The translations under genes were made by a program, and so were the position numbers. From positions 466,325-530,324 of the forward strand of contig NZ_NCQY01000030.1 of assembly GCF_002894645.1 (NCBI RefSeq): a DNA stretch of 64,000 nt. Direction: 5' to 3'. Within the stretch, counting starts at the first letter, position 1. The number at the start of each line of letters is the position of its first letter. Of the stretch, positions 1 through 64,000 are shown piece by piece. Source of the DNA: Salinibacter altiplanensis (GTDB lineage Bacteria > Bacteroidota > Rhodothermia > Rhodothermales > Salinibacteraceae). Under the pieces are notes generated by a model. That model saw only the letters and a program-made list of their open reading frames with translations. It did no database searches and was not told where the DNA came from.

Positions 1-537
1 GTGGACCTCTCTCCTCTCGGGGACGTCACGTACCCCCCCCTAAGCGTGCTGGCCCTCGGCTACGAGCGGGACGCAATCGACCATCCGCTCGATGGGTTTG
101 GGATGCTCGTGCCCCCTGTGGAGGACTCGTTCGACGTCCTCGGGTCCATCTTTTCTTCGACGCTCTTTCCCGGCCGCGCCCCGGAGGGACACGTGCTCCT
201 CACGACCTTCGTCGGTGGGGCGCGGGCCCCGCAGCACGCCACGTCCGATGCAGCGTCCCTTCAGGGCCTGGTCGCGCGCGACCTGGATTCTTTGCTCGGC
301 GTGGACGCGTCCCCTGTCTTCCGGCGTCTCGTGCACTGGCCCCACGCCATTCCACAGTACGAGATCGGGTACGGGGCGGTGAAGAACACGCTTAACGCCC
401 TGGAAGCAACACATCCCCGGCTTGCCTTCGCCGGCAACTACCGGGCGGGCGTGTCGGTGGGCGATGCCCTCGCCTCCGGCCTGCAGGCGGCCGACCGCCT
501 GCTCGGGGCGAACGAGCAGGCCGGACAGCCTCACTGA
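1..537 (+). CDS. hemY: Protoporphyrinogen oxidase, C-terminal part (5' end outside window)
   Basis: Oxygen-dependent protoporphyrinogen IX oxidase of haem synthesis, an FAD amine-oxidase-fold enzyme that is usually membrane associated. The visible 178 residues match the C-terminal third of the family. They include the GFGMLVPP segment, the LGSIFSSTLFPGRAP stretch and the terminal FAD-binding segment FAGNYRAGVSVGDALASG. The gene enters from the left edge, so the start and N-terminal FAD domain are not seen. The stop (535-537) overlaps the 3' end of the convergent gene by 7 bp. The C-terminal motifs fit HemY/HemG-type PPOX better than a generic amine oxidase. Confidence 0.87.
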   Translation: MDLSPLGDVTYPPLSVLALGYERDAIDHPLDGFGMLVPPVEDSFDVLGSIFSSTLFPGRAPEGHVLLTTFVGGARAPQHATSDAASLQGLVARDLDSLLGVDASPVFRRLVHWPHAIPQYEIGYGAVKNTLNALEATHPRLAFAGNYRAGVSVGDALASGLQAADRLLGANEQAGQPH

Positions 538-1274
538 CGCCGCGCGTCGGCTCCTCCTGTCTCGGCGGCCAACTGGCGCACCAGCCGCCGCTTCACAACC
601 GGCAAAAGCGTCTCCTGGTACGGAACGGTACGGGCAATCTTGGAAAAGTACGTGGCGGGATTGGGCAGGTCGCGGCGCTCTTCGATGAGCTGGAGCTTGA
701 TCGTCGACGGGTTCGCGTCGACGTCCACTTCCGGAACGGTTTTGCAGTGGACCGTCTTCAGAGCGCGGTGGGTCTCTCCGTCGCCCTCGATGAGCGACAG
801 CGTGTAGCGGAGGACATTCAGCTCTTCGTCGTCCCGGTGCGGCACCATGAGATACCCCTCTTGTACGTAGGACGGCACGATGCCCACCGTTTCGAGCTCC
901 AGGCTGTCTTCGACCTGCTCGTAGACGGTCTGTCCCTCTTCGATAACGTCCCGGATGTGGGGCAACGCCCACCGGATCAGGTCCTCCACCTCAGCCATCT
1001 CACAACCGTCGAGGTCCGGCCACTCGTAGGTCAGGGCCTTCTCCTCCCAATCCACGCCCGCGATGCGGCCGGTGTCCGGCGTGCGGAAGTTTTCCGTCCG
1101 GTCCAGGATCGTCGTGAGTGCACCGTACAGCTTCACGAGTCGGCCGAGGTGGGGATAGACGCGCTGCTCCCCGAACGCGGACTGGGCCTTCTGCAGGCCC
1201 GCGAGCACTTGGTACTGCGTCCGCTCGACATCCTCGACGGCACGGGTAAACAGGTTGAGGCTGAGAGGATCCAT
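531..1274 (-). CDS. Conserved hypothetical protein, acidic, 247 aa
   Basis: I do not recognise this family. The protein is soluble, acidic and mostly helical, with no signal peptide or membrane segment. Its N-terminal half (AVEDVERTQYQVLAGLQKAQSAF and on) looks like a helical bundle, and the C-terminal part carries a basic patch (VVKRRLVRQL). ATG at 1274 is chosen because an upstream in-frame start would add 21 unrelated residues. It converges on the haem gene with a 7 bp overlap. Nothing in the sequence assigns a function. Confidence 0.7.
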   Translation of the reverse strand: MDPLSLNLFTRAVEDVERTQYQVLAGLQKAQSAFGEQRVYPHLGRLVKLYGALTTILDRTENFRTPDTGRIAGVDWEEKALTYEWPDLDGCEMAEVEDLIRWALPHIRDVIEEGQTVYEQVEDSLELETVGIVPSYVQEGYLMVPHRDDEELNVLRYTLSLIEGDGETHRALKTVHCKTVPEVDVDANPSTIKLQLIEERRDLPNPATYFSKIARTVPYQETLLPVVKRRLVRQLAAETGGADARRQ

Positions 1275-1420
1275 GGGACTGGGGCTGGACGCCTGAATGT
1301 GAAGCGAAAGACAACGTTGTGCGTAGAATTCATGCACGTAGTCGTCAGTCGCCCAAGAATCATTCCGGGTCAGCTCCGTCGTCGTTCGCGCCGGACGCAG
1401 CCGAGTCCCTGCGTTCCCCC

Positions 1421-2275
1421 TTACTCGGGGCGCATTTGTTCCATCAGGGCGTTTACCTGGCGGCGGGGCATACGGGTAAAGGCATTGAACTGCCCGCCCG
1501 CGGCCAAGGCCTCTCCGCCGTCGAACGTGACGACCTCCCCGTTCATGAAGGCGGACAGGTCGCTGAGCAAGAAACTGGCCAGGGTGGCCAGCTCGTCGGG
1601 CTCCCCGAAGCGACGCACCGGGATGCGCTCCCGCATTTTTTGCTCCAGGTCATCGTCGGGCACAAGCCGGTCCCACGCGCCGTCGGTCGGAAAGGGACCG
1701 GGAGCGACGGCGTTGAGGCGGACTCCCGCCCTCCCCCACTCCGCGGCCAGCGAGCGCGTCATGGCGACGATCCCGGCCTTCGACATGGCACTGGGCACGA
1801 CGTACGCACTGCCCGTCTCCGCGTACGTGGTGGCAATGGAGAGCACGACGCCCTCCGTGTCCCGCTCCAGCCACCGCCGCCCGCAGGCCTGCGTGCAGTA
1901 GAACGACCCGTACAGGTTCGTCTTCACGATGGCGTCGAATCCATTCGGGGAAATCTTTTCCGTCGGCGCCAGGAAGTTGGCCGCAGCGTTGTTGACGAGC
2001 CGCGTCACGGGGCCCTGCCGGTCTTCGGCCTCTTCGAGGAAGGCCTGCACGGCCTCGTGGTCCCGGACGTTGCACGGAATGCCCTCTGCGGTGCCGCCGT
2101 CCTTCTCAATGGCCTTCACCGTCTCGGCCAGCGGGTCGGGGCGACGTCCATTGATCGTCACGACCGCCCCCAGGTCGGCGAATCGGCGGGCCATGGCGCG
2201 CCCCAGCCCGGTTCCACCGCCGGTGACGACAATGTGGTGGTCGGCGAGGAGATCGGGCGCGAACGAGTCGGACAT
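1421..2275 (-). CDS. 2,4-dienoyl-CoA reductase (SDR family, DECR type)
   Basis: NADPH-dependent reductase that removes 2,4-dienoyl-CoA intermediates so that unsaturated fatty acids can pass through beta-oxidation. The 284-residue protein has the SDR cofactor loop TGGGTGLG (about residues 18-25) and the NNAAANF motif. It also has a YAETGSAYVVPSAMSKAG segment like that of mitochondrial/peroxisomal DECR enzymes, where the ordinary SDR YxxxK tyrosine is replaced and the lysine kept. The C-terminal FDGGEALAAGGQFN also matches. It is the last gene of the minus-strand fatty-acid cluster and lies directly downstream of FadE. It could act on a related enoyl-CoA, but the YAETGS and NNAAxNF motifs favour dienoyl-CoA reductase. 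Confidence 0.85.
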   Translation of the reverse strand: MSDSFAPDLLADHHIVVTGGGTGLGRAMARRFADLGAVVTINGRRPDPLAETVKAIEKDGGTAEGIPCNVRDHEAVQAFLEEAEDRQGPVTRLVNNAAANFLAPTEKISPNGFDAIVKTNLYGSFYCTQACGRRWLERDTEGVVLSIATTYAETGSAYVVPSAMSKAGIVAMTRSLAAEWGRAGVRLNAVAPGPFPTDGAWDRLVPDDDLEQKMRERIPVRRFGEPDELATLASFLLSDLSAFMNGEVVTFDGGEALAAGGQFNAFTRMPRRQVNALMEQMRPE

Positions 2276-2331
2276 GACGGGCGGGACGCAATCATAGAGG
2301 GCCAGCGTGCGTATTCTGTATGCCCGTGGGC

Positions 2332-4935
2332 CTACGCCGGTTCGTGCGACCCCGATCGGTCGGGCGCGCCATCCCCCTGTGGAGAAACAGGAGGCCGTTC
2401 TTCCCCATCGTCCGGCGTGACCTCCACGTCCGTCACGTCCCGCTCCAGGCCCTCCACAATTGCGGAATCGAGGGCGCCGCGGTCGGCGGGCTGTCCGGGA
2501 AGCATCCGCCGCTGGCGATATTCCTCCAGGCCAAAGTCATCTACCTGAATGTAGCGTTCCCGCGCCTCGTCGGCGCGGTGGACGAGATCACGCTCCTGCT
2601 CGGTGATCACGTCGGCTTTCACCGCCTCTTCGAGCAGTTGGGGAGGGCGCTGCTTCGGCAACTGCCCGGCGCGGACCGCTTCTTTGATCTTCTGGCCCAC
2701 GTGGTACGCGTCCCGGCTCAGGCGAAATGCGTGCTCCAGTTCTCCCAGCGGCTGGTCGGCATCGTCGGGCACGTAGAGGTCCTCCGTGAGCCATGTGCGG
2801 GCTCCCTCCTTCTGCTGAATGGCCCGGGCGAGCGTCCCGCCCAGGTCGTCCCCCGGCATCTCGCCGATCGTGTTGAGGCGCGACCACGGTGCCACCACGC
2901 CCCGCAGAAGCCACGTGAGGCCCGGCACCGTCAGGTTCTCGAACAGGCCCTCGAACGCCTCCTGCATCTGCGCGAAGGCGTACTGGAGGCTCCAGTGCAG
3001 GAACGGCTCCTGTTCCTCCGGGCGCCCCTCCTTCTCGAACCGCGTGAGCACCGCCGTACCCAGGTACATCCAGGAGAGAATGTCGGCGAAGCGGCCCGTA
3101 ATCTTCTCCTTCCGCTTGAGCATGCCCCCAAGGCTGCCCATCGCCAGGTCGGCAAAGAACGCGAAGCTGGCCGAGGCCCACGCCATCTTGCGGTAGTACG
3201 GGGCGGCGGGTCCCCCCACCGGGCTGCTCGCCAGGCGGCCGCGGGTGAGACTCAGGCCGAGCGCCCGAAAGCCGTTGCGGACCACGTGTCCGATGTGGCT
3301 CCAAAAGGCATCGTCGAACTTTTTCGTGTCTCCCTCCATCAGGGCCTCGATTTCTTTGAGGGCGTACGGATGGCACCGGATTGCGCCCTGTCCGAAGATC
3401 ATCATCGTCCGCGTGAGGATGTTCGCCCCCTCCACCGTAATGCTGATCGGCAACGCCTGGTAGGCCAGCCCCATGAGGTTGTTGGGGCCGCGGGAGATGC
3501 CGTTGCCCGCCAGCACGTCCATCCCGTCGTTCACCAAATCCCGCTGCAGCTCGGTCGTATTGTACTTCATGATGGCCGACACCACGCCCGGCTTCTCCCC
3601 TCGGTCCACCGCGCCGTTCGTGTAGCTCCGCGCGGCGTCCATGATGTAGGTGTACCCGGCGATGCGCGCCAGGGGCTCTTCGATCCCCTCAAACTTCCCA
3701 ATGGAGAGGCCGAACTGCTCGCGCACGGCGGCGTGCGCGCCGGCGGCGCGGACGACGAACTTGCCCCCACCCACGGCCTGTGCCGGCAACATGATGCCCC
3801 GGCCGGCCGAGAGCGCATCCATCAGCATGGCCCAGCCGCGTCCTGCCCCCTCTTTCCCCCCAATGATGGCGTCGAGGGGCAGCACCACGTCGGTTCCCTC
3901 CGTCGGACAGTTGAAGAACGCCACGCCGAGGGGATCGTGGCGGCGGCCCAGCTTCACGCCCGGCGTGTCCGTGGGGACGAGCGCACAGGTGATGCCCAGG
4001 TCTTCGCCCTTGCCCAGATGATTCTCGGGATCGTGCAGCTTGAACGCAAGGCCAAGCACCCCGGAAATGGCGGCCAGCGAGATGTACCGCTTCTCCCAGT
4101 TGAGGCGTAGCTTCAGTTCGCCGTCGTCGTCCTCGAACACCTCCCCGGTCGACTTCATCGCCCCGGCGTCCGAGCCCGCGTTCGGTTCGGTCAGCGCGAA
4201 GGCCGGCAGAATCTCGCCGCTCGCCAGTTGCGGCAGGTAGTGGTCCTGCTGCTCATCGGTGCCGTAGTGGAGGAGCAGCTCGCCCGGGCCGAGGGAGTTG
4301 GGCACCATCACCGTGATGGCGAGGGGCACCGAATGGCCGCCCAGCTTCTGCACCACCGCACTCCGGGCGGCGACGGAGAAGCCCTTTCCGCCATGCTTCT
4401 CCGGGATGATGAGGCCAAAGAACCCCTTCTCTTTTAGGAAGTCCCACGTCTCGGTCGACAGATCGCCGCGCTGGTGGACCTGCCAGTCGTCGACCATCGC
4501 GCAGACCTCTTCGCACGGCCCGTCCAGAAACGCCTGCTCCTCGTCGGTGAGCTCCGGGTAGAGCTGATCAAGGGTCTTCTCGAAGTCGGGGTTACCGGAG
4601 AACAGCTCCCCCTCCATCCACACGGTCCCGGCGTCGATGGCCGTCTGCTCGGTCTCCGAGATGGTGGGCAGAAATTGAAGCGCTTCCATCAGCCTCATGA
4701 CGCCGGCGGACACTTGCCGCCGAATCGGGCCGACGTTGAAAACGGCGACGAGGACGCCATACGGGACCCAGACCCAAAGTGGCGCTCCGGCCCCGTAGAG
4801 CCCGGCTCCCCCGACCAGGGCCCACGCCCAGAGCGGCGCCCCCGTGTAGCCGAGCACGGCAAGTACGAGGAGGAGTCCGCCGACGACCCCGGCCGCTGGC
4901 ATGCCAACGAAGAACTCAAACAACGGAAGATTCAT
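2332..4935 (-). CDS. fadE: Acyl-CoA dehydrogenase FadE, membrane-anchored long form
   Basis: First oxidation step of beta-oxidation: acyl-CoA to trans-2-enoyl-CoA with FAD. At 867 residues it belongs to the long FadE type of Escherichia coli rather than the 380-residue form. The N-terminus has two or three hydrophobic helices (about residues 5-70), then the acyl-CoA dehydrogenase core. Visible core motifs are FGLIIPEKHGGKGFS, ALTEPNAGSDAGAM (flavin/substrate loop) and SITVEGANILTRTMMIFGQG, followed by a long C-terminal domain. ATG at 4935 is the first start after the regulatory region. Two copies of a TTAAC palindrome lie 82-125 bp upstream, so repression by a fatty-acid-responsive regulator is likely. 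Confidence 0.93.
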   Translation of the reverse strand: MNLPLFEFFVGMPAAGVVGGLLLVLAVLGYTGAPLWAWALVGGAGLYGAGAPLWVWVPYGVLVAVFNVGPIRRQVSAGVMRLMEALQFLPTISETEQTAIDAGTVWMEGELFSGNPDFEKTLDQLYPELTDEEQAFLDGPCEEVCAMVDDWQVHQRGDLSTETWDFLKEKGFFGLIIPEKHGGKGFSVAARSAVVQKLGGHSVPLAITVMVPNSLGPGELLLHYGTDEQQDHYLPQLASGEILPAFALTEPNAGSDAGAMKSTGEVFEDDDGELKLRLNWEKRYISLAAISGVLGLAFKLHDPENHLGKGEDLGITCALVPTDTPGVKLGRRHDPLGVAFFNCPTEGTDVVLPLDAIIGGKEGAGRGWAMLMDALSAGRGIMLPAQAVGGGKFVVRAAGAHAAVREQFGLSIGKFEGIEEPLARIAGYTYIMDAARSYTNGAVDRGEKPGVVSAIMKYNTTELQRDLVNDGMDVLAGNGISRGPNNLMGLAYQALPISITVEGANILTRTMMIFGQGAIRCHPYALKEIEALMEGDTKKFDDAFWSHIGHVVRNGFRALGLSLTRGRLASSPVGGPAAPYYRKMAWASASFAFFADLAMGSLGGMLKRKEKITGRFADILSWMYLGTAVLTRFEKEGRPEEQEPFLHWSLQYAFAQMQEAFEGLFENLTVPGLTWLLRGVVAPWSRLNTIGEMPGDDLGGTLARAIQQKEGARTWLTEDLYVPDDADQPLGELEHAFRLSRDAYHVGQKIKEAVRAGQLPKQRPPQLLEEAVKADVITEQERDLVHRADEARERYIQVDDFGLEEYRQRRMLPGQPADRGALDSAIVEGLERDVTDVEVTPDDGEERPPVSPQGDGAPDRSGSHEPA

Positions 4936-5016
4936 GGCGAGCTCTCCTGATTGGTGAACAGTCGCGTATGTGCTGACCTGGCCTCTCCCCCGGCCAAACG
5001 CCGCCAGGGGCGTAGG

Positions 5017-5029
5017 TTAACACTGTTAA
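5017..5029. promoter_or_regulatory. Candidate fad operator 1, upstream of fadE
   Basis: TTAACACTGTTAA is a perfect 6+1+6 inverted repeat about 82 bp before the fadE ATG. A second related site has its centre 31 bp away, close to three helical turns. A very similar palindrome lies before fadN. The TetR-family regulator at 12060-12683 is the obvious candidate binder; that link is inference. Confidence 0.6.
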
Positions 5030-5047
5030 TTCATGCTTACACAATAG

Positions 5048-5060
5048 TTAACGGTGTTAT
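5048..5060. promoter_or_regulatory. Candidate fad operator 2, upstream of fadE
   Basis: TTAACGGTGTTAT is an imperfect copy of the same palindrome (left arm TTAACG as at the fadN site, right arm TGTTAT). Centre-to-centre spacing to operator 1 is 31 bp, which would place two dimers on the same face of the helix. The surrounding 5016-5070 stretch is clearly more AT-rich than its neighbours, as expected for a promoter. Confidence 0.5.
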
Positions 5061-5148
5061 CTTTTACAAGTTCGACACATTGCATGAATCCAGGGAGCTC
5101 CACGTCCACGGGGCCGTCGGCCCGGTCCGGACGCTCGACGTCGCAGTG

Positions 5149-5895
5149 TCACAGATTCTGGCTGGTCGGCCGATAGAGAATCTCGTTCACGTCCACTGCT
5201 TCCGGCTGCTCGATCGCAAACGCGACGGCCCGCGCAAACGAATCGGCCGACACGGCGTGCTCGTCGTAGAGCGCGTCGGTCTTCTCGGCGACATCGTCCT
5301 CGGAGATTGTGTCCGGCAGTTCCGACTCGACGGCGCCGGGAGAGATGACCGTCGTGCGGAGGCCGTAGGGCGTTGTCTCCTGCCGGAGGCCTTCGGAAAG
5401 GGCCCGCACCGCGTGCTTCGTGGCCGAATACACGGCACTTCCGGGCTGTACGTCGTGGCCCGCGTCGGAGGCGACGTTGATGATGTGGCCGGACTTCTGC
5501 TCCTTCATGTGAGGAAGGGCCGCGGCGATGCCGTACAGGACGCCCTTGACGTTCACGTCGATCATCTGGTCCCACTCCTGGACGTTGAGCCGGTCGAGGG
5601 GAGAAAGGGGCATGACTCCCGCGTTGTTGAGCATCACGTCGATGCGGCCACACTCGTCAACGGCGGCATCGACCAGGTTCTGAACCTGTCGGCGTTCGGT
5701 CACGTCGGTCGGGACGGCAAGTGCCCTTCCGCCGTCTTCGGTGATCTCATCGGCGATCGCTTCGAGGCGCTGGGTGCGCCGGGCCCCGAGAACGACCTCG
5801 GCGCCGTTCTCAGCAAGGTGACGCGCGGCGGCCGCGCCCAGCCCGCTGCTGGCACCAGTGATGACGACCACGTTTCCTTCAATGCCTGCACTCAT
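5149..5895 (-). CDS. Short-chain dehydrogenase/reductase (classical SDR, YdfG-like)
   Basis: NAD(P)-dependent oxidoreductase of unknown substrate. The 248-residue Rossmann protein has TGASSGLG cofactor loop, NNAG structural motif and the catalytic YSATK (Tyr and Lys present), with [10 protein letters not shown] between. This pattern is typical of YdfG/clavulanate-dehydrogenase-like SDRs that reduce 3-hydroxy acids or small aldehydes. ATG at 5895 (MSAGIEGN) puts the cofactor loop at the usual distance; an upstream in-frame start adds 8 residues. It lies between thiolase and fadE on the same strand, so a role in lipid or short-chain acyl metabolism is plausible but unproven. Confidence 0.85.
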
Positions 5896-6054
5896 GAGGA
5901 GGCCTGTGGTTGGGAGCAAGATCTGCTGGATTCAGCGCCGGGCACGCACGCCGACGCCCCCACAGACTACCGCCCACGCTGCGGGCTCAAAAATGCGATG
6001 GTTGAACCGTTTCCCAAAACTGGGCCAGGAATGCGGAGCCGAGGACGCAGCCCA

Positions 6055-7260
6055 CTAAGCACGCAGGTTCTCGATCACCCCCGCGGCGCCCATTCCGCCC
6101 CCCACGCACATCGTACAGAGGCCGTACCGCACCCCGCGACGGATCATTTCGTGGAGCAGCGTAGCAGTGAGCTTCGCCCCCGTACAGCCGAGCGGATGGC
6201 CCAGCGCAATGGCGCCGCCATTCACGTTGACAATCTCTTCGTCGAGCCCCACCTCCCGAATGACAGCGAGCGACTGCGACGCGAACGCCTCGTTTAGCTC
6301 CACGAGACCGATGTCGTCGAGCGAGAGCCCCGTTTGCTCCAACACCTGTGGGATGGCCTCCGCCGGCCCGATGCCCATCAGCTCCGGGTCGACCCCCACC
6401 ACGGCGAAGCCGCGGAGCGCCCCCAGCGGATCGACCCCCAGCTCGTCCACCCGGTCGCCGCTCATGACCACCGTCGCGGCCCCGCCGTCCGAGCGCTGCG
6501 ACGAGTTGCCGGGCGTCACGCTGCCCCCCTTCTTGAACGCCGCGGGCAGTTGCGAGAGCACCTCCAGGTTCGTGTCGCGGCGCGGTCCCTCGTCGACCTC
6601 AAACGTTTTGGTCTGCGTCGTGGCCTCGCCCGTGTCCCCGTTCGCCGACTGATAGTGCGTCTCCTCCAGCGTCAGGGGCACCCGTTCGTCCCCAAACCGC
6701 CCTTCGTCAAGGGCCTCCACCGCTCGCTCGTGGGAGCGCAGCGCGAAGCGGTCCTGTTCTTCGCGGGACACCTCGTACTCGTCGGCCACGTTTTCGGCGG
6801 TGATGCCCATCGAGACGTAGGGGCCAATGTTCTCCTCCGTCAGCCCCGGGTCCGGCTGAAAGAAGAAGCCACTCATCGGCACCTGGCTCATCGACTCCGC
6901 CCCCCCCGCTACGATCACGTCGGCCGTGCCCGTGGCAATCCGCTGCGAGGCCTGGGCGATCGTCTGCAGGCCCGAGGAGCAAAAGCGGTTGACCGTGGCA
7001 CCGGGCACATGGTCCGGCAGCCCGGCCTTCTGGGCGATGAGGCGCCCGACGTTCATCCCCTGCGGCCCTTCGGGAAATGCGCAGCCCATGAGCACATCGT
7101 CCACCATTTCGGGCGTCAGCCCGTCCACGCGATCCAGGGCCCCGGTCACGGCGTCGGCGCCGAGGTCCTCCGGGCGATAGTTCGCGAGCGTGCCCGTCTC
7201 TGCCTTGCCGACGGGCGTACGGACGCTGCTGACGATGTAGGCGTCGTGTTTTGCATTCAT
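6055..7260 (-). CDS. fadA: Acetyl-CoA acyltransferase (3-ketoacyl-CoA thiolase)
   Basis: Last step of beta-oxidation: cleaves 3-ketoacyl-CoA to acetyl-CoA and a shortened acyl-CoA. The 401-residue protein has the acyl-enzyme cysteine in VNRFCSSGLQTIAQA, the histidine in GGAIALGHPLGCTGAK and the second catalytic cysteine in LCTMCVGGGMGAA, so all three catalytic residues are present. It follows fadN on the same strand, as in Bacillus fadNA. Here, however, a 286 bp repeat-rich spacer separates the two, so a separate promoter or a later insertion is possible. Confidence 0.93.
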   Translation of the reverse strand: MNAKHDAYIVSSVRTPVGKAETGTLANYRPEDLGADAVTGALDRVDGLTPEMVDDVLMGCAFPEGPQGMNVGRLIAQKAGLPDHVPGATVNRFCSSGLQTIAQASQRIATGTADVIVAGGAESMSQVPMSGFFFQPDPGLTEENIGPYVSMGITAENVADEYEVSREEQDRFALRSHERAVEALDEGRFGDERVPLTLEETHYQSANGDTGEATTQTKTFEVDEGPRRDTNLEVLSQLPAAFKKGGSVTPGNSSQRSDGGAATVVMSGDRVDELGVDPLGALRGFAVVGVDPELMGIGPAEAIPQVLEQTGLSLDDIGLVELNEAFASQSLAVIREVGLDEEIVNVNGGAIALGHPLGCTGAKLTATLLHEMIRRGVRYGLCTMCVGGGMGAAGVIENLRA

Positions 7261-7261
7261 C

Positions 7262-7546
7262 GCATTGAAGGGTTGAACGTTGGAAGGTTGAATGTTGGGC
7301 AGTCGGACACTGGCACGTTGGGAAGGCGGAGGAGATGGCCGAAAGAAGAGTGTTCAGAACCTGTTTGGCGACACGCCTGCGGCCTTTGACGTCATGGATC
7401 TCGTGCAATGACCCTTCGGCATATCCCCTGGTAGCCCCGCTACAAGGTTCATTTGGGCGATTCATTGCCCTTCGCCCCCCGTGTCTCCGCCTTCCCATTC
7501 GCTCGCAAAACAGGTTCTCAACGTCAAACGTGCCAACGTACAACGC
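7262..7546. repeat. Repeat-rich, hairpin-forming spacer between fadN and fadA (REP/MITE-like)
   Basis: This 285 bp has no convincing gene. It opens with a degenerate short-period repeat (TTGAACG, TTGGAAG, TTGAATG, TTGGGCA at 7272-7300). It contains a hairpin CCTGGTAGC/GCTACAAGG with loop CCC at 7427-7447 (8 of 9 pairs). Around it lies an outer AATGACC (7407-7413) against GGTTCATT (7446-7453) pairing, and next to it GGGCGATTCATTGCCC at 7455-7470. The two ends share words in inverted orientation: GGCACGTT, GGGAAGGCGGAG and AGAACCTGTTT near 7312-7362 and 7494-7532. This resembles a palindromic non-autonomous element of the REP type; family unknown. Confidence 0.5.
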
Positions 7547-9958
7547 TTAATTCCGGAGGGGCTTGTTGTGCTCCAGCATGTGCTGGATGCGGGCCTGCGT
7601 TTTCTCCTCCCCTAGCAGACTCAAGAAGACCTCCCGCTCCAGCTCGATCAGGTAGTCCTCGTGCACCGTCTGCGGGCTGCTCAGCTTCCCGCCGCACATC
7701 ACTTTCCCGAGCTCCGTGGCCAGGTGCTCGTCGTACTCGCTGATGTAGTTGCCCTCACGGTACTGCATGAGCGCTACCTTGAACGTCGACAACGTCTTCT
7801 CCCCCAGCACCGGGATCTTGTTCATCACGGGCGGCGGGGCGTATCCCTGCTCACTGAGGCGAAGGACCTCCTGCTTTGCGGCGTAGAGGCGTCGGTCCTC
7901 GTGCATCACGACGCGCGTGTTGTCGGGGAGAAACCCCATGTCGATGCCCTGCGCGGCGCTCTCGGCGACCTCGGCCATCGCCACCGTTTCGAAGTAGGGG
8001 CGCAGGTGGTCCTGGATTGCGTTGGGGTTGTCGTTCGGGGCCTTCTGCGCGGCCTTCGCGGCGAGGCGCATGGTCCCGGTTCCGGCCGGAATGAGCCCCA
8101 CCCCCAGTTCCACGAGCCCGATGTAGGTCTCGGCGGCGGCCACCGGATGGGGGCAGGCCATCGCCATCTCGCAGCCCCCCCCCAGCACACGCTGGTGCGG
8201 CGCCACCACCACTGGCGACGAGGCGTAGCGCACCTGCTGGATGGTTCGCTGAAATTCGTCGATGTACTGGTCGATCACGTCGAACGCCCCCTCCGAGGCA
8301 GCCATCGCCATCTCCCCCAGATTCGCCCCAACGGAGAAGTTTTTGCCTTCGTTGCCCACGACCATCCCACGCAGGTTGGCATCCTGCTCCACCCGCCCAA
8401 TGCACTCGCGGAGCCCCATCATCACATCCCGCCCCAGGGTGTTGGCCTTCGACCGAAACTCGAAGAGGGCCACGCCGTCGCCCACATCAAGCAGGGCCGC
8501 GTCGCCGTTGCTCCAGAGCTCGTTTGCGGCGTCCTGTTTGAGGGGAGCCAGGCGCAGCTCGTCGCCCGGGTGCGGGTCGGGCTCGTGCTGGTCGACACGG
8601 GGCATAAAGACTGCCCGCTCGCCGTCACGAGTGTCGTAAAACGTGTCGCCCCGTTCGTGCATCTCCGTCACCCAGTCCGGCACGTCGAGGTCGTGCGCCT
8701 CCATGCCGTTCAGGACCGTCTCCATCCCGAGGGCGTCCCACATCTCGAACGGTCCCTTCTTCCACCCGAATCCCCACCGAATGGCACGGTCCACATCCGC
8801 CGGATTGTCGGAGACCTCCCCGAGGCGATTCGCACTGTAGGCCAGCAGCTCCAGCGTCGTTTCCCGAAAAAACCGACCTGCCCGGCCGTCGGCCTCGTGC
8901 AGGGCCCGGAGGCGCGCCGACAGGCCGCCCGCATTCCAGATCGTCCCCAGGTCGCCGAGCTCCTCGTCCGCCGCACTCTTGTACCCGAGGGTCTCTGGGT
9001 CAACCGACTTGATCTCTCCATCTTCTTTCTTATAAAATCCGGCCTTCGTCTTCTCCCCCAGCCGGTCCTCGTCCACGAGACGCTGCAGGAGGGCGGGCAC
9101 CGCAAAGGCTTCGCGCTGGGCCTCGTCGTCCACCAGGTCGCGCAGGTTGGTCGCCACGTCCATCAGCACGTCGAGCCCCACGAGGTCGGCGGTGCGGAAG
9201 GTGGCGGACTTGGACCGGCCCGAGATCCTGCCCGTGAGCGTGTCGATTTCCTCGATGGTGTAGTCGCCGTCGGTGAAGTGGCGAATCGCCTGGAGCTGGG
9301 CAAAGACGCCGATCCGATTGCCGATGAAGTAGGGCACGTCGTTGGCCACGACGATCCCCTTCCCCAGCCGCAGCCGCCCAAACTGCGCCACCCGCTCGGT
9401 CACGTCCGGGTCAGTGGCGTCGGTGGGCACCAGCTCCAGCAGCTTCAGGTAGCGCGGCGGGTTGTAGAAGTGGGTGCCCAGGAAGCGGCGCTTGAAGTCG
9501 TCGGACCGCCCTTCGGTTATTTCGTGGATGGGCAGCCCACTGGTGTTCGTAGAGATGACGGCCTCGTCCGCGGCGTGCGTCTCGATGCGGGCATGCACGT
9601 CCCGCTTCACGTCCATCCGCTCCACGACCGCCTCCACGACCCAGTCAACCTCGCCGACACGCTCAAAGTCCTCCTCGAAGTTTCCGAGGTGAATCCGGCC
9701 GGCCTGCTCGTCGGTGAAGAAGGGATCGGGACTCGCCTCACAGGCCTGTTCGAAGCCCGTGCGCACGACGGCATTCGGATCATCGCCGTCGTCCGGCGCA
9801 ATGTCGAGCAGGTGCACCTCCAGCCCAGCGTTGGCGAGGTGCGCCGCGATCTGCGCGCCCATGGTGCCCGCCCCCAGCACGGCCGCGGTGCGGAACGGGG
9901 GATGCGTGGGCGGGGCCTCCAGGTCGAGTGCGCGCGTGTCGAGGGATGTGGTGTCCAT
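7547..9958 (-). CDS. fadN: FadN: fused 3-hydroxyacyl-CoA dehydrogenase / enoyl-CoA hydratase
   Basis: Carries the hydration and NAD-dependent dehydrogenation steps of beta-oxidation. The domain order is dehydrogenase first, hydratase second, as in Bacillus FadN and opposite to E. coli FadB. Residues about 20-300 hold the NAD domain (VLGAGTMGAQIAAHLANAG) and the HAD motif region (STNTSGLPI, GTHFYNPPRYLKLLE). The crotonase-like part starts near residue 490, with the oxyanion/active region GKNFSVGANLGEMA and YIGLVELGVGLIPAG. At 803 residues the length fits FadN. ATG at 9958 is preferred to an upstream TTG at 9997 that would crowd the operator at 10000-10012. Confidence 0.93.
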   Translation of the reverse strand: MDTTSLDTRALDLEAPPTHPPFRTAAVLGAGTMGAQIAAHLANAGLEVHLLDIAPDDGDDPNAVVRTGFEQACEASPDPFFTDEQAGRIHLGNFEEDFERVGEVDWVVEAVVERMDVKRDVHARIETHAADEAVISTNTSGLPIHEITEGRSDDFKRRFLGTHFYNPPRYLKLLELVPTDATDPDVTERVAQFGRLRLGKGIVVANDVPYFIGNRIGVFAQLQAIRHFTDGDYTIEEIDTLTGRISGRSKSATFRTADLVGLDVLMDVATNLRDLVDDEAQREAFAVPALLQRLVDEDRLGEKTKAGFYKKEDGEIKSVDPETLGYKSAADEELGDLGTIWNAGGLSARLRALHEADGRAGRFFRETTLELLAYSANRLGEVSDNPADVDRAIRWGFGWKKGPFEMWDALGMETVLNGMEAHDLDVPDWVTEMHERGDTFYDTRDGERAVFMPRVDQHEPDPHPGDELRLAPLKQDAANELWSNGDAALLDVGDGVALFEFRSKANTLGRDVMMGLRECIGRVEQDANLRGMVVGNEGKNFSVGANLGEMAMAASEGAFDVIDQYIDEFQRTIQQVRYASSPVVVAPHQRVLGGGCEMAMACPHPVAAAETYIGLVELGVGLIPAGTGTMRLAAKAAQKAPNDNPNAIQDHLRPYFETVAMAEVAESAAQGIDMGFLPDNTRVVMHEDRRLYAAKQEVLRLSEQGYAPPPVMNKIPVLGEKTLSTFKVALMQYREGNYISEYDEHLATELGKVMCGGKLSSPQTVHEDYLIELEREVFLSLLGEEKTQARIQHMLEHNKPLRN

Positions 9959-9999
9959 GGCGTCAGTTCGGGACGTGAATGAGAACAAAGCTGTCAACC

Positions 10000-10012
10000 T
10001 TAACGGCGTTAA
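10000..10012. promoter_or_regulatory. Candidate fad operator 3, upstream of fadN
   Basis: TTAACGGCGTTAA is a perfect 6+1+6 inverted repeat, 41 bp before the fadN ATG. It shares the TTAAC/GTTAA arms with the two sites before fadE. The consensus over the three sites is TTAAC-R-N-Y-GTTAW. I found no such site elsewhere in the window, including before the TetR-fadD pair. Confidence 0.6.
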
Positions 10013-10087
10013 CCACGAACATCAAGAGCCGGAACCGCTTCCGGCCCCGGCGGAGGCTCGTGGGCAGGTGGGCATGTTTTGAGGGCA

Positions 10088-11995
10088 TCATACCTCCGCC
10101 AGGACCGTTCCCTCATCGGCCCACTGGCCGGTCCGCCCATCGTCGTCGTACAGGGCCTCAATCTCGTCGGCGTAGGCCGTCCGCACTTTTGGCCGGCGGA
10201 TTTTCATCGTCGGCGTCATCAGGTCCGATTCGACGGTCAGTTCGTCGGGGATGAGGGCCAGCCGCTTCACGGTAGACCAGGGCTCCATTCCATCGTTTGC
10301 GCCCTGCGTGATCGACCGGTACGCATCCACAATGTGGGGCTCAGTCAGGAGATCTTCAATGTCCCGCTCGGCCCCCAAGCCCCGTTCGTCCGCCAGCGCC
10401 CGCACCTGGTCCTGCGCCGGAAACAGAAGGGCCGCGCAGAACTTGCGGTCGCTGCCCACGACGACGGCGTTGTCCACCAGCGGGTCGCTGCCCATTCGGT
10501 TCTCCATGGGCTGAGGCATTACGTACTTGCCCGTCGAAAGCTTGAACAGGGCCTTTTTGCGATCGGTGATTTTGAGAAAGCCGTCGGCGTCGAACTCACC
10601 GATGTCTCCGGTGCGGAGCCACCCGTCTTCTTCCATCACGGCGTCCGTCTCGTCAGGGGCCTTGTAGTAGCCCTGCATCACGTGGGGGCCCCGTGTCAGG
10701 ATCTCCCCGTCCTCCGCAATTTTGACCTCCACGCCGGGCAGCGGCTCGCCCACCGTGCCGGGCTTGTTGCGCTGCGGGCGGGTGTAGGAGATCACCGGGC
10801 TCGTCTCGGTTAGGCCGTAGCCCTGCACCGTCGTGACGTCCGCCGCCGCCAGGAGGTTTGCCAGGTCCGACTGGAGGGCAGCTCCCCCCACGACAATGTA
10901 TTTGACGCGTCCCCCGAAGGCAGCCCGCCACTTGCGAAACACGAGCCGGTCCGCCGCCGCGTGCTTGAGGGCGTAGAGGGGCGACATCGACTGGGTTGTA
11001 TCGTAGGCCTGTGCCACCTGGAGCCCCCACTCCCCAATGCGTTTTTGAAGCCCCTGCATGCCCATGATCTTTTTCTTTATGCCCGCGTACACCTTTTCGA
11101 GAACACGCGGGACCGACGCGAAGACCGTGGGCCGCACCTTCGGCAGGGCGTCCACGAGATCATCGGGATGGACAAAGTAGATGCTGATGCCCCGCATCAT
11201 GTAGGCGTACTGCAGCATGCGGGCGAACACATGCGTGAGGGGAAGAAATGAGAGTGCGACCTCCCCCTCCGGTCCGGTCTCGAAGTCGTCGATCTCCGCG
11301 ATCGACGTGATGGCGTTCGACGAGATGTTCTCGTGGGACAGCATCACGCCCTTGGGCTGCCCCGTGGTACCGCTCGTGTAGATGATGGTCGCGAGGTCGT
11401 GGGGATCGAGTTCCGCCCGGAGGCCGGCGATGACCGCCGACGGATCTTCAACCTCGCTCCGCCCCAGCTCCTGGACAGCCCCCAGCGTCTTCACCGTCAC
11501 CCGGTCTGGCAGGTCCGGACGGTCGGCCTCGGGGCCCGGATCACAGACAATGACCGTTTCGATGCGGGGCAGGTTCGGGAGCCAGGCCGCAGCCTGGTCC
11601 AGGCGCTTCGGGTTGGACACGACGAGCACCTCCGCCCCGGCGTGGTCGACCACGTACTGCATTTGCTCCGGCGCGCTCGACAGGTACAGGGGCACGTCGA
11701 TGAGCCCCCCGATGAGGCATCCCATGTCGACGACGCAGTAGTGCACGTCGCTTTCCAAGAGAAGGGCCACCTTCGTCCCCCGGGTCAGGCCGAGCGCGCG
11801 CAGGCCGAGGGCCGTCTCTTCCGCCCGCTGCCGAAATCGGTCGAGCGACATGGGGACCCATCCCTCCTCCGTCGGTTGATTGAGGGCCTGGGGATTTTCG
11901 TACGCGTCGGTGGCCTCGTACAGCAGATCGGGGATGGTTCGCCCCCGCACACAGGGACCGGCATCCGGAGGGGCCGCGTGAATGGGACCGGACAT
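10088..11995 (-). CDS. fadD: Long-chain fatty acid-CoA ligase
   Basis: ATP-dependent activation of long-chain fatty acids to acyl-CoA, at the inner membrane or in the cytosol. The 635-residue adenylate-forming enzyme has the P-loop motif IIYTSGTTGQPKGVMLSHEN, the TVQGYGLTETSPVIS motif, the GWLRTGDIGEFDADGFLKI motif and the C-terminal lysine region. ATG at 11995 (MSGPIHAA) is used because a longer frame would run into the tetR gene. It lies 64 bp downstream of that TetR gene on the same strand, so the two probably share a transcript. It belongs to the FACL/AMP-forming class rather than acetyl-CoA synthetase. Confidence 0.92.
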   Translation of the reverse strand: MSGPIHAAPPDAGPCVRGRTIPDLLYEATDAYENPQALNQPTEEGWVPMSLDRFRQRAEETALGLRALGLTRGTKVALLLESDVHYCVVDMGCLIGGLIDVPLYLSSAPEQMQYVVDHAGAEVLVVSNPKRLDQAAAWLPNLPRIETVIVCDPGPEADRPDLPDRVTVKTLGAVQELGRSEVEDPSAVIAGLRAELDPHDLATIIYTSGTTGQPKGVMLSHENISSNAITSIAEIDDFETGPEGEVALSFLPLTHVFARMLQYAYMMRGISIYFVHPDDLVDALPKVRPTVFASVPRVLEKVYAGIKKKIMGMQGLQKRIGEWGLQVAQAYDTTQSMSPLYALKHAAADRLVFRKWRAAFGGRVKYIVVGGAALQSDLANLLAAADVTTVQGYGLTETSPVISYTRPQRNKPGTVGEPLPGVEVKIAEDGEILTRGPHVMQGYYKAPDETDAVMEEDGWLRTGDIGEFDADGFLKITDRKKALFKLSTGKYVMPQPMENRMGSDPLVDNAVVVGSDRKFCAALLFPAQDQVRALADERGLGAERDIEDLLTEPHIVDAYRSITQGANDGMEPWSTVKRLALIPDELTVESDLMTPTMKIRRPKVRTAYADEIEALYDDDGRTGQWADEGTVLAEV

Positions 11996-12059
11996 GGAGT
12001 GGGAGCAGACATCGGTGAGAGTAAACCGGATGCCACGCCGAAGGGCTTCCAGAAGCACA

Positions 12060-12683
12060 TCAGGGCGTGGACGAGGCGGGGACGCGAACCCCGTGGATGA
12101 CCTGGCGAATGGCGGTGTCGATGAACGTGTCCGGATCGATGCGCGCATCCACCCGGTCGGCGAGCAACAGCGACACCGTGCCGTGCAGCGAGGCCCACGC
12201 GGCACTCGCGGACACCCGGCTGTCGTCTATCTCGAAGGTGCCCTGCTCGACGCCTCCGTCGAGGGCCCGGGCAAAGAAGTCCAGGTTTTCTCGGGCCGCT
12301 CGGTACTTCTCGGGCGGATAGCGTTCCATTCGCTCCGGACGGAGTTGGAACATGATCTCGTAGTACTCCGGATTTTCGAGCCCAAACTCAACGAAGCACT
12401 CACAGAGGCCCCGGAGCCGTCGGACCGGCGCCTCGGGGTGTTGTCCCGCCACGTCCCGAAGACGATCTCGAAGCTCCATCATGCCTTCGTGGATGAGGGC
12501 GTGGAGCAGTACATCCTTGCCGTCGAAGTGGAGATAGATGCTCGTGGCACTGTAGCCGATGGAATCGGCAATCGTGCGCATCGACAGCGCGTCGTATCCC
12601 TCCTGCACGAGCAGGTGACGCGCCGTATCCAGGATGCGGCGGCGGAGTTCGGACTCCTCAGACCCGTCGGTCGTCGACGTCAT
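12060..12683 (-). CDS. TetR-family transcriptional regulator, probable fatty-acid regulator
   Basis: A 207-residue regulator. The N-terminal TetR helix-turn-helix is clear (RRRILDTARHLLVQEGYDAL, then TIADSIGYSATSIYLHFDGK). The C-terminal ligand domain is helical. It is the first gene of a tetR-fadD pair and neighbours the rest of the fad cluster. TetR-type FadR regulators in Bacillus and Thermus bind acyl-CoA and repress beta-oxidation genes, so the same role is likely here, with the TTAAC palindromes before fadE and fadN as candidate operators. No such palindrome is visible before this gene, so autoregulation is not supported. Confidence 0.85.
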   Translation of the reverse strand: MTSTTDGSEESELRRRILDTARHLLVQEGYDALSMRTIADSIGYSATSIYLHFDGKDVLLHALIHEGMMELRDRLRDVAGQHPEAPVRRLRGLCECFVEFGLENPEYYEIMFQLRPERMERYPPEKYRAARENLDFFARALDGGVEQGTFEIDDSRVSASAAWASLHGTVSLLLADRVDARIDPDTFIDTAIRQVIHGVRVPASSTP

Positions 12684-12885
12684 GCGCGGATTTCCTCGTG
12701 CCTCGCGTGGCAGAACGACATGGGCCCCACGCCCACAGGGCAATGTATTGCACGATCAGCACTGATCCAACCCCCTGGCCCCTGGGCCCACAGTTCACTT
12801 TTGCATCCCTTCCCCAAGGCCGTCAGGGGGGTACCGGGATGGCCGGTGCTGCCCAATCTTCCCCGCGCCGCCTCGATGGTCTTCT

Positions 12886-14055
12886 CTACTGGAAGTTGAA
12901 CAGGAGCGAAAAGCGAAGAGTGTTGGCCAGGGGACTGTCGTCCTCCGCGGTGTAGAGGTATGAAATGTCGACCCCGACGATGTTGTACCGAAGCCCGGCC
13001 CCGAACGTAAGAAACTGGCGGTCACCGTTGTCCGGGTGCTCGTAGTAGTACCCGGTGCGGAGCGCAAACAGGTCGCTGTACCAGTACTCCAGCCCGGTCC
13101 CCACAGTGACCTGCTGGGCCAGCGAGAGGCTGGTCGATTCATTATCAGGCCCGACCTGTCCGCGGGCTGACCCCCATGAGTCGAAGAGGGCCTCAAACCC
13201 GGTATTCCCCACTCGGACTTGTGTCGTGTCTCCGTCCTCGATGATCGTCTCACGATCGACGCTTACCAACGACTTATTGAAGTCTGTGGCGAGGGTCAAT
13301 GAATTAAACTCATCGAAGTCAATGGTGAGGGCCGGCCCGAACCGGAGATTGGCAGGAATCGGGTCTTTGTCCCGACTGTTCTCGTTGAACTCCAACGTCC
13401 CCCCGAGATTGGCGATGTTGAGGCCCGCCGAGAAGGTGGCGTCCGCCCCGCCCAGCGTGAAGGGCGCCGACCGATACAGGGCCGAAATGTCGGTGGCGAA
13501 CGTGGAGGCGTTGCCATCTCCAGTTCCTTCCCGCTCGCCGGAGGTGAGCTTCGAGTGAATGTATCGAAGGGACGTTCCCACCCCCAGGCGCTCAGAGACC
13601 TTCACGCCATAGGACGTGGAGATGGCCAGCTGGTACGAATTCGTCACACCCAACTCATTCCCCGAAGGATCACGGATCTCCGTTTCCCCGAGGTTTAGGT
13701 ACTGGACGTTCCCCCCAAAGGTACCCACCCCGTCGACGTGGTACGACCCGACGAGATACTCGTAGAAGAGGTTGGCATTGAATTCCGGCAGCCAGTTCGC
13801 ATGGGTAATACCAACCTGTGTGTCTTTCTGAAACGCGAGGCCCGAGGGGTTCCAGAAGACCGTGTTGGCGTTGTCTACGGTGGCCACCCCCGCGTTGCCC
13901 ATCCCGGCCGCCCGGCTGTCGGGCTCAATCCGAAGGAAAAGGGCCGACGACTGGGCAACCTGTCCGTGGGCCGGCATTGCCAGCCCCCCCACGAGCAGCA
14001 GTCCAAGAACAGCGGGAAACCATTGGGACACGCGCGAAAGAACCGGATCAACCAT
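12886..14055 (-). CDS. porV: PorV/PorQ-like outer membrane beta-barrel protein (type IX secretion)
   Basis: Outer membrane protein of the PorV/LptO family, which in Bacteroidota links the type IX secretion translocon to the surface attachment machinery. The 389-residue product starts with a signal peptide (hydrophobic AVLGLLLVGGLAMPAHG). It then has the family's N-terminal signature FLRIEPDSRAAGMGNAG, with DNANTVFWNPSGLAF following. The rest is alternating beta-strand sequence ending in an aromatic residue region (LRFSLLFNFQ), typical of barrels. ATG at 14055 gives a proper signal peptide; longer frames do not. No other T9SS gene is in the window. PorQ or another FadL-like barrel is the alternative. 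Confidence 0.78.
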   Translation of the reverse strand: MVDPVLSRVSQWFPAVLGLLLVGGLAMPAHGQVAQSSALFLRIEPDSRAAGMGNAGVATVDNANTVFWNPSGLAFQKDTQVGITHANWLPEFNANLFYEYLVGSYHVDGVGTFGGNVQYLNLGETEIRDPSGNELGVTNSYQLAISTSYGVKVSERLGVGTSLRYIHSKLTSGEREGTGDGNASTFATDISALYRSAPFTLGGADATFSAGLNIANLGGTLEFNENSRDKDPIPANLRFGPALTIDFDEFNSLTLATDFNKSLVSVDRETIIEDGDTTQVRVGNTGFEALFDSWGSARGQVGPDNESTSLSLAQQVTVGTGLEYWYSDLFALRTGYYYEHPDNGDRQFLTFGAGLRYNIVGVDISYLYTAEDDSPLANTLRFSLLFNFQ

Positions 14056-14391
14056 GGGACAAGAGGATTGGTCGCGTACAGAACAAACGTCAACGCCGAA
14101 GACGATAGGGATGCAACCGTGTACACACATCCGTACTGAACGGAACGGACACACACCTCCGTTTCGGCTCACCGCACCGGTCCAGGCTGACTCGCCGGGA
14201 CCGTTCACCTTGAGGCATCGTCCGTTCAGTTCGACTCGTGTGGCGTAGTCTGTAGCAGTTTCGGACCAACAGGCCGTGGGGAATCTGCAAAGAGAACCGG
14301 CGGAGTTACCGAAAGCGCTAGAACAGCGCCATTGTTAAACGTCAGTATAGTGGCTGTTCTGGACATATCCCAAAGAATATCTCAGAGCTTG

Positions 14392-14599
14392 CTACACGAC
14401 AAAAAATCAAAGGGCCCGTTCCCTGTGTCAATCACAACAAGAGGGGTCATTCTAGAGAAGCCTGCGACTGAAGAATCTCCTTGAAGAGCGCAGAATCTGC
14501 AGAAAAAGGCCCCTCGTCCCAGGTCTTGTCTCCGCTGACGCCAAAGAGATCCTTCGGCTTCGCTTAGGATGGCCTCCGCTCAAAATTTTTGTCGTGTAG
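14392..14599. mobile_element. MITE-like element, 208 bp with 15 bp terminal inverted repeats
   Basis: CTACACGACAAAAAAT at 14392-14407 is repeated as its reverse complement ATTTTTGTCGTGTAG at 14585-14599, with one extra A in the left copy. The 177 bp between them has no coding potential in any frame that I can defend. Short size, matching ends and no gene fit a miniature inverted-repeat element or an internally deleted insertion sequence. No clear target-site duplication is visible at the flanks, and I cannot name the parent family. It sits upstream of porV; the remaining intergenic sequence (14056-14391 and 14600-14677) shows no other feature. Confidence 0.55.
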
Positions 14600-14677
14600 T
14601 GTACTCCCGAAGACAAGAGACACAGCGGTTCTCTCTTGGCAAAACGTCCTCTTCGGGGACTCCTCGCCCTGTTCTTT

Positions 14678-14935
14678 TCATGCCTCTCCCTGGTCTTCGA
14701 GAATTTCTTTGAGACGGGTCAACCGCTGGAGAGATTCCGCCATGCGCTCGCTGGCTTCCTGAATGTCTTGGGCCGAGGAGGCAAACTGGTCGTCAAGCTC
14801 CTCTTCCCGACTCAATTCGAGTAAAAACTGCGCATTTCCCGAAATAATGGAGAGGGGATTGTTGAGATCGTGGTAGACGGTGGACAGGGCCTCGTGGAGC
14901 TCGTCCGTTGTTTCGGGCTCTTCGAAGTCACTCAT
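14678..14935 (-). CDS. Orphan histidine-kinase phosphoacceptor (DHp/HisKA) domain protein, 85 aa
   Basis: A small acidic protein whose centre is a classical H-box, STVYHDLNNPLSIISGNAQF, with His at residue 22. A second long helix follows (about residues 48-80), as in the two-helix DHp dimerisation domain of sensor kinases. There is no ATP-binding domain, sensor domain or membrane segment, and a stop follows directly, so it cannot phosphorylate itself in the usual way. ATG at 14935 is the only good start. It ends a minus-strand run that also contains an NtrC-type response regulator (17702-19078) with no adjacent kinase. A role as a phosphotransfer or kinase-modulating protein is inference; a truncated kinase remnant is the alternative. 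Confidence 0.7.
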   Translation of the reverse strand: MSDFEEPETTDELHEALSTVYHDLNNPLSIISGNAQFLLELSREEELDDQFASSAQDIQEASERMAESLQRLTRLKEILEDQGEA

Positions 14936-15006
14936 CGTTCCGGGTCGCTGCTGGCAAAATGAAGGAGGGATGGTGAGGCGGGGTCCTCCTCGGCCTCTGC
15001 GGGCTT

Positions 15007-15864
15007 CTACAGGGCGTCGAGGGAGCGTTCATTGACGACCTGAATGCCCCGATCGGCGCGTTTCACGTCGGCAACCGCAACTTCCGGATCATGTTCGAAG
15101 AACAATTTCCATTCCGAATCCACGGCCTGCTCCAAAAACTCACCTTTCTCATCCATCGTCCGAAGTGGGCGGACGTCGTAGGCCATCGTCCAGGCGGGCG
15201 ACAAGTGGTGCGTGGTCGGCACCAGGTCTGCTACGTAGACGAGGGTCGTTTCGCTGTCCCGTACCGTTACGGTTTGCTGCGCCTCGGTGTGGCCGTGCGC
15301 GAGGGACACCTTCACGTGCGGAAACAGGGTGGTTTCTCCATCCACAAGGTTGAGGTGCCCTGCCTCCATGAGGGGGGCAAATGTGTCGGGGCGGAAGGAC
15401 TGCGCCTCCTTCGGGTTCGGGTCGGCAGCCCACTGCCAGTGTCGTTGTTGGACGTGGTAGGTGGCGTTGGGAAAGCGGACCACGGGCGTGCCGTCCACCC
15501 GCCGGGTACTGCCGCCCGCGTGATCGAAGTGCAGGTGCGTCAGGACGACGTCCGTGACGTCTTCGGGGGCCACTTCGTGGGCCGCGAGCGAGCGCTCCAG
15601 GGTGGCCGCGCTGTGATCTACTGCGAAGAGATCCTGAAACTTCGTGCCCTCGAACGTGTCGCCGATGCCCGTGTCGATCAATATGACACGGTCGCCCCCA
15701 ATCAGCAAGAGACAACGCATGTTCAGCGGAATGCGGTTCTGGTCGTCCGGCGGAATGCGCTGCGACCAGAGCGGCTTTGGCACGATTCCAAACATGGCGC
15801 CGCCGTCCAGTCTGAATCGACCGGTCTCGACGGTGTGGAGGCTGTAGGGGCCAATCTGAGGCAT
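15007..15864 (-). CDS. Metallo-beta-lactamase-fold hydrolase
   Basis: A 285-residue MBL-fold enzyme with the full zinc site: THLHFDHAGG (HxHxDH), the later LAHGHTEAQQ histidine, the bridging Asp in VYVADLVPTTHH and a C-terminal His in FFEHDPEVAVA. The arrangement is closest to the AHL-lactonase/quinolone-lactonase-like group of MBL proteins, but the substrate cannot be read from sequence. There is no signal peptide, so it is cytoplasmic. It lies between a Lon-N domain protein and the orphan DHp protein on the same strand, with gaps of 91 and 71 bp. Confidence 0.87.
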   Translation of the reverse strand: MPQIGPYSLHTVETGRFRLDGGAMFGIVPKPLWSQRIPPDDQNRIPLNMRCLLLIGGDRVILIDTGIGDTFEGTKFQDLFAVDHSAATLERSLAAHEVAPEDVTDVVLTHLHFDHAGGSTRRVDGTPVVRFPNATYHVQQRHWQWAADPNPKEAQSFRPDTFAPLMEAGHLNLVDGETTLFPHVKVSLAHGHTEAQQTVTVRDSETTLVYVADLVPTTHHLSPAWTMAYDVRPLRTMDEKGEFLEQAVDSEWKLFFEHDPEVAVADVKRADRGIQVVNERSLDAL

Positions 15865-15955
15865 TGTGGGGACCCGGGGATCTGTGACGAGAGATGCGGA
15901 AGCGAGGGATGTGCCCCCTCAATCTCTCGAACACGTGCCCCAATGTCCACGGCCA

Positions 15956-16597
15956 CTACACCTCTTCGGGCGGGAAGTCCTTGAAATGCCCATTTGAACG
16001 AATCCGGCGCCGGACCCCTTCCTGCTCCTCGATCCGAGGGATGACCGACTCGAAGTGCTGAATGAGGTAGCGGATTCGCTCAGCCTCGGTGCGGCCCTCA
16101 AGCACCTCCTGCTTCTGATCGCCATCGAGGGCCCCGTTTTGCGCCAGGACAAACGACAGGCGGTCCACGTCTTCGTACAGATCCGGACGGACGGTGCGAC
16201 CGGCCAATTCCAACAGCTTCATGTGCTGTGTGATGACCCGCTCTTTCAGGTCCAGGTCAACGGTCGTTTCCTCATCCTCGACCAGTGTCACGTCGGCGGT
16301 GTAGTAGCTCGCCTGGTCGTCGTGGACGGACTCAACCTGGAATCGCTCTTCTCCGTGTACTACAATGTCCGACCGCCCGTCGTCGTACTGCTTTACGACC
16401 TGCTCGATGCGGGCCGTTGTGCCCACCTCGGCCCACGACTCTCCATCGGTTCGGACAATGCCCAAGGGCACCTCATGCTCCAAGCAATATGCAGTGAGGG
16501 CCCTGTACCGATCCTCGAAGATATGGAGGGAGAGCTGCTCGCCCGGATACAGGACGAGGCTCAGTGGAAACAGCGGGAGGGAGTCAATCGAGTTCAT
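15956..16597 (-). CDS. LON substrate-binding domain protein (LonN family, no protease)
   Basis: This 213-residue protein consists of the Lon N-terminal domain alone. It opens with SLPLFPLSLVLYPGEQLSLH and IFEDRYRAL, both family hallmarks, followed by a helical C-terminus. No AAA+ or Lon protease domain follows. Stand-alone LonN proteins of this size are widespread; their role is not settled. ATG at 16597 places the LPLFPL strand at the usual distance from the start. A 252 bp stretch without a gene separates it from lolD upstream. Confidence 0.87.
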   Translation of the reverse strand: MNSIDSLPLFPLSLVLYPGEQLSLHIFEDRYRALTAYCLEHEVPLGIVRTDGESWAEVGTTARIEQVVKQYDDGRSDIVVHGEERFQVESVHDDQASYYTADVTLVEDEETTVDLDLKERVITQHMKLLELAGRTVRPDLYEDVDRLSFVLAQNGALDGDQKQEVLEGRTEAERIRYLIQHFESVIPRIEEQEGVRRRIRSNGHFKDFPPEEV

Positions 16598-16849
16598 GAG
16601 GATACAGCACCTGGTAGCGGAAAGATAACATCCGGAGACGAACAGGCGATTCGGCCCCTGCTCAGAGACAAGAGGACGATCATTCCTCCCACACGGACGG
16701 GCCCGTGTTGAACAATGCCTGTTCGGCCCCGCGGCCCAGGCCCTGCACGAGAGTGAGCACTGCCCCAACTGTGCAGTGTCGGCCAACGCACCCTCCGATC
16801 CGGAGTTCGACACGGGCCGCTAAAGGATCATTTTTGTTTCATCCCACGA

Positions 16850-17608
16850 CTAAGCGTCTGGGCGCCCCGTGTCCGAGGGGCCGGGGTCCGGGGCCATCTC
16901 GTCGGTCGTACCCAGAGGATGCAGCGTGCCGTGTTCGAGCCGGAGAATGCGACCGGCCACCTCGGCGAGGGACGGGTCGTGTGAGGCCAACACGAAGGTA
17001 TGGTCCATTTCTTGACTGAGTCGTTCGATCTCGCGATGCAGGGGCTCGGCCGTGCGGGCGTCCAGATTGCCGGTCGGCTCGTCCATGAGCACCAGTGCGG
17101 GCTCGTTCATGAGGGCCCGTGCGATGGCAACCCGCTGCTTCTCCCCTCCCGAAAGCGTGCGGGGCCGGTGGTCGGCACGGTCGGACAGGCCCAGGAGGCC
17201 CAGCAGGTCGCGGGCCCGAGGGGTGGCATCCGCCATGGCCTGATGGTGGATGAGAGACGGCATGGCCACGTTTTCGAGCGCCGTAAACTCCGGAAGCAGG
17301 TGGTGGAACTGAAAGACAAACCCAACCGATCGGTTGCGGAAGGCTGCGAGCTCCTCGTCGTTCTTGGCGAAGACGTCCTTTCCTGCGAACCGGACCGTTC
17401 CGTCGGTAGGGCGGTCCAGCGCCCCCAGCAGATGAAGGAGCGTGGACTTCCCAGTCCCACTTTCCCCCACGATGGCAAGAATTTCGCCCTCGGGCACGGC
17501 CAGATCGAGGCCCTGGAGGACGGTAAGGGGCTCTCCCCCTCCAGTATCGTATTGCTTGAGGAGCGCGTCGACCTGAAGCAGCGGCGTGTCCACGGTGGAG
17601 GAAGACAT
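16850..17608 (-). CDS. lolD: LolD-like ABC transporter ATP-binding protein
   Basis: ATPase subunit of the MacB/LolD class, which in the Lol system powers release of lipoproteins from the inner membrane. The 252-residue protein has Walker [17 protein letters not shown], a Q-loop in [15 protein letters not shown] (characteristic of LolD), signature [15 protein letters not shown] and Walker [13 protein letters not shown] with the H-loop ASHD. ATG at 17608 is preferred to an upstream TTG. No LolC/LolE permease lies next to it, so the exact partner is unknown; a FtsX- or MacB-type permease elsewhere is possible. Confidence 0.85.
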
Positions 17609-17701
17609 AAACGACGACAATGGAGGGTGCGTGCGAGCCGTCCGGATCAGACACCGCCCATCCGCCCACGGATGCAGTGAAGGATCCGGGGAGAGATCCT
17701 G

Positions 17702-19078
17702 CTAGTCTCCCCGCTCCAGTCCGTACTTGTTGAGCTTGTTGTAGAGGTGGGATCGCTGGATCCCAATCGTCTCAGCCGTCTGGCTTACGTTCCAGTCGTG
17801 CTCGTGGAGCTTGTGCTGGATAAAGTGCTTCTCAAATTGATCTCGGGCGTCACTGAAGTCGTCGTAGGCCTCAATGAGGTCCTGGGTTGGCCCTTCATCC
17901 GCCCCCGCCCGGACGAACCGGTCGATGTCATCCCCTTCGATGACGGGGTTCTCAGCGAGAATGAGGAGGCGCTCGACGACGTTGTGCAGCTCCCGGACGT
18001 TCCCGCGCCAGTCGTAGCGCTGGAGGCGCTGAATCGCCTCCTCCGAAAAGTCCTTCGGGGGAAGGCCGTTTCGCTGGGCCACCCGCTCGGCGATGTGTCG
18101 CGTTAGCAGCGGGATGTCCTCCCGACGGTTTCGGAGCGGAGGCACGTCAATGAGAATGACGCCAATGCGGTGATACAGGTCCTCTCGAAACTGTCCCGCT
18201 TCGATCTCCTCCATCAGGTCCTTGTTGGTCGCCGCGACCACGCGGACGTCCACCGGAATGGTGTGCTCCCCCCCCACCCGTTCAATTTCGTTTTCCTCTA
18301 GGACGCGAAGCACCTTCGCCTGAGCCGAGAGACTCATGTCTCCAACCTCGTCCAGAAACAATGTCCCCTCGTGGGCCTGCTCAAACTTGCCAATCCGCTG
18401 CTCCGTGGCTCCGGTGAAGGCCCCCTTCTCGTGCCCGAAGAGCTCGCTTTCAATCAGCTCGCTTGGAATGGCCGCGCAGTTCACTTCCACCATCGGCTCG
18501 CCGGCCCGCCCCGACTTGTGATGCATCCATTTGGCCACAAGCTCTTTGCCGGTCCCATTTTCCCCAGACACCAGCACCCGCGCCTCCGTGGGGGCCACGC
18601 GCTGGATTGTGTCTTTGATCTCCTGAATCTCGGCGCTCTCGCCGATGATTGGAGGCAGGTCCCCGGTGCTCTGCTCGGTGATCGCCTGCCGCATCCGACG
18701 GTTCTCGACCTCCAACTGCCCGTGGTCCAGGGCGTTGCGGACAGTCACCAGCAGCCGGTTCAGGTCCGGGGGCTTCTCGATGAAGTCGAAGGCCCCTAGC
18801 TTGGTCGACTCCACGGCCGTTTCGATGGTGCCGTGGCCGCTAATCATAAGAACTGGCACCTCGTAGCCCTCCTCGGCGATCGTTTCGAGAACCTCCATGC
18901 CGTCCATCTTCGGCATCTTCACGTCGAGGATCACCAGGTCGTAGGCGTCCTCCCCGAGGGCCACCAGTGCCTCTTCTCCATCGACCGCTTCTTCAACCCC
19001 AAAGTCCTCATACTCTAAAATCTCGCGGAGCGTCCGCCGGATGCTCGCCTCGTCGTCAACGACCAGAATCGTAGGCAT
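17702..19078 (-). CDS. Sigma-54-dependent response regulator, NtrC/NtrX type
   Basis: A 458-residue transcription activator with three domains. The receiver (1-120) has the phospho-acceptor Asp in LVILDVKMPKMDG. The AAA+ domain (about 140-380) has Walker A SGENGTGKELVAKW, the sigma-54 contact loop GAFTGA and Walker B GTLFLDEVGDMS. The Fis-type helix-turn-helix is at the end (VSQTAETIGIQRSHLYNKLN). The C-terminal helices resemble NtrX. The matching sensor kinase is not adjacent; the small DHp protein at 14678-14935 is the only phosphoacceptor-like protein nearby. It activates sigma-54 promoters, none of which I could assign with confidence here. Confidence 0.92.
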   Translation of the reverse strand: MPTILVVDDEASIRRTLREILEYEDFGVEEAVDGEEALVALGEDAYDLVILDVKMPKMDGMEVLETIAEEGYEVPVLMISGHGTIETAVESTKLGAFDFIEKPPDLNRLLVTVRNALDHGQLEVENRRMRQAITEQSTGDLPPIIGESAEIQEIKDTIQRVAPTEARVLVSGENGTGKELVAKWMHHKSGRAGEPMVEVNCAAIPSELIESELFGHEKGAFTGATEQRIGKFEQAHEGTLFLDEVGDMSLSAQAKVLRVLEENEIERVGGEHTIPVDVRVVAATNKDLMEEIEAGQFREDLYHRIGVILIDVPPLRNRREDIPLLTRHIAERVAQRNGLPPKDFSEEAIQRLQRYDWRGNVRELHNVVERLLILAENPVIEGDDIDRFVRAGADEGPTQDLIEAYDDFSDARDQFEKHFIQHKLHEHDWNVSQTAETIGIQRSHLYNKLNKYGLERGD

Positions 19079-19189
19079 GCCGGGAAATACACTCGTCTAC
19101 AGAACGCGCAGGTGACCACAGGGGCTGGGACGGTCGCAGGAATGCGTCTGCCCCGACCGCCAGTCCCTTCGTGCCGCCCCCCAAGAGAC

Positions 19190-19906
19190 CTACGACGAGG
19201 ATGTGCTGCCCCGGCGCACCTTGGCGCGGGACAAGTACTGTTCGGCGGTGCGGACCTGGTCGGCGTCCGGATACTCATCCTGAATCTTCTCGTACATCCC
19301 CACGGCCGCTTCGTACTGACCGGCCTCTTCGTAGGCCTGGCCCGCACGGAGCAGGTACCGGGGGGCCGTCAACTCATTCTGGTACTGCGAAGCGGCCTGT
19401 TCGTAGAGACTGGCCGCCCGTTCGAAGGCACCCTGGGTTTCCTGAATGGCTGCCTGCGCCGCGTACGCACTGGCCCCGATAAAGTCTTGATCCTTTTCAA
19501 ACCGCTGATAATGGGCTAGGGCCCGGTCGTACTCCTCACGCTGGTACAGGGCGTTGGCGGCGTAGAAGGTGGCAAGATTCCCCGCGCTGGTGCCGCCGTA
19601 GTCGTCCGCAATCGTGAGGAGCCCTGCCCGGTCCCCCGTCCCGTCGAGGGCCTGCTGGTAGTTGCCCTGCTCGTACACCGGAAGAATCTGACCGAGCTGC
19701 TGATTGGCCGCCTCGGCCTGCTGCTGATAATAGTAGATGTACCCCGGGATGGCCAAGATCAATACCAGGAGCGCCACCCCGAGTCCCTGCGCGAACCGTT
19801 TGTACTCATCATAGAATAAAAGAGTCCGCGCGTAGAGATCGACAAGGATGTTTTGCCGGAGCTCTTGTCGGCGCGATGTCTTTTCGGGCGTTTTGAGGGC
19901 AGCCAT
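19190..19906 (-). CDS. Membrane-anchored tetratricopeptide repeat protein
   Basis: A 238-residue protein with a short cytoplasmic basic N-terminus, one membrane helix (GVALLVLILAIPGYIYYYQQ, about residues 45-64) and a C-terminal TPR region with at least three repeats (motifs NALYQREEYDRALAHY, FERAASLYEQAASQY, GQYEAAVGMYEKIQDEYP). This layout resembles YfgM and other inner-membrane TPR chaperone-like proteins with a periplasmic repeat domain. ATG at 19906 starts MAALKTPEK. It is the first gene of the minus-strand run leading to the NtrC-type regulator, 111 bp away. Its partner is unknown. Confidence 0.8.
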   Translation of the reverse strand: MAALKTPEKTSRRQELRQNILVDLYARTLLFYDEYKRFAQGLGVALLVLILAIPGYIYYYQQQAEAANQQLGQILPVYEQGNYQQALDGTGDRAGLLTIADDYGGTSAGNLATFYAANALYQREEYDRALAHYQRFEKDQDFIGASAYAAQAAIQETQGAFERAASLYEQAASQYQNELTAPRYLLRAGQAYEEAGQYEAAVGMYEKIQDEYPDADQVRTAEQYLSRAKVRRGSTSSS

Positions 19907-21258
<1,352 letters not shown>

Positions 21259-21351
21259 TCGCCCCCCTCGCAGTTGTCCCGTGCCCTCGACGGTGGGCCT
21301 CGCGGGGCGGCGCGAACAGTCGCTCGTTCTGTCGCTCAACTTCCCCGTTCC

Positions 21352-22548
21352 ATGCACAAGCTAACCCTCGACGATGTCGACGTTCACGGCCAACGCGTTC
21401 TCATCCGTGTTGACTTCAACGTTCCGCTCAACACCTCCGAGGACGGACGCCCCTGTGTAGGGGACGACACCCGCATCCGCGCGGCCCTCCCCACCATTCG
21501 CCACGTCCTCGACCACAGCGGGAAGGCCATCCTCGTGAGCCACCTGGGCCGTCCGGGCGGACAGCCCGATCCGGACCTGAGCCTCGCCTGCGTTGCGGAT
21601 CACCTGGGCACGCTCATCGAGGAGCGGGTGCGCTTCTCCAGCAACACGGTGGGAGAGACCGTCGAGGAAGTGATCAACGGCATGAGTGACGGAAGTGTGA
21701 TTTTGCTGGAGAACACGCGCTTCGACTCCGGCGAGAAGACCAACGATACGGCCTTCTCGAAGGCCCTGGCGAGCCTGGCCGACGTGTACGTCAACGATGC
21801 CTTCGGCGCGGCCCACCGGGCGCACGCCTCCACCGCCGGGGTGGCCGAGTTCATGGACGTGGCGGCCCTCGGGCGCCTGATGGAGGACGAGATCGAGGCC
21901 CTGGCGCGCATCCGCGACACCCCGGCGCATCCCATGGTCGCCATTCTCGGCGGCTCCAAGGTCTCCGACAAGCTCGGAACGATCCGGGCACTCTCGGAGA
22001 CGGCGGACCACCTACTCATCGGAGGGGCCATGAGCTACACCTTCCTCAAGATGCTCGGGCACGAGGTGGGCGCCTCGCGCGTGGAGGCCGACCGGTTGGA
22101 CACCGCCGAGGAGCTGTACAAACAGGCCGAAGGCACCATCGCTCTTCCTACAGACCACGTCGTGGCCGAGGCACCGGAGGCCGAGGCCGAAGCCCTCGTC
22201 GTAGAGGACGACATCCCGGAGGGGCTCATGGGACTCGACATTGGGCCGGCGACCGTCGACGCGTACCGCGCCCGCATCCTCGACGCGGCCACAGTGGTCT
22301 GGAACGGCCCCATGGGCGTGTTTGAGGTGGATCAGTTCGCGGACGGCACGACCGCAGTTGCGGAGGCCCTGGCCGACGCCTCGGACGACGGCGCTTTTTC
22401 GGTGGTGGGGGGCGGCGATTCAGTGTCGGCCCTCACCCAGTCCGGGTGTGCCGACCGCATCCGCCACGTCTCCACCGGCGGCGGCGCCTTGCTTGCGTTT
22501 TTTGAGGGGGCCTCCCTTCCCGGCGTTGAGGCGCTCACGGATGCTTGA
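21352..22548 (+). CDS. pgk: Phosphoglycerate kinase
   Basis: Transfers phosphate from 1,3-bisphosphoglycerate to ADP in glycolysis. The 398-residue protein has the N-terminal substrate site VLIRVDFNVPL, HLGRPGG, the basic patch region and the C-terminal nucleotide site GGGDSVSAL. ATG at 21352 (MHKLTLDD) is chosen because the family starts here; an upstream in-frame start adds 26 unrelated residues. It follows gap and uses its product. Confidence 0.96.
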   Translation: MHKLTLDDVDVHGQRVLIRVDFNVPLNTSEDGRPCVGDDTRIRAALPTIRHVLDHSGKAILVSHLGRPGGQPDPDLSLACVADHLGTLIEERVRFSSNTVGETVEEVINGMSDGSVILLENTRFDSGEKTNDTAFSKALASLADVYVNDAFGAAHRAHASTAGVAEFMDVAALGRLMEDEIEALARIRDTPAHPMVAILGGSKVSDKLGTIRALSETADHLLIGGAMSYTFLKMLGHEVGASRVEADRLDTAEELYKQAEGTIALPTDHVVAEAPEAEAEALVVEDDIPEGLMGLDIGPATVDAYRARILDAATVVWNGPMGVFEVDQFADGTTAVAEALADASDDGAFSVVGGGDSVSALTQSGCADRIRHVSTGGGALLAFFEGASLPGVEALTDA

Positions 22549-22982
22549 CGTGCCCCCCCACACTCCCGCGGTCGCCGCACCGTCGACACAGGCTCTCGAC
22601 GTTCTGCCCCCTCGTGAAAGACTCTCCCCAGTCCGACGGAACCCCGGTGGGCCTGAGACACCGGCCTCCAAGCATCGTGTACCGTTCAGCGATAGATCCT
22701 GAATGCCAGTGTGCCCGTGGGCTTCAGCCACAGTTGCACGGTTGGGTCCTGGGGATCGGCACGTCTAAGAATCCAAGAACAGGCGAACAGCCCGCGGCGG
22801 CGCGAGAGTGACGACGGGATCGCAACGCGGGCTTTCAAGAAGAGGCGGTCCTGGCTCCAGCCCCGCAGCGCATGACACGCGCGACCCGGAGCGAGACGCC
22901 GCCTTCCGCCTTCGACCCCGGTTATATTTATCCTTCGAACCCTCCTGTGTCTTCGGAGCCCGCAGAACACCGTCCCCCAGCC
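22549..22982. other. Gene-free stretch between pgk and the ABC exporter
   Basis: No convincing gene in 434 bp. An AT-rich TTATATTTAT at 22922-22930, about 55 bp before the ABC ATPase start, stands out in this GC-rich sequence and is a candidate -10 region for the exporter genes. No clear -35 element or terminator is visible. Confidence 0.4.
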
Positions 22983-23924
22983 ATGCCTGCCCTCTCCGTC
23001 TCGTCGCTGTCGAAGACCTACCGCACAGGCCTGCTTCGGCGCTCGACGGTGCAGGCGCTGACCGGCGTCTCGCTGACGGTGGAGGAGGGCGCCATTTTCG
23101 GCCTCCTGGGCCCCAATGGCGCGGGCAAGACGACCCTCATGAAAATCCTACTCGGGCTCGTTCACCCCTCCGGCGGCACGGCCCGCCTCTTCGGACAACC
23201 CGCCGGCACCCCGGCCGCCCGCCACCGGATCGGGTTCGTTCCCGAAAACCATCGCTTTCCGGGCTTCTTTACGGCCACCCAGACCCTGCACGCCTACGGC
23301 CGCCTGGCCGACGTGTCCACAGCCGCGCGAAATCGACGCATCCCGCAGCTGCTGGACCGCCTGGCCCTCGATGGACGGGGGGACACAAAAGTCAAGACGT
23401 TCTCGAAGGGAATGCTCCAGCGGCTCGGGTTGGCCCAGGCCCTCCTCAACGAGCCCGACCTCTTGTTTCTCGACGAGCCGACCGGCGGCGTCGACCCGGT
23501 GGGGCGCCGTGCCATTCGGGACATCGTGCTGGACCTGCGGGACGAAGGCAAGACCATCTTCCTCAACTCTCATCTCCTCTCTGAGGTCGAAAAGGTCTGT
23601 ACGCAGATCGCCATTCTGCGAGACGGCACGCTGGTCCGGCAGGGAAGCGTCGAAGAACTGACCGCCGTGGACCGGGTGTACGACCTCCTCGCCACTCCCA
23701 TCCCGGACGCGCTCTTAAACGCGGAGCTTCCCCTGTCCCCGGCGCCCGATGGCTCGGCCCCCGACTCAGAACTCCACCAGTATCGGGTCCGTGCCGACGA
23801 TCGGGCTACGCTCAACACCGTCGTGGACCGGCTCCGCGATGCCGACGTGGACATTGAGTCCATCACTCCGCTCCGGCAGTCCCTCGAAGACTATTTCATT
23901 GACGTGGTCGATGCCCCAGCCTAA
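22983..23924 (+). CDS. ABC-2 type transporter, ATP-binding subunit
   Basis: Nucleotide-binding subunit of an ABC-2 exporter. The 313-residue protein has Walker A LLGPNGAGKTTLMKILLGL, the signature FSKGMLQRLGLAQALL, Walker B DLLFLDEPTGGVDP and the H-loop NSHLLSE. A C-terminal extension of about 80 residues (from TAVDRVYDLL) is typical of CcmA/NatA-like subunits. ATG at 22983 (MPALSVSS) is preferred, as the upstream in-frame part is low in similarity and rich in proline. It is followed after 5 bp by its permease. The transported substrate cannot be read from sequence. Confidence 0.9.
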   Translation: MPALSVSSLSKTYRTGLLRRSTVQALTGVSLTVEEGAIFGLLGPNGAGKTTLMKILLGLVHPSGGTARLFGQPAGTPAARHRIGFVPENHRFPGFFTATQTLHAYGRLADVSTAARNRRIPQLLDRLALDGRGDTKVKTFSKGMLQRLGLAQALLNEPDLLFLDEPTGGVDPVGRRAIRDIVLDLRDEGKTIFLNSHLLSEVEKVCTQIAILRDGTLVRQGSVEELTAVDRVYDLLATPIPDALLNAELPLSPAPDGSAPDSELHQYRVRADDRATLNTVVDRLRDADVDIESITPLRQSLEDYFIDVVDAPA

Positions 23925-23929
23925 CCGCC

Positions 23930-24778
23930 ATGCGCCCCCTACTCGGTCTTGTGTTGATTACGTTTCGGGAGCTCTGGGCGCGGAAGATCGTGCTGGGGCT
24001 GTTTATCGTCAGCTCCCTGGTGCTGCTGGCGGTTGCCTTCGCCCTGAACCTGGACGTGGTGGAAGGGTCGCTCGCCGGCATCCGCCTCTTCGGCCAGGAG
24101 GCCGCGCCCGAAGACCTGGGCGGGGAAGACGCAGCCCCGCTTACGCTCTCCCGCGTGGTGATCGCGGTGGAGTCCGTTGTGGCCGGGGTGGCGTACTGGA
24201 TCGGCATTTTGCTGGCCCTCTTTGCCTCCGCCTCCCTGTTTCCCGACCTGCAATCGGAGGGGCGCGCAGAGCTGTTGCTGTCCAAGCCCATCGGCCGCGT
24301 CCGTGTCCTGTTCGGGCACATGCTGGGGGTCTGGAGCGCCATTGGGCTCCTGGCAACGTATCTCCTGGGCGGCGTCTGGGGGATCATGTCCCTCAAAACG
24401 GGGGTGTGGAACCCACGGTTTCTGCTCTCCCTTCTCCTGGTGGTGGGCATGTTTGCGGTGATGTACGCGGCCGTCATGCTAATGGGGGTCTGGACCGAAA
24501 GCACGGCCCTGGGCCTCATCGTGTCCTACGGCCTCATCTTCGTCTCGATGGTGCTGGCCGCCGCCGATCAGATCGGACCGACCCTTGGACCGCTCACGAG
24601 CCCGGTCTTCTGGGGCCTGTACCACACCCTCCCCAACTTCACAGAGGTCACCAAGATTGTCTCCGTCCTGGCCGAGGGAGAGGCCGTGGACTCCTGGTAT
24701 CCACTCGTCTCGTCTCTCCTCTTCGGCGGGGCCACCTACGGGGTCGCGGGCTACTGGTTCGTCCAGCGGGACTTTTGA
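23930..24778 (+). CDS. ABC-2 type transporter, permease subunit (NosY-like)
   Basis: Membrane subunit paired with the ATPase just upstream (5 bp gap). The 282-residue protein has six predicted helices: about residues 20-40, 80-105, 125-150, 160-185, 188-210 and 255-275. Between helices 2 and 3 it has a LLSKPIGRVRVLFGH segment, the cytoplasmic motif of ABC-2/NosY permeases. An extracellular loop follows helix 1. The pair forms a likely exporter of unknown substrate; NosY-type permeases also serve in gliding (GldF-like) and copper maturation, so these remain open. Confidence 0.85.
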   Translation: MRPLLGLVLITFRELWARKIVLGLFIVSSLVLLAVAFALNLDVVEGSLAGIRLFGQEAAPEDLGGEDAAPLTLSRVVIAVESVVAGVAYWIGILLALFASASLFPDLQSEGRAELLLSKPIGRVRVLFGHMLGVWSAIGLLATYLLGGVWGIMSLKTGVWNPRFLLSLLLVVGMFAVMYAAVMLMGVWTESTALGLIVSYGLIFVSMVLAAADQIGPTLGPLTSPVFWGLYHTLPNFTEVTKIVSVLAEGEAVDSWYPLVSSLLFGGATYGVAGYWFVQRDF

Positions 24779-24875
24779 CCGTGGGAACAGTGCGCCCCCA
24801 GACGTGGACTTCCCCCGCTGCCGTCCCTACTTTTGAATCTCGCGCCTGTCGCCCAACTGTGGTCCCCCCGTGTCC

Positions 24876-25769
24876 ATGATCTACCGAACGCCCGATGCCC
24901 TCGACTTCCGGCTGGATGAGATCCCGTCGCTCCCGCGTCCGCGGCGGGTCGTCCTCACAACGCCCACGCACTTCGACGTCGAGTACGTGATCAATCCACA
25001 CATGTCGGAGAACATGGGCAGCGTCAACAAAGACGTCGCGTGGCAACAGTGGAAGGCCGTCCGTGCCACCTACGCGGCCCTCGACTGCGCGCCCGTCGTG
25101 GCAAACGGCCGGTCCGGGCTGCCCGACATGGTCTTCTGCGCGAATCAGACCCTCCCCTTCTACGATCCCGACACCGAGACGAGGGGCGTGGTGCTTAGCC
25201 GCATGCACAGCGAGCACCGGACGGACGAAGTGCCGTACTACGCCCAGCTGTTCGAGGAGGCAGGCTACGTCGTCGAGTCCCTGCCCGATGCCCTCAACGC
25301 CGACTTCGAAGGGATGGGCGATGCCCTCTGGCACCCGGGCCGTCGTCTCTTGTGGGGAGGATATGGCTACCGAACAAGCATTGAGGCGTACGAGGCGCTC
25401 GGCGAATTGCTTGACGTCCCCATCGTCGCCCTTCGCCTCGTCGACCCGGACTACTACCACCTCGACACCTGCCTGTGCCCCCTGGACGCCCAGCACGCCC
25501 TCCTAGCCCCGGAGGCCTTCGACGAGACCGGCCGAGCCCTCATCGACGCCCTCTTCGACACCGTCATTGACGTCCCGGATCACGAGGCCCGACACCAGTT
25601 TGCCTGCAACGCCCACTGTCCCGACGGCCACCACGTCCTTCTCCAGGAAGGCTGTGAGGGGACCAACGACCAACTGCGAGCCCACGACTTCGTCCCGGTG
25701 GAGCTCGACACCAGCGAATTCATGAAGTCTGGCGGGTCGGTATTCTGCATGAAACAGATGGTCTGGTAA
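24876..25769 (+). CDS. Amidinotransferase/dimethylarginine dimethylaminohydrolase family protein
   Basis: Guanidine-modifying enzyme of the pentein fold (DDAH, arginine deiminase, amidinotransferase). The 297-residue protein has the substrate loop LPDMVFCANQT, the catalytic acidic region ADFEGMGDALWH, the histidine region YYHLDTCLCPL and the C-terminal nucleophile cysteine in SGGSVFCMKQMVW. All three expected catalytic positions are present. Family members hydrolyse dimethylarginine or arginine/ornithine derivatives; the exact substrate is not clear. ATG at 24876 is used; a GTG two codons upstream is also possible. It follows the ABC genes but no functional link is evident. Confidence 0.85.
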   Translation: MIYRTPDALDFRLDEIPSLPRPRRVVLTTPTHFDVEYVINPHMSENMGSVNKDVAWQQWKAVRATYAALDCAPVVANGRSGLPDMVFCANQTLPFYDPDTETRGVVLSRMHSEHRTDEVPYYAQLFEEAGYVVESLPDALNADFEGMGDALWHPGRRLLWGGYGYRTSIEAYEALGELLDVPIVALRLVDPDYYHLDTCLCPLDAQHALLAPEAFDETGRALIDALFDTVIDVPDHEARHQFACNAHCPDGHHVLLQEGCEGTNDQLRAHDFVPVELDTSEFMKSGGSVFCMKQMVW

Positions 25770-25891
25770 CCCCACGTAGGAGCGGGGGACTCTGGGCATT
25801 GTAATGTGCGGAAAGCCCCCCGAGACACATAGGGCCTACATGTCTCACTGCCCCCAACGCTCCTCCCTCACAATCCCTGCCCCACTACGGA

Positions 25892-26584
25892 GTGACTACC
25901 CCGCGGCTCGTTTCGATCATCATTCCGACCCTGAACGAAGAAGGGACGATCGCCGGTACGCTGCGCCGGGTCCATCAGCAAGAGGCTCCTGTTGAAATTC
26001 TCGTGGCGGACGGGGGATCAACCGACAATACCCGATCCGTCGCCCGGGCACACGGCGCAACCGTCCTGAAGGCCCCGCGTGGCCGGGCTACACAAATGAA
26101 CCACGGGGCGACCCACAGTGCCGGCCGCCTCCTCCTTTTCCTTCACGCCGACACTCAGCTTCCCCCCGATGGGGTGTCCCTCATTCGACAGTCCCTGTCT
26201 CCTCCGGATGCGACCGCCGGTACGTTTCGTCTCCGATTCGACGACCCGACCCCCCTACTTCGCTTCTACGCATGGTGTACCGGGTGGCCGTGGATTCGTC
26301 TCTGCTTCGGCGACCGCGGCCAGTTCGTGGAGCGGTCGGCGTTTGAATCCGTGGGCGGCTTTCCAGACTGGCCCCTTTTCGAAGACCTGGAGCTGGCGGC
26401 TCGGCTCCAGAAACACGGGGGGTTTCGCTTCCTGAATGCATCTGTCAAAACGTCGGCCCGACGGTTTCGGCGCCACGGCCCCCTCCGCCAGCAGCTCCTC
26501 AATCTGTATCTATGGACCCACTACCTGTGGGGCACCGACCCTGACCAACTGGCGTCTCTGTACCCCGCCCACACCGACGACTAG
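25892..26584 (+). CDS. Family 2 glycosyltransferase (TIGR04283-like)
   Basis: GT-A fold glycosyltransferase of the small 230-residue type often labelled transferase 2, rSAM/selenodomain-associated. It has the nucleotide-sugar motif SIIIPTLNEEGTIAGTL, the DGGSTDNT and LLFLHADTQLP (DxD-like) motifs, a FGDRGQFVERSAFESVGG segment and the acceptor region PLFEDLELAARL. There is no membrane segment. GTG at 25892 is the likely start. The sugar and acceptor are unknown. Confidence 0.85.
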   Translation: MTTPRLVSIIIPTLNEEGTIAGTLRRVHQQEAPVEILVADGGSTDNTRSVARAHGATVLKAPRGRATQMNHGATHSAGRLLLFLHADTQLPPDGVSLIRQSLSPPDATAGTFRLRFDDPTPLLRFYAWCTGWPWIRLCFGDRGQFVERSAFESVGGFPDWPLFEDLELAARLQKHGGFRFLNASVKTSARRFRRHGPLRQQLLNLYLWTHYLWGTDPDQLASLYPAHTDD

Positions 26585-26921
26585 CAGTCTGTTCTGATTT
26601 TGGGTCGGGTCGCGAAAGTGAGGATCGGCGGCGCGAGAACCGCCCCGTACCCGAAGCCGGCAGCGGTGTGCCCTGCGCAACAGCAAGGAAGAGCGGCCGC
26701 GCGCCACCGGCCGAGCAACGGAACGACTCGCAACCCGCGCGGAGCGCCCCGCACAAGGCAAAAAAGGCTCCCCAAGGTGCCCGGGAGACAAACTCAACTA
26801 GACGTGAGGCCCGGTCCCCATCCATCGCCCTGTACGTTTTGTGAAGAATACAAGAACTGCCTTGCACCGGTACGACTTGTGTAGTACTAATTAAGTAGTA
26901 ATAAGACCAACGACTCCCCCC
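26585..26921. other. Gene-free stretch before blaI
   Basis: No supported gene in 337 bp; a 94-codon plus-strand frame here has no recognisable content and a composition typical of noncoding GC-rich sequence. The last 60 bp are AT-rich and carry the TACTA-N6-TAGTA dyad, with TTGCAC (26862-26867) 17 bp before it as a weak -35 candidate. Confidence 0.5.
26885..26900. promoter_or_regulatory. Candidate BlaI-type operator
   Basis: TACTA-N6-TAGTA is a perfect 5 bp inverted repeat with the arm sequence and spacing typical of BlaI/MecI operators. It lies 22 bp before the blaI start codon and inside the most AT-rich part of the promoter region, so binding would block transcription. An extra TAGTA overlaps on the left (26882-26886). 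Confidence 0.6.
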
Positions 26922-27335
26922 ATGCAGCACAAATCCCTCACTCATCTTGGCGAAACAGAAATGGAGGTTCTCCACCACGTGTGGGATCTCGGCGAGGCGA
27001 CCGTGGCCGACGTGCGTGAACGCATCCTGCACGACCGGGATGTGGCGTACACAACGGTCATGACTGTACTGAAGAAGCTGTCCGAAAAAGGCTATCTCGA
27101 CTATTACAAGGAGGGGCGGTCCTATGTCTATCAGCCCGCGGAGGAGCCGGACGCGGTGCAGCACAGTCTCCTGCAACGGCTGATGGAAAAAGTCTTCCGG
27201 GGGTCCCCCACAGCACTCGTACAGACGCTGGTGCAGCGCGAGAACCTGTCCGACGACGAGCGGAAGGAGCTGAAGGCCCTCATCGACGCCCTCGACGCAC
27301 AAGACTCCGAGACCGATGATACAAGTGGTTCCTGA
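26922..27335 (+). CDS. blaI: BlaI/MecI/CopY-family transcriptional repressor
   Basis: A 137-residue winged-helix repressor. The DNA-binding domain spans residues 5-75 (LGETEMEVLHHVWDLGEATV, then YTTVMTVLKKLSEKGYLDYY), and a C-terminal dimerisation helix region follows. In this family, derepression follows proteolysis set off by a BlaR1-type membrane peptidase, which is exactly the next gene, overlapping by 20 bp. A matching TACTA-N6-TAGTA dyad lies just upstream, suggesting autoregulation. No beta-lactamase gene is nearby, so the inducer is probably not a beta-lactam. Confidence 0.9.
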   Translation: MQHKSLTHLGETEMEVLHHVWDLGEATVADVRERILHDRDVAYTTVMTVLKKLSEKGYLDYYKEGRSYVYQPAEEPDAVQHSLLQRLMEKVFRGSPTALVQTLVQRENLSDDERKELKALIDALDAQDSETDDTSGS

Positions 27336-29094
27336 AACGTTGGCCGACCTCGGGTCGGCAACGACCCCCACCATCTGGGGGCCGGTTCTGGCCTGGACCC
27401 TCCTTGCCCTCCCACTCTGGGTCTTTTTGAAGCGAACCGATCGCCTGCATCCCCTGGCCGAGTATCGCCTTTCGCAGGTCCTTCTCGCCGCATTGCCGAT
27501 CAGCATTGCGGCGGTCGGGATTGTCGATCTCCTTCCGGCGTCTCCAGCCCCGCCGCTTCTTCCCGATGCCTCGGTCCTGATGCTCCCTCCAGTCGAATCA
27601 ACGACAACACCGCCCCCAGGGGGGACCTGGCGCTGGCACCACGCGACCGGCGCGCTCACGGTGCTCGCGCTTGCGGTGGGAGCGTATGAGCTGGCACGGC
27701 TCGGGGGCGACGCCGTGGCCCTGGGACGCGTCCGTGACCGGGTCCTCCCCGCCACGCTGCCTACGTTGCAAGAAGAGCTCGATCGGCTGAGAGATCGACT
27801 CGACATTCGTCGGCCGGTACGAGTGTGTGCCACCTCGAACACCGCGGTCCCCGTCACACTGGGCGGGAGACGGCCCGTGATTCTGGTCCCGAAACGGTTG
27901 ACAGAGGCCCCCGACGCGTTCCGCATGACCCTCCACCACGAACTGGTCCACATCCGTCGCTGGGACGACGTTGCCCAGTTTGTAGAACGGGTCGTCGCGG
28001 CCCTGTTCGCCGTCCATCCGCTGGTCAGTCGACTTCGCCGTCGGATCGACGGGGCGCGAGAGCGAGCCTGCGATGCGGCCGTCCTCGCCGACGAACAAGC
28101 CCCCACAGGCGACTACGCACGCCTCCTGGCCACCTTTGCCGACGGCAGCGGCCCCCGTCGCCTCGGGGCGCTTTCTCTCTCCGAATCGCCCTCCTCCCTC
28201 AAAGACCGCCTGTCCGCCATGCAATCCTCAAGTCCCTCCCTTCTCTCGACCCGACTCCCCCTCGTTGCCACGCTCGTGGCCGGGGGCCTGGCCCTCACGC
28301 TCGGCGTGGTCGCCTGCTCGGATAGCGTTGCGCCCTCCGCCTCCACAGACAATCCCACCGCTACAGAGTCGTCCTCGGCCTCTGCCAAAGACGGCAAGGT
28401 GTTCATGGTCGTCGAGGACCCGCCCGAACTGGTGGGCGGGATGAGCGCCCTGCAGGAGTCGATCAGCTACCCGGAGGTGGCCAAAGAAGCCGGGATCGAG
28501 GGCCGTGTCATCGTTCAGTTCATTGTGGACGAGAATGGAGCCGTAACGAACCCAACAGTCACCCGCAGCGTCCAGGAGGAGCTTGACCAAGCAGCCCTCA
28601 ACGCCGTGAAGGCCCAGGAATTCGAGCCGGGCCAGCAGGACGGCGAGGCCGTGAAGGTACAACTGTCGCTCCCGGTGACCTTTCGGGTGCCGGATGACTC
28701 TGGCACGACCTCTTCCCACCAACCGACCGCAGAGCCGCGAGGGAACTCCGCAACGGCTGGCCTGGACGCATTTCATTTCGAGAGGGGGTCTCCCGTCATC
28801 GATCGGAAAACCCGAGAGCCCCTCCACCGCAATGTCTCGCCCCCCAAATTGGCCCAAAAGGACGGAAGGGAAGGGAGGGCCAGGGTTGATTTTGCCATAA
28901 ACAGTGCGGGCCAGGCCACCAATCCACGCATTTCGAATGAACGAACGGGGCTTGACTCTCCTCCCGACCTCCTTGCTCAGTCTGCACTCCGTGCAGTGGA
29001 GGACGTGACGTTCACCTCAGAAGGCAGGGATGGCTTTTCGGGCCAGCAGGTTGGGGTCGCGTTTCAATTTCGGCTCCCCGAAGAAAAGGTGTAG
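27316..29094 (+). CDS. BlaR1-like M56 membrane peptidase with two TonB C-terminal domains
   Basis: Signal-transducing membrane zinc peptidase partner of the preceding repressor. The N-terminal part has three or more membrane helices (about 22-38, 52-72, 108-125). The zinc site HELVH is at 208-212, within HHELVHIRRWDD, followed by the M56 helix RRRIDGARERACDAAVL. Another membrane helix lies near 320-340. The outer part differs from BlaR1: instead of a penicillin-binding sensor domain it has a TonB C-terminal domain (about 373-455, YPEVAKEAGIEGRVIVQFIV) and a second, more diverged one (about 510-590, GREGRARVDFAINSAGQATN). It overlaps blaI by 20 bp, so translation is probably coupled. Length 592 aa. 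Confidence 0.87.
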   Translation: MIQVVPETLADLGSATTPTIWGPVLAWTLLALPLWVFLKRTDRLHPLAEYRLSQVLLAALPISIAAVGIVDLLPASPAPPLLPDASVLMLPPVESTTTPPPGGTWRWHHATGALTVLALAVGAYELARLGGDAVALGRVRDRVLPATLPTLQEELDRLRDRLDIRRPVRVCATSNTAVPVTLGGRRPVILVPKRLTEAPDAFRMTLHHELVHIRRWDDVAQFVERVVAALFAVHPLVSRLRRRIDGARERACDAAVLADEQAPTGDYARLLATFADGSGPRRLGALSLSESPSSLKDRLSAMQSSSPSLLSTRLPLVATLVAGGLALTLGVVACSDSVAPSASTDNPTATESSSASAKDGKVFMVVEDPPELVGGMSALQESISYPEVAKEAGIEGRVIVQFIVDENGAVTNPTVTRSVQEELDQAALNAVKAQEFEPGQQDGEAVKVQLSLPVTFRVPDDSGTTSSHQPTAEPRGNSATAGLDAFHFERGSPVIDRKTREPLHRNVSPPKLAQKDGREGRARVDFAINSAGQATNPRISNERTGLDSPPDLLAQSALRAVEDVTFTSEGRDGFSGQQVGVAFQFRLPEEKV

Positions 29095-29159
29095 CTGGGA
29101 TTTGGGATGCACGATGGGACGCTTCTCCGCACGGACGGGACGAGAGATTTCTCCAGCTT

Positions 29160-29687
29160 CTACGTTCGAACGGTTTTTCGGGCCGGGTGGTCGGGATCGG
29201 GCTCGGAGACGCCCCGCTCTGCGGGGTCACCGTCTCGGCGCAGACTTCGGTTCCAGAACCAGATGGCGATGCCAAAGAGCAGGGCACCCCCAAAGCTCAT
29301 GAGGCCATTGATGCCGGCAATGCGGAGTTGCGTGTCCACGACGGGTGTCGAGTTGATGGCTTCGGTCACGACAATGGACCGACTGCCCTCCGATCCCACA
29401 CGTACCTGCAGGGTCTCTCGCCCTTCTAGCGCCGGCACAATGCCGTGGGGCAATGAGAGCCGCTCGCGCGTCAACGCTGAGCCGTCGGGCATCGAGACGC
29501 GGAGGCTCACGTAGTCGTACGTCACCTGGGTTCGGTTCGACACCTTCACCTCTTGCACCTCGGCCGTCGCCGTTGTGCCCTGCGTCTTGGTGGTGTGCAG
29601 GTCGTACGCCACCTTGCCCTGGTGCAGCGAGAGGACGGCCATGAGCAACGGGACGAGCCAAGCAGCGCGGGCAATCCAACGAATCAT
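29160..29687 (-). CDS. DUF3592-like membrane protein, 175 aa
   Basis: Small membrane protein with one N-terminal helix (WIARAAWLVPLLMAVLSL) and one near residues 125-145 (INGLMSFGGALLFGIAIWFW). The beta-rich extracytoplasmic domain between them (TEVQ-like strands, VTYDYVSLRVSMPDGSAL) matches the DUF3592 layout. Function unknown. It converges with the BlaR1-like gene; the 65 bp between them show no terminator. Confidence 0.65.
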   Translation of the reverse strand: MIRWIARAAWLVPLLMAVLSLHQGKVAYDLHTTKTQGTTATAEVQEVKVSNRTQVTYDYVSLRVSMPDGSALTRERLSLPHGIVPALEGRETLQVRVGSEGSRSIVVTEAINSTPVVDTQLRIAGINGLMSFGGALLFGIAIWFWNRSLRRDGDPAERGVSEPDPDHPARKTVRT

Positions 29688-29821
29688 TGGAGGTACGGTC
29701 GGTTATGCAGGGAGAGTGGACAACGTGTACCGAGGCCGCACAGGCGCGAGCCACACTCAACCGGCCTTCCCCGGGGATTATCCGTGAAAAGCGTCCAGCA
29801 AACAGTGCCGCAACAACCGCT

Positions 29822-30322
29822 CTAGGACAAGAAGAGATATGGCTTCCAGGTGTCGTCAATCTCCCCTGCGAAGTCGCGCAGGAACATCACGTAGCTGGGC
29901 CGAAAGGGCTGACGTGCCAACTCCATGTTCGCCTCTTCGGGCGTCGAATCCCCCTTCTGGTTGTTGCACGTGACGCAGGCGGCCACGAGGTTCTCCCACG
30001 TGTCGCGCCCCCCTCGTGACTTGGGCACTACATGGTCGATCGTCAGATTGCTCTGCGCCCCACAGTACTGGCATGTGTTGCGGTCCCGCTTGAGCACGTT
30101 TTTGCGGGAAAGCATGACCCGCTTGTATGGGACGTTGGCGTACTGCTTCAGCCGCACAATCCTCGGCCATGGCAGCTCCACGCTGGGAGAACGTACGTAC
30201 TGATCCTCCGCTGCTTCCACAAGATGCACCTTCCGCAGGTGCATCATCACGACAGCCCGTTCCACACTGCAGACGGTGAGTGCACTGTAGTCCTGGTTCA
30301 GGACGAGAACATGCCCGTTCAT
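29822..30322 (-). CDS. HNH endonuclease domain protein
   Basis: A 166-residue protein of a conserved HNH family. It has two zinc-type cysteine pairs around the nuclease core (CQYCGAQSNLTIDHVVPKSRGG and CVTCNNQKG); the DHVVPKSRGG and the N in WENLVAAC form the HNH signature. The N-terminal part (VLVLNQDYSALTVCSVERA) is typical of the family that is present as one copy in many bacteria, role unknown. ATG at 30322 is preferred to the GTG one codon earlier. No intron, intein or mobile element surrounds it, so it is unlikely to be a homing enzyme. Confidence 0.87.
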   Translation of the reverse strand: MNGHVLVLNQDYSALTVCSVERAVVMMHLRKVHLVEAAEDQYVRSPSVELPWPRIVRLKQYANVPYKRVMLSRKNVLKRDRNTCQYCGAQSNLTIDHVVPKSRGGRDTWENLVAACVTCNNQKGDSTPEEANMELARQPFRPSYVMFLRDFAGEIDDTWKPYLFLS

Positions 30323-30586
30323 CACAAACGGGCCTCCCGTGCAACACGAGCTCGCTGCCTCTCCCCCAACAAAAGGGGAACGGCACCGATCGTTGGCACG
30401 ACCTGCATAGAATCAGTACGGAAGAGAAGAGCCTCCACCGGGCTACCCGGCGTTGTTTAAAAGATCAAGACGCCAATTGAGGCTGGAATTCAATAGACCC
30501 GTATCAGAGGATAGGGCCCTTTGTTTCTCCACACAGCATCCCGCAAGACTGCAAACCTGTAACGTTTCACGTTTCGCACCGTCCCC

Positions 30587-31717
30587 TCACGCACCCGCAT
30601 TCTGCTCCCCTTCCCGTCGTCTCAGCCGGTCCAGGACGCGACGCCACGCTGTGGGCGGGTCGGCCCCAAAGTGAAGATGATCCTCCGTGATGGGATGGTC
30701 GAAGCCGAGGCGGAACGCATGGAGGGCCGGGTGCGGAAGAAGCTCGAAGAGTTCTTCGAAAAAGCTCCGGCGGGCTCCACCTTGCGTTCCGTACCGGACC
30801 CGCTGCCCACCGTACTTCGGGTCTCCGAGGAGCGGATGTCCCTGGGCACGGGCGTGCACCCGGATCTGGTGGGTGCGCCCCGTGTCCAGCCCAAATTCAA
30901 CAACGGATGTGTGGGCGTGGGCCTCCACGGTCTCGTAGTGGGTGCGTGCCCACTTGCCCTCATCCTCGGGCACGACGGCCATGCGCTGGCGGTGGTGTGG
31001 GTCGCGGCCGATGGCCCCCGCAATCGTTCCGCTGGGGGGAGCCAAGCGTCCCCAGACGATTGCACGGTACCGCCGGTCTACCGTATGGGCTTTAAACTGC
31101 GACGCGAGCGGATGGTGGGCCCGGCCTCGTTTTGCGACCACCAGGAGGCCGGACGTGCCTTTGTCCAGGCGATGCACGATGCCGGGCCGCACAACCGGGT
31201 GGTCCGGCGCCTGCGGCAGCGCATTGACCATCGAGAGGCCGACCTCCTCCTCCGATACCTCGTCTCGCTCATCGTCGGCGGCCACCTCGCCCCCGTCCAC
31301 GTGGTGGAGCAGGGCGTGTACGAGCGTTCCCGAGCGGTGCCCCGGCGCCGGGTGCACCACCATGCCCGCCGGCTTGTTCACCACGAGCAGGTCGTCGTCC
31401 TCGTAGACCACGTCGAGCGGAATCGCCTCCGGCTCGGCCTGCATCGGCGGCTTGCGGATCAGCCGGAAGACAATTTCGTCGCCCGGCGCCACCGGGTACG
31501 ACTTCTTGACGTCCGCCCCGTTCACCTTCAGGTGCCCCTTCTTGATGGCGCGCTGGATTTTGGTGCGGGAGGCCTCCGGGTAGAAGCGCGTAAGGTACTT
31601 GTCGATGCGCGGTTCGTCCGTTTCTGATGCGGGCACCACCACTTCTACTACATTCTCTTCGCGGGTCACCTCGGCGTCGTACTGGGCCGGGTCGAACGAA
31701 TCCGGGAGTGTCGCCAT
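30587..31717 (-). CDS. rluD: RluD-family 23S rRNA pseudouridine synthase
   Basis: Converts uridines of 23S rRNA to pseudouridine. The 376-residue protein has an N-terminal S4 RNA-binding domain (IDKYLTRFYPEASRTKIQRA), then the catalytic domain with the active Asp in HRLDKGTSGLLVVAK, the DLLVVNKPAGMVVHP strand and the GRTHQIRVH motif. An insertion of about 35 acidic residues (GGEVAADDERDEVSEEE) lies between them. That is longer than in E. coli RluD and in keeping with halophile acidity. It follows the aminotransferase gene on the same strand after 38 bp. RluC-like specificity cannot be ruled out. Confidence 0.9.
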   Translation of the reverse strand: MATLPDSFDPAQYDAEVTREENVVEVVVPASETDEPRIDKYLTRFYPEASRTKIQRAIKKGHLKVNGADVKKSYPVAPGDEIVFRLIRKPPMQAEPEAIPLDVVYEDDDLLVVNKPAGMVVHPAPGHRSGTLVHALLHHVDGGEVAADDERDEVSEEEVGLSMVNALPQAPDHPVVRPGIVHRLDKGTSGLLVVAKRGRAHHPLASQFKAHTVDRRYRAIVWGRLAPPSGTIAGAIGRDPHHRQRMAVVPEDEGKWARTHYETVEAHAHTSVVEFGLDTGRTHQIRVHARAQGHPLLGDPKYGGQRVRYGTQGGARRSFFEELFELLPHPALHAFRLGFDHPITEDHLHFGADPPTAWRRVLDRLRRREGEQNAGA

Positions 31718-31755
31718 GGACGCGGTTCTGAGTCATGCGAGGACACAAGCGGACC

Positions 31756-32895
31756 TCAACGCCCGAACGAGTCGATCGCGCTCAGGACGGCGTGGAGGTC
31801 TTCGTCGTTATTGTAGTATGTCGGCGCGAGCCGCAACTTCCGGTTGCGCACCGCCCCGGTAATGCCGTGCTCCTTCAGGTGTTCAAAGAGGGCGTCCGGA
31901 GCCTCGGGCGTGACCGTGACGATGCCGCTGGCATGGGCCGGGTCGTCGGTGCCGTAGCGGGACAGTCCGCGGTCGCTCAGCTCGTCCGCGAGGGTCCCCG
32001 ATAGGGAGAGCACCCGTTCCTCACACCACGCGGGACCGGCCTCGAGATAGAGGCCAAGCGCGGCGTGCAGGGCCGCGACCCCGACGCTGTTGAGGGTCCC
32101 CGTGCGGAACCGGCGGGCATCCTCATGGAACGTGAGTTCGTACTCGTCGAGATGCTCCCAGTCGACCGGTCCGTGGAGCCACCCCGTAGGCGGCCGCAGA
32201 CGATCTTGGAGCCCCTCGTCGCAGTAGAGCACGCCGATGCCCTGCGCGGCCATCAGCCACTTGTGCCCCCCCGCCGTCAGGAAGTCGATCCCCGCCGCCT
32301 CCACGTCCACCCGCAGTGCCCCGAGGCCCTGAATGGCGTCCACGCAGAACACCACGCCGCGCTCCTCACAGAGCGCACCGAGCGCCTCCAGGTCGGCCCG
32401 GAAGCCCGAGAGGAAGTGCACCCAGGACACGCTCAGGAGCCGTGTTTCGGGCCGCAGGGTCTCCGCCACATCGTCGACCGTGTACGCTCCGTCCGTCGTC
32501 GGCACAAAGTCGACCTCGACGCCCTGGGCCTCCAGGTTCAGAAACGGATACACGTTCGTCGGGAAGGCCCCGTCCGGAACCGCAATGCGGTCGCCCGCCT
32601 CCCAGTCGAGCCCACGGGCCAGCACGTTGAGTCCCGATGATGTGTTGGGCACAAACTCAACCCGGGCGTCTGTCGTGCCAAGGACCGTCGCCACTCGCTC
32701 CTTCGTCTCCTCTATCACAGGAAAGAAGGTCTCGAAGTTGGCAATCGGGGCGTCCGGATCTGCCCCGTGCCGCTCCGCCACGTACGCGTCGATGGCGTTC
32801 TGGACGGGCCGGCTCATGGGGCTCACCGCCGCGTGATTGAGGTACGTCTGATGAGCGGTATGGGGATAGTGGTCGCGAAGTGCTTCGGGCGTCAT
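31756..32895 (-). CDS. Class V aminotransferase (cysteine desulfurase/epimerase-like)
   Basis: PLP-dependent fold-type I enzyme of about 379 residues. The PLP lysine is in FLTAGGHKWLMAAQG, with the aspartate and His region CVDAIQGLGALRVDVEAAG just before and the N-terminal YLNHAAVSPMS typical of class V. The group includes cysteine desulfurases, isopenicillin N epimerase-like proteins and selenocysteine lyases. The catalytic cysteine loop of SufS/IscS is not evident, so I do not call it a desulfurase. ATG at 32895 or at 32910 (MIASS) may be the start. It lies downstream of dprA with a 208 bp gap. Confidence 0.82.
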   Translation of the reverse strand: MTPEALRDHYPHTAHQTYLNHAAVSPMSRPVQNAIDAYVAERHGADPDAPIANFETFFPVIEETKERVATVLGTTDARVEFVPNTSSGLNVLARGLDWEAGDRIAVPDGAFPTNVYPFLNLEAQGVEVDFVPTTDGAYTVDDVAETLRPETRLLSVSWVHFLSGFRADLEALGALCEERGVVFCVDAIQGLGALRVDVEAAGIDFLTAGGHKWLMAAQGIGVLYCDEGLQDRLRPPTGWLHGPVDWEHLDEYELTFHEDARRFRTGTLNSVGVAALHAALGLYLEAGPAWCEERVLSLSGTLADELSDRGLSRYGTDDPAHASGIVTVTPEAPDALFEHLKEHGITGAVRNRKLRLAPTYYNNDEDLHAVLSAIDSFGR

Positions 32896-33103
32896 GGAGG
32901 AGGCGATCATTCGCAGACCGTAAGACCAGCGGACAACAGCACCAGTGGCACGGGCCATCTCCACCAGCGTTCGCCCTCAGCGGAATCGGGGGTGTTCTGC
33001 CCCATCGCGTCGGCCGATGATGTTCTCGTGGGGGCGGGCTCGCCCACGGTCGCGAGCAGGCCCCAGGGCTGTGGGCGGACACCAGAGCGCAGGGCGGGCA
33101 GAT

Positions 33104-34267
33104 TCAGGAGCGCCGAAACTGCTTGCCTGCGAGCTGACGCACGAGGCCGTTGAACTCCAGCTTGAGAAGGGTGGGCAGGGCCGTGGACGGGTCGAGGCCC
33201 GTCTCCTCACAAAGCTCATCGACGTGAACGGGCGTGGCCGAAAGAGCATCGTACAGCACCGATGCGTCGCCCGACAGGCCGCTGGGATCGGGGCCTGAAC
33301 CGGCGGTGACGGTGTCCGCATCCACGTCGCCGGGCTCTTTTACCGTCACCGCCGGAAGCTCCTCCAGCATGTCTTCCACCTCCAGCACCAGCTTGGCATG
33401 CCCTCGCTGAATAAGCCGGTTGGTCCCCCGGCTGGAGTTCTTTGTGATGGCACCGGGCACGGCAAAGACCTCGCGGTTCTGCTCCACCGCGAGGCGAGCC
33501 GTGATGAGGGCCCCGCCCTCCGCGTGCGACTCCACGACCAGTGTGCCGAGGGCGAGCCCACTCACGATGCGGTTTCGTTCCGGAAAATGAGGCGCGTCGG
33601 GCTCCGCGTCAAGTCCATACTCGGACAGCACCGCCCCGCTCTCGGCAATCCGCTCCGCAAGGGCCGTATGCTTCTGCGGATAGATGCGGCCGATCCCCGA
33701 TCCAAGGACGGCGATTGTGCGCCCCCCGGCGTCGAGGGCCCCCTTGTGGGCGGCCGCATCGATGCCATAGGCCAGCCCGCTCACGACCGTAAAGCCGCGA
33801 CGGGCCAGCTCAGCCCCGAAGTGATGTGCCTGGGTCCGGCCGTAGTCCGTGCAGCGGCGGGTGCCCACGACCGTCACCATCGGGCGGTCGCTCTCGGGCA
33901 GCGTGCCTCGCATCCATAAGAACGCGGGCGGGTCGTAGATTTCACGGAGGCGATTGGGAAAGCGCTCGTCCCAGGGCGAGACGAGGGAGGCCCCCAGGTC
34001 ATCGGCCCGCTCCATCTCGTGCCGCACCGACGCTCGGTCGTCGAAGGTGAGGATCGCCTCGGCGGTCTGTTCGCCCACCCCGTCCACCTGCGTCAGGGTC
34101 GAGCGCGACGCCCGAAAAATCGCGCTCGGGGTCTCAAATGCGGCCAGGAGGGCTCGGAGGCGCTGTGGCCCCACCCCCGACACCAGCGAGAGGCCAATCA
34201 GGGCCCGCTGGTCACTGGCCCGGTCTCGGCCCGGCGGGTCGTCGTCGTCCGGAAGAGGGAGTCTCAT
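33104..34267 (-). CDS. dprA: DNA-processing protein DprA
   Basis: Binds incoming single-stranded DNA and loads RecA during natural transformation. The 387-residue protein has an N-terminal helix-hairpin-helix region (LVSGVGPQRLRALLAAF, QVDGVGEQTAEAIL). The Rossmann core has VVGTRRCTDYG, VVSGLAYGIDAAAHKGAL, FPERNRIVSGLA and VVESHAEGGALITARLA, and a C-terminal winged helix (about 320-387) follows. The start codon overlaps the stop of obg as ATGA, so the two are translationally coupled. Together with the ComEA-like gene at 47243 it suggests transformation ability. Confidence 0.95.
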   Translation of the reverse strand: MRLPLPDDDDPPGRDRASDQRALIGLSLVSGVGPQRLRALLAAFETPSAIFRASRSTLTQVDGVGEQTAEAILTFDDRASVRHEMERADDLGASLVSPWDERFPNRLREIYDPPAFLWMRGTLPESDRPMVTVVGTRRCTDYGRTQAHHFGAELARRGFTVVSGLAYGIDAAAHKGALDAGGRTIAVLGSGIGRIYPQKHTALAERIAESGAVLSEYGLDAEPDAPHFPERNRIVSGLALGTLVVESHAEGGALITARLAVEQNREVFAVPGAITKNSSRGTNRLIQRGHAKLVLEVEDMLEELPAVTVKEPGDVDADTVTAGSGPDPSGLSGDASVLYDALSATPVHVDELCEETGLDPSTALPTLLKLEFNGLVRQLAGKQFRRS

Positions 34268-35286
34268 GCTTCGATTGTATCCGCCGATCGCGTGGAGGTG
34301 ACGGTGTCGAAGAGAGTGTACTTGAGTTGGTCGAGGCCCACGTCGGCCACCGCACTAATCGGGAGGAGGGGCACGTCCTCCGGAAACTCATCGGCCACCA
34401 CCTCGGGCAGAAGCTCCCGCTCGTCGGGGGCCAGGATGTCGACCTTCGACAGCGCCACGGCACGGGGCTTGTCGAGCAGACGGGCCTCGTGGGACTCAAG
34501 TTCGTGGAGGAGTGCCTCGTACTCTTCGCCCAGGTCCTGCGACGTAATGGGGATGACGAACAACAGGACCGACGTGCGCTCGATGTGTCGGAGGAACTGG
34601 AGCCCCAGCCCCTTTCCTTCGTGCGCATCTTCAATAATGCCCGGAATGTCGGCCATCACGAAGGTCTCGTACTCGCTTACGTAGACCATCCCCAGCTGGG
34701 GCGTGAGCGTTGTGAACGGATAGTCCGCCACCTCCGGCTCCGCGGCCGACACGGACGATACGAGCGTGCTCTTCCCCGCGTTCGGGAACCCCACGAGGCC
34801 CACGTCCGCCATCAGCTTCAGCTCAAAGGTCAGCTCGTGCTCCTCCCCGGGCTCTCCCGGCTGGGACTCGCGAGGGGCCTGGTTCGTGCTCGACTTGAAA
34901 AAGGCATTGCCCCGCCCCCCCTCTCCCCCTTCGGCCACGCAGATGCGCTGTCCCGGCTCTACGACCTCGCCGACGAGCGTTTCTGTGTGCTGGTCTTTTA
35001 CGACCGTTCCCGGCGGCACCCGGATCACCTTGTCGTCCCCCGAGGCACCCGTCTGCTCACGGCGTCCCCCCGGCTCGCCATCCCCCGCAAAGACCTGCGT
35101 ACTGTGGCTTAGGTCCATCAGCGTGTAGAGGTTCTCGTCGGCCTCAACATACACCGAGCCCCCGTTTCCCCCGTCGCCCCCCGCAGGACCTCCCTTCGGC
35201 ACGTATTTTTCCCTGCGCCACGCCACGACGCCCTTGCCCCCGTCGCCGCTGCTCACCCTGAGGTCAACTTGGTCGAGAAACTTCAT
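34264..35286 (-). CDS. obg: Obg/CgtA GTPase
   Basis: Essential ribosome-associated GTPase for 50S maturation. The 340-residue protein has the glycine-rich Obg domain (FLDQVDLRVSSGDGGKGV, GGPAGGDGGNGGSVY) and the G-domain motifs G1 GFPNAGKSTLVSSVS, G2 YPFTTLTPQLG, G3 DIPGIIEDA and G4 SKVD. The C-terminal OCT extension of some homologues is absent. ATG at 35286 is the natural start. It overlaps dprA by 4 bp (ATGA). Confidence 0.96.
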   Translation of the reverse strand: MKFLDQVDLRVSSGDGGKGVVAWRREKYVPKGGPAGGDGGNGGSVYVEADENLYTLMDLSHSTQVFAGDGEPGGRREQTGASGDDKVIRVPPGTVVKDQHTETLVGEVVEPGQRICVAEGGEGGRGNAFFKSSTNQAPRESQPGEPGEEHELTFELKLMADVGLVGFPNAGKSTLVSSVSAAEPEVADYPFTTLTPQLGMVYVSEYETFVMADIPGIIEDAHEGKGLGLQFLRHIERTSVLLFVIPITSQDLGEEYEALLHELESHEARLLDKPRAVALSKVDILAPDERELLPEVVADEFPEDVPLLPISAVADVGLDQLKYTLFDTVTSTRSADTIEA

Positions 35287-35465
35287 GCTGGGCTCCGGAG
35301 GTGTGACTCCTGGACTGGTTTTGGACTAGGGTTATATGGAACGGTCGTACGTTCGCACAGGGCCCAAGGTTTTCACTGGGCTTTTTTGGCGCAATCCTGG
35401 ACCTGTCCCACCGGGCCGCGTACGTTTGACAACATCCTCCTTTTCTCTCCTAATTTTCTGGCCTT

Positions 35466-35906
35466 ATGAATGACATTACCATTTACACCGACGGTGCCTG
35501 CAGCGGAAATCCTGGCCCCGGCGGCTGGGCCGCCGTCCTCCTTTCCGACGACGACGCCACCGATCCGCTCACCGGCGGCGCGCCCCACACCACCAACAAT
35601 CGCATGGAGCTGATGGCCGCCCTGAAGGCCCTGCAGGCCCTCGACGCACCGAGCCGGGTCGCCCTTCACACCGATAGCAAGTACCTCTCGAAGGCGTTCA
35701 ACGAAGGGTGGCTCGACAGCTGGCAGGAGAACAACTGGCAGACCTCTTCGAACAACGACGTCAAAAACCAGGACCTTTGGAAGGCCCTCCTCGACGAGGC
35801 GGATCGGCACGAGGTCGACTGGGTGTGGGTGAAGGGCCACGCCGACGATGAGCTCAACATCATGGCCGATGAGTTGGCCGTGGCCGCGATGGAGCAATTC
35901 AAGTGA
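35466..35906 (+). CDS. rnhA: Ribonuclease HI
   Basis: Degrades RNA in RNA-DNA hybrids. The 146-residue enzyme has the catalytic D-E-D-D set: YTDGACSGNPGPGGW (Asp), NNRMELMAALKAL (Glu), HTDSKYLSKAF (Asp) and the late His-Asp GHADDELN. The handle region WQENNWQTSSNNDVKNQDLW is present, as in E. coli RNase HI. ATG at 35466. The 60 bp to the convergent YigZ-family gene show no terminator. Confidence 0.95.
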   Translation: MNDITIYTDGACSGNPGPGGWAAVLLSDDDATDPLTGGAPHTTNNRMELMAALKALQALDAPSRVALHTDSKYLSKAFNEGWLDSWQENNWQTSSNNDVKNQDLWKALLDEADRHEVDWVWVKGHADDELNIMADELAVAAMEQFK

Positions 35907-35966
35907 CCGACGGCACAGGCTGAACGGAAGCGGGCCGCGACGGTGTACGTCTCGGTCTGTTCCGCC

Positions 35967-36599
35967 TTACCCCCCCACGTCTGCCTCGTCCTGGCCCATC
36001 CGGCTCAGTTCGCCACGCCCCGATAGCGCGTCCCGAAATGCCTTGGCGAACGTGTCCACCTGGGATTTACGGACGCCCACCGTAAGGGTCGTTACGTCCG
36101 TGTATTCGCTGTCCTGCACGTCCGCATCGAAGTGCCGAAGCACCTGTTCCGCAGGGGCCGTATCGTCGTACGCGTACCGGACCCGAACCGGCGTCCGTAC
36201 GACCCGCTCGACACGATCCGCCCGCTCCAGCGCCGCGGCCGCGGCGGTGCCGTATGCTCGTGTCAAGCCTCCGGCCCCCAACTCCGTGCCGCCGAAGTAG
36301 CGCGTTACGACGACGAGCGTATTTGTGAGATCCTGCGCGTTCATTCGACGAAGAATGGGCGGGCCCGCAGTCCCGCTCGGCTCCCCATCGTCATTGTACC
36401 GGAACGTGTCGCCGGCCACCCCCACCCGGTAGGCCCAACAGTGGTGGGTGGCCTTGTGCTCCCGCGTGCGGACGGCAGAAATCGCCTCTTCGGCCGCCGT
36501 CTGGGTCGCCACCGCGACGGCCTCCGCCAGGAAGCGGGACCCGTCGACTGTGTGCACCGCCCGGCCCGACGCGTCAAGGGTGTAGTACACATCAGTCAT
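35967..36599 (-). CDS. YigZ/IMPACT family protein (UPF0029)
   Basis: A 210-residue protein with the conserved IMPACT N-terminal domain: FLAEAVAVATQTAAEEA, the central ATHHCWAYRVG, then GEPSGTAGPPIL and VVVTRYFGGTELGAGGLTRAYG. The smaller C-terminal ferredoxin-like domain follows. Such proteins are broadly conserved; the role is probably linked to translation or stress but is not settled. ATG at 36599 (MTDVYYTL) is chosen; an alternative start 5 codons earlier arises from a 15 bp tandem duplication that copies the start region. Confidence 0.88.
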   Translation of the reverse strand: MTDVYYTLDASGRAVHTVDGSRFLAEAVAVATQTAAEEAISAVRTREHKATHHCWAYRVGVAGDTFRYNDDGEPSGTAGPPILRRMNAQDLTNTLVVVTRYFGGTELGAGGLTRAYGTAAAAALERADRVERVVRTPVRVRYAYDDTAPAEQVLRHFDADVQDSEYTDVTTLTVGVRKSQVDTFAKAFRDALSGRGELSRMGQDEADVGG

Positions 36600-36623
36600 G
36601 GTGTGCAGAGTCATGGTGTGCAG
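36595..36623. repeat. 15 bp tandem duplication over the YigZ-family start codon
   Basis: GTCATGGTGTGCAG occurs at 36595-36608 and again at 36610-36623, a period of 15 bp. Because 15 is a multiple of three, the copy keeps frame and supplies a second ATG (36614) that would begin the protein as MTLHTMTDV. Confidence 0.8.
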
Positions 36624-36905
36624 TCCGCAGTGCGAAGACCTCATTCCGGCCTCCTTCCGAGTGCCCCTTCAGGGAAGAACCGCCCGCCGATTCCGCGGCG
36701 TCGAAGTGTCGTTGGGCCCCTCGCGCATGCAATTGATCGCCGGCCCAGAAACCTGCAACGAACGGCGTAGTGAACACGCCCTCTGACCCGCAGAAAATGG
36801 CCCTGCGGAGACGCATTGTCGTTTCGCCCCCGGCGTCGGGGGACATCGTGGTCATCGGTTCGATACTATTTCTGCCTCCCCTTCTCAGTTCCTCTGCCCC
36901 CACTC

Positions 36906-38318
36906 ATGGCCCGGTTGGCTTTCGTCGGTCTCACGTTTCTTCTTCTCCTGAGCGGCTGCAGTTCGTCTTCGGACGGGGACTCGCAACGCTCGCGGGACCA
37001 GGGAAACAGCTCGCCGCCCTCGGTGGAGGCGGTGCAGGCCCGCGGCGGAACCCTCCCGTTGCAGGAACGGATGAGCGGCACGGTGCGGGCGCGCAACCAA
37101 GTCGCCATCTACTCGGAGTTGAGTGAGCCGGTCGTCGCGGTGGAGGCCCAGACGGGCGACTACGTGGAGGCGGGAGAGCCGCTCGTTCGGCTCCGCCGCG
37201 AGACGTACCAGCAGCAGGTCCGACAATCCAAGGCCGCCCTCCGCAACGCCAAGGCCGAGGCCCAAGGGGCCCAGGCCGGCCTCCGCGAGCTTCGCTCTCA
37301 GCTGAAGCGCACCGAGCGCCTCGCCGACCAGGACTTTGAGAGCCAACAGCAGCTCGAATCGCTGCGGGCCCAGGTCGAGCAGGCCAAAGCGACCTACGAG
37401 CAGGCCCAGGCCCAGGTCGAGCAGGCCGAGGCAACCCTTCAGGAACAGCGGACGGCCCTCCGGCGGACCGTCGTGCGCGCTCCCGTGAGCGGGCAGGTGG
37501 GCCAGCGCAACGTGGAAGTCGGGCAGCGGGTGGGGCCTGACACGCGCCTGTACACGATGGGCAACCTCGATTCCGTGGAGGTACGCGTCGAGGTCACCGA
37601 CCGAATGTTTGGCCGCGTTCGTCCCGGACAGACGGCGCGCATCCACGTGCCGCGCCAGGACACCGTCCTCACGGCATCGGTTACTCGCATGTCGCCGTTT
37701 CTCAACGAGGCGTCGTACAGCGCCGAAGCCGTGATTGAAGTGCCCAACGAAAGCCGCCTTCTCAACCCCGGCATGTTTGTGGAGGTCGACGTGGCCTATG
37801 GCGAGAGCGAGCGGGCCACCATCGTCCCCCTCAGCGCCCTGTACCAAGACCCGGCCTCCGATGCCCGCGGCGTGTTCGTGGCCCCCACGCTGGGGACGGA
37901 AATTCCGGTGGACATGCCCGATGAGTTCGACGAAGACAATCCACCGCCGCTCACGCCCCCGACCCCCACGACCTTCCGTGAGGTGGAGGTCCTCGCGGAG
38001 GGACAACAGACGGCCGGGATCAACGGCGTGGCCCCCGGCGACTGGGTCGTGGCGGTGGGGCAGAACCTGCTCGCAAACGACACCGGCGAGCGAGTGGATG
38101 CCCGCGTGCGCCCCCTGCCCTGGTCCCGCCTGCTAGCCCTGCAGCGCCTGCAAGACACCGACCTTCTCAATCGGGTGCTCGAGCGCCAGCAGCGCCTCGC
38201 CAAGCAGCGATTTGGGGACGACTCAGCGTCGGACGACTCGGCGCGCTCCTCCGTGTCCAGCCAAGACGCCCCCACAGACACCACGGCCCTGGACATGACA
38301 ACGAGCCAGCGCCGCTAG
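36906..38318 (+). CDS. RND efflux periplasmic adaptor (membrane fusion lipoprotein)
   Basis: Periplasmic adaptor that couples an inner-membrane RND pump to an outer-membrane channel. The 470-residue protein has a lipoprotein signal ending in LLLLSGCSS (lipidated Cys near residue 17). It then has the lipoyl-like half-motifs, a long coiled-coil hairpin (about 90-200, rich in Gln, Glu, Ala) and the barrel region VRAPVSGQVGQRNVEVG. The C-terminal extension (VDARVRPLPWSRLLALQRLQ and on) is longer than usual. ATG at 36906 gives the signal peptide. The RND pump follows after 47 bp. No TolC-like channel gene is in the window. Confidence 0.9.
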   Translation: MARLAFVGLTFLLLLSGCSSSSDGDSQRSRDQGNSSPPSVEAVQARGGTLPLQERMSGTVRARNQVAIYSELSEPVVAVEAQTGDYVEAGEPLVRLRRETYQQQVRQSKAALRNAKAEAQGAQAGLRELRSQLKRTERLADQDFESQQQLESLRAQVEQAKATYEQAQAQVEQAEATLQEQRTALRRTVVRAPVSGQVGQRNVEVGQRVGPDTRLYTMGNLDSVEVRVEVTDRMFGRVRPGQTARIHVPRQDTVLTASVTRMSPFLNEASYSAEAVIEVPNESRLLNPGMFVEVDVAYGESERATIVPLSALYQDPASDARGVFVAPTLGTEIPVDMPDEFDEDNPPPLTPPTPTTFREVEVLAEGQQTAGINGVAPGDWVVAVGQNLLANDTGERVDARVRPLPWSRLLALQRLQDTDLLNRVLERQQRLAKQRFGDDSASDDSARSSVSSQDAPTDTTALDMTTSQRR

Positions 38319-38365
38319 CCCCCGCTGCCCCTCGTCACTCCTCCCTTGTTTGATCGCCCCCGCTC

Positions 38366-41300
38366 ATGTCGCTCTACGACGTTTCTATTCGACGCCCGGT
38401 CGCGACGGCGATGACGTTTTTGGCCATCATCGTGGTCGGTAGTGTCAGCTTTTACTACCTGCCGGTCGATCTCCTGCCGGAGATCGAGTATCCCCGCGTA
38501 ACGGTCTACACCAACTACCCGAACGTGGGGCCGGAGGAGGTCGAGACCATCATCACCGACCCGGTCTCGAACGCGGTCTCGAGCGTCCCCAACGTGGAGC
38601 GGATTACCTCCAGCTCCGAGGAGGGGTCGAGCCGGATCAACCTCGAGTTTGCGCAGGGCACCGACCTGAACGCGGCGGCCAACGACGTGCGGGCCGCCCT
38701 CGACCGCATCCGGGACGACCTGCCGGTGGAGGCCGAACCGCCCGGCATCTGGAAGTTCGACCCCAACAGCCAGGAGATCGTGACCATCGCGGTGGAGTCG
38801 AGCCGCGACATGGAGTCGCTCACGCGGCTGATGGAGCGCAACTTGGGAAAGCAGTTTGAGAAAATTCCAGGGGTGGGCACCCTCAACATCCAGGGCGGCA
38901 TTTACCGGCAGATCCGCGTCAACATCGATCGTGATCGGCTGAAGTCCTACAGCCTGTCGGCCGCGCAGGTGCAGCAGGCCATCTCGTCGTCCAACGTGGC
39001 GCTTCCAGGGGGCAACGTGAAAGAGGGGCTGAATGACCTCTACGTTCGGACGCAGGGGGAGTACGAGTCACTCGACGAGATCCGGCGCACCGTCGTCGCG
39101 ACCGCCGAGCAAACCCCCATCCGCGTGGAGGACGTGGCCGAGGTGGTGGACGGCTACGAAGACCTGGGCCGCGTGGCGGAGTTGAACGGCATCCCAGTCG
39201 TTCGCCTTGAGATCCAGAAGCAGAGCGGGGCCAACACCGTCACCGTCGCGGACAACATCCGCACGGAGGTGGACCGTGTCAATGAGGCGCGCTCCGATGT
39301 GAACCTGACGGTCGTAAGCGACCAGAGTCAGTTCATCCGGAAGTCGATCAACAACGTCCAGAACTCGGCCCTCTGGGGCTCGCTCCTGGCCATCTTGGTG
39401 CTGTACCTGTTTCTCCGGAACGGATCGACGACGTTCATCATCGCGTTGTCGATTCCCATCTCGATCATCGCGACGTTCGCCCTGCTGTTCTTCAACGACC
39501 TGACGCTGAACCAGATGACGTTTGGGGGGCTGGCCTTGGGGGTGGGCCTGATCGTCGACAACGCAATCGTGGTGTTAGAAAACATCATTCGCCAACGGGA
39601 GGAGAAGGGACGATCGCTCAAGGAGGCGGCGTCCATCGGCACCCGTGAGGTGGCGGGCGCCATCGTGGCGTCCACACTCACGACCTCGGTCATCTTCCTC
39701 CCACTCGTCTTCGCGCGAACCACCACCGCGGCCCTTTTTCAGTCACTGGCCCTGGTGGTGGTGTTTGCCCTCGTGTGCTCGCTGCTCGTGGCGCTTACGC
39801 TCGTGCCCATGATGGCGAGTCGCTTCCTAACGGTGGATGCCGGCGACCAGACCCTCGACCAGGATGCATCGAAGTCGTGGTTTCAGCGTGCGTTCGCCCG
39901 CCTGGAAAATCGATACTCATCCCTCATCGAATCCCTTCTCGGTCGTCGCTGGCTCGTGTTTGGGGCCACGGCACTGCTGCTTGGCGGGGCCGTGGCGCTG
40001 TGGCCCATGGTGTCGGTTGAGTTGGCGCCCCAAACCGACGCCAACGAGATCGACATCGACCTGGACATGGCCCAGGGGACCAACATCGCCGTCGTGATGG
40101 AATACCTCGACGAGCTGGAGCAGAACGTGAAGCCGATGCTCCCGGAGGAGGACATGGAAAACTTCGCCAAGCAGGTGCAGCCGTGGGGGGCAGAGGTCGA
40201 AATCCGGCTCAAACCGTCCGGTGAGCGGTCCGTCAACACCTTCGCGCTGGCCGACAGCATCCGGTCCGAAGTGCTCGGAACGGTCCCCGGCGCCGACATT
40301 CGGGTCGGCGCCCAGTCGGGCCTCTGGATCCTGCGACGTGTCTTTAGCACCGGCGGGGGCAACGAGGCCCTGCAGGTGGAGCTCCGCGGGTACGACCTGG
40401 ACCGTGCCCGGTCCCTTTCCAAACGCATTCAGTCTCGGCTCGAAGACGTTGACGGCGTCGCCTCGGCCCGGACGGGACGGCGCGAGGGGCGCCCCGAGCA
40501 GAACATTCGCTTCCTCCGCGACAAGATTTCCTCCCTGGGGCTGTCGACACAGGAGGTGGCCGCGGCCGTTCAGACGAACGTGGGCGGAAGCCGGGCCGCC
40601 TCCTATCGCGCCGGCGGCGAGCAATTCCCCATTACCGTCCGCCTGCGGCCCGAGGACCGGTTGTCGGTGGAGGACCTGGACAACGTGTCGATCCAGACGC
40701 CCAACGGCGAGTCCGTGCCCCTTTCCACCCTCGTCGACACGGACCGGGGACGGGGCCCTACGGAGATCCAGCGCATCAGTGGCCAGCGTGTCACCTACAT
40801 CTCGGCCACCCTCAACAGCGACGCGGTGCTCGGGGAAGTCGTGGAGCGCGCCCGAAGCGACTTGGCCGACCTCAATCTGCCGGGGGGCTTCTCCATCACC
40901 TTTGGGGGCGAGTACCGTGAGCAGCAGAAGGCACAAACGGACTTTCTGATCGCAATCATCATGGCCCTGGTGCTCATCTACATGGTGATGGCCGGCCAGT
41001 TCGAGCGCTTCCTCGACCCGTTTGTCGTCATGTTCAGCGTGCCCCTGGTGCTCATCGGGGTGCTGCCAACCCTCGTGCTCACCGGCACCACGGTGAACAT
41101 TCAGAGCGTAATGGGACTCGTGATGCTGATCGGCATCGTGGTGAACAATGCCATCGTACTGGTCGACTACATCAATCTGATGCGGCGCGAGCACGAGATG
41201 GACCTGATGCCGGCGGTGGCCGAGGCTGGACGCTTGCGCCTGCGCCCCATCCTGATGACCACGCTGACCACTGTGCTCGGCCTGGTGCCGCTCGCCCTGG

Positions 41301-41497
41301 GGATCGGGGCCGGGGCCGAGATTCAGGCCGCGCTCGCCCGGGTGGTGATCGGGGGCCTCATTGCCTCCACCCTGGTTACCCTCGTCCTGATCCCCACAGC
41401 GTACGTCAGTCTCGAACTCACGGCCCGTACCGTGCGGTCGAAGCTGCCGGACTGGTCCTGGCTCCCCGACTCTACCCTGCGGCCGCGACAAGCGTAG
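38366..41497 (+). CDS. RND family multidrug efflux pump, HAE1 type
   Basis: Inner-membrane proton-driven efflux pump of 1043 residues with the RND layout. A first helix ([20 protein letters not shown]) is followed by a porter domain, helices 2-6, a second porter domain and helices 8-12. Motif A-like [20 protein letters not shown] carries the first proton-relay Asp, but the neighbouring position is Asn rather than the second Asp of AcrB (GLLVDDAIVV). Substrate cannot be predicted. It forms a transcription unit with the adaptor upstream. Confidence 0.92.
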
Positions 41498-41536
41498 GTC
41501 CTTCGTCCCCGGCGTCTCACGCACCCGACCTCCCCC

Positions 41537-42187
41537 ATGCGTTCCTCTCGCCGACTGCTCCTTCCGCTCCTCGCGATTGGCCTCCTCGGAGGCGGGCTGC
41601 TTCCCCTCTCCGGCTGCGCACAGGATGAGGAACAGCCCCCGACCGGCGGGCCGGACACCTCGGCGACGCCGACGTCCGCCCCCCCTTCGATCGTAGACTC
41701 CACGGTCGGGGCGGACGTGCCCTTCGTGGTGAGCCCGGAGGAAACCGTCGAGGGCATGCTGGAGCTCGCTGGCGTCTCCAGGGCGGACACGGTGTACGAC
41801 CTCGGAAGCGGCGACGGGCGCATTCCCATCACGGCCGCCAAACAGTACAGTGCTCGCGGCGTGGGGATTGAAATTAAGCCGGACCTCGTCCAACGGGCCC
41901 GCAAACGCGCGAAGCTCGCCGGCGTCCAGGACCTCGTGGAGTTTCGGCGGCAGGATCTTTTCGAGGCAAACTTCAGCGACGCGACCGTCGTGACGATGTA
42001 CCTCTTCCCGGAGGTGAACCTCAAGCTCCGGCCCATGCTTTTTGAGCAGCTCGCCCCAGGGACGCGCGTCGTCTCCCATAGCTTCGACATGGACGGCTGG
42101 GCGCCCGACTCGACGGCCAACGTGGACGGGGACGTGCTGTACCTTTGGACCATTCCGGAAGAGACTCCCGATCACCTACAGGAATAA
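41537..42187 (+). CDS. Predicted exported lipoprotein methyltransferase (ATPSCKMT/FAM173-like)
   Basis: A 216-residue class I SAM-dependent methyltransferase with an N-terminal lipoprotein signal: basic MRSSRR, hydrophobic stretch, lipobox LSGC with Cys27, then a Pro/Thr-rich linker. The catalytic part has the SAM site VYDLGSGDGRIPITAA, the acidic loop GVGIEIKPDLVQRARKRAKL and a MYLFPEVNLKLRPML segment. The set resembles the lysine methyltransferases of the FAM173/ATPSCKMT group. SAM is not normally found in the periplasm, so either the signal anchors the enzyme from the inside, it is not exported, or it acts unusually. It lies 39 bp after the RND pump gene. Confidence 0.8.
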   Translation: MRSSRRLLLPLLAIGLLGGGLLPLSGCAQDEEQPPTGGPDTSATPTSAPPSIVDSTVGADVPFVVSPEETVEGMLELAGVSRADTVYDLGSGDGRIPITAAKQYSARGVGIEIKPDLVQRARKRAKLAGVQDLVEFRRQDLFEANFSDATVVTMYLFPEVNLKLRPMLFEQLAPGTRVVSHSFDMDGWAPDSTANVDGDVLYLWTIPEETPDHLQE

Positions 42188-42207
42188 GGCTCTTCCCCGT
42201 TTCACTA

Positions 42208-42247
42208 CCAACCCCCGCTCCTGCCGAAGGGCAAGAGCGGGGGTTGG
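42208..42247 (+). terminator. Strong hairpin between the methyltransferase and tRNA-Ala
   Basis: CCAACCCCCGCTC (42208-42220) pairs perfectly with GAGCGGGGGTTGG (42235-42247), and TGCC/GGCA inside closes a GAAG tetraloop. It lies 21 bp after the stop codon. There is no T-run, so it is a structure-based or bidirectional terminator between two convergent transcripts. Confidence 0.7.
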
Positions 42248-42274
42248 CATTGTGGACCCAATTCGCCGGGAGAG

Positions 42275-42347
42275 TGGAGCCACTGGGATTCGAACCCAGG
42301 ACCTCTGGAGTGCGATTCCAGCGCTCTACCAACTGAGCTATGGCCCC
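42275..42347 (-). tRNA. tRNA-Ala (anticodon CGC)
   Basis: Reading the minus strand gives a full cloverleaf. The acceptor stem GGGGCCA/TGGCTCC has one G-U pair, and the D-arm GCTCAGTTGGTAGAGC is regular. The anticodon stem CTGGA/TCCAG carries loop ATCGCAC with anticodon CGC (codon GCG, alanine). The T-arm is CTGGG-TTCGAAT-CCCAG. The discriminator is A and the 3' CCA is not encoded. Confidence 0.95.
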
Positions 42348-42599
42348 AGACGGAAAAATGACCAGCGCAGCAGAAGGCGTTGCTGGTCTGCTTGATAAGA
42401 CACGTTTGACTACGGTCCCTTTTTCGAGTCTGTTCCTTCCCGGTGCGCGACTGAGCCTCCTTGCCGGCCGAATTGTCGTGAGAACCGTGCGAAGTCCGGC
42501 GGTCTTGACGAGCGTGTAAGAAGACCAATCCTGCTGGCACGTCCCCTCACCCTGACCGTATCGCCGAACGCTGCCTCTTGTAATAAGCGTCCCTATACC

Positions 42600-42761
42600 A
42601 TGAGTCACCAAAATCTCCCGACGAAGACGTGTCCGGTGTGCAACCGTGAGTTTGAGTGGCGCAAGAAGTGGGAGGACGATTGGGAAAACGTGAAGTACTG
42701 CAGCGAGCGCTGCCGCCGCAACAAGGACCGCGACCGCATCCCCTGGGCGAAAGAGGAGTAG
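42600..42761 (+). CDS. DUF2256 zinc-ribbon-like small protein, 53 aa
   Basis: Small protein not much longer than its metal-binding core: [18 protein letters not shown] with one Cys pair and [13 protein letters not shown] with another, so a CxxC...CxxxC zinc site. This matches DUF2256, a family commonly encoded next to cryptochrome DASH or photolyase, which is the next gene here (57 bp gap). The start ATG at 42600 (MSHQNLPTK) and stop at 42759-42761 frame a clean ORF. Role unknown; context suggests a link to photoreceptor/DNA repair function. Confidence 0.85.
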
Positions 42762-42818
42762 CGCACAGACCGACCGGAGGGCCCCTGCTTCCGACGCCCG
42801 AGCAGTCAGAATTCGCCA

Positions 42819-44288
42819 TTGCATCGCCCCATCACCGTGCTTTCGACCGCCCTCGTCTGGATTCGGAACGACCTCCGCGTGCGTGACCACGCCCCCCTCC
42901 GCTACGCGGCCGACCACTACGACCAAGTCCTTCCGGTCTACTGCTTCGACCCACGCCACTTCGGCACGACCATGTTCGACCTGCCGAAGATGAGTGCCAT
43001 CCGGGCCCGCTTCCTCCGCGAAAGCGTACAGGACCTTCGAGACTCGTATCAAAACCTCGGGACAAACCTCGTGGTCCGCCGAGGACGTCCCGAAGACATC
43101 CTGCCGGAGCTCGTGCGGCAGACCGGCGCCAACGAGGTGCTTCAGTTTCAGGAAGTCGGGGGCGAGGAGGAAAACGTGGAAACGGCCGTGGAGGACGCGC
43201 TCCGCGACACCGATGCCACGCCCGGCTTTTTCTGGGGGAAGACCCTCTACCACATCGACGACGTTCCCTTCGACGGCCCCGACGACATTCCGAAGGTGTA
43301 CACCAACTTTCGGAAGGCCGTCGAGAAGAAAAGCACGGTCCGCCCCCCTCTAGACGCCCCGGACTCGCTTCTCCCTCTGCCCGAAGACATCGATCCGGGG
43401 ACGATTCCCACACTCAACGAGCTCGGCTTCGAGGACGACGGGACCGTCGATGAGCGGGGCGTGCTTCCCTTCCGGGGCGGTGAGACCCGAGGACACGACC
43501 GCATCGACGAGTACATCTGGCGCGGAGATTTTCTGAAGAAATACAAGACCACACGCAACGGCCTGCTCGGCGCGAACTACTCCGCGAAGTTCAGCGCTTG
43601 GCTCGCGCACGGCTGCATCACCCCCCGACAAATCCACGAAGAGGTGGAGCGCTACGAGGACCGGCGGGTCGACAACAAGTCGACGTACTGGATGAAATTT
43701 GAGCTGATCTGGCGCGATTTCTTCAGCTACGTCACGTGGGAGGCCGGCGACCGTCTCTTCCGTCCCGGCGGCATCAACGGCAACGACATCGACTGGCGCT
43801 ACTACGACAAGTCGTTCGAACGGTGGGCCGCCGGCACCACCGGCATCCCGTTCGTCGACGCCAACATGCGGGAGCTGAACCGAACCGGCTACATGTCCAA
43901 CCGGGGCCGCCAGAACGTCGCCAGCATGCTCTCACAGAGCCTGAAGCTGGACTGGCGCATGGGAGCGGCCTACTTTGAGTCGCGCCTCGTGGACTACGAC
44001 GTCGGCTCCAACTGGGGCAACTGGGCCTACAACTCCCGCGTGGGCAACGACCCGAGGGCCCGTTACTTCAACATCGTGAAGCAGGCCAAGCGCTACGACG
44101 AGAACGGCGAGTACGTTCGCTACTGGCTGCCAGAACTGGAGGACGTGCCCGACACGTTCGTGCACACCCCCCACCGCATGAGCCACGAGCAGCAGAAGCG
44201 CTACGGCTGCGTTCTGGGGGCGGACTACCCGAAGCCCGTCGTGGACCTGGACAAAACATACGAGCGGATCCGAAACGAACGGAAGTAA
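42819..44288 (+). CDS. Cryptochrome DASH
   Basis: FAD/blue-light protein of the photolyase superfamily, DASH subfamily, with DNA-repair activity on single-stranded DNA in known members. The 489-residue product has the antenna-binding N-terminal domain (LVWIRNDLRVRDHAPL) and the FAD domain with FSAWLAHGCITPRQI and FELIWRDFFSYV. It also has the DASH signature GYMSNRGRQNVASMLSQSL and DYDVGSNWGNWAYNSRVG. The likely start is TTG at 42819 or GTG at 42837; neither has a Shine-Dalgarno sequence. It is preceded by the DUF2256 gene, a common pairing. Confidence 0.94.
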   Translation: MHRPITVLSTALVWIRNDLRVRDHAPLRYAADHYDQVLPVYCFDPRHFGTTMFDLPKMSAIRARFLRESVQDLRDSYQNLGTNLVVRRGRPEDILPELVRQTGANEVLQFQEVGGEEENVETAVEDALRDTDATPGFFWGKTLYHIDDVPFDGPDDIPKVYTNFRKAVEKKSTVRPPLDAPDSLLPLPEDIDPGTIPTLNELGFEDDGTVDERGVLPFRGGETRGHDRIDEYIWRGDFLKKYKTTRNGLLGANYSAKFSAWLAHGCITPRQIHEEVERYEDRRVDNKSTYWMKFELIWRDFFSYVTWEAGDRLFRPGGINGNDIDWRYYDKSFERWAAGTTGIPFVDANMRELNRTGYMSNRGRQNVASMLSQSLKLDWRMGAAYFESRLVDYDVGSNWGNWAYNSRVGNDPRARYFNIVKQAKRYDENGEYVRYWLPELEDVPDTFVHTPHRMSHEQQKRYGCVLGADYPKPVVDLDKTYERIRNERK

Positions 44289-44607
44289 GGCGGCCTTCTA
44301 CGGCAGACACGTAGGGGGCGTTCACCCCTCGGGCAGTGCAGGTCCCTCCTCCCTTTCGTTCCGCACTGCCGTCGCACACTGACGGGTGGGCCGTCGACGC
44401 GGGACAGGCAGTGGGTGACGACATGGTCGCGTCTACGGCGGCGTAGGGTCTTCACCGCAGAGAGGTTGCGAGGGGTGGGGATGTCCCTGGACGAGCCGGC
44501 TCCCTTGTGCAGGGCCCTCTCTTCTCCTCACACCCATCTGTCTGGGGACGACGGACCTACATCTTCTCCTCCCTCGCAGTGCCTGCCGCCCCAGGGCAGT
44601 CCCCGGC
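44289..44607. other. Gene-free stretch between convergent genes
   Basis: No gene in 319 bp. One inverted repeat stands out, GGCAGTGC (44332-44339) with GCACTGCC (44363-44370), an 8 bp stem with a 23 base loop, 44 bp after the cryptochrome stop. It has no T-run on either strand and is only a weak terminator candidate. Confidence 0.4.
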
Positions 44608-45234
44608 TCAAGGACTCTTCCGGCCGCCCGCCACGAAGAAGTCGTCCTGACGCCAGGCACAATCCACCTCCGTAAACCCAGCGCGCTCCATGGCCTTGAG
44701 CTGCGAGTAGAGCGGAAGGGTACCAACGTGATCCCCGATGAGGCAGTGTCCACCGGGACGCAGAGGTTCGAGAACGCTCCGAAAGAGAAGCTCGTAGCGC
44801 GACTCCGCCTCCGCCGGATCCACCTCATGCCCTACAATTGCGTGTAGGGCCAAGGAGGCCACGACAAGGTCGTACGGCCCACCCGGGAGCGGTGCCCCGT
44901 CGGAGGGCACCGCCACCTGAAGGGGCTCGGCATTGCGGGTGAGCTGTCCCACCTTCTCGTGCGCGATGGAAAGCAGATCGGGGTCTTCGTCGAGCAGTAC
45001 GAGTTCCACCTGCGGGTAGGCGTCGAACACTGTGGCGGCCGCGTTGCCGGTGCCACACGCAAGGTCGCAGACCGTGGCCCCGGGTGGCAGGGGCGGGAGG
45101 GCCATCGCCAGTTCTTCGAGCATCGGAACGGCCTGCGGAAGCTGGCGCTCAAGATGAATGTCGTACCAGCGGCCGTCATCCCAATGCCCCCCCTCGCGAC
45201 GCAGATTATCTCTCCAATTCGGAAGATCACTCAT
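44608..45234 (-). CDS. SAM-dependent methyltransferase, 208 aa
   Basis: Class I methyltransferase with motif I VCDLACGTGNAAATVF, the acidic loop VELVLLDEDPDLL, motif IV region YDLVVASLALHAIVG and post-motif RPGGHCLIGDHVGTLP. The N-terminal part (WRDNLRREGGHWDDGRWYD) is not specific. No close family can be named, and small-molecule methylation is the usual function for this type. It lies 57 bp downstream of lexA on the same strand and could share its transcript. Confidence 0.8.
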   Translation of the reverse strand: MSDLPNWRDNLRREGGHWDDGRWYDIHLERQLPQAVPMLEELAMALPPLPPGATVCDLACGTGNAAATVFDAYPQVELVLLDEDPDLLSIAHEKVGQLTRNAEPLQVAVPSDGAPLPGGPYDLVVASLALHAIVGHEVDPAEAESRYELLFRSVLEPLRPGGHCLIGDHVGTLPLYSQLKAMERAGFTEVDCAWRQDDFFVAGGRKSP

Positions 45235-45291
45235 GGAAGCAAAGGCGTGAGACCAGAACGATCGGAGGTGTACAGATGTCTTTACAGGGGA

Positions 45292-45942
45292 CTAGCGGAC
45301 AGCCGGAACCCCTTGGTTGCTTTTTTTGTGAATGCCATCGTCGTTGATGTGACCCACGTAGCGCCCGAGAATAGTAACTTCCTCGAACACGTCGGGCTGG
45401 ATGTGGATGTCCTCGTATTCCGGATTGCAGGGCTCTAGACGAAGGCCCTCGTCGTCGTGGTGCACGCGTTTGAGAGAGGTCTCCCCGTCGTACAGCACTG
45501 CACCGATGCCGCCTTCCGGAATGTCCTCATCGATGAGCAGCACGTAGTCGCCATCGTGGATGTTTGCCCCCCGCATGGACTGCCCCGACACTCGGATGGC
45601 AAAAATTTGGTCGAGGTTCGGAAAGAGCGTGTCGAGCGTGATCGTCCCAAGATCGGCCTCCACGGCCTCCTGAAGCATTCCCGCCGAAATGATGCCCTTC
45701 ACTGGAATGCCGGGTTCTTCCTGCTCCTGGTACCGCTTCGCGAGGTGATAGCCCTGATCGTCCCGCGTGAGGTGCCCCTTTCGGTGGAGCGCCTTCAGAT
45801 TCTGAGTGACGCTGTTGGGCGAACTGTACCCGAAGTGATCAATGATCTCCCGGTAGGTTGGCCAGACGCCTGTGTCCCGGGTGTGATCAATCAGGAACTG
45901 CAGGAATTCATGCTGCTTGGCGGTGAGCTTTTTCCGGCCCAT
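45292..45942 (-). CDS. lexA: LexA repressor
   Basis: SOS-response repressor and self-cleaving protease. The 216-residue protein has an N-terminal winged helix (LTAKQHEFLQFLIDH, TYREIIDHFGYSSPNSVTQN, LKALHRKGHL). It has the Ala-Gly cleavage site in GIISAGML and the Ser-Lys pair of the S24 domain: catalytic Ser in VSGQSMRGANIHDGDYV and Lys in ETSLKRVHHD. ATG at 45942 (MGRKKLTAKQ) fits LexA; an upstream start adds a Cys-rich unrelated tail. I could not find a convincing SOS-type palindrome in the 310 bp upstream. Confidence 0.93.
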   Translation of the reverse strand: MGRKKLTAKQHEFLQFLIDHTRDTGVWPTYREIIDHFGYSSPNSVTQNLKALHRKGHLTRDDQGYHLAKRYQEQEEPGIPVKGIISAGMLQEAVEADLGTITLDTLFPNLDQIFAIRVSGQSMRGANIHDGDYVLLIDEDIPEGGIGAVLYDGETSLKRVHHDDEGLRLEPCNPEYEDIHIQPDVFEEVTILGRYVGHINDDGIHKKSNQGVPAVR

Positions 45943-46252
45943 GGCGGGAAAGCAGTGACACTCAGCTGGTGAATCCGATGCCAGAGCTTTCGGCAAGGAA
46001 CAGGGAAGACCACATGTTCCACACAGTAGGGTATCGAGCACATCGGACAAGGTCAAGTCCCCAAGCCGGGGGGGCAGAGGAGTCGCGTACCGATCCTGGA
46101 CTCGGGGACCGACGGCAATCCGTACTCATCGGACGCGTGCACAGGCCTCTCTATCCAGTCAAATGGGATCCTGTCCCACGGGCACATGGGGCAATCGGCG
46201 TGAATTTCGCCACCAGGAAATAGAGGTGCGTGCCACGGTTCGGGGCTATTGA
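45943..46252. other. Intergenic region upstream of lexA
   Basis: The lexA promoter should lie in these 310 bp. The only repeats seen are GGAAC (45999-46003) with GTTCC, 14 bp apart, and TGGGA/TCCCA around 46162-46176. Neither matches a known LexA box, and I see no gene here. Confidence 0.4.
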
Positions 46253-47044
46253 CTAGGAATGTGACTGCCCAGAGCCGGGCGCCCCCGCTCTCTCAATCTG
46301 CGCGATGACCGAACGGCTCCGATCCGGGTAGGCGTCGTCAAACTGGTACCGTAGAAAGTCGCGCACGAGGGCATTCACCTCCCGCCGAACCGCCGGGGCC
46401 ATGTCCAGCCGCATCACCGTATCGAGGTCGGCCCGGGCGCACACGGCATAGGCCCGGAGGGCAGACCGAGACGCTCGCGTCGGCCGTTCGGGCGTCGCGT
46501 CGGTCGGATAGACGCCGCCGTCCGCCAGGGACAGCAGCCCCTCCTCCCCCGTCACCGCTTCTACCCGCGCTCGCTCGACAGCGGGGGCCACCCCCAACAT
46601 CTGAGCCAATTGAAGCTGCACGAACGGCCAGAGGTTGCCCACCCGCACCTCCGAGTGGTTCAGGCGGTGCAGGGCCCGAACCATCAGTCCAAACGCCGCG
46701 GGCTGGGGGTCTTCTTTCTCCATCAGCGCATCGACCAGCTCGACGATGCGCAGCCCGACGGTGATGGTTGGGAGGCTCCCACGAAGACGGTGGAAGGACT
46801 GGACGTGACTGCTCTCACTGAGGGTCTGCAGGGTGCGGGCAGGTTTGTAGTAGAACACCACCTGCGTGTACGCCATCGGCTGCAGGGTCGCCCCGAACGA
46901 GCTTTTGGGACGCCGAGCCCCCTTCGCCATAACGCCAATCTTGCCCTTCTTCTGCGTGAAGAGGGTCACGATCTGACTCGTTTCGCCGTAGTCGATGCTC
47001 CGCAGGACGACGGCCTTCGTACGGACAATTGAGCGCTGCGCCAT
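46253..47044 (-). CDS. recO: DNA repair protein RecO
   Basis: Recombination mediator that helps RecA load on SSB-coated DNA with RecF/RecR. The 263-residue protein has the N-terminal OB-fold (IVRTKAVVLRSIDYGETSQI, LFTQKKGKIGVMAKGARRPK) and a helical C-terminal domain. The C-terminal zinc-finger cysteines present in many RecO proteins are missing: only one Cys occurs in the whole second half. ATG at 47044 (MAQRSIV) is chosen over a GTG two codons upstream. It precedes lexA on the same strand. Confidence 0.9.
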   Translation of the reverse strand: MAQRSIVRTKAVVLRSIDYGETSQIVTLFTQKKGKIGVMAKGARRPKSSFGATLQPMAYTQVVFYYKPARTLQTLSESSHVQSFHRLRGSLPTITVGLRIVELVDALMEKEDPQPAAFGLMVRALHRLNHSEVRVGNLWPFVQLQLAQMLGVAPAVERARVEAVTGEEGLLSLADGGVYPTDATPERPTRASRSALRAYAVCARADLDTVMRLDMAPAVRREVNALVRDFLRYQFDDAYPDRSRSVIAQIERAGAPGSGQSHS

Positions 47045-47242
47045 GATCACGAGATGCCAACAGGGTCAAGGGCAACGAAGCCCGCGCGAGGCGTCCCAAA
47101 CTGCGGAGAGTCGGGCCGGGACGTCCAGACGAACGGTCCCGCCGTCCCGAAGCCGGAAGACGTTAAATTCTGGCTCTGTATGTGTCTCTTTCTACAGAAA
47201 TAGGGCTCGCGTTGTGATGGATGCCTTCACAGGCCCGTCGCC

Positions 47243-47680
47243 ATGATTTGGCTTTACCGACTGCAGCAACGGCTCTCCATTACTCGTCAAGAGGGCTTAG
47301 CAATTCTCACCCTCGCCGTACTGTTTCTACTTGGCCTGACGGTGCGTCACCTCCAGAACCAACAGGTCCCCCCAGTGGCCGCCGACTCGCTCGTCGCCAA
47401 GCCCCCGACAGACACAACCGGGGCCTCCTCGGCAACGTCGGGACCGCCGCCGCCCTCCGCAGAGCACCCAATCAATGTGAACACAGCCTCCTCGGAGGCG
47501 CTGGAGGCCCTGCCAGGCATCGGCCCCGCGTTGTCGGAACGGATCGTGACGTATCGGTCGACCCAACGCCCGTTCCAGCGCGTCGCTGAGCTGCGGCGCG
47601 TCGGCGGCATCGGCCCGGAGACGCTTGCGACCCTCCGTCCCATGGTCCAGGTTGCCCCGCCCGACAGCGTCGCGGAGTAG
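47243..47680 (+). CDS. comEA: ComEA-like helix-hairpin-helix DNA-binding protein
   Basis: Periplasmic DNA-binding protein of the DNA uptake system. The 145-residue protein has an N-terminal membrane anchor (GLAILTLAVLFLLGLTV, about residues 18-35) and a Pro/Thr-rich spacer. The ComEA-type double HhH domain is at about 75-140: INVNTASSEALEALPGIGPAL, then LRRVGGIGPETLATLRP. The NVNTA start of the domain is the family hallmark. Together with dprA it suggests transformation, but other ComE genes are not in the window. It converges with the next small gene across 19 bp. Confidence 0.85.
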   Translation: MIWLYRLQQRLSITRQEGLAILTLAVLFLLGLTVRHLQNQQVPPVAADSLVAKPPTDTTGASSATSGPPPPSAEHPINVNTASSEALEALPGIGPALSERIVTYRSTQRPFQRVAELRRVGGIGPETLATLRPMVQVAPPDSVAE

Positions 47681-47699
47681 CGGACGACCGTGTGCCCCA

Positions 47700-47966
47700 C
47701 TAGGACGCAGGCGGGTGAGGAGCTGCCTCCTCTCGTTCGGCGGAACGGGCCTCATCTACAGCCTCCGTTCCGCTCGTCGGGGAGGACCTGTGCTCGCGCA
47801 CCCGTTCGTCGACGGCCTCCGGGGTCCACTCCCTCGCGGCCTCTTCTTCCCGGTCGAGGAACCGCGAAATCGGTACGAGAAGCAGGGCAGCCAGTAGGGC
47901 AAATCCGAGCAAAGTTCCGACGATGATGGGAAGATACTCGGGATCGAAGAGCGGCGATGCATCCAT
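47700..47966 (-). CDS. Small single-pass membrane protein, 88 aa, unknown
   Basis: The N-terminus MDASPLFDPEYLP is followed by one strong membrane helix (IIVGTLLGFALLAALLLVPI) and an acidic, Glu/Arg-rich cytoplasmic tail (REEEAAREWTPEAVDERVREH). This is a coherent small protein, but I do not recognise the family. ATG at 47966 gives this layout; a longer frame upstream is basic and unlike it. Confidence 0.6.
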   Translation of the reverse strand: MDASPLFDPEYLPIIVGTLLGFALLAALLLVPISRFLDREEEAAREWTPEAVDERVREHRSSPTSGTEAVDEARSAEREEAAPHPPAS

Positions 47967-48148
47967 GCGTCGGGGCGCTTGTTCAGCGTTTGCTGTGTAG
48001 GCACATGTACGTACGATTCCGTGGGCCGTTCGGCGCTTCTCCTCTTGGGGATGCGTCCCCACGAATCCTGCCCTTCAAGCGCCAGTAGGGAGATTCATGC
48101 GGCATCGATTTGCCTTTTTCGCACTGTCTGCGAACCGGAGGTGCAGTC

Positions 48149-48907
48149 ATGGCTTTGCCCGGCGGCATGATGACAAGGCCCGCTGAGACTCAACTTCTGA
48201 TTGCCGAGGACGACCCGGACCTGGGAAGCAGCCTGGAGGCATTCTTTGCCCAGAACGACTACCAAGTCCACCGCGCGACGGAGGGCGAAGAGACGCTCCA
48301 AGCAATGACGACCCTTCCCCCCTACGACCTTGTGCTGCTGGACGTGAAGCTGCCCAAGAAGACCGGATTTGAGGTGTTGCGCGAGGCCCGCCAGGCCGGG
48401 GTCGACTCGCCTGTGATTGTGCTCACGGTCAAGGACCAACAGAGGCATAAGCTGAAGGGGTTCGACCTCGGGGCGGACGACTACGTGACCAAGCCCTTCG
48501 ACGCCCAGGAGCTTATGGCCCGCGTCGAGGCGGTTCTTGCCCGAAGCAGGTCGGCCCTTCCCGACACCGGCGACGTGTTCACGTTCGGCGACGTGACGGT
48601 CCGCTTTCCCGCGGAAACGGTCACGAGGGGGAATGAGAAGATCGGACTGACGGACCTGGAGTTCGACATCCTGACGTACTTCATCACCCACCGCGGCCGC
48701 ACAGTGAGTCGCGAACAGCTGCTCCGCGACGTGTGGGGGATTAGCGGCAACATTACCACCCGCACCATTGACCGGCACGTGGCGTCGCTGCGCAAGAAGA
48801 TCGAGCCCACCCCGGGGGCCCCCACGTACGTGAAGACGGTGTACGGCATCGGGTACAAGTTTATCACGGACGATGTCTCCGGGACCCGCGCCGCGGAGAC
48901 CGACTGA
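48149..48907 (+). CDS. OmpR/PhoB-family response regulator
   Basis: Two-domain DNA-binding response regulator of about 252 residues. The receiver has the acidic pair LIAEDDPDLGSS, the phospho-acceptor Asp in LVLLDVKLPKKTGFEV, the Thr in VIVLTVKDQQ and the Lys in YVTKPFDAQEL. The winged helix carries LTDLEFDILTYFITHRGRTV and TIDRHVASLRKKIEP. No histidine kinase gene adjoins it, so it is an orphan in this window. The start may be ATG 48149 (MALPGG) or 48167/48170 (MMTRPAETQ); the sequence does not decide. Confidence 0.9.
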   Translation: MALPGGMMTRPAETQLLIAEDDPDLGSSLEAFFAQNDYQVHRATEGEETLQAMTTLPPYDLVLLDVKLPKKTGFEVLREARQAGVDSPVIVLTVKDQQRHKLKGFDLGADDYVTKPFDAQELMARVEAVLARSRSALPDTGDVFTFGDVTVRFPAETVTRGNEKIGLTDLEFDILTYFITHRGRTVSREQLLRDVWGISGNITTRTIDRHVASLRKKIEPTPGAPTYVKTVYGIGYKFITDDVSGTRAAETD

Positions 48908-49182
48908 CGCCCCTGGGTTCCACGACCGAGCCACAGTCCCACTCGGAGCTCATTGACTGTGCCCGCCCTCAGGACGCGGGGAACAGCCACGCAGGCCGCG
49001 GCGGGTCCGACAAGGTGACCCCCGCAGCCCTGCGCATCGGACGGGGTGCGGAGCAGTCAGTGGGCTCATGGGGGGGCGTGGGTTTCCCCTACGTGTGCCC
49101 CGGAAGCCCTGAACCTGGCGCCCCCGCCTCCGTCTTGCTCTTGTTTGTTTTTTCGCTCTTCCAGCCTCGCCTTTCTCAGCAG

Positions 49183-50202
49183 ATGGCCTCGTACGCAAAG
49201 CGCACGGCGTTTGTCACCGGCGGCACCGGCTTCGTCGGCAGTCACCTCGTGGAGGAGCTTTTGCGCCGCGGCATGGAGGAGGTCCGCTGCCTCGTACGGA
49301 CCGATCCGAAGTGGCTCTCGGGCCTGGACGTGACGACCGTGCGGGGCGACCTGTCGGACGTGGAGGTGCTTTGGGACGCGCTCGAGGGCGTGGACGAGGT
49401 GTACCACGTGGCGGGTCGGACACGGGCCCCGACGGAAGAGGAGTTTTACGAGGCAAACGTACAGGCGACGCTCAACCTCCTGGGCGCCGTCCGGCACGCC
49501 GCGCCGGCCCTCGACCGGGTACTGGTGACGAGCAGCCTGGCCGCCGTGGGGCGGTGCGAGCACGATGTGGCCACGGAGGAGGCCCCACTCCGGCCAGTCA
49601 GCATGTACGGACGCAGCAAAGCACAGATGGAGCAGGCCCTCCGTGAACGGCCCGAGACCACGCCTGAATCGTACGCGGAGTCGTTGCCGCTGACCGTCGT
49701 TCGCCCCCCTGCCGTCTATGGCCCGCGCGACCGGGACATTCTTGATTTCTTTCGGGCCGTGACGCGGCACGTGTGCCCCGTGGTGGGCGGGGGCTCCGCC
49801 CGGACACTGAGCCTCGTTCACGCACGGGACCTTGCCGTCGGCATGGTCGACGCCGTCCGGCACCCGGATGCAGCCGGGGAGACGTACTTCCTCGGCAGCC
49901 CACGGCCGTATGCCTGGAACGAGGTCAAACAGGCCGCCACCACGGCCTTAGACACATGGGCCGTGACCGTGCCAGTGCCCGGCCCGCTACTGGGCGCCGT
50001 CGGCGCGGCGGCGGAGGCCTGGGGCACACTGACCGGCACCCATCCGCCGCTCAACCGCGACAAAACCCGCGAAATTCGGCATGCCTGTACGGCCTGTTCC
50101 AGTGAGAAGGCCACCCGTGACTTCGACTACGCCCCGTCGGTCGCCCTCGGGGACGGGGTGTCTCGCACGCTTCGTTGGTATGTGGAGCAGGGGTGGCTGT
50201 AG
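49183..50202 (+). CDS. NAD-dependent epimerase/dehydratase (extended SDR)
   Basis: Rossmann-fold extended SDR of 339 residues. It has the cofactor loop VTGGTGFVGSHLVEELLRRG, the catalytic Tyr-Lys in SMYGRSKAQMEQAL and the substrate-side LTVVRPPAVYGPRDRDIL. The C-terminal part (VSRTLRWYVEQGWL) is typical of the dihydroflavonol reductase/3-beta-HSD-like branch of the family. Substrate unknown. ATG at 49183 (MASYAKRT) gives the standard N-terminus; the upstream in-frame section is low complexity. It precedes the 2-oxoglutarate dehydrogenase gene by 113 bp with no obvious link. Confidence 0.85.
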   Translation: MASYAKRTAFVTGGTGFVGSHLVEELLRRGMEEVRCLVRTDPKWLSGLDVTTVRGDLSDVEVLWDALEGVDEVYHVAGRTRAPTEEEFYEANVQATLNLLGAVRHAAPALDRVLVTSSLAAVGRCEHDVATEEAPLRPVSMYGRSKAQMEQALRERPETTPESYAESLPLTVVRPPAVYGPRDRDILDFFRAVTRHVCPVVGGGSARTLSLVHARDLAVGMVDAVRHPDAAGETYFLGSPRPYAWNEVKQAATTALDTWAVTVPVPGPLLGAVGAAAEAWGTLTGTHPPLNRDKTREIRHACTACSSEKATRDFDYAPSVALGDGVSRTLRWYVEQGWL

Positions 50203-50315
50203 GGCCGCCTCCGCCGACCCATTCCCCCGCGAATCCTCGTCGGGAATGCGTCGTACATGGTAGTCGCTCCAGGCGGGGAGCCACGTTTCTCTTGCGATCA
50301 ACTGATCTTTCCACC

Positions 50316-53300
50316 GTGAGCAGCCTCGGATTCAACACGGGCTACATCGAAGAACTGTACAAACAGTACCAGGACGACCCCGACAGCGTGAGCGAGAGCT
50401 GGCGCGAGTTCTTCGCGGACTACGACCCGGACGCGTCCTTCATTCCGGTTACACAGACGACCGCCGGCGACGGGGAGGCCACCACGCCCCCCGAACAGCC
50501 GACGGAGCCGGAGGCCCGCGAGGAACCGCCCGGGGCGTCTCCAACTCCCCCAGCGGCCGAGGACGGCGTCGTGGAGCCCCTCCGCCCCGCCTCGGCCCCT
50601 GCGGTCGACGAGAACAAGGCCGACGTGACGGCCATGACCGGTCCGTCGGCCAAGGTCGTCGAGAACATGGAGGACAGTCTCGGCGTCCCGACGGCCACCT
50701 CCGCCCGTACGATCCCGGTCAAGCTGCTGGATGAGAATCGCACGCTCCTAAACGACTATCAGAAGCAGGTCGGCGGCGAGAAAATCTCGTACACCCACAT
50801 CATCGCCTACGCGATGGTGCAGGCAATGAAGAAGTACCCGGACCTGAACACCACTTTCCGCCGGAGCGAGGACGGCACGCCGGAGCACGTCAAGCCCGAT
50901 CAGATCAACCTTGGGCTTGCCGTGGACGTGGAGCGACGGGGCGAGCGCACCCTGCTGGTGCCCAACCTCAAGGATGCGGGCAGCCTCAGCTTCGCTGAAT
51001 TCCTCGGGACCTACAACAATGTCGTCGGCCGCGCGCTGGACGGCGACCTCAACCTGTCCGACTTTCAGGGCACCACGGCCACCCTCACCAACCCGGGCAT
51101 GATCGGCACGTCGATGAGCGTGGCACGCCTGATGCCCGGCCAGGGGGTCATCGTGGGGGCCGGGGCGATCGACTTCCCGCCGGAATACCGCGGGTACGCC
51201 CCCGAGGTGGCGAGCAAGGCCGGAGTCTCTCCGGTCATGACACTGACCTCCACCTACGATCACCGCGTCGTCCAGGGCGCCACCAGCGGGGCCTTCCTGA
51301 ACCACATCGAGGAGCTCCTGATGGGCACGCACGACTTCTATCAGCGGATCTTTTCCGATCTGAGCGTGCCCTATCAGCCCTTCCAGATGGCCACCGACTC
51401 GACACCACAGCTCGGGCGGGCTCGGCCCCAGGACGAGCTCGACATGACGGAGAAGCAGGCGGCGGTGCTTCAGCTGATTCGGGCCTACCGGGTCCGTGGT
51501 CACCTGCAGGCCGACATCAACCCGCTCGGCTACGAGTGGCAGTACCACGAGGAGCTCGACCCCGCCACCTACGGCCTCACGGTCTGGGACCTGGACCGGG
51601 CGTTCATCACTGGCGGCCTCGGGGGCGAGGAGAAGCTGCCCCTCCGCAAGATCCTGTCCATCCTTCGGAAGTCCTACACCAGCGAGGTCGGGACGGCCTT
51701 CATGCACATCTCCGATCCGGAGGAGAAGACGTGGATCCAGAACCGAATCGAGCCGATGCGGGATGCCGGGCCGCCGTCCGAGGACGATCGGCACCGGATT
51801 GTGCAGAAGCTCAACGCAGCGGAGGCGTTCGAGCGCTTTCTGCACACCAAGTACGTCGGCCACAAGCGCTTCTCCCTGGAGGGGTCGGAGACCATGATTC
51901 CCCTCATCGACACCCTCCTCTCCGACGCCGCCGACGCGGGCGTGGAGGACGTGGTAATGGGCATGGCCCACCGGGGCCGCCTCAACGTACTGGCCAACAT
52001 TATCGGCAAGCCCTACGAGGAAATCTTCTCCAAATTTGAGGGCAACATCGACCCGAACACGACCCAGGGCTCCGGCGACGTGAAGTACCACCTGGGCGCC
52101 GAGGGCCATGTCACCTCGCCCGACGGCAACGAGATTGCCGTGACGCTCGCCTCGAACCCCAGCCACCTGGAGGCCGTCAACCCGGTCGTGGAGGGCATGT
52201 CCCGCGCCAAGCAGAACCTGTTGCGCGACGAACACCCCGAGGCGACAGAGGACGACTACCACGACGCCGTAATGCCCCTCCTGATTCACGGGGACGCCGG
52301 CTTCGCCGGGCAGGGCGTGGTGGCGGAGACCCTGAACCTCAGCAAGCTGCGCGGCTACACGACCGGCGGCACCGTCCACCTGGTCATCAACAACCAGATC
52401 GGCTTCACCACCCCTCCGGGCGACGCTCGCAGTTCAACCTACGCCACGGACCTGGCCCGTGCCATCGAGGCGCCCATCTTCCACGTCAACGGGGACGACC
52501 CCGAAACCTGCGTCCGCATCGCGCAGCTGGCGTTCGAGTACCGTCAGCGCTTCAACAAGGACGTGGTCATCGACATGATGTGCTACCGCGTCCACGGACA
52601 CAACGAGGGCGACGAACCGACCTTTACGCAGCCGCTGCTCTACGAGAAGATTGAGGCGAAGCGCTCCCCACGCAAGCTCTACACCGAGATGCTGCTCCGC
52701 CGTGGCGAGATCGAACCGGACGAGGCGGAGCAGATGCTCGACGACTACCGAGGCCGGCTCCAGGAGGCCTTCGACCGCACCAAGGACCTGGAGGAGAAAG
52801 ACGCCGAGGCGGCCTTGCAGGAACGGGTTCAGCGCACGGCCGACGATCGACTCCCCGAGGTCGATACCACGGCGCAACGCGAGCACCTGGAGCGGGTTGT
52901 GGAGGTTCTCACCGACTTTCCAGACGATTTCAACGTCCACCGGAAGCTCAAACGGCTGTTTGGGAAGCGCGACGACCTCTTCCACGATCAGGAGCGCATC
53001 GACTGGGCCTTCTCCGAGGCGCTGGCGTTCGGCTCACTGCTGCAGGAGGGCACGCGCGTTCGACTGAGCGGACAAGACTCGCGTCGCGCAACGTTTAGCC
53101 AGCGGCACGCCGTGCTCATTGATCAGGAGACCGGCGACGAGTACACGCCGCTCAACAACCTGTCGGACGACCAGGAGCGGCTTCTCATCTACGACAGTCT
53201 CCTCTCGGAGTACGCGGTGGCCGGGTTCGAATACGGCTACTCGGTGGTGGACAAGGATGCCCTGACCTGCTGGGAGGCTCAGTTTGGCGACTTCGCGAAC

Positions 53301-54038
53301 GGGGCAGAGATCGTGTGGGACCAGTTCGTGAGTGCCGCCGAGGAGAAGTGGGGACAGACCTCTGGCCTCGTGGCTCTGCTGCCCCACGCCTACGAAGGCC
53401 AGGGCCCTGAGCACTCTTCGGCCCGCCTGGAGCGCTTCCTGCAGCTCTGTGCGGAGCAGAACATGATCGTCGCCAACTTCTCCACGCCGGCCAACTACTT
53501 CCACGCCCTGCGCCGACAGGTGAAGCGCGACGTCAAGAAGCCGCTCATCATCATGACGCCCAAGAGCCTGCTGCGGCATCCAAAGTGCGTCTCTACTCCC
53601 GACGAGCTCATGAACGGGGGCGTGCAGGAGGTCATCCCGGCTGCGACGAAGGCCACGGACACCACACGGCACATTCTCTGCAGCGGCAAGGTGTACTACG
53701 ACCTTGTGACGGCGCTGGAGGACCACGACCGCCGCGACGAGATTGCCATTACGCGTCTGGAGCAGTTCTATCCCTTTCCCGCGTCGGATCTGCGGGCGGA
53801 ACTGGAGCGCTACGCCGGGGCCGACGAGACCGTATGGGTGCAGGAGGAGCCTCAGAACATGGGCGCCTGGTCGTTTGCGTCTCCACGCTTCGAGACCCTC
53901 CTGGAGGAGATTCACGGGCCCTGCGAGCAGCGCCTTCAGTACGTGGGGCGCTCCGCCAGTGCCAGTCCCGCCACCGGCTCAGCCAAGGTACACGACCGGG
54001 AACAGGAGCAGCTGGTCGAAGACGCCCTCGCCCTCTAA
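50316..54038 (+). CDS. kgd: Fused E2-E1 2-oxoglutarate dehydrogenase (Kgd type)
   Basis: TCA-cycle enzyme that combines a succinyltransferase-type E2 domain with the thiamine-dependent E1 domain in one 1240-residue chain. An E1o N-terminal motif (LGFNTGYIEELYKQY, residues 3-17) is followed by an acidic/Pro-rich linker to about 120. The E2 catalytic domain (125-360) has His316 in TSTYDHRVVQGATSGAFL. The E1 domain (430-1240) has MAHRGRLNVLANI, GDAGFAGQGVVAETLNLSKL and the TPP/Mg region. There is no lipoyl domain. This fusion is best known from actinobacterial Kgd. GTG at 50316 gives the family N-terminus. The separate E3 and any lipoyl E2 must be elsewhere. Confidence 0.92.
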   Translation: MSSLGFNTGYIEELYKQYQDDPDSVSESWREFFADYDPDASFIPVTQTTAGDGEATTPPEQPTEPEAREEPPGASPTPPAAEDGVVEPLRPASAPAVDENKADVTAMTGPSAKVVENMEDSLGVPTATSARTIPVKLLDENRTLLNDYQKQVGGEKISYTHIIAYAMVQAMKKYPDLNTTFRRSEDGTPEHVKPDQINLGLAVDVERRGERTLLVPNLKDAGSLSFAEFLGTYNNVVGRALDGDLNLSDFQGTTATLTNPGMIGTSMSVARLMPGQGVIVGAGAIDFPPEYRGYAPEVASKAGVSPVMTLTSTYDHRVVQGATSGAFLNHIEELLMGTHDFYQRIFSDLSVPYQPFQMATDSTPQLGRARPQDELDMTEKQAAVLQLIRAYRVRGHLQADINPLGYEWQYHEELDPATYGLTVWDLDRAFITGGLGGEEKLPLRKILSILRKSYTSEVGTAFMHISDPEEKTWIQNRIEPMRDAGPPSEDDRHRIVQKLNAAEAFERFLHTKYVGHKRFSLEGSETMIPLIDTLLSDAADAGVEDVVMGMAHRGRLNVLANIIGKPYEEIFSKFEGNIDPNTTQGSGDVKYHLGAEGHVTSPDGNEIAVTLASNPSHLEAVNPVVEGMSRAKQNLLRDEHPEATEDDYHDAVMPLLIHGDAGFAGQGVVAETLNLSKLRGYTTGGTVHLVINNQIGFTTPPGDARSSTYATDLARAIEAPIFHVNGDDPETCVRIAQLAFEYRQRFNKDVVIDMMCYRVHGHNEGDEPTFTQPLLYEKIEAKRSPRKLYTEMLLRRGEIEPDEAEQMLDDYRGRLQEAFDRTKDLEEKDAEAALQERVQRTADDRLPEVDTTAQREHLERVVEVLTDFPDDFNVHRKLKRLFGKRDDLFHDQERIDWAFSEALAFGSLLQEGTRVRLSGQDSRRATFSQRHAVLIDQETGDEYTPLNNLSDDQERLLIYDSLLSEYAVAGFEYGYSVVDKDALTCWEAQFGDFANGAEIVWDQFVSAAEEKWGQTSGLVALLPHAYEGQGPEHSSARLERFLQLCAEQNMIVANFSTPANYFHALRRQVKRDVKKPLIIMTPKSLLRHPKCVSTPDELMNGGVQEVIPAATKATDTTRHILCSGKVYYDLVTALEDHDRRDEIAITRLEQFYPFPASDLRAELERYAGADETVWVQEEPQNMGAWSFASPRFETLLEEIHGPCEQRLQYVGRSASASPATGSAKVHDREQEQLVEDALAL

Positions 54039-54071
54039 CGCTCCTCTCTTCTTGACTCGGTTTCCGCACAG

Positions 54072-54102
54072 GCCCCACCCAGCACGGTGGGGCTTTTCTT
54101 TT
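54072..54102 (+). terminator. Rho-independent terminator after kgd
   Basis: GCCCCACC (54072-54079) pairs with GGTGGGGC (54086-54093) over a six-base loop, followed by TTTTCTTTT. It starts 33 bp after the kgd stop. The pattern is a textbook terminator on the plus strand. Confidence 0.9.
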
Positions 54103-54135
54103 GTGTGTTGGGGGGTGGCAAAGAAAGCGGCACAG

Positions 54136-54166
54136 AAAAAGGGACGGACCCGCTCGGGCCCGTCCC
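54136..54166 (-). terminator. Rho-independent terminator after rpsU
   Basis: On the minus strand GGGACGG pairs with CCGTCCC (54141-54147 with 54160-54166), followed by TTTTT (54136-54140). It lies 55 bp beyond the rpsU stop codon. The two terminators sit back to back between convergent genes. Confidence 0.85.
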
Positions 54167-54221
54167 CAACAACGATGCCGGACGTCGTTTCGTCGACGTC
54201 CGCGACCAAATGTAGGGCGCT

Positions 54222-54434
54222 CTACTTGCGTTTCCGATTGTCACCACGTTTCCGCTGGCGGTGACGCCGTCGGCGCGACCGCTTCTCTTCAAGCCGCTTC
54301 TCCTCCGAGGGCTTCATGTACGTCATGTTCTGCCGATACTCCTGCAGCACACGGCTCCGGTTCACCTGACGCCGGAAGCGCTTGAGCGCACGATCAATGT
54401 CTTCGTTGTTCCGTACTTTTACACCAACAGCCAA
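54222..54434 (-). CDS. rpsU: 30S ribosomal protein S21
   Basis: Small-subunit protein bound near the platform and the 3' end of 16S rRNA. The 70-residue protein has the family start AVGVKVRNNEDIDRALKRFR, then the helical body RSRVLQEYRQNMTYMKPSEE and a very basic tail (SRRRRHRQRKRGDNRKRK). The start is TTG at 54434, decided by GGAGGGA (complement of 54441-54447) lying 6 bases upstream; a longer frame would add 40 unrelated residues. An SD-directed start is unusual here: almost no other gene in the window has one. In Bacteroidota, S21 helps hide the anti-Shine-Dalgarno sequence, so self-regulation is plausible. Confidence 0.93.
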   Translation of the reverse strand: MAVGVKVRNNEDIDRALKRFRRQVNRSRVLQEYRQNMTYMKPSEEKRLEEKRSRRRRHRQRKRGDNRKRK

Positions 54435-54440
54435 GGTAGA

Positions 54441-54454
54441 TCCCTCCGTAGGGA
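54441..54454 (-). promoter_or_regulatory. Shine-Dalgarno hairpin before rpsU
   Basis: On the minus strand the leader reads TCCCT-ACGG-AGGGA, a perfect 5 bp hairpin with a 4 base loop. The AGGGA arm is the core of the Shine-Dalgarno sequence GGAGGGA that precedes the TTG start. When folded, the hairpin would mask the site, giving a possible off state. Confidence 0.65.
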
Positions 54455-54566
54455 GTTTGGTTTTGAAGTAGAATGGATAGTGCTTAAAATGCAAAGCAGA
54501 AACGCGAATGTGAGAGGCATGTTTCTTTTCTGCGCCTTTACGCCTCTCCTCCACTCCGTTGCCCTC

Positions 54567-55157
54567 ATGACAACCCTCTCTCCGTTGGTGCTCGCGACCG
54601 GAAACCCCGGCAAGGTCGACGAGCTTCGCGCCCTGCTCGGCGACCTCAATCAGACGCTCCTCCCGGCCAGTGAACTCGGCGCGTCACTCACCGTGACCGA
54701 AGACGCTGGCTCCCTCGACGGCAATGCCCGAAAGAAGGCCCGGGCGTACCACGACAACACCGGCCACGCCGCCCTCGCCGACGATACGGGACTGGAGGTG
54801 GCGGCACTCGACGGAGCCCCCGGGGTTCATACCGCCCGGTTCGCCGGGGCCGACGCCACCCCCGAAGACAACAAACAGAAACTGTTGACAGTCATGGACG
54901 GGGTGGACGACCGACGCGCTCAGTTTCGTACCGTGGTAGCCCTCATCGATGCCAACGGGACCTCCCACACCTTCGAAGGCCGCTGTGAGGGCACTATTGT
55001 ACCTGCCCCGCGCGGCGACGGGGGCTTCGGGTACGATCCGCTCTTCCACCCGGACGGCTACGACCAGACATTCGCGGAAATGCCAACGGCGACCAAAAAC
55101 AAGATTAGCCACCGCCGAGAGGCCCTCGATGCCCTCCGCACCTTCCTCTCGCGCTAG
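54567..55157 (+). CDS. rdgB: Non-canonical purine NTP pyrophosphatase (RdgB/HAM1)
   Basis: Hydrolyses ITP, dITP and XTP to keep damaged purines out of nucleic acids. The 196-residue protein has the family start LVLATGNPGKVDELRALL, the metal/substrate region ALADDTGLEVAALDGAPGVH and the GDGGFGYDPLFHP loop. The C-terminal KNKISHRREAL is also present. ATG at 54567 fits; it shares the AT-rich region with the divergent rpsU. dtd follows after 66 bp. Confidence 0.95.
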   Translation: MTTLSPLVLATGNPGKVDELRALLGDLNQTLLPASELGASLTVTEDAGSLDGNARKKARAYHDNTGHAALADDTGLEVAALDGAPGVHTARFAGADATPEDNKQKLLTVMDGVDDRRAQFRTVVALIDANGTSHTFEGRCEGTIVPAPRGDGGFGYDPLFHPDGYDQTFAEMPTATKNKISHRREALDALRTFLSR

Positions 55158-55223
55158 ACGCCCGAGACGAACCGGTGCCCCCCTTCTGTCGACAGTCCCT
55201 CGAATGCGTATGTCTCCGTCCGT

Positions 55224-55676
55224 ATGGTTGCACTCGTTCAACGCGTCTCCGATGCCGCCGTCGAAGTCGACAACGAAGTCGTGGGGGCGATCGATGACGG
55301 CCTCCTTGTCCTCCTCGGCGTCCACGAAGACGACACCCACACCGAGAGCGAGTGGTGTGCCCGGAAGTGCGCACAGCTTCGTGTTTTCCCCGACGACGAC
55401 GGCAAGATGGACGAGTCGCTCCTCGACACTGGCGGCGACGCACTCGTAGTGCCCCAATTCACGCTCTACGGCGACACGAGCGCGGGCAACCGCCCCTCAT
55501 TTGCCGAGGCCGCCCCGCCCGACCGGGCCGACCGGCTCTACGAACACTTCGTCCGGCGGCTCGAAGAACATCTCGGCCGGGAGGTCCCCACGGGCAAGTT
55601 TGGCGCGCTGATGGATGTCCACCTCACGAACGACGGCCCGGTGACGCTCTGGGTAGAGCAACGGGCCGACGAGTAA
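55224..55676 (+). CDS. dtd: D-aminoacyl-tRNA deacylase
   Basis: Frees tRNA from mischarged D-amino acids (and Gly-tRNA-Ala). The 150-residue protein has the N-terminal strand VALVQRVSDAAVEVD, the catalytic VPQFTLYGDTSAGNRPSF region (usually SQFTLYA) and the C-terminal cross-subunit loop NDGPVTLWVE. All lie at the usual positions. ATG at 55224. Confidence 0.94.
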   Translation: MVALVQRVSDAAVEVDNEVVGAIDDGLLVLLGVHEDDTHTESEWCARKCAQLRVFPDDDGKMDESLLDTGGDALVVPQFTLYGDTSAGNRPSFAEAAPPDRADRLYEHFVRRLEEHLGREVPTGKFGALMDVHLTNDGPVTLWVEQRADE

Positions 55677-56299
55677 CATGCCCCGGGCTCCGGGCAGCAG
55701 TAGGAGCTCACCGGTCGAGGGACAGATTGGAGGTTTGCGGACTCGCCGGTGCTGACCCGTTTCCCCATCCAGCTCGTCGCCACCTCGTGCATCTCCTGGG
55801 CTCCGGGCTAGGAGGTGCCGAATGACATGGACGTCGTGAAGAAGCGCTGCACAATAGACTCGGTGGATTCGACCGCCGCCCGCAGAATGGCGTCGTCCGG
55901 ATCGGGGACGGACTCGAGCAGACCACGGGGCGTCTGGGGCGTATTCGTCTGATCATTGACGGACGTCGCGAACTCATCGTAGGCGCCTGGACGATTCTGG
56001 CGCACCGCGTGCCCCATGGTGGCCTGGACACCGGAGCAGCGCGAGGGCCCGCTTGGCCATCGCCTAGTCCTTCGTGCCATTCAGATCCACGAAATCCCAA
56101 CGCCGCAGCTGGATCGTGCCCGCCGAGGCCCCAGCGCCGGAGGATCCAAGGAGGACACAGGGAAGGAGGACGGAGAAGAGCAGCTTATACTTGGCAATCT
56201 ACTATAATACCATAGTTTTGAATAAATTCCCTACGGTCATCTACCTTTGAAAAGCCCCCTGTGCAGCCGTCTTTTTAATTTTAATTGTACTTTTTCAAG
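55677..56299. other. Gene-poor region containing a probable decayed gene
   Basis: Apart from the decayed minus-strand locus at 55808-56198, the region holds no clear gene. The last 100 bp (56200-56299) are very AT-rich and probably carry promoters for the amidohydrolase and, on the other strand, for the lost gene. Confidence 0.45.
55808..56198 (-). pseudogene. Probable decayed gene for a secreted protein
   Basis: On the minus strand a frame ending at 56064 encodes a signal-peptide-like sequence (KYKLLFSVLLPCVLLGSS, then GAGASAGTIQLRRWDFVDLN) but has no usual start codon. It stops after 44 codons. Another frame from 56080 to 55808 continues with an acidic, protein-like stretch (PDPDDAILRAAVESTESIVQ) to a stop. 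The pieces are offset by a frameshift and together would make a short exported protein. I cannot name the family. A pair of unrelated chance frames is the alternative. Confidence 0.4.
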
Positions 56300-57931
56300 A
56301 TGATGCCCTCCAAGTTTCTCATCACGAACGCTCGCGTGTATCCGGTTGACGGAGGGTCCAGTCCGGCCCCGGCCCTAGCCGTCCGTAACGGGCAAATCGT
56401 GGCGGTTGGCTCGTCGTCCGACGCATCGGCGGCCGTTCCGGGGGCCGCACGCATCGACGCCGGGGGCCGCACCATCGTGCCGGGATTCATCGACGCACAC
56501 GCCCATCTTCAGGAGCTGGGACTGGCCCTTCGGCGCGCCGATCTGACAGGCGTGTCCTCCCCCACCGCCGCCGTTGAACGGCTCCGGGCATTCGTCGCCG
56601 AGCACAAGCGTTCCCCTGACGTCTGGGTACGCGGACATGGGTGGGACCAGACCGAGTGGACGCCCTCTCGCTTCCCCTCTCGTGACATCTTGGATGCCGC
56701 GTTCCCCGAACGGCCCGTGTGGCTCACGCGCACGGACGTGCATGCAGCATGGGCCAACACAGCCGCCCTGGAGGCCACTGTGGGCCTCGACCGCCTCCAC
56801 AAGATGAGTCCCCCGGACGGAGGACACATCCACCGCGACGACAGCGGGGCCCCCACGGGGGTGCTGATCGACGCTGCGATGGCCCTCGTCGAGGACCACA
56901 TCCCAGCCCCCAGCGAAGCAGAACGGGGGCGCGCCCTCTCGGCTGCCCTTAGTCACACCGCCCAGCGCGGCGTCACCGGCCTCCACGATGCCGGCGTGGG
57001 ACTTTCCACTCTTCGCCGCGTTCAGGACTTCATCGAAGAGGATCGATTTCCCCTTCGGCTGTACGCCATGATCGACGGGCGCGGGGAGGCCTTCGAACAC
57101 TTCTGTGAACAGGGTCCGCTTCACCATCCATCGGGACGCCTGGACGTCGAGTCGGTCAAGTTCTTTGCCGACGGTGCACTCGGCAGCCGCGGGGCCGCCC
57201 TGCGTGCGGACTACGCCGATGCACCGGGCACTCGGGGCTTCCTGCTCCACGAAGACGACGCGTTTCGGGAAAACGTGCGGGCGGCCCACGAATGCGGATT
57301 TCAGGTCAATACTCACGCCATTGGTGACCGGGCCAACCGACAGGTGCTAGACGCATACGAGGCGGTTTCCCGACGGAGCCCCCATCCGCTGCGCCGCCCC
57401 CGCATCGAGCACGCCCAGATTGTGAGTCCCGAGGACCGTCCTCGCTTTGGCCGCCTCGGCGTGATCGCCTCCGTGCAGCCGGCTTTTGCGCCGAGTGACC
57501 AGGACTGGGCCCCGGCGCGCCTCGGGGCCGACCGCACTGAGGACGCCTACGCGTGGCGAAGCCTGAGCGACACCGGGGCTACGCTCGCCTTCGGGTCCGA
57601 CGCCCCGGTCGAGCCCCTCGATCCCATTCGAACTTTCCACGCCGCCGTTACCCGCCAGGACGCCAGCGGGGCCCCGAGCGGAGGATGGCACCCCAGCGAA
57701 CGACTCGCCCGCAGCACAGCCCTTCACGCCCACACTCAGGGCGCCGCCTACGCTGCGTTTCAGGAGGACGACGCCGGATCTCTATCCGTAGGCAGCCGTG
57801 CTGACTTCGTGGTATTGTCCCAGGACCTCATGACGGTCCCGGCCGACCGCCTCCTCGACACGAAGGTCGTGGCGACGTATCTTGGGGGCCTCCCGGTGCA
57901 TGCGCAGCCGGATTGGCCAGACACACGCTAG
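56300..57931 (+). CDS. Amidohydrolase family protein (YtcJ-like)
   Basis: Metal-dependent hydrolase of the amidohydrolase-3 group, about 543 residues. It has the metal site GFIDAHAHLQELG, then TGLHDAGVGLSTLRRVQ, the second metal region NTHAIGDRANRQVLDAYE, RIEHAQIVSPEDRP and the late Asp in LAFGSDAPVEPLD. There is no signal peptide. YtcJ-type proteins act on unknown amides or are exoenzymes of secondary metabolism; substrate not evident. Tandem ATG codons at 56300 and 56303 start it; the upstream TTG is less likely. Confidence 0.9.
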   Translation: MMPSKFLITNARVYPVDGGSSPAPALAVRNGQIVAVGSSSDASAAVPGAARIDAGGRTIVPGFIDAHAHLQELGLALRRADLTGVSSPTAAVERLRAFVAEHKRSPDVWVRGHGWDQTEWTPSRFPSRDILDAAFPERPVWLTRTDVHAAWANTAALEATVGLDRLHKMSPPDGGHIHRDDSGAPTGVLIDAAMALVEDHIPAPSEAERGRALSAALSHTAQRGVTGLHDAGVGLSTLRRVQDFIEEDRFPLRLYAMIDGRGEAFEHFCEQGPLHHPSGRLDVESVKFFADGALGSRGAALRADYADAPGTRGFLLHEDDAFRENVRAAHECGFQVNTHAIGDRANRQVLDAYEAVSRRSPHPLRRPRIEHAQIVSPEDRPRFGRLGVIASVQPAFAPSDQDWAPARLGADRTEDAYAWRSLSDTGATLAFGSDAPVEPLDPIRTFHAAVTRQDASGAPSGGWHPSERLARSTALHAHTQGAAYAAFQEDDAGSLSVGSRADFVVLSQDLMTVPADRLLDTKVVATYLGGLPVHAQPDWPDTR

Positions 57932-58047
57932 CACCTCCCTGGCCTACATTTTGAAACCAACGGGCCCCCTTGCGATTCGAACGGACGGCGCATTCCACAA
58001 GCCCCACTCCACACGTACGCACTCATCTCGCTTCCGCTGATTGACCC

Positions 58048-58560
58048 ATGGCCGACCCTTCCACGCTTACCCATCCCGATCCCGACGGGGGCGTCCGCAT
58101 GATGGATGCCTCCCAGACGTCGGACTCCGCTCGCACCGCCGTCGCCGCCGGACGAGTCCATCTGGGGGAGGAAGCGTTTCGGCGCGTCCGGGAGCACGAC
58201 ATCGAAAAGGGCGATGTTTTGACCACCGCTCAAATCGCCGGGATCATGGGGGCCAAGCAAACCGACAAGCTCATCCCCCTCTGTCACGACACCACCGTCA
58301 ACGGCGTGGAGGTCGACTTTACGTACAACGAGAATGAACAGGCGATCGACGTCCAGGCCTTCACCAAGTCCTTCGGCGCGACAGGGGTGGAGATGGAGGC
58401 GCTGACGGCAGTCTCGGTGGCCGCCCTCACCGTTTACGACATGTGCAAGTCCGTCACCAAGGACATCCGCATTGGCAACGTGCACCTGCGTGCGAAGACC
58501 GGCGGGCAGAGCGGAAACTGGAAGAGCAAGTTTGAGGACGACGCCTCCGCCGAGTCTTGA
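58048..58560 (+). CDS. moaC: Cyclic pyranopterin monophosphate synthase MoaC
   Basis: Second step of molybdenum cofactor synthesis, forming cPMP after MoaA. The 170-residue protein has the conserved KGDVLTTAQIAGIMGAKQTD, LIPLCHDTTVNG, TGVEMEALTAVSVAALTVYD and DMCKSVTKDIRIGNVHL, with the C-terminal KTGGQSGNW. All active-site regions are present. No other moa/moe gene is in the window. A hypothetical gene follows after 46 bp. Confidence 0.95.
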   Translation: MADPSTLTHPDPDGGVRMMDASQTSDSARTAVAAGRVHLGEEAFRRVREHDIEKGDVLTTAQIAGIMGAKQTDKLIPLCHDTTVNGVEVDFTYNENEQAIDVQAFTKSFGATGVEMEALTAVSVAALTVYDMCKSVTKDIRIGNVHLRAKTGGQSGNWKSKFEDDASAES

Positions 58561-58606
58561 TCCCGGCGTGGTTCGCTCACAGTTCCGTTCCCCGGTTTGA
58601 CGTCTC

Positions 58607-59209
58607 ATGCCTTCCGACGATTCCGACACTTCCCTTGACCGTGTGGCCCGGTTCACCTCCTTTGCGACGGTTGGAACCCTGGGCCTCACACAGGACCTCA
58701 CCCACGCCGTGCTCGAAAGTGTCGGTGACATGGAGGGGGCCGATCCAGAGCTCGTGGCCGAGGAGACGCTCTGCCTCACCGCTACGGCCACGGCCCGGGC
58801 CGCCGAGGTCGGACTTGAGGACGAACCCGACCGTGCGCCGTCCATCATCGAAGCGCTTCTCGACCTGCCCTTCACGTACCGGAACTATCTTCTCGGGAAG
58901 GCGATGGTGGCGGAGGAGCGTCCGGAACTCTCGGAGGTGGCGGGCGAAGTGCGTGCCCGTCTCGAAGAGAAGCAGGCCTTTTATACCTCTCATCTGCCGG
59001 GCGGCCAGTTTCCAGGGCCTCATGCACTCGGGGACAAGATGGAGCTGTGGATGGGGCGTGTGAGCCCGCCCAAGCTTCCGGAGACCCCACAAGAACGGCT
59101 CGACTCGCTGGGCCTGGTGGACCCGACGGTCGCTCACCTGAAGCTCGTGCTCGCCTACGGGCGCCGGGGCGTTCCCCCCCTCGGGTCCGCGTCGGAGCCG
59201 TTGGAGTGA
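58607..59209 (+). CDS. Conserved hypothetical protein, acidic, 200 aa
   Basis: I do not recognise the family. The protein is acidic and helical (VARFTSFATVGTLGLTQDL, ELVAEETLCLTATATARAAE) and soluble, with no signal peptide. It follows moaC on the same strand, but sequence alone gives no link to cofactor synthesis. It converges with the coiled-coil gene across 30 bp. Confidence 0.65.
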   Translation: MPSDDSDTSLDRVARFTSFATVGTLGLTQDLTHAVLESVGDMEGADPELVAEETLCLTATATARAAEVGLEDEPDRAPSIIEALLDLPFTYRNYLLGKAMVAEERPELSEVAGEVRARLEEKQAFYTSHLPGGQFPGPHALGDKMELWMGRVSPPKLPETPQERLDSLGLVDPTVAHLKLVLAYGRRGVPPLGSASEPLE

Positions 59210-59239
59210 GCCCGGCCGTCAGGACTCTCTTGGCTCCGG

Positions 59240-60187
59240 TTACTCCCGGATTTGAGACGGAGACGACGGCTCTGGGGCCTCTCCTTCGGGGCTGGACGCG
59301 GACACGTCGTCGTTGGGCAAACCAAGGGCTCCATCCGTGGCTGCATCTAGCTCTGCGTCGAGCGCATCAAGGTCCTCGTCCCTCCCGTCGTCAAGGTAAT
59401 CAGCCGGGGCAGCAAAGACATCTTCGATCTCGCGGATGGAGCTCTGCGTCTCCTCCACCTCTTGAAGCAGGGTGTCGAGCTGGGCCGTCACCTCCTCCGG
59501 GTTCTGTAGCGTCCATGATTGTTCGTGGATGTACCGCACCACGTCCTCGATGGTGCCAAGCTGCGCGCCGATGACCTCCAGGTTCTCATGGGCCTTTCGA
59601 AAGCGCGCCAGGCGGCGCTCCAATACCTTCAGCCGTCGCTGCTTGACGGCCCGAACCCGTTCGGCATCGTCGGCCATGTCTTTTTTCAGCGCCTCGATGG
59701 ACTCCAGGATCTGCGCCTCCGTGGCACTGTCCATGAAGTCCCGATACCGCTCTCGCTGGTGCAGCAGATCGAGGTACGAGTCGAGGAGGCCGTCGATCTT
59801 TTCGACATGGCTTCCCAAAATGCCCTGGGAGGCATAGCTGAGCTTCTGGTAGTTTGCCTCGACCTGCTCCTTGAGTTTCCGCAGCTTGGCGTATCGGCGC
59901 TGGCTCCGGTTGCGGAGCTGACTGAAGATCTCACGCTGGGACGGCGCCTGGTGCCGCTCGGAGCGCTTTTCGGCCCGGATGTACCGCTGAAACCGGTCGT
60001 GCCGGGGCATCCCCCCCAGATAGAGGAGCTCCGCCCCGCCCCCCACCAGGAGAAGAAGCTCGGGGAGCCAGCCAGGGAAGACGCCGACCAAACCGAGGCC
60101 CGCCGCCACGGCCACAACCGTGATCAGAAACACCAGATTCCAGGTGTTGAAGAGGGCCTCCTTCGTGTAGTTGATGTCGTCATCCAT
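59240..60187 (-). CDS. Membrane-anchored coiled-coil protein, third gene of the PspA operon
   Basis: A 315-residue protein with two N-terminal membrane helices (NLVFLITVVAVAAGLGLVGV, then LLLLVGGGAELLYLGG). A long coiled-coil region follows (about 70-260, KLRKLKEQVEANYQKLSYAS and on), and a very acidic tail. No known domain is evident. It is transcribed 19 bp after the 157-residue gene, itself 75 bp after pspA. It may couple PspA to the membrane; inference only. Confidence 0.7.
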   Translation of the reverse strand: MDDDINYTKEALFNTWNLVFLITVVAVAAGLGLVGVFPGWLPELLLLVGGGAELLYLGGMPRHDRFQRYIRAEKRSERHQAPSQREIFSQLRNRSQRRYAKLRKLKEQVEANYQKLSYASQGILGSHVEKIDGLLDSYLDLLHQRERYRDFMDSATEAQILESIEALKKDMADDAERVRAVKQRRLKVLERRLARFRKAHENLEVIGAQLGTIEDVVRYIHEQSWTLQNPEEVTAQLDTLLQEVEETQSSIREIEDVFAAPADYLDDGRDEDLDALDAELDAATDGALGLPNDDVSASSPEGEAPEPSSPSQIRE

Positions 60188-60206
60188 GGTGGTGGAGCTG
60201 TTCGGG

Positions 60207-60680
60207 CTACGAAGCATCGTCGGCACGGGGGGCGCCCATGCGGCCAATGGTCTTGTCGGGGCCGTCTGGGAGCGGGTCGTCGGCCTCTTCCTCCGCCTCC
60301 GAGGCGGACGATGGGCCGGCCCCCCCGCCGGAATCGGGGGACGACGAATTGCCCTCTTCCGCCTTCATGCGACGGACGCGCTGCTCGGCCCGCTCCTCAC
60401 GGAGGGCCTCTTCGGCCTCGTGCAAGCCATCTTCTCCCTCCCACTCATCGTCGAGGGCTCCTTCAAGGCGCGCGTCCCGCTCCGCAACGGCCCCCCGCAG
60501 TTGATCCACGAGTGATTCGGTCTCGGTCAGCAGCCGGCGGGCACCTTGTTTCATCCGCCGCACGACGCCCTGCGTCTCGTCTTCTTGCTTCAGGTTCTTG
60601 AGGGTCGACCGAAGCCGTTTTCGGGCCCGCAGGTGTCGCTTTTCCGTGTCCTTCAATCGATGAAATTCGTCGTCGGTCAT
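60207..60680 (-). CDS. Coiled-coil protein, second gene of the PspA operon
   Basis: A soluble 157-residue protein: basic, helical N-terminal half (DTEKRHLRARKRLRSTLKNL) and acidic, Ser/Gly-rich C-terminus. Near the end it has KTIGRMGAP, which echoes KTIGKQRSETE at the end of the PspA protein just upstream. I do not recognise the family. Its place between pspA and the membrane coiled-coil gene suggests a shared complex. Confidence 0.65.
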   Translation of the reverse strand: MTDDEFHRLKDTEKRHLRARKRLRSTLKNLKQEDETQGVVRRMKQGARRLLTETESLVDQLRGAVAERDARLEGALDDEWEGEDGLHEAEEALREERAEQRVRRMKAEEGNSSSPDSGGGAGPSSASEAEEEADDPLPDGPDKTIGRMGAPRADDAS

Positions 60681-60755
60681 GATCGTGTCGAACGGCGGAT
60701 TATGAGCATCAGCGGGGGCGTGTGTTCATCATTCAACCGTCCTACCGGACGCGGG

Positions 60756-61541
60756 CTACTCCGTCTCGCTGCGCTGCTTGCCGATGGTCTTCGACGGTTC
60801 TTCGACCTCTTCCTCTTCGGGCACGTCAATCGTCTCTTCCTCAATGGAGTCTTGGTCCAGCGACTGCTCATCGGCCATGCCCATGTCCGCCTTGAACTCA
60901 TCGACGACCTGCTGCGCCCGTAGCTCTTCGGCGTCCTCTTCGATCTGAAGGGCCTCCGTGTCCACCGAGTCGAGCGCCATTTCCATCCGGGCCTCGTTCT
61001 TGGCCGACTCCTCGTCGAGGCGTCGGACCATCTCGTCGTGGGTCTGGTCCAGCCCCGACACTTCGAATTGCTCCATCGTGTCGGCAATCTCGGCCTGCCA
61101 CTGCGCCCGCTCGTGCTGGCGAAGGGCATCCTTTGCCTCCTGGATTTTCTGCTCCTTCTCGCGCATGAAGGCCTTTTTCACCTTGAGGGCCTTCTCGTAG
61201 GCCCGCTCGGCCCCTTCGAGTTGCTCCTGCGTCCGCTCGAGGCTTTCCTTCTGATCTTCGAGCCGCTTCGCGTACTTCTTGGCGATGTCCTCACGGTCGG
61301 ACTTCAGGGCGGTCTTAATGCGAGTGGAAAGCTGCTCCACCCGGTCCCTGGTCTTTTTGACCTCTTTCTCAAGCATGATCTTGTTCGCCTTCACCGTGGC
61401 GATGTTTTCGTTCATCTCCGGCACCTGATCGTTCAACTCCCGGATGTTTTGCTCGAGGATCGTCCGCGGGTCCTCCATTGCCGAGACGGCACCGCCGAAG
61501 ATCGACTTTACTGCACGCTTGAATCGGGACCAGATGGACAT
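60756..61541 (-). CDS. pspA: PspA/IM30 family protein
   Basis: Membrane-protecting ESCRT-III-like protein of envelope stress. The 261-residue protein has the amphipathic N-terminal helix SIWSRFKRAVKSIFGGAVSA, then ILEQNIRELNDQVPEMNENI and long coiled-coil helices to about residue 190. An acidic tail follows, ending in EEPSKTIGKQRSETE. The family's usual length is about 220; the extra part is the tail. It starts a three-gene minus-strand operon with two coiled-coil proteins. No PspF or PspBC homologue is in the window. Confidence 0.92.
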   Translation of the reverse strand: MSIWSRFKRAVKSIFGGAVSAMEDPRTILEQNIRELNDQVPEMNENIATVKANKIMLEKEVKKTRDRVEQLSTRIKTALKSDREDIAKKYAKRLEDQKESLERTQEQLEGAERAYEKALKVKKAFMREKEQKIQEAKDALRQHERAQWQAEIADTMEQFEVSGLDQTHDEMVRRLDEESAKNEARMEMALDSVDTEALQIEEDAEELRAQQVVDEFKADMGMADEQSLDQDSIEEETIDVPEEEEVEEPSKTIGKQRSETE

Positions 61542-61608
61542 GGCGGGGGAGTGGGTATCGAAGGGTCGGCGAGTCTACGGTTCATATACTTTACATGCAG
61601 GCGGATTG

Positions 61609-62976
61609 TTACACCGCCCCCGCGGCACTCTCCGACAGGCGGGTCCAGCCCTCGGCGTCGTAGCGGGCCTTGAGGGCCGGAGCTGCGGACGGCGGCGCGT
61701 CGGAGACGGTGTACGCGTCGCGCACGGCGGCCCGGACGGCCTTCAGGTCGGGGGCTTCACTGGCGTGGAGGCGGGCAAGCACATCGCCCTCCTCCACCGG
61801 ATCGCCTGGCTTCTTGAGTCGGGTCAGGCCGGCCATCGGATCGACCGATGCCTCTTTCGTCTGGCGACCGGCCCCGAGCTCCACGGCGGCCTGCCCGATG
61901 GAGAGGGCATCGAGGTCCGCTACGTATCCACTCGTTCCTGTGGGCACGCTCACCTCGGCGATCGGGGCACTGTCGGAACGCACATCGGGGTCCTCAACGA
62001 CCGCCGGATCCCCGTCCTGTGCGTCCACGAGGGCGCGAAACTGGGCGAGGGCCTCCCCCTCCTCAATCGCGTTCCGGGCCTTGGCTCGCCCCTCCTCGGG
62101 CGTCTCGGCCTGCCCGCCCAGCGCAATCATCTCGCCGGCCAGCCCACGCACGATCTGCATCAGGGAGGACTCCCTGTGCTCCCCTCGCAGACAGGCGATG
62201 GCCTCTCGGATCTCGGGCCAGTTGCCCACGGCCCGCCCGAGGGGCACGTCCATGTTCGTCATGACCGCCGCCACCGGCATGTCGTGCTCGGCCCCGATGG
62301 CGACCAGCGTCTCGGCCAGCGCCCGCGCGTCGGCGTCCGTTTTCATAAAGGCTCCCCGTCCACACTTCACATCGAGGACGAGCGCATCGTTGCCTTCCGC
62401 GAGCTTTTTGCTCATGATGGAGGCGGCGATGAGGGGAATCGAATCGACGGTGGCCGTCACGTCGCGCAGGGCGTAAATCTTTTTGTCGGCAGGGGCCACC
62501 TCTCCGGTCTGCCCGGCAATGACCCCACCTACGTCCCCCACCTGCCGCCGGTACTGCCCCACGCTCAGGTTTGTGCGGAATCCGGGAATGGATTCGAGCT
62601 TGTCGATGGTGCCCCCGGTGTGGCCGAGCCCGCGCCCGCTGAGTTTGGCCACCGGGACACCACAGCTGGCGACGAGGGGGACGAGAATCGGAGACACCTT
62701 GTCCCCCACCCCACCCGTCGAATGCTTGCCGACCTTGGTCCCCGACACCGACGAGAGGTCGATGTGGGCGCCGGAGTGGAGCATCGCATCGGTGAGGGCG
62801 GCAGCCTCGGCGGCAGACAGGCCGTTAAGGTAGGCCGCCATCAGAAATGCACTCATCTGATAGTCCGGCACTGTTCCGTCCGTGTAGCCCTTGACGAGGG
62901 TCCTTAGATCATCGCCCGAGAGCGCCTCGCCATCGCGCTTGGCAGCGATCAGGGAGACGGTGTTCACGTCACTCAT
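61609..62976 (-). CDS. deoA: Pyrimidine-nucleoside/thymidine phosphorylase
   Basis: Cleaves thymidine or uridine with phosphate to base and (deoxy)ribose-1-phosphate. The 455-residue protein has the family features: MSAFLMAAYLNGLSAAEAAA, the signature KLSGRGLGHTGGTIDKLES, VGKHSTGGVGDKVSPILVP and ADKKIYALRDVTATVDSIP. The C-terminal domain (from VADLDALSIGQAAVELGAGR) carries a PYNP-type fold. ATG at 62976 (MSDVNTVSL) gives the family start. It lies 67 bp upstream of pspA on the same strand. Confidence 0.94.
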   Translation of the reverse strand: MSDVNTVSLIAAKRDGEALSGDDLRTLVKGYTDGTVPDYQMSAFLMAAYLNGLSAAEAAALTDAMLHSGAHIDLSSVSGTKVGKHSTGGVGDKVSPILVPLVASCGVPVAKLSGRGLGHTGGTIDKLESIPGFRTNLSVGQYRRQVGDVGGVIAGQTGEVAPADKKIYALRDVTATVDSIPLIAASIMSKKLAEGNDALVLDVKCGRGAFMKTDADARALAETLVAIGAEHDMPVAAVMTNMDVPLGRAVGNWPEIREAIACLRGEHRESSLMQIVRGLAGEMIALGGQAETPEEGRAKARNAIEEGEALAQFRALVDAQDGDPAVVEDPDVRSDSAPIAEVSVPTGTSGYVADLDALSIGQAAVELGAGRQTKEASVDPMAGLTRLKKPGDPVEEGDVLARLHASEAPDLKAVRAAVRDAYTVSDAPPSAAPALKARYDAEGWTRLSESAAGAV

Positions 62977-63061
62977 ACAGGTCGAGGGTGGTTGGGGGAT
63001 AAAAAAGAAGCAGTGCCCGCCCAGGAATGGCCTCAAACCCTGATGGATTGCCCCCTGAACA

Positions 63062-63094
63062 ACAAAAAGGCCACCCGTTTCCACAGGTGACCTT
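63062..63094 (-). terminator. Rho-independent terminator after rpmE
   Basis: On the minus strand GGTCACC (63086-63092) pairs with GGTGGCC (63069-63075; one G-T), followed by TTTTTGTT (63061-63068). It starts about 28 bp after the L31 stop. The two neighbouring genes are both on the minus strand, so it separates rpmE from deoA. Confidence 0.8.
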
Positions 63095-63119
63095 CGGGGA
63101 CCGGCATGGAGACAATGGC

Positions 63120-63371
63120 CTATTCGTCCGTGTCTTCCTCCGTCTCTTCGCTCTCTTCATCGTCATCGGTGAGTCCGTACCGGCGGTTGAACTTCTCCAC
63201 ACGACCCGCCGTGTCGACAAATTGACGGCGGCCGGTGTAGAACGGGTGATTCGTCGAGTCGATCTCGGTCTCGTAGGTATCGGTCTCCATCGTGGACCGG
63301 GTCGTCATCTCGGTGCCGTCCGCAAGCTCGATGGTGACTTCGTTGTACTCGGGGTGGAGGGCGTCTTGCAT
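63120..63371 (-). CDS. rpmE2: 50S ribosomal protein L31, type B
   Basis: An 83-residue L31 of the zinc-free type: no CxxC pair is present. The family motifs are MQDALHPEYNEVTIELADG, STNHPFYTGRRQFVDTAGRV and EKFNRRYGL. The C-terminal tail is strongly acidic (DDDEESEETEEDTDE), in keeping with a halophile. ATG at 63371 is the correct start; the longer frame upstream is unrelated. It has its own terminator. Confidence 0.93.
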   Translation of the reverse strand: MQDALHPEYNEVTIELADGTEMTTRSTMETDTYETEIDSTNHPFYTGRRQFVDTAGRVEKFNRRYGLTDDDEESEETEEDTDE

Positions 63372-63515
63372 AGCGCTGCCGTCGGTGGACTCTGTCGACA
63401 AGTCGTGATTTATTTTCGCGTCTGATACACATCGTGGATGCTCGAAAGTTTCGGGGAGAAAATCCCCCACACGTGAAGAACGAGCGAGGGCCTCAGGGCC
63501 CGGCACATCGCTCCC

Positions 63516-63544
63516 TTGACAACTCATCCTTCGTTTCTTAACGT
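63516..63544 (+). promoter_or_regulatory. Candidate promoter of the SAM riboswitch transcript
   Basis: TTGACA (63516-63521), a 17 bp spacer and TAACGT (63539-63544) form a sigma-70-like pair. Transcription would start near 63551, right at the first base of the riboswitch stem at 63552. The agreement supports both features. Confidence 0.55.
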
Positions 63545-63551
63545 ATGCATG

Positions 63552-63668
63552 TCTCATCAAGAACGACCGAGGGAACAGGCCCGATGACGTCGTGGCAACC
63601 GGACTCCTCCTCGCGAGGGGTCGCCCTGGTGCCAACTCCTGCTCCACTTCACGTGGGGACAGATGAGA
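63552..63668 (+). ncRNA. SAM-I (S-box) riboswitch
   Basis: Stem P1 is perfect: TCTCATC (63552-63558) with GATGAGA (63662-63668). The consensus core words occur in order: CATCAAGA, then GAGGGAACAGGCCCGATGA, GGCAACC, GGTGCCAACTCC and the closing AGATGAGA. Such aptamers bind S-adenosylmethionine and switch off methionine/cysteine genes. The gene downstream, at 63766, is a Cys/Met-metabolism PLP enzyme, as expected. Class and position are recognised by eye; no covariance search was run. Confidence 0.92.
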
Positions 63669-63713
63669 GGGTTGCTTCAAGCACGCGGACGTACGTTCTT
63701 GAGGTCCTCTGTC

Positions 63714-63758
63714 GTCGTCTTGGTGAGGCCACCACGCTTCTTCACTCACCGAGACGAC
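63714..63758 (+). promoter_or_regulatory. Expression-platform hairpin of the SAM riboswitch
   Basis: GTCGTCTTGGTGAG (63714-63727) pairs with CTCACCGAGACGAC (63745-63758) with one G-U in 14 pairs. It ends 7 bases before the start codon at 63766 and is followed by CTTTCCT. A stem so close to the ATG could block ribosome access or act as a terminator when SAM is bound. Which one is not decided by sequence. Confidence 0.65.
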
Positions 63759-63765
63759 CTTTCCT

Positions 63766-64000
63766 ATGGATTTTGACCCGGAAACGACCTTGTCCCTCGC
63801 CGGGCAGGACCTCGACGACACGTTCAACAGCGTTTTGCCCCCCCTCTACCAGTCGGCCATCTTCCAGTTCGAAGATGTCGGCGAAACGAAGGGCTACGAT
63901 TACACCCGGAGCGGCAACCCCACGCGGACGGCCCTAGAAGACACTCTGGCCGATCTCGATGGTGGGGCTGGCGCCGTGGCCTGTGCAACCGGCATGGCTG
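63766..64000 (+). CDS. Cys/Met metabolism PLP-dependent enzyme (5' part, runs off window)
   Basis: The visible 78 residues match the N-terminus of the gamma-family PLP enzymes (cystathionine gamma-synthase/lyase, O-acetylhomoserine sulfhydrylase): LPPLYQSAIFQFED, GYDYTRSGNPTRTALEDTLA and GGAGAVACATGMA. The PLP lysine and the rest lie beyond the right edge. ATG at 63766 (MDFDPETTLS) follows the riboswitch hairpin by 7 bases. Which reaction it carries out cannot be decided from this part; the SAM riboswitch points to methionine or cysteine synthesis. Confidence 0.88.
   Translation, partial: MDFDPETTLSLAGQDLDDTFNSVLPPLYQSAIFQFEDVGETKGYDYTRSGNPTRTALEDTLADLDGGAGAVACATGMA

Follow-up and report, generated by a model that had tools for sequence, protein, structure and literature searches.

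The window, the whole stretch of 64,000 nucleotides of Salinibacter altiplanensis DNA that was analysed, carries on its minus strand the gene rpsU for ribosomal protein bS21, preceded by a Shine–Dalgarno (SD) sequence (Table 1). The product is assigned to S21 by Pfam (PF01165, E = 3.5e-15), and the genome has no other S21 gene. On the minus strand the region around the start reads CCAAACTCCCTACGGAGGGATCTACC-TTG-GCTGTTGGT; the leader upstream of the start is ACTCCCTACGGAGGGATCTACC, and the element that precedes the UUG codon is GGAGGGAUC. The first-pass annotation had read a TTG start with GGAGGGA six bases upstream, together with a TCCCT/AGGGA stem closed by a four-base loop, and both are present in the sequence as described. 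An Rfam scan of the rpsU locus gave only sub-threshold matches, none of them above the family cut-offs. The neighbours of rpsU are a convergent odhA (2-oxoglutarate dehydrogenase) and a divergent rdgB/Ham1 gene, and the terminator-like hairpin that follows rpsU suggests that it is transcribed alone, as a single-gene transcript.

Table 1. Features of the rpsU locus, in positions of the window.
Feature	Position	Strand	Basis
rpsU, ribosomal protein bS21 (70 aa)	54222..54434	minus	PF01165 and single S21 gene in the genome
rpsU start codon TTG	54434-54432	minus	read from the sequence
SD core GGAGGGAT; GGAGG pairs with 16S rRNA CCUCC	54440..54447	minus	RNAduplex with the 16S tail of the same genome
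Second half of the SD helix, GATCT; partner is GGAUC of the 16S tail, past one bulged A	54438..54442	minus	GAUC/GAUU kept in relatives
Putative masking hairpin TCCCT-ACGG-AGGGA	54441..54454	minus	MFE −6.3 kcal/mol in this species
Intrinsic-terminator-like hairpin 3' of rpsU	54140..54167	minus	scan: 12-pair stem, then T-rich tail

The 2-oxoglutarate dehydrogenase gene (50175–54038, plus strand) encodes an E2-type acyltransferase catalytic domain fused to E1 domains (Pfam 2-oxoacid_dh, E1_dh, Transket_pyr and OxoGdeHyase_C), as in actinobacterial Kgd/OdhA. Upstream of the rpsU SD, an AACCA(A/G)AC block is conserved in Salinibacteraceae and Rhodothermus (window 54457–54466; leaders L005, L020, L009–L014 and L038, where L denotes individual leaders and, below, f families and g genera). 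Its CCAA may pair with the UUGG at the start codon, or the block may be the transcript start.

A pattern search for 16S tails across 108 related genomes gave a hit in this genome only, probably because the searched stretches exclude rRNA. The 16S rRNA of this genome ends in GGCUGGAUCACCUCCUAAAG and has an intact anti-SD (GGAUCACCUCCUAAAG). This agrees with the published description of Salinibacter and Rhodothermus, in which an A follows CCUCCU (CCUCCUA) and no SD logo is seen (PMC3155529). When a bulge is allowed, the rpsU leader pairs with this tail at −16.1 kcal/mol (RNAduplex). The helix consists of GGAGG/CCUCC and GAUCU/GGAUC, five plus five pairs with one A of the 16S rRNA bulged out; the bulge-filled form of the SD is GGAGGUGAUC. 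When the bulge is forbidden, GGAGG pairs alone at −7.0 kcal/mol, equal to the GGAGG of rplC, and the longest unbroken run is five pairs. The strength of the rpsU SD depends on the bulged helix: the strong site claimed for rpsU at first pass is there with the bulge and ties with rplC without it.

SD use elsewhere was surveyed in stretches that total about 784 kb, roughly 22% of the genome, using 221 genes with one plausible, unambiguous start and two mock zones as a control. Of the 221 genes, 1 has GGAGG in its SD zone, against 4 and 5 in the two mock zones, and mean pairing is −4.9 in the SD zone against −5.5 in the nearer mock zone, i.e. weaker before starts. SD motifs before start codons are thus at or below the mock-window level in this part of the genome, which bears out the earlier view that other genes carry almost no SD. 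Nor do many genes have an equal SD, the finding that would have spoken against that annotation: with a bulge allowed, neither the 221 genes nor the 24 others from ribosomal-protein operons include one that equals rpsU. The pairing of rpsU is the strongest when set against all 221 genes, and the strongest SD zone besides it (−15.6) belongs to a doubtful ORF. Among 25 genes from ribosomal-protein operons, a set that covers part of the ribosomal-protein genes and includes the translation and secretion genes tuf, secY and map, rpsU ranks first; rplC follows at −9.8, a gap of about 6 kcal/mol. The flanking genes in Rhodothermales relatives have SD at the mock level, with no enrichment. Mock windows in this GC-rich genome occasionally reach −16 to −20.5 kcal/mol, and because chance matches arise in GC-rich DNA, conservation is a better argument than a single strong match. 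In two f5 genomes (L085 and L094) the dtd gene near rpsU (product MIALVQRV...) has the SD-like sequences AAGAAGGTGATTCAGC-ATG (−15.0) and ACGGTGATAC (−12.8), against −3.6 for the window's dtd.

S21 is present in 194 of the 196 genomes of the class, and 123 non-identical leaders were compared. GGAGG-GAUC, or its f5 counterpart GGAG-UGAUC, is shared by most genera of Salinibacteraceae and by several families of Rhodothermales. GGAGGGAUC or near forms occur in Salinibacteraceae g1, g2, g4, g5 and g6 and also in f4, f8 (Roseithermus) and f9-type leaders, while pairing of about −12 to −20 kcal/mol is reached in these same five genera and in members of f4, f5 (g19, g21 and g37), f8, f9 and f2. The Salinibacteraceae g3 form is GAGGGGAUU (−9.7 kcal/mol). 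The f5 leaders (g19, g21 and g37), GGAGUGAU(C/U), lengthen this complement but skip another nucleotide (bulged C), L006 and L007 (Salinivenus) have AGGAGGAGAUCU with a mismatch in place of the bulge, and in Rhodothermus (f2) the extension that follows AGGAGG is shorter. GAUC or GAUU is retained in f1, f4, f5, f8 and f9-type leaders. GAUC is also still present in L021 and L022, where GGAGG has decayed to GAGG, and the same decay in g4 (Longimonas) leaves GAUCC intact, an argument for selection on the second block. In some Balneolales the leader carries GAAAGGAUGUGAUA or GAAAGGAAGUGAG and the start is AUG, with pairing at −15 to −17 kcal/mol for an assumed UUUCU 16S tail. No rpsU SD was found in sampled f7 (except g28), in f10, in genus g74 or in many Balneolales, and several lineages have thus lost it. 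The first-pass annotation had staked its reading on conservation in close relatives; conservation of the SD and of the non-AUG start reaches well beyond the genus.

Among 95 Rhodothermales-type leaders, 93 have TTG or GTG as the start codon; of the 54 with a visible upstream stop, 48 have a single candidate start, never ATG. In the S. altiplanensis genome, ATG starts 23 of the 24 other genes from ribosomal-protein operons. Coupling of the UUG start to the SD was considered and rejected, as f7 and f10 keep UUG or GUG without an SD.

In the ribosome of Flavobacterium johnsoniae, bS21, bS18 and bS6 form a pocket that holds the 16S tail (PMC9976891), and loss of bS21 raises rpsU translation through SD–anti-SD pairing, as was shown experimentally (McNutt et al. 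2023, PMC9976891). The same regulation is predicted for much of Bacteroidia and all Chlorobia (PMC9976891). The S. altiplanensis genome resembles that of F. johnsoniae in its single rpsU, its intact anti-SD, its scarcity of SD sequences and an rpsU SD that is the strongest of the ribosomal-protein genes tested. The bS18 and bS6 proteins are closest or near-closest to the F. johnsoniae chains. Tyr54 of F. johnsoniae bS21 is replaced in the window's bS21, and it is likewise absent in Chlorobia (PMC9976891). We infer that the anti-SD is hidden in Rhodothermia as well. In Balneolales, the residue of bS21 after KPS is V or I, as in F. johnsoniae, where rpsU has an SD, and E or K where it has none; this split possibly reflects shared ancestry only.

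Taken together, rpsU is probably autoregulated through an unusually strong but interrupted SD site. In ribosomes that contain bS21, the anti-SD tail would be kept away from the mRNA, so that translation of most genes begins with no SD. A shortage of bS21 would leave 30S subunits that lack the protein and expose the 16S tail, which would pair with GGAGG and GAUC(C/U) of rpsU around one bulged nucleotide. This pairing would set the weak UUG or GUG start in the P site and bS21 would be restored. In the window's genus, the small hairpin may impose a further cost, one that would be met only by an anti-SD that is free. Observed here are the 16S tail, the rpsU SD, the scarcity of SD sequences in the genome and the conservation of SD and start codon; regulation by ribosomes lacking bS21 in this class, and any role of the hairpin, we infer. 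Counted against autoregulation are the ungapped SD of −7 kcal/mol, far weaker than the 9–13 consecutive pairs of Bacteroidia, and, from the sequence comparisons, the lack of conservation of Tyr54 and the absence of the SD in several sampled lineages.

The first-pass annotation had proposed such feedback, with low S21 freeing the anti-SD to drive rpsU translation. That proposal matches the F. johnsoniae mechanism and the conserved SD and start, while the hairpin that it built in fares less well. The idea is not new, having been demonstrated for F. johnsoniae and put forward for a large part of Bacteroidota (PMC9976891), and the feedback reading of rpsU is likely a variant of the published circuit. 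Rhodothermia is not named in the main text of that paper (PMC9976891). Bacteroidia rpsU genes are described there as forming 9–13 consecutive pairs, which is a description and not the cut-off of the paper; the criterion is pairing below −13 kcal/mol with the program free_scan (PMC9976891). The window's rpsU has five plus five pairs around a bulged A in place of 9–13 consecutive ones, and the values to be set beside −13 kcal/mol, −16.1 (RNAduplex, bulge) or −7.0 (ungapped), come from a program that differs from free_scan. If the latter bars bulges, the window's rpsU would score about −7 and be missed.

Unlike in F. johnsoniae and Bacteroidia, the helix is interrupted here, by a bulged A in the window and a bulged C in f5, and in two clades the SD may be covered by a hairpin. 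The UUG or GUG start also differs from that of F. johnsoniae rpsU, which is AUG. Chlorobia likewise lie outside Bacteroidia and have a bS21 without Tyr54 and a strong rpsU SD (PMC9976891), but they are a different lineage, and the window's SD pairs by two blocks with a bulge. The rpsU genes of Ignavibacteria, Kapabacteria and Chlorobiaceae MAGs (L122, L123, L127 and L133) have a non-AUG start and a strong SD, for example AAGGAGGTGAATTTTTGTG at −17.1 with a UUUCU tail. In Chryseobacterium-type Flavobacteriales an altered anti-SD and the rpsU SD covary (Jha et al. 2021, as cited in PMC8710568). Selection maintains rpsU–16S pairing there as here; unlike them, Salinibacter keeps the CCUCC core and only the downstream tail differs (CCUCCUA; PMC3155529).

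Alternatively, the anti-SD could be exposed in Rhodothermia but left unused by most genes, and the rpsU SD be an ordinary strong ribosome-binding site that aids the UUG or GUG start or high output, with no feedback. This would fit the replaced Tyr54 of bS21 and the near-universal UUG or GUG start of Rhodothermales rpsU. However, only rpsU among the ribosomal-protein genes tested has a strong SD, though their output needs are similar, rpsU is likewise the strong-SD gene in Bacteroidia and Chlorobia (PMC9976891), and non-AUG rpsU starts occur without an SD in f7 and f10. We regard an ordinary site as unlikely.

The hairpin over the SD is kept in the window's genus, mostly through C/U changes opposite G, and also in g6. 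Eight of the nine distinct g1 leaders that were tested carry a 5 bp stem, as do most f5 leaders, where the analogous stem is CACUC-AAG-GAGUG, and f9 has an 8 bp version. In the window's species it shows no excess stability over shuffles (z = −0.08 for the leader and 0.07 for the hairpin segment; shuffle p of about 0.1–0.25), and a Fisher test over 23 lineages gave p = 0.41 against shuffles and p = 0.03 against background leaders. In an alignment of 21 rows, drawn mainly from hairpin-bearing clades, 94% of the cells are paired compared with 47–63% in controls with a slid partner, and changes on both sides occur in two pairs. Most of the double changes are one f1–f5 difference, and the pair counts are therefore not taken as proof. 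The stem is absent in the f1 genera g2, g4 and g5, all of which keep the SD, and in f2, f8 and most f13 leaders that retain the SD. Conservation of the hairpin throughout the family was consequently rejected, since sister genera keep the SD without the stem. Of the masking hairpin proposed at first pass, what stands is its retention in the genus and the compensatory changes in a second family. A hairpin that acts as the main regulator, for instance as a temperature- or salt-sensitive fold to which the bS21 level is secondary, could draw on the g1 and f5 stems, the two compensatory pairs and the excess of paired cells. Against it stand the shuffles, the Fisher test, the choice of aligned sequences and the SD-bearing lineages without a stem, which make it quite improbable. 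The hairpin is possibly a local refinement outside the core of the circuit. Least credible of all is a chance match or functionless relict: mock windows of this GC-rich genome sometimes reach −16 to −20 kcal/mol, but several families keep the two-part complement at the same spacing in leaders that otherwise diverge.

With autoregulation by bS21 as the preferred reading, the new part is the extension to the class Rhodothermia and the variant features, namely the interrupted helix, the non-AUG start and the local hairpin. That these features form a circuit specific to Rhodothermales, in which a fixed non-AUG start, an extended SD broken by one missing nucleotide and, in two clades, a hairpin over the SD would give a sharper threshold, with rpsU translated only when the anti-SD is free, is a speculative proposal that we hold to be doubtful. 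Clear examples of regulation by specialised ribosomes in bacteria are few, and autoregulation of rpsU would extend one of them to a deeply branching class. The results suggest that scans blind to bulges would miss such SD sites, and the natural variation in this class, with its bulged helix, non-AUG start and gain and loss of SD and hairpin, can separate the requirements of the circuit.
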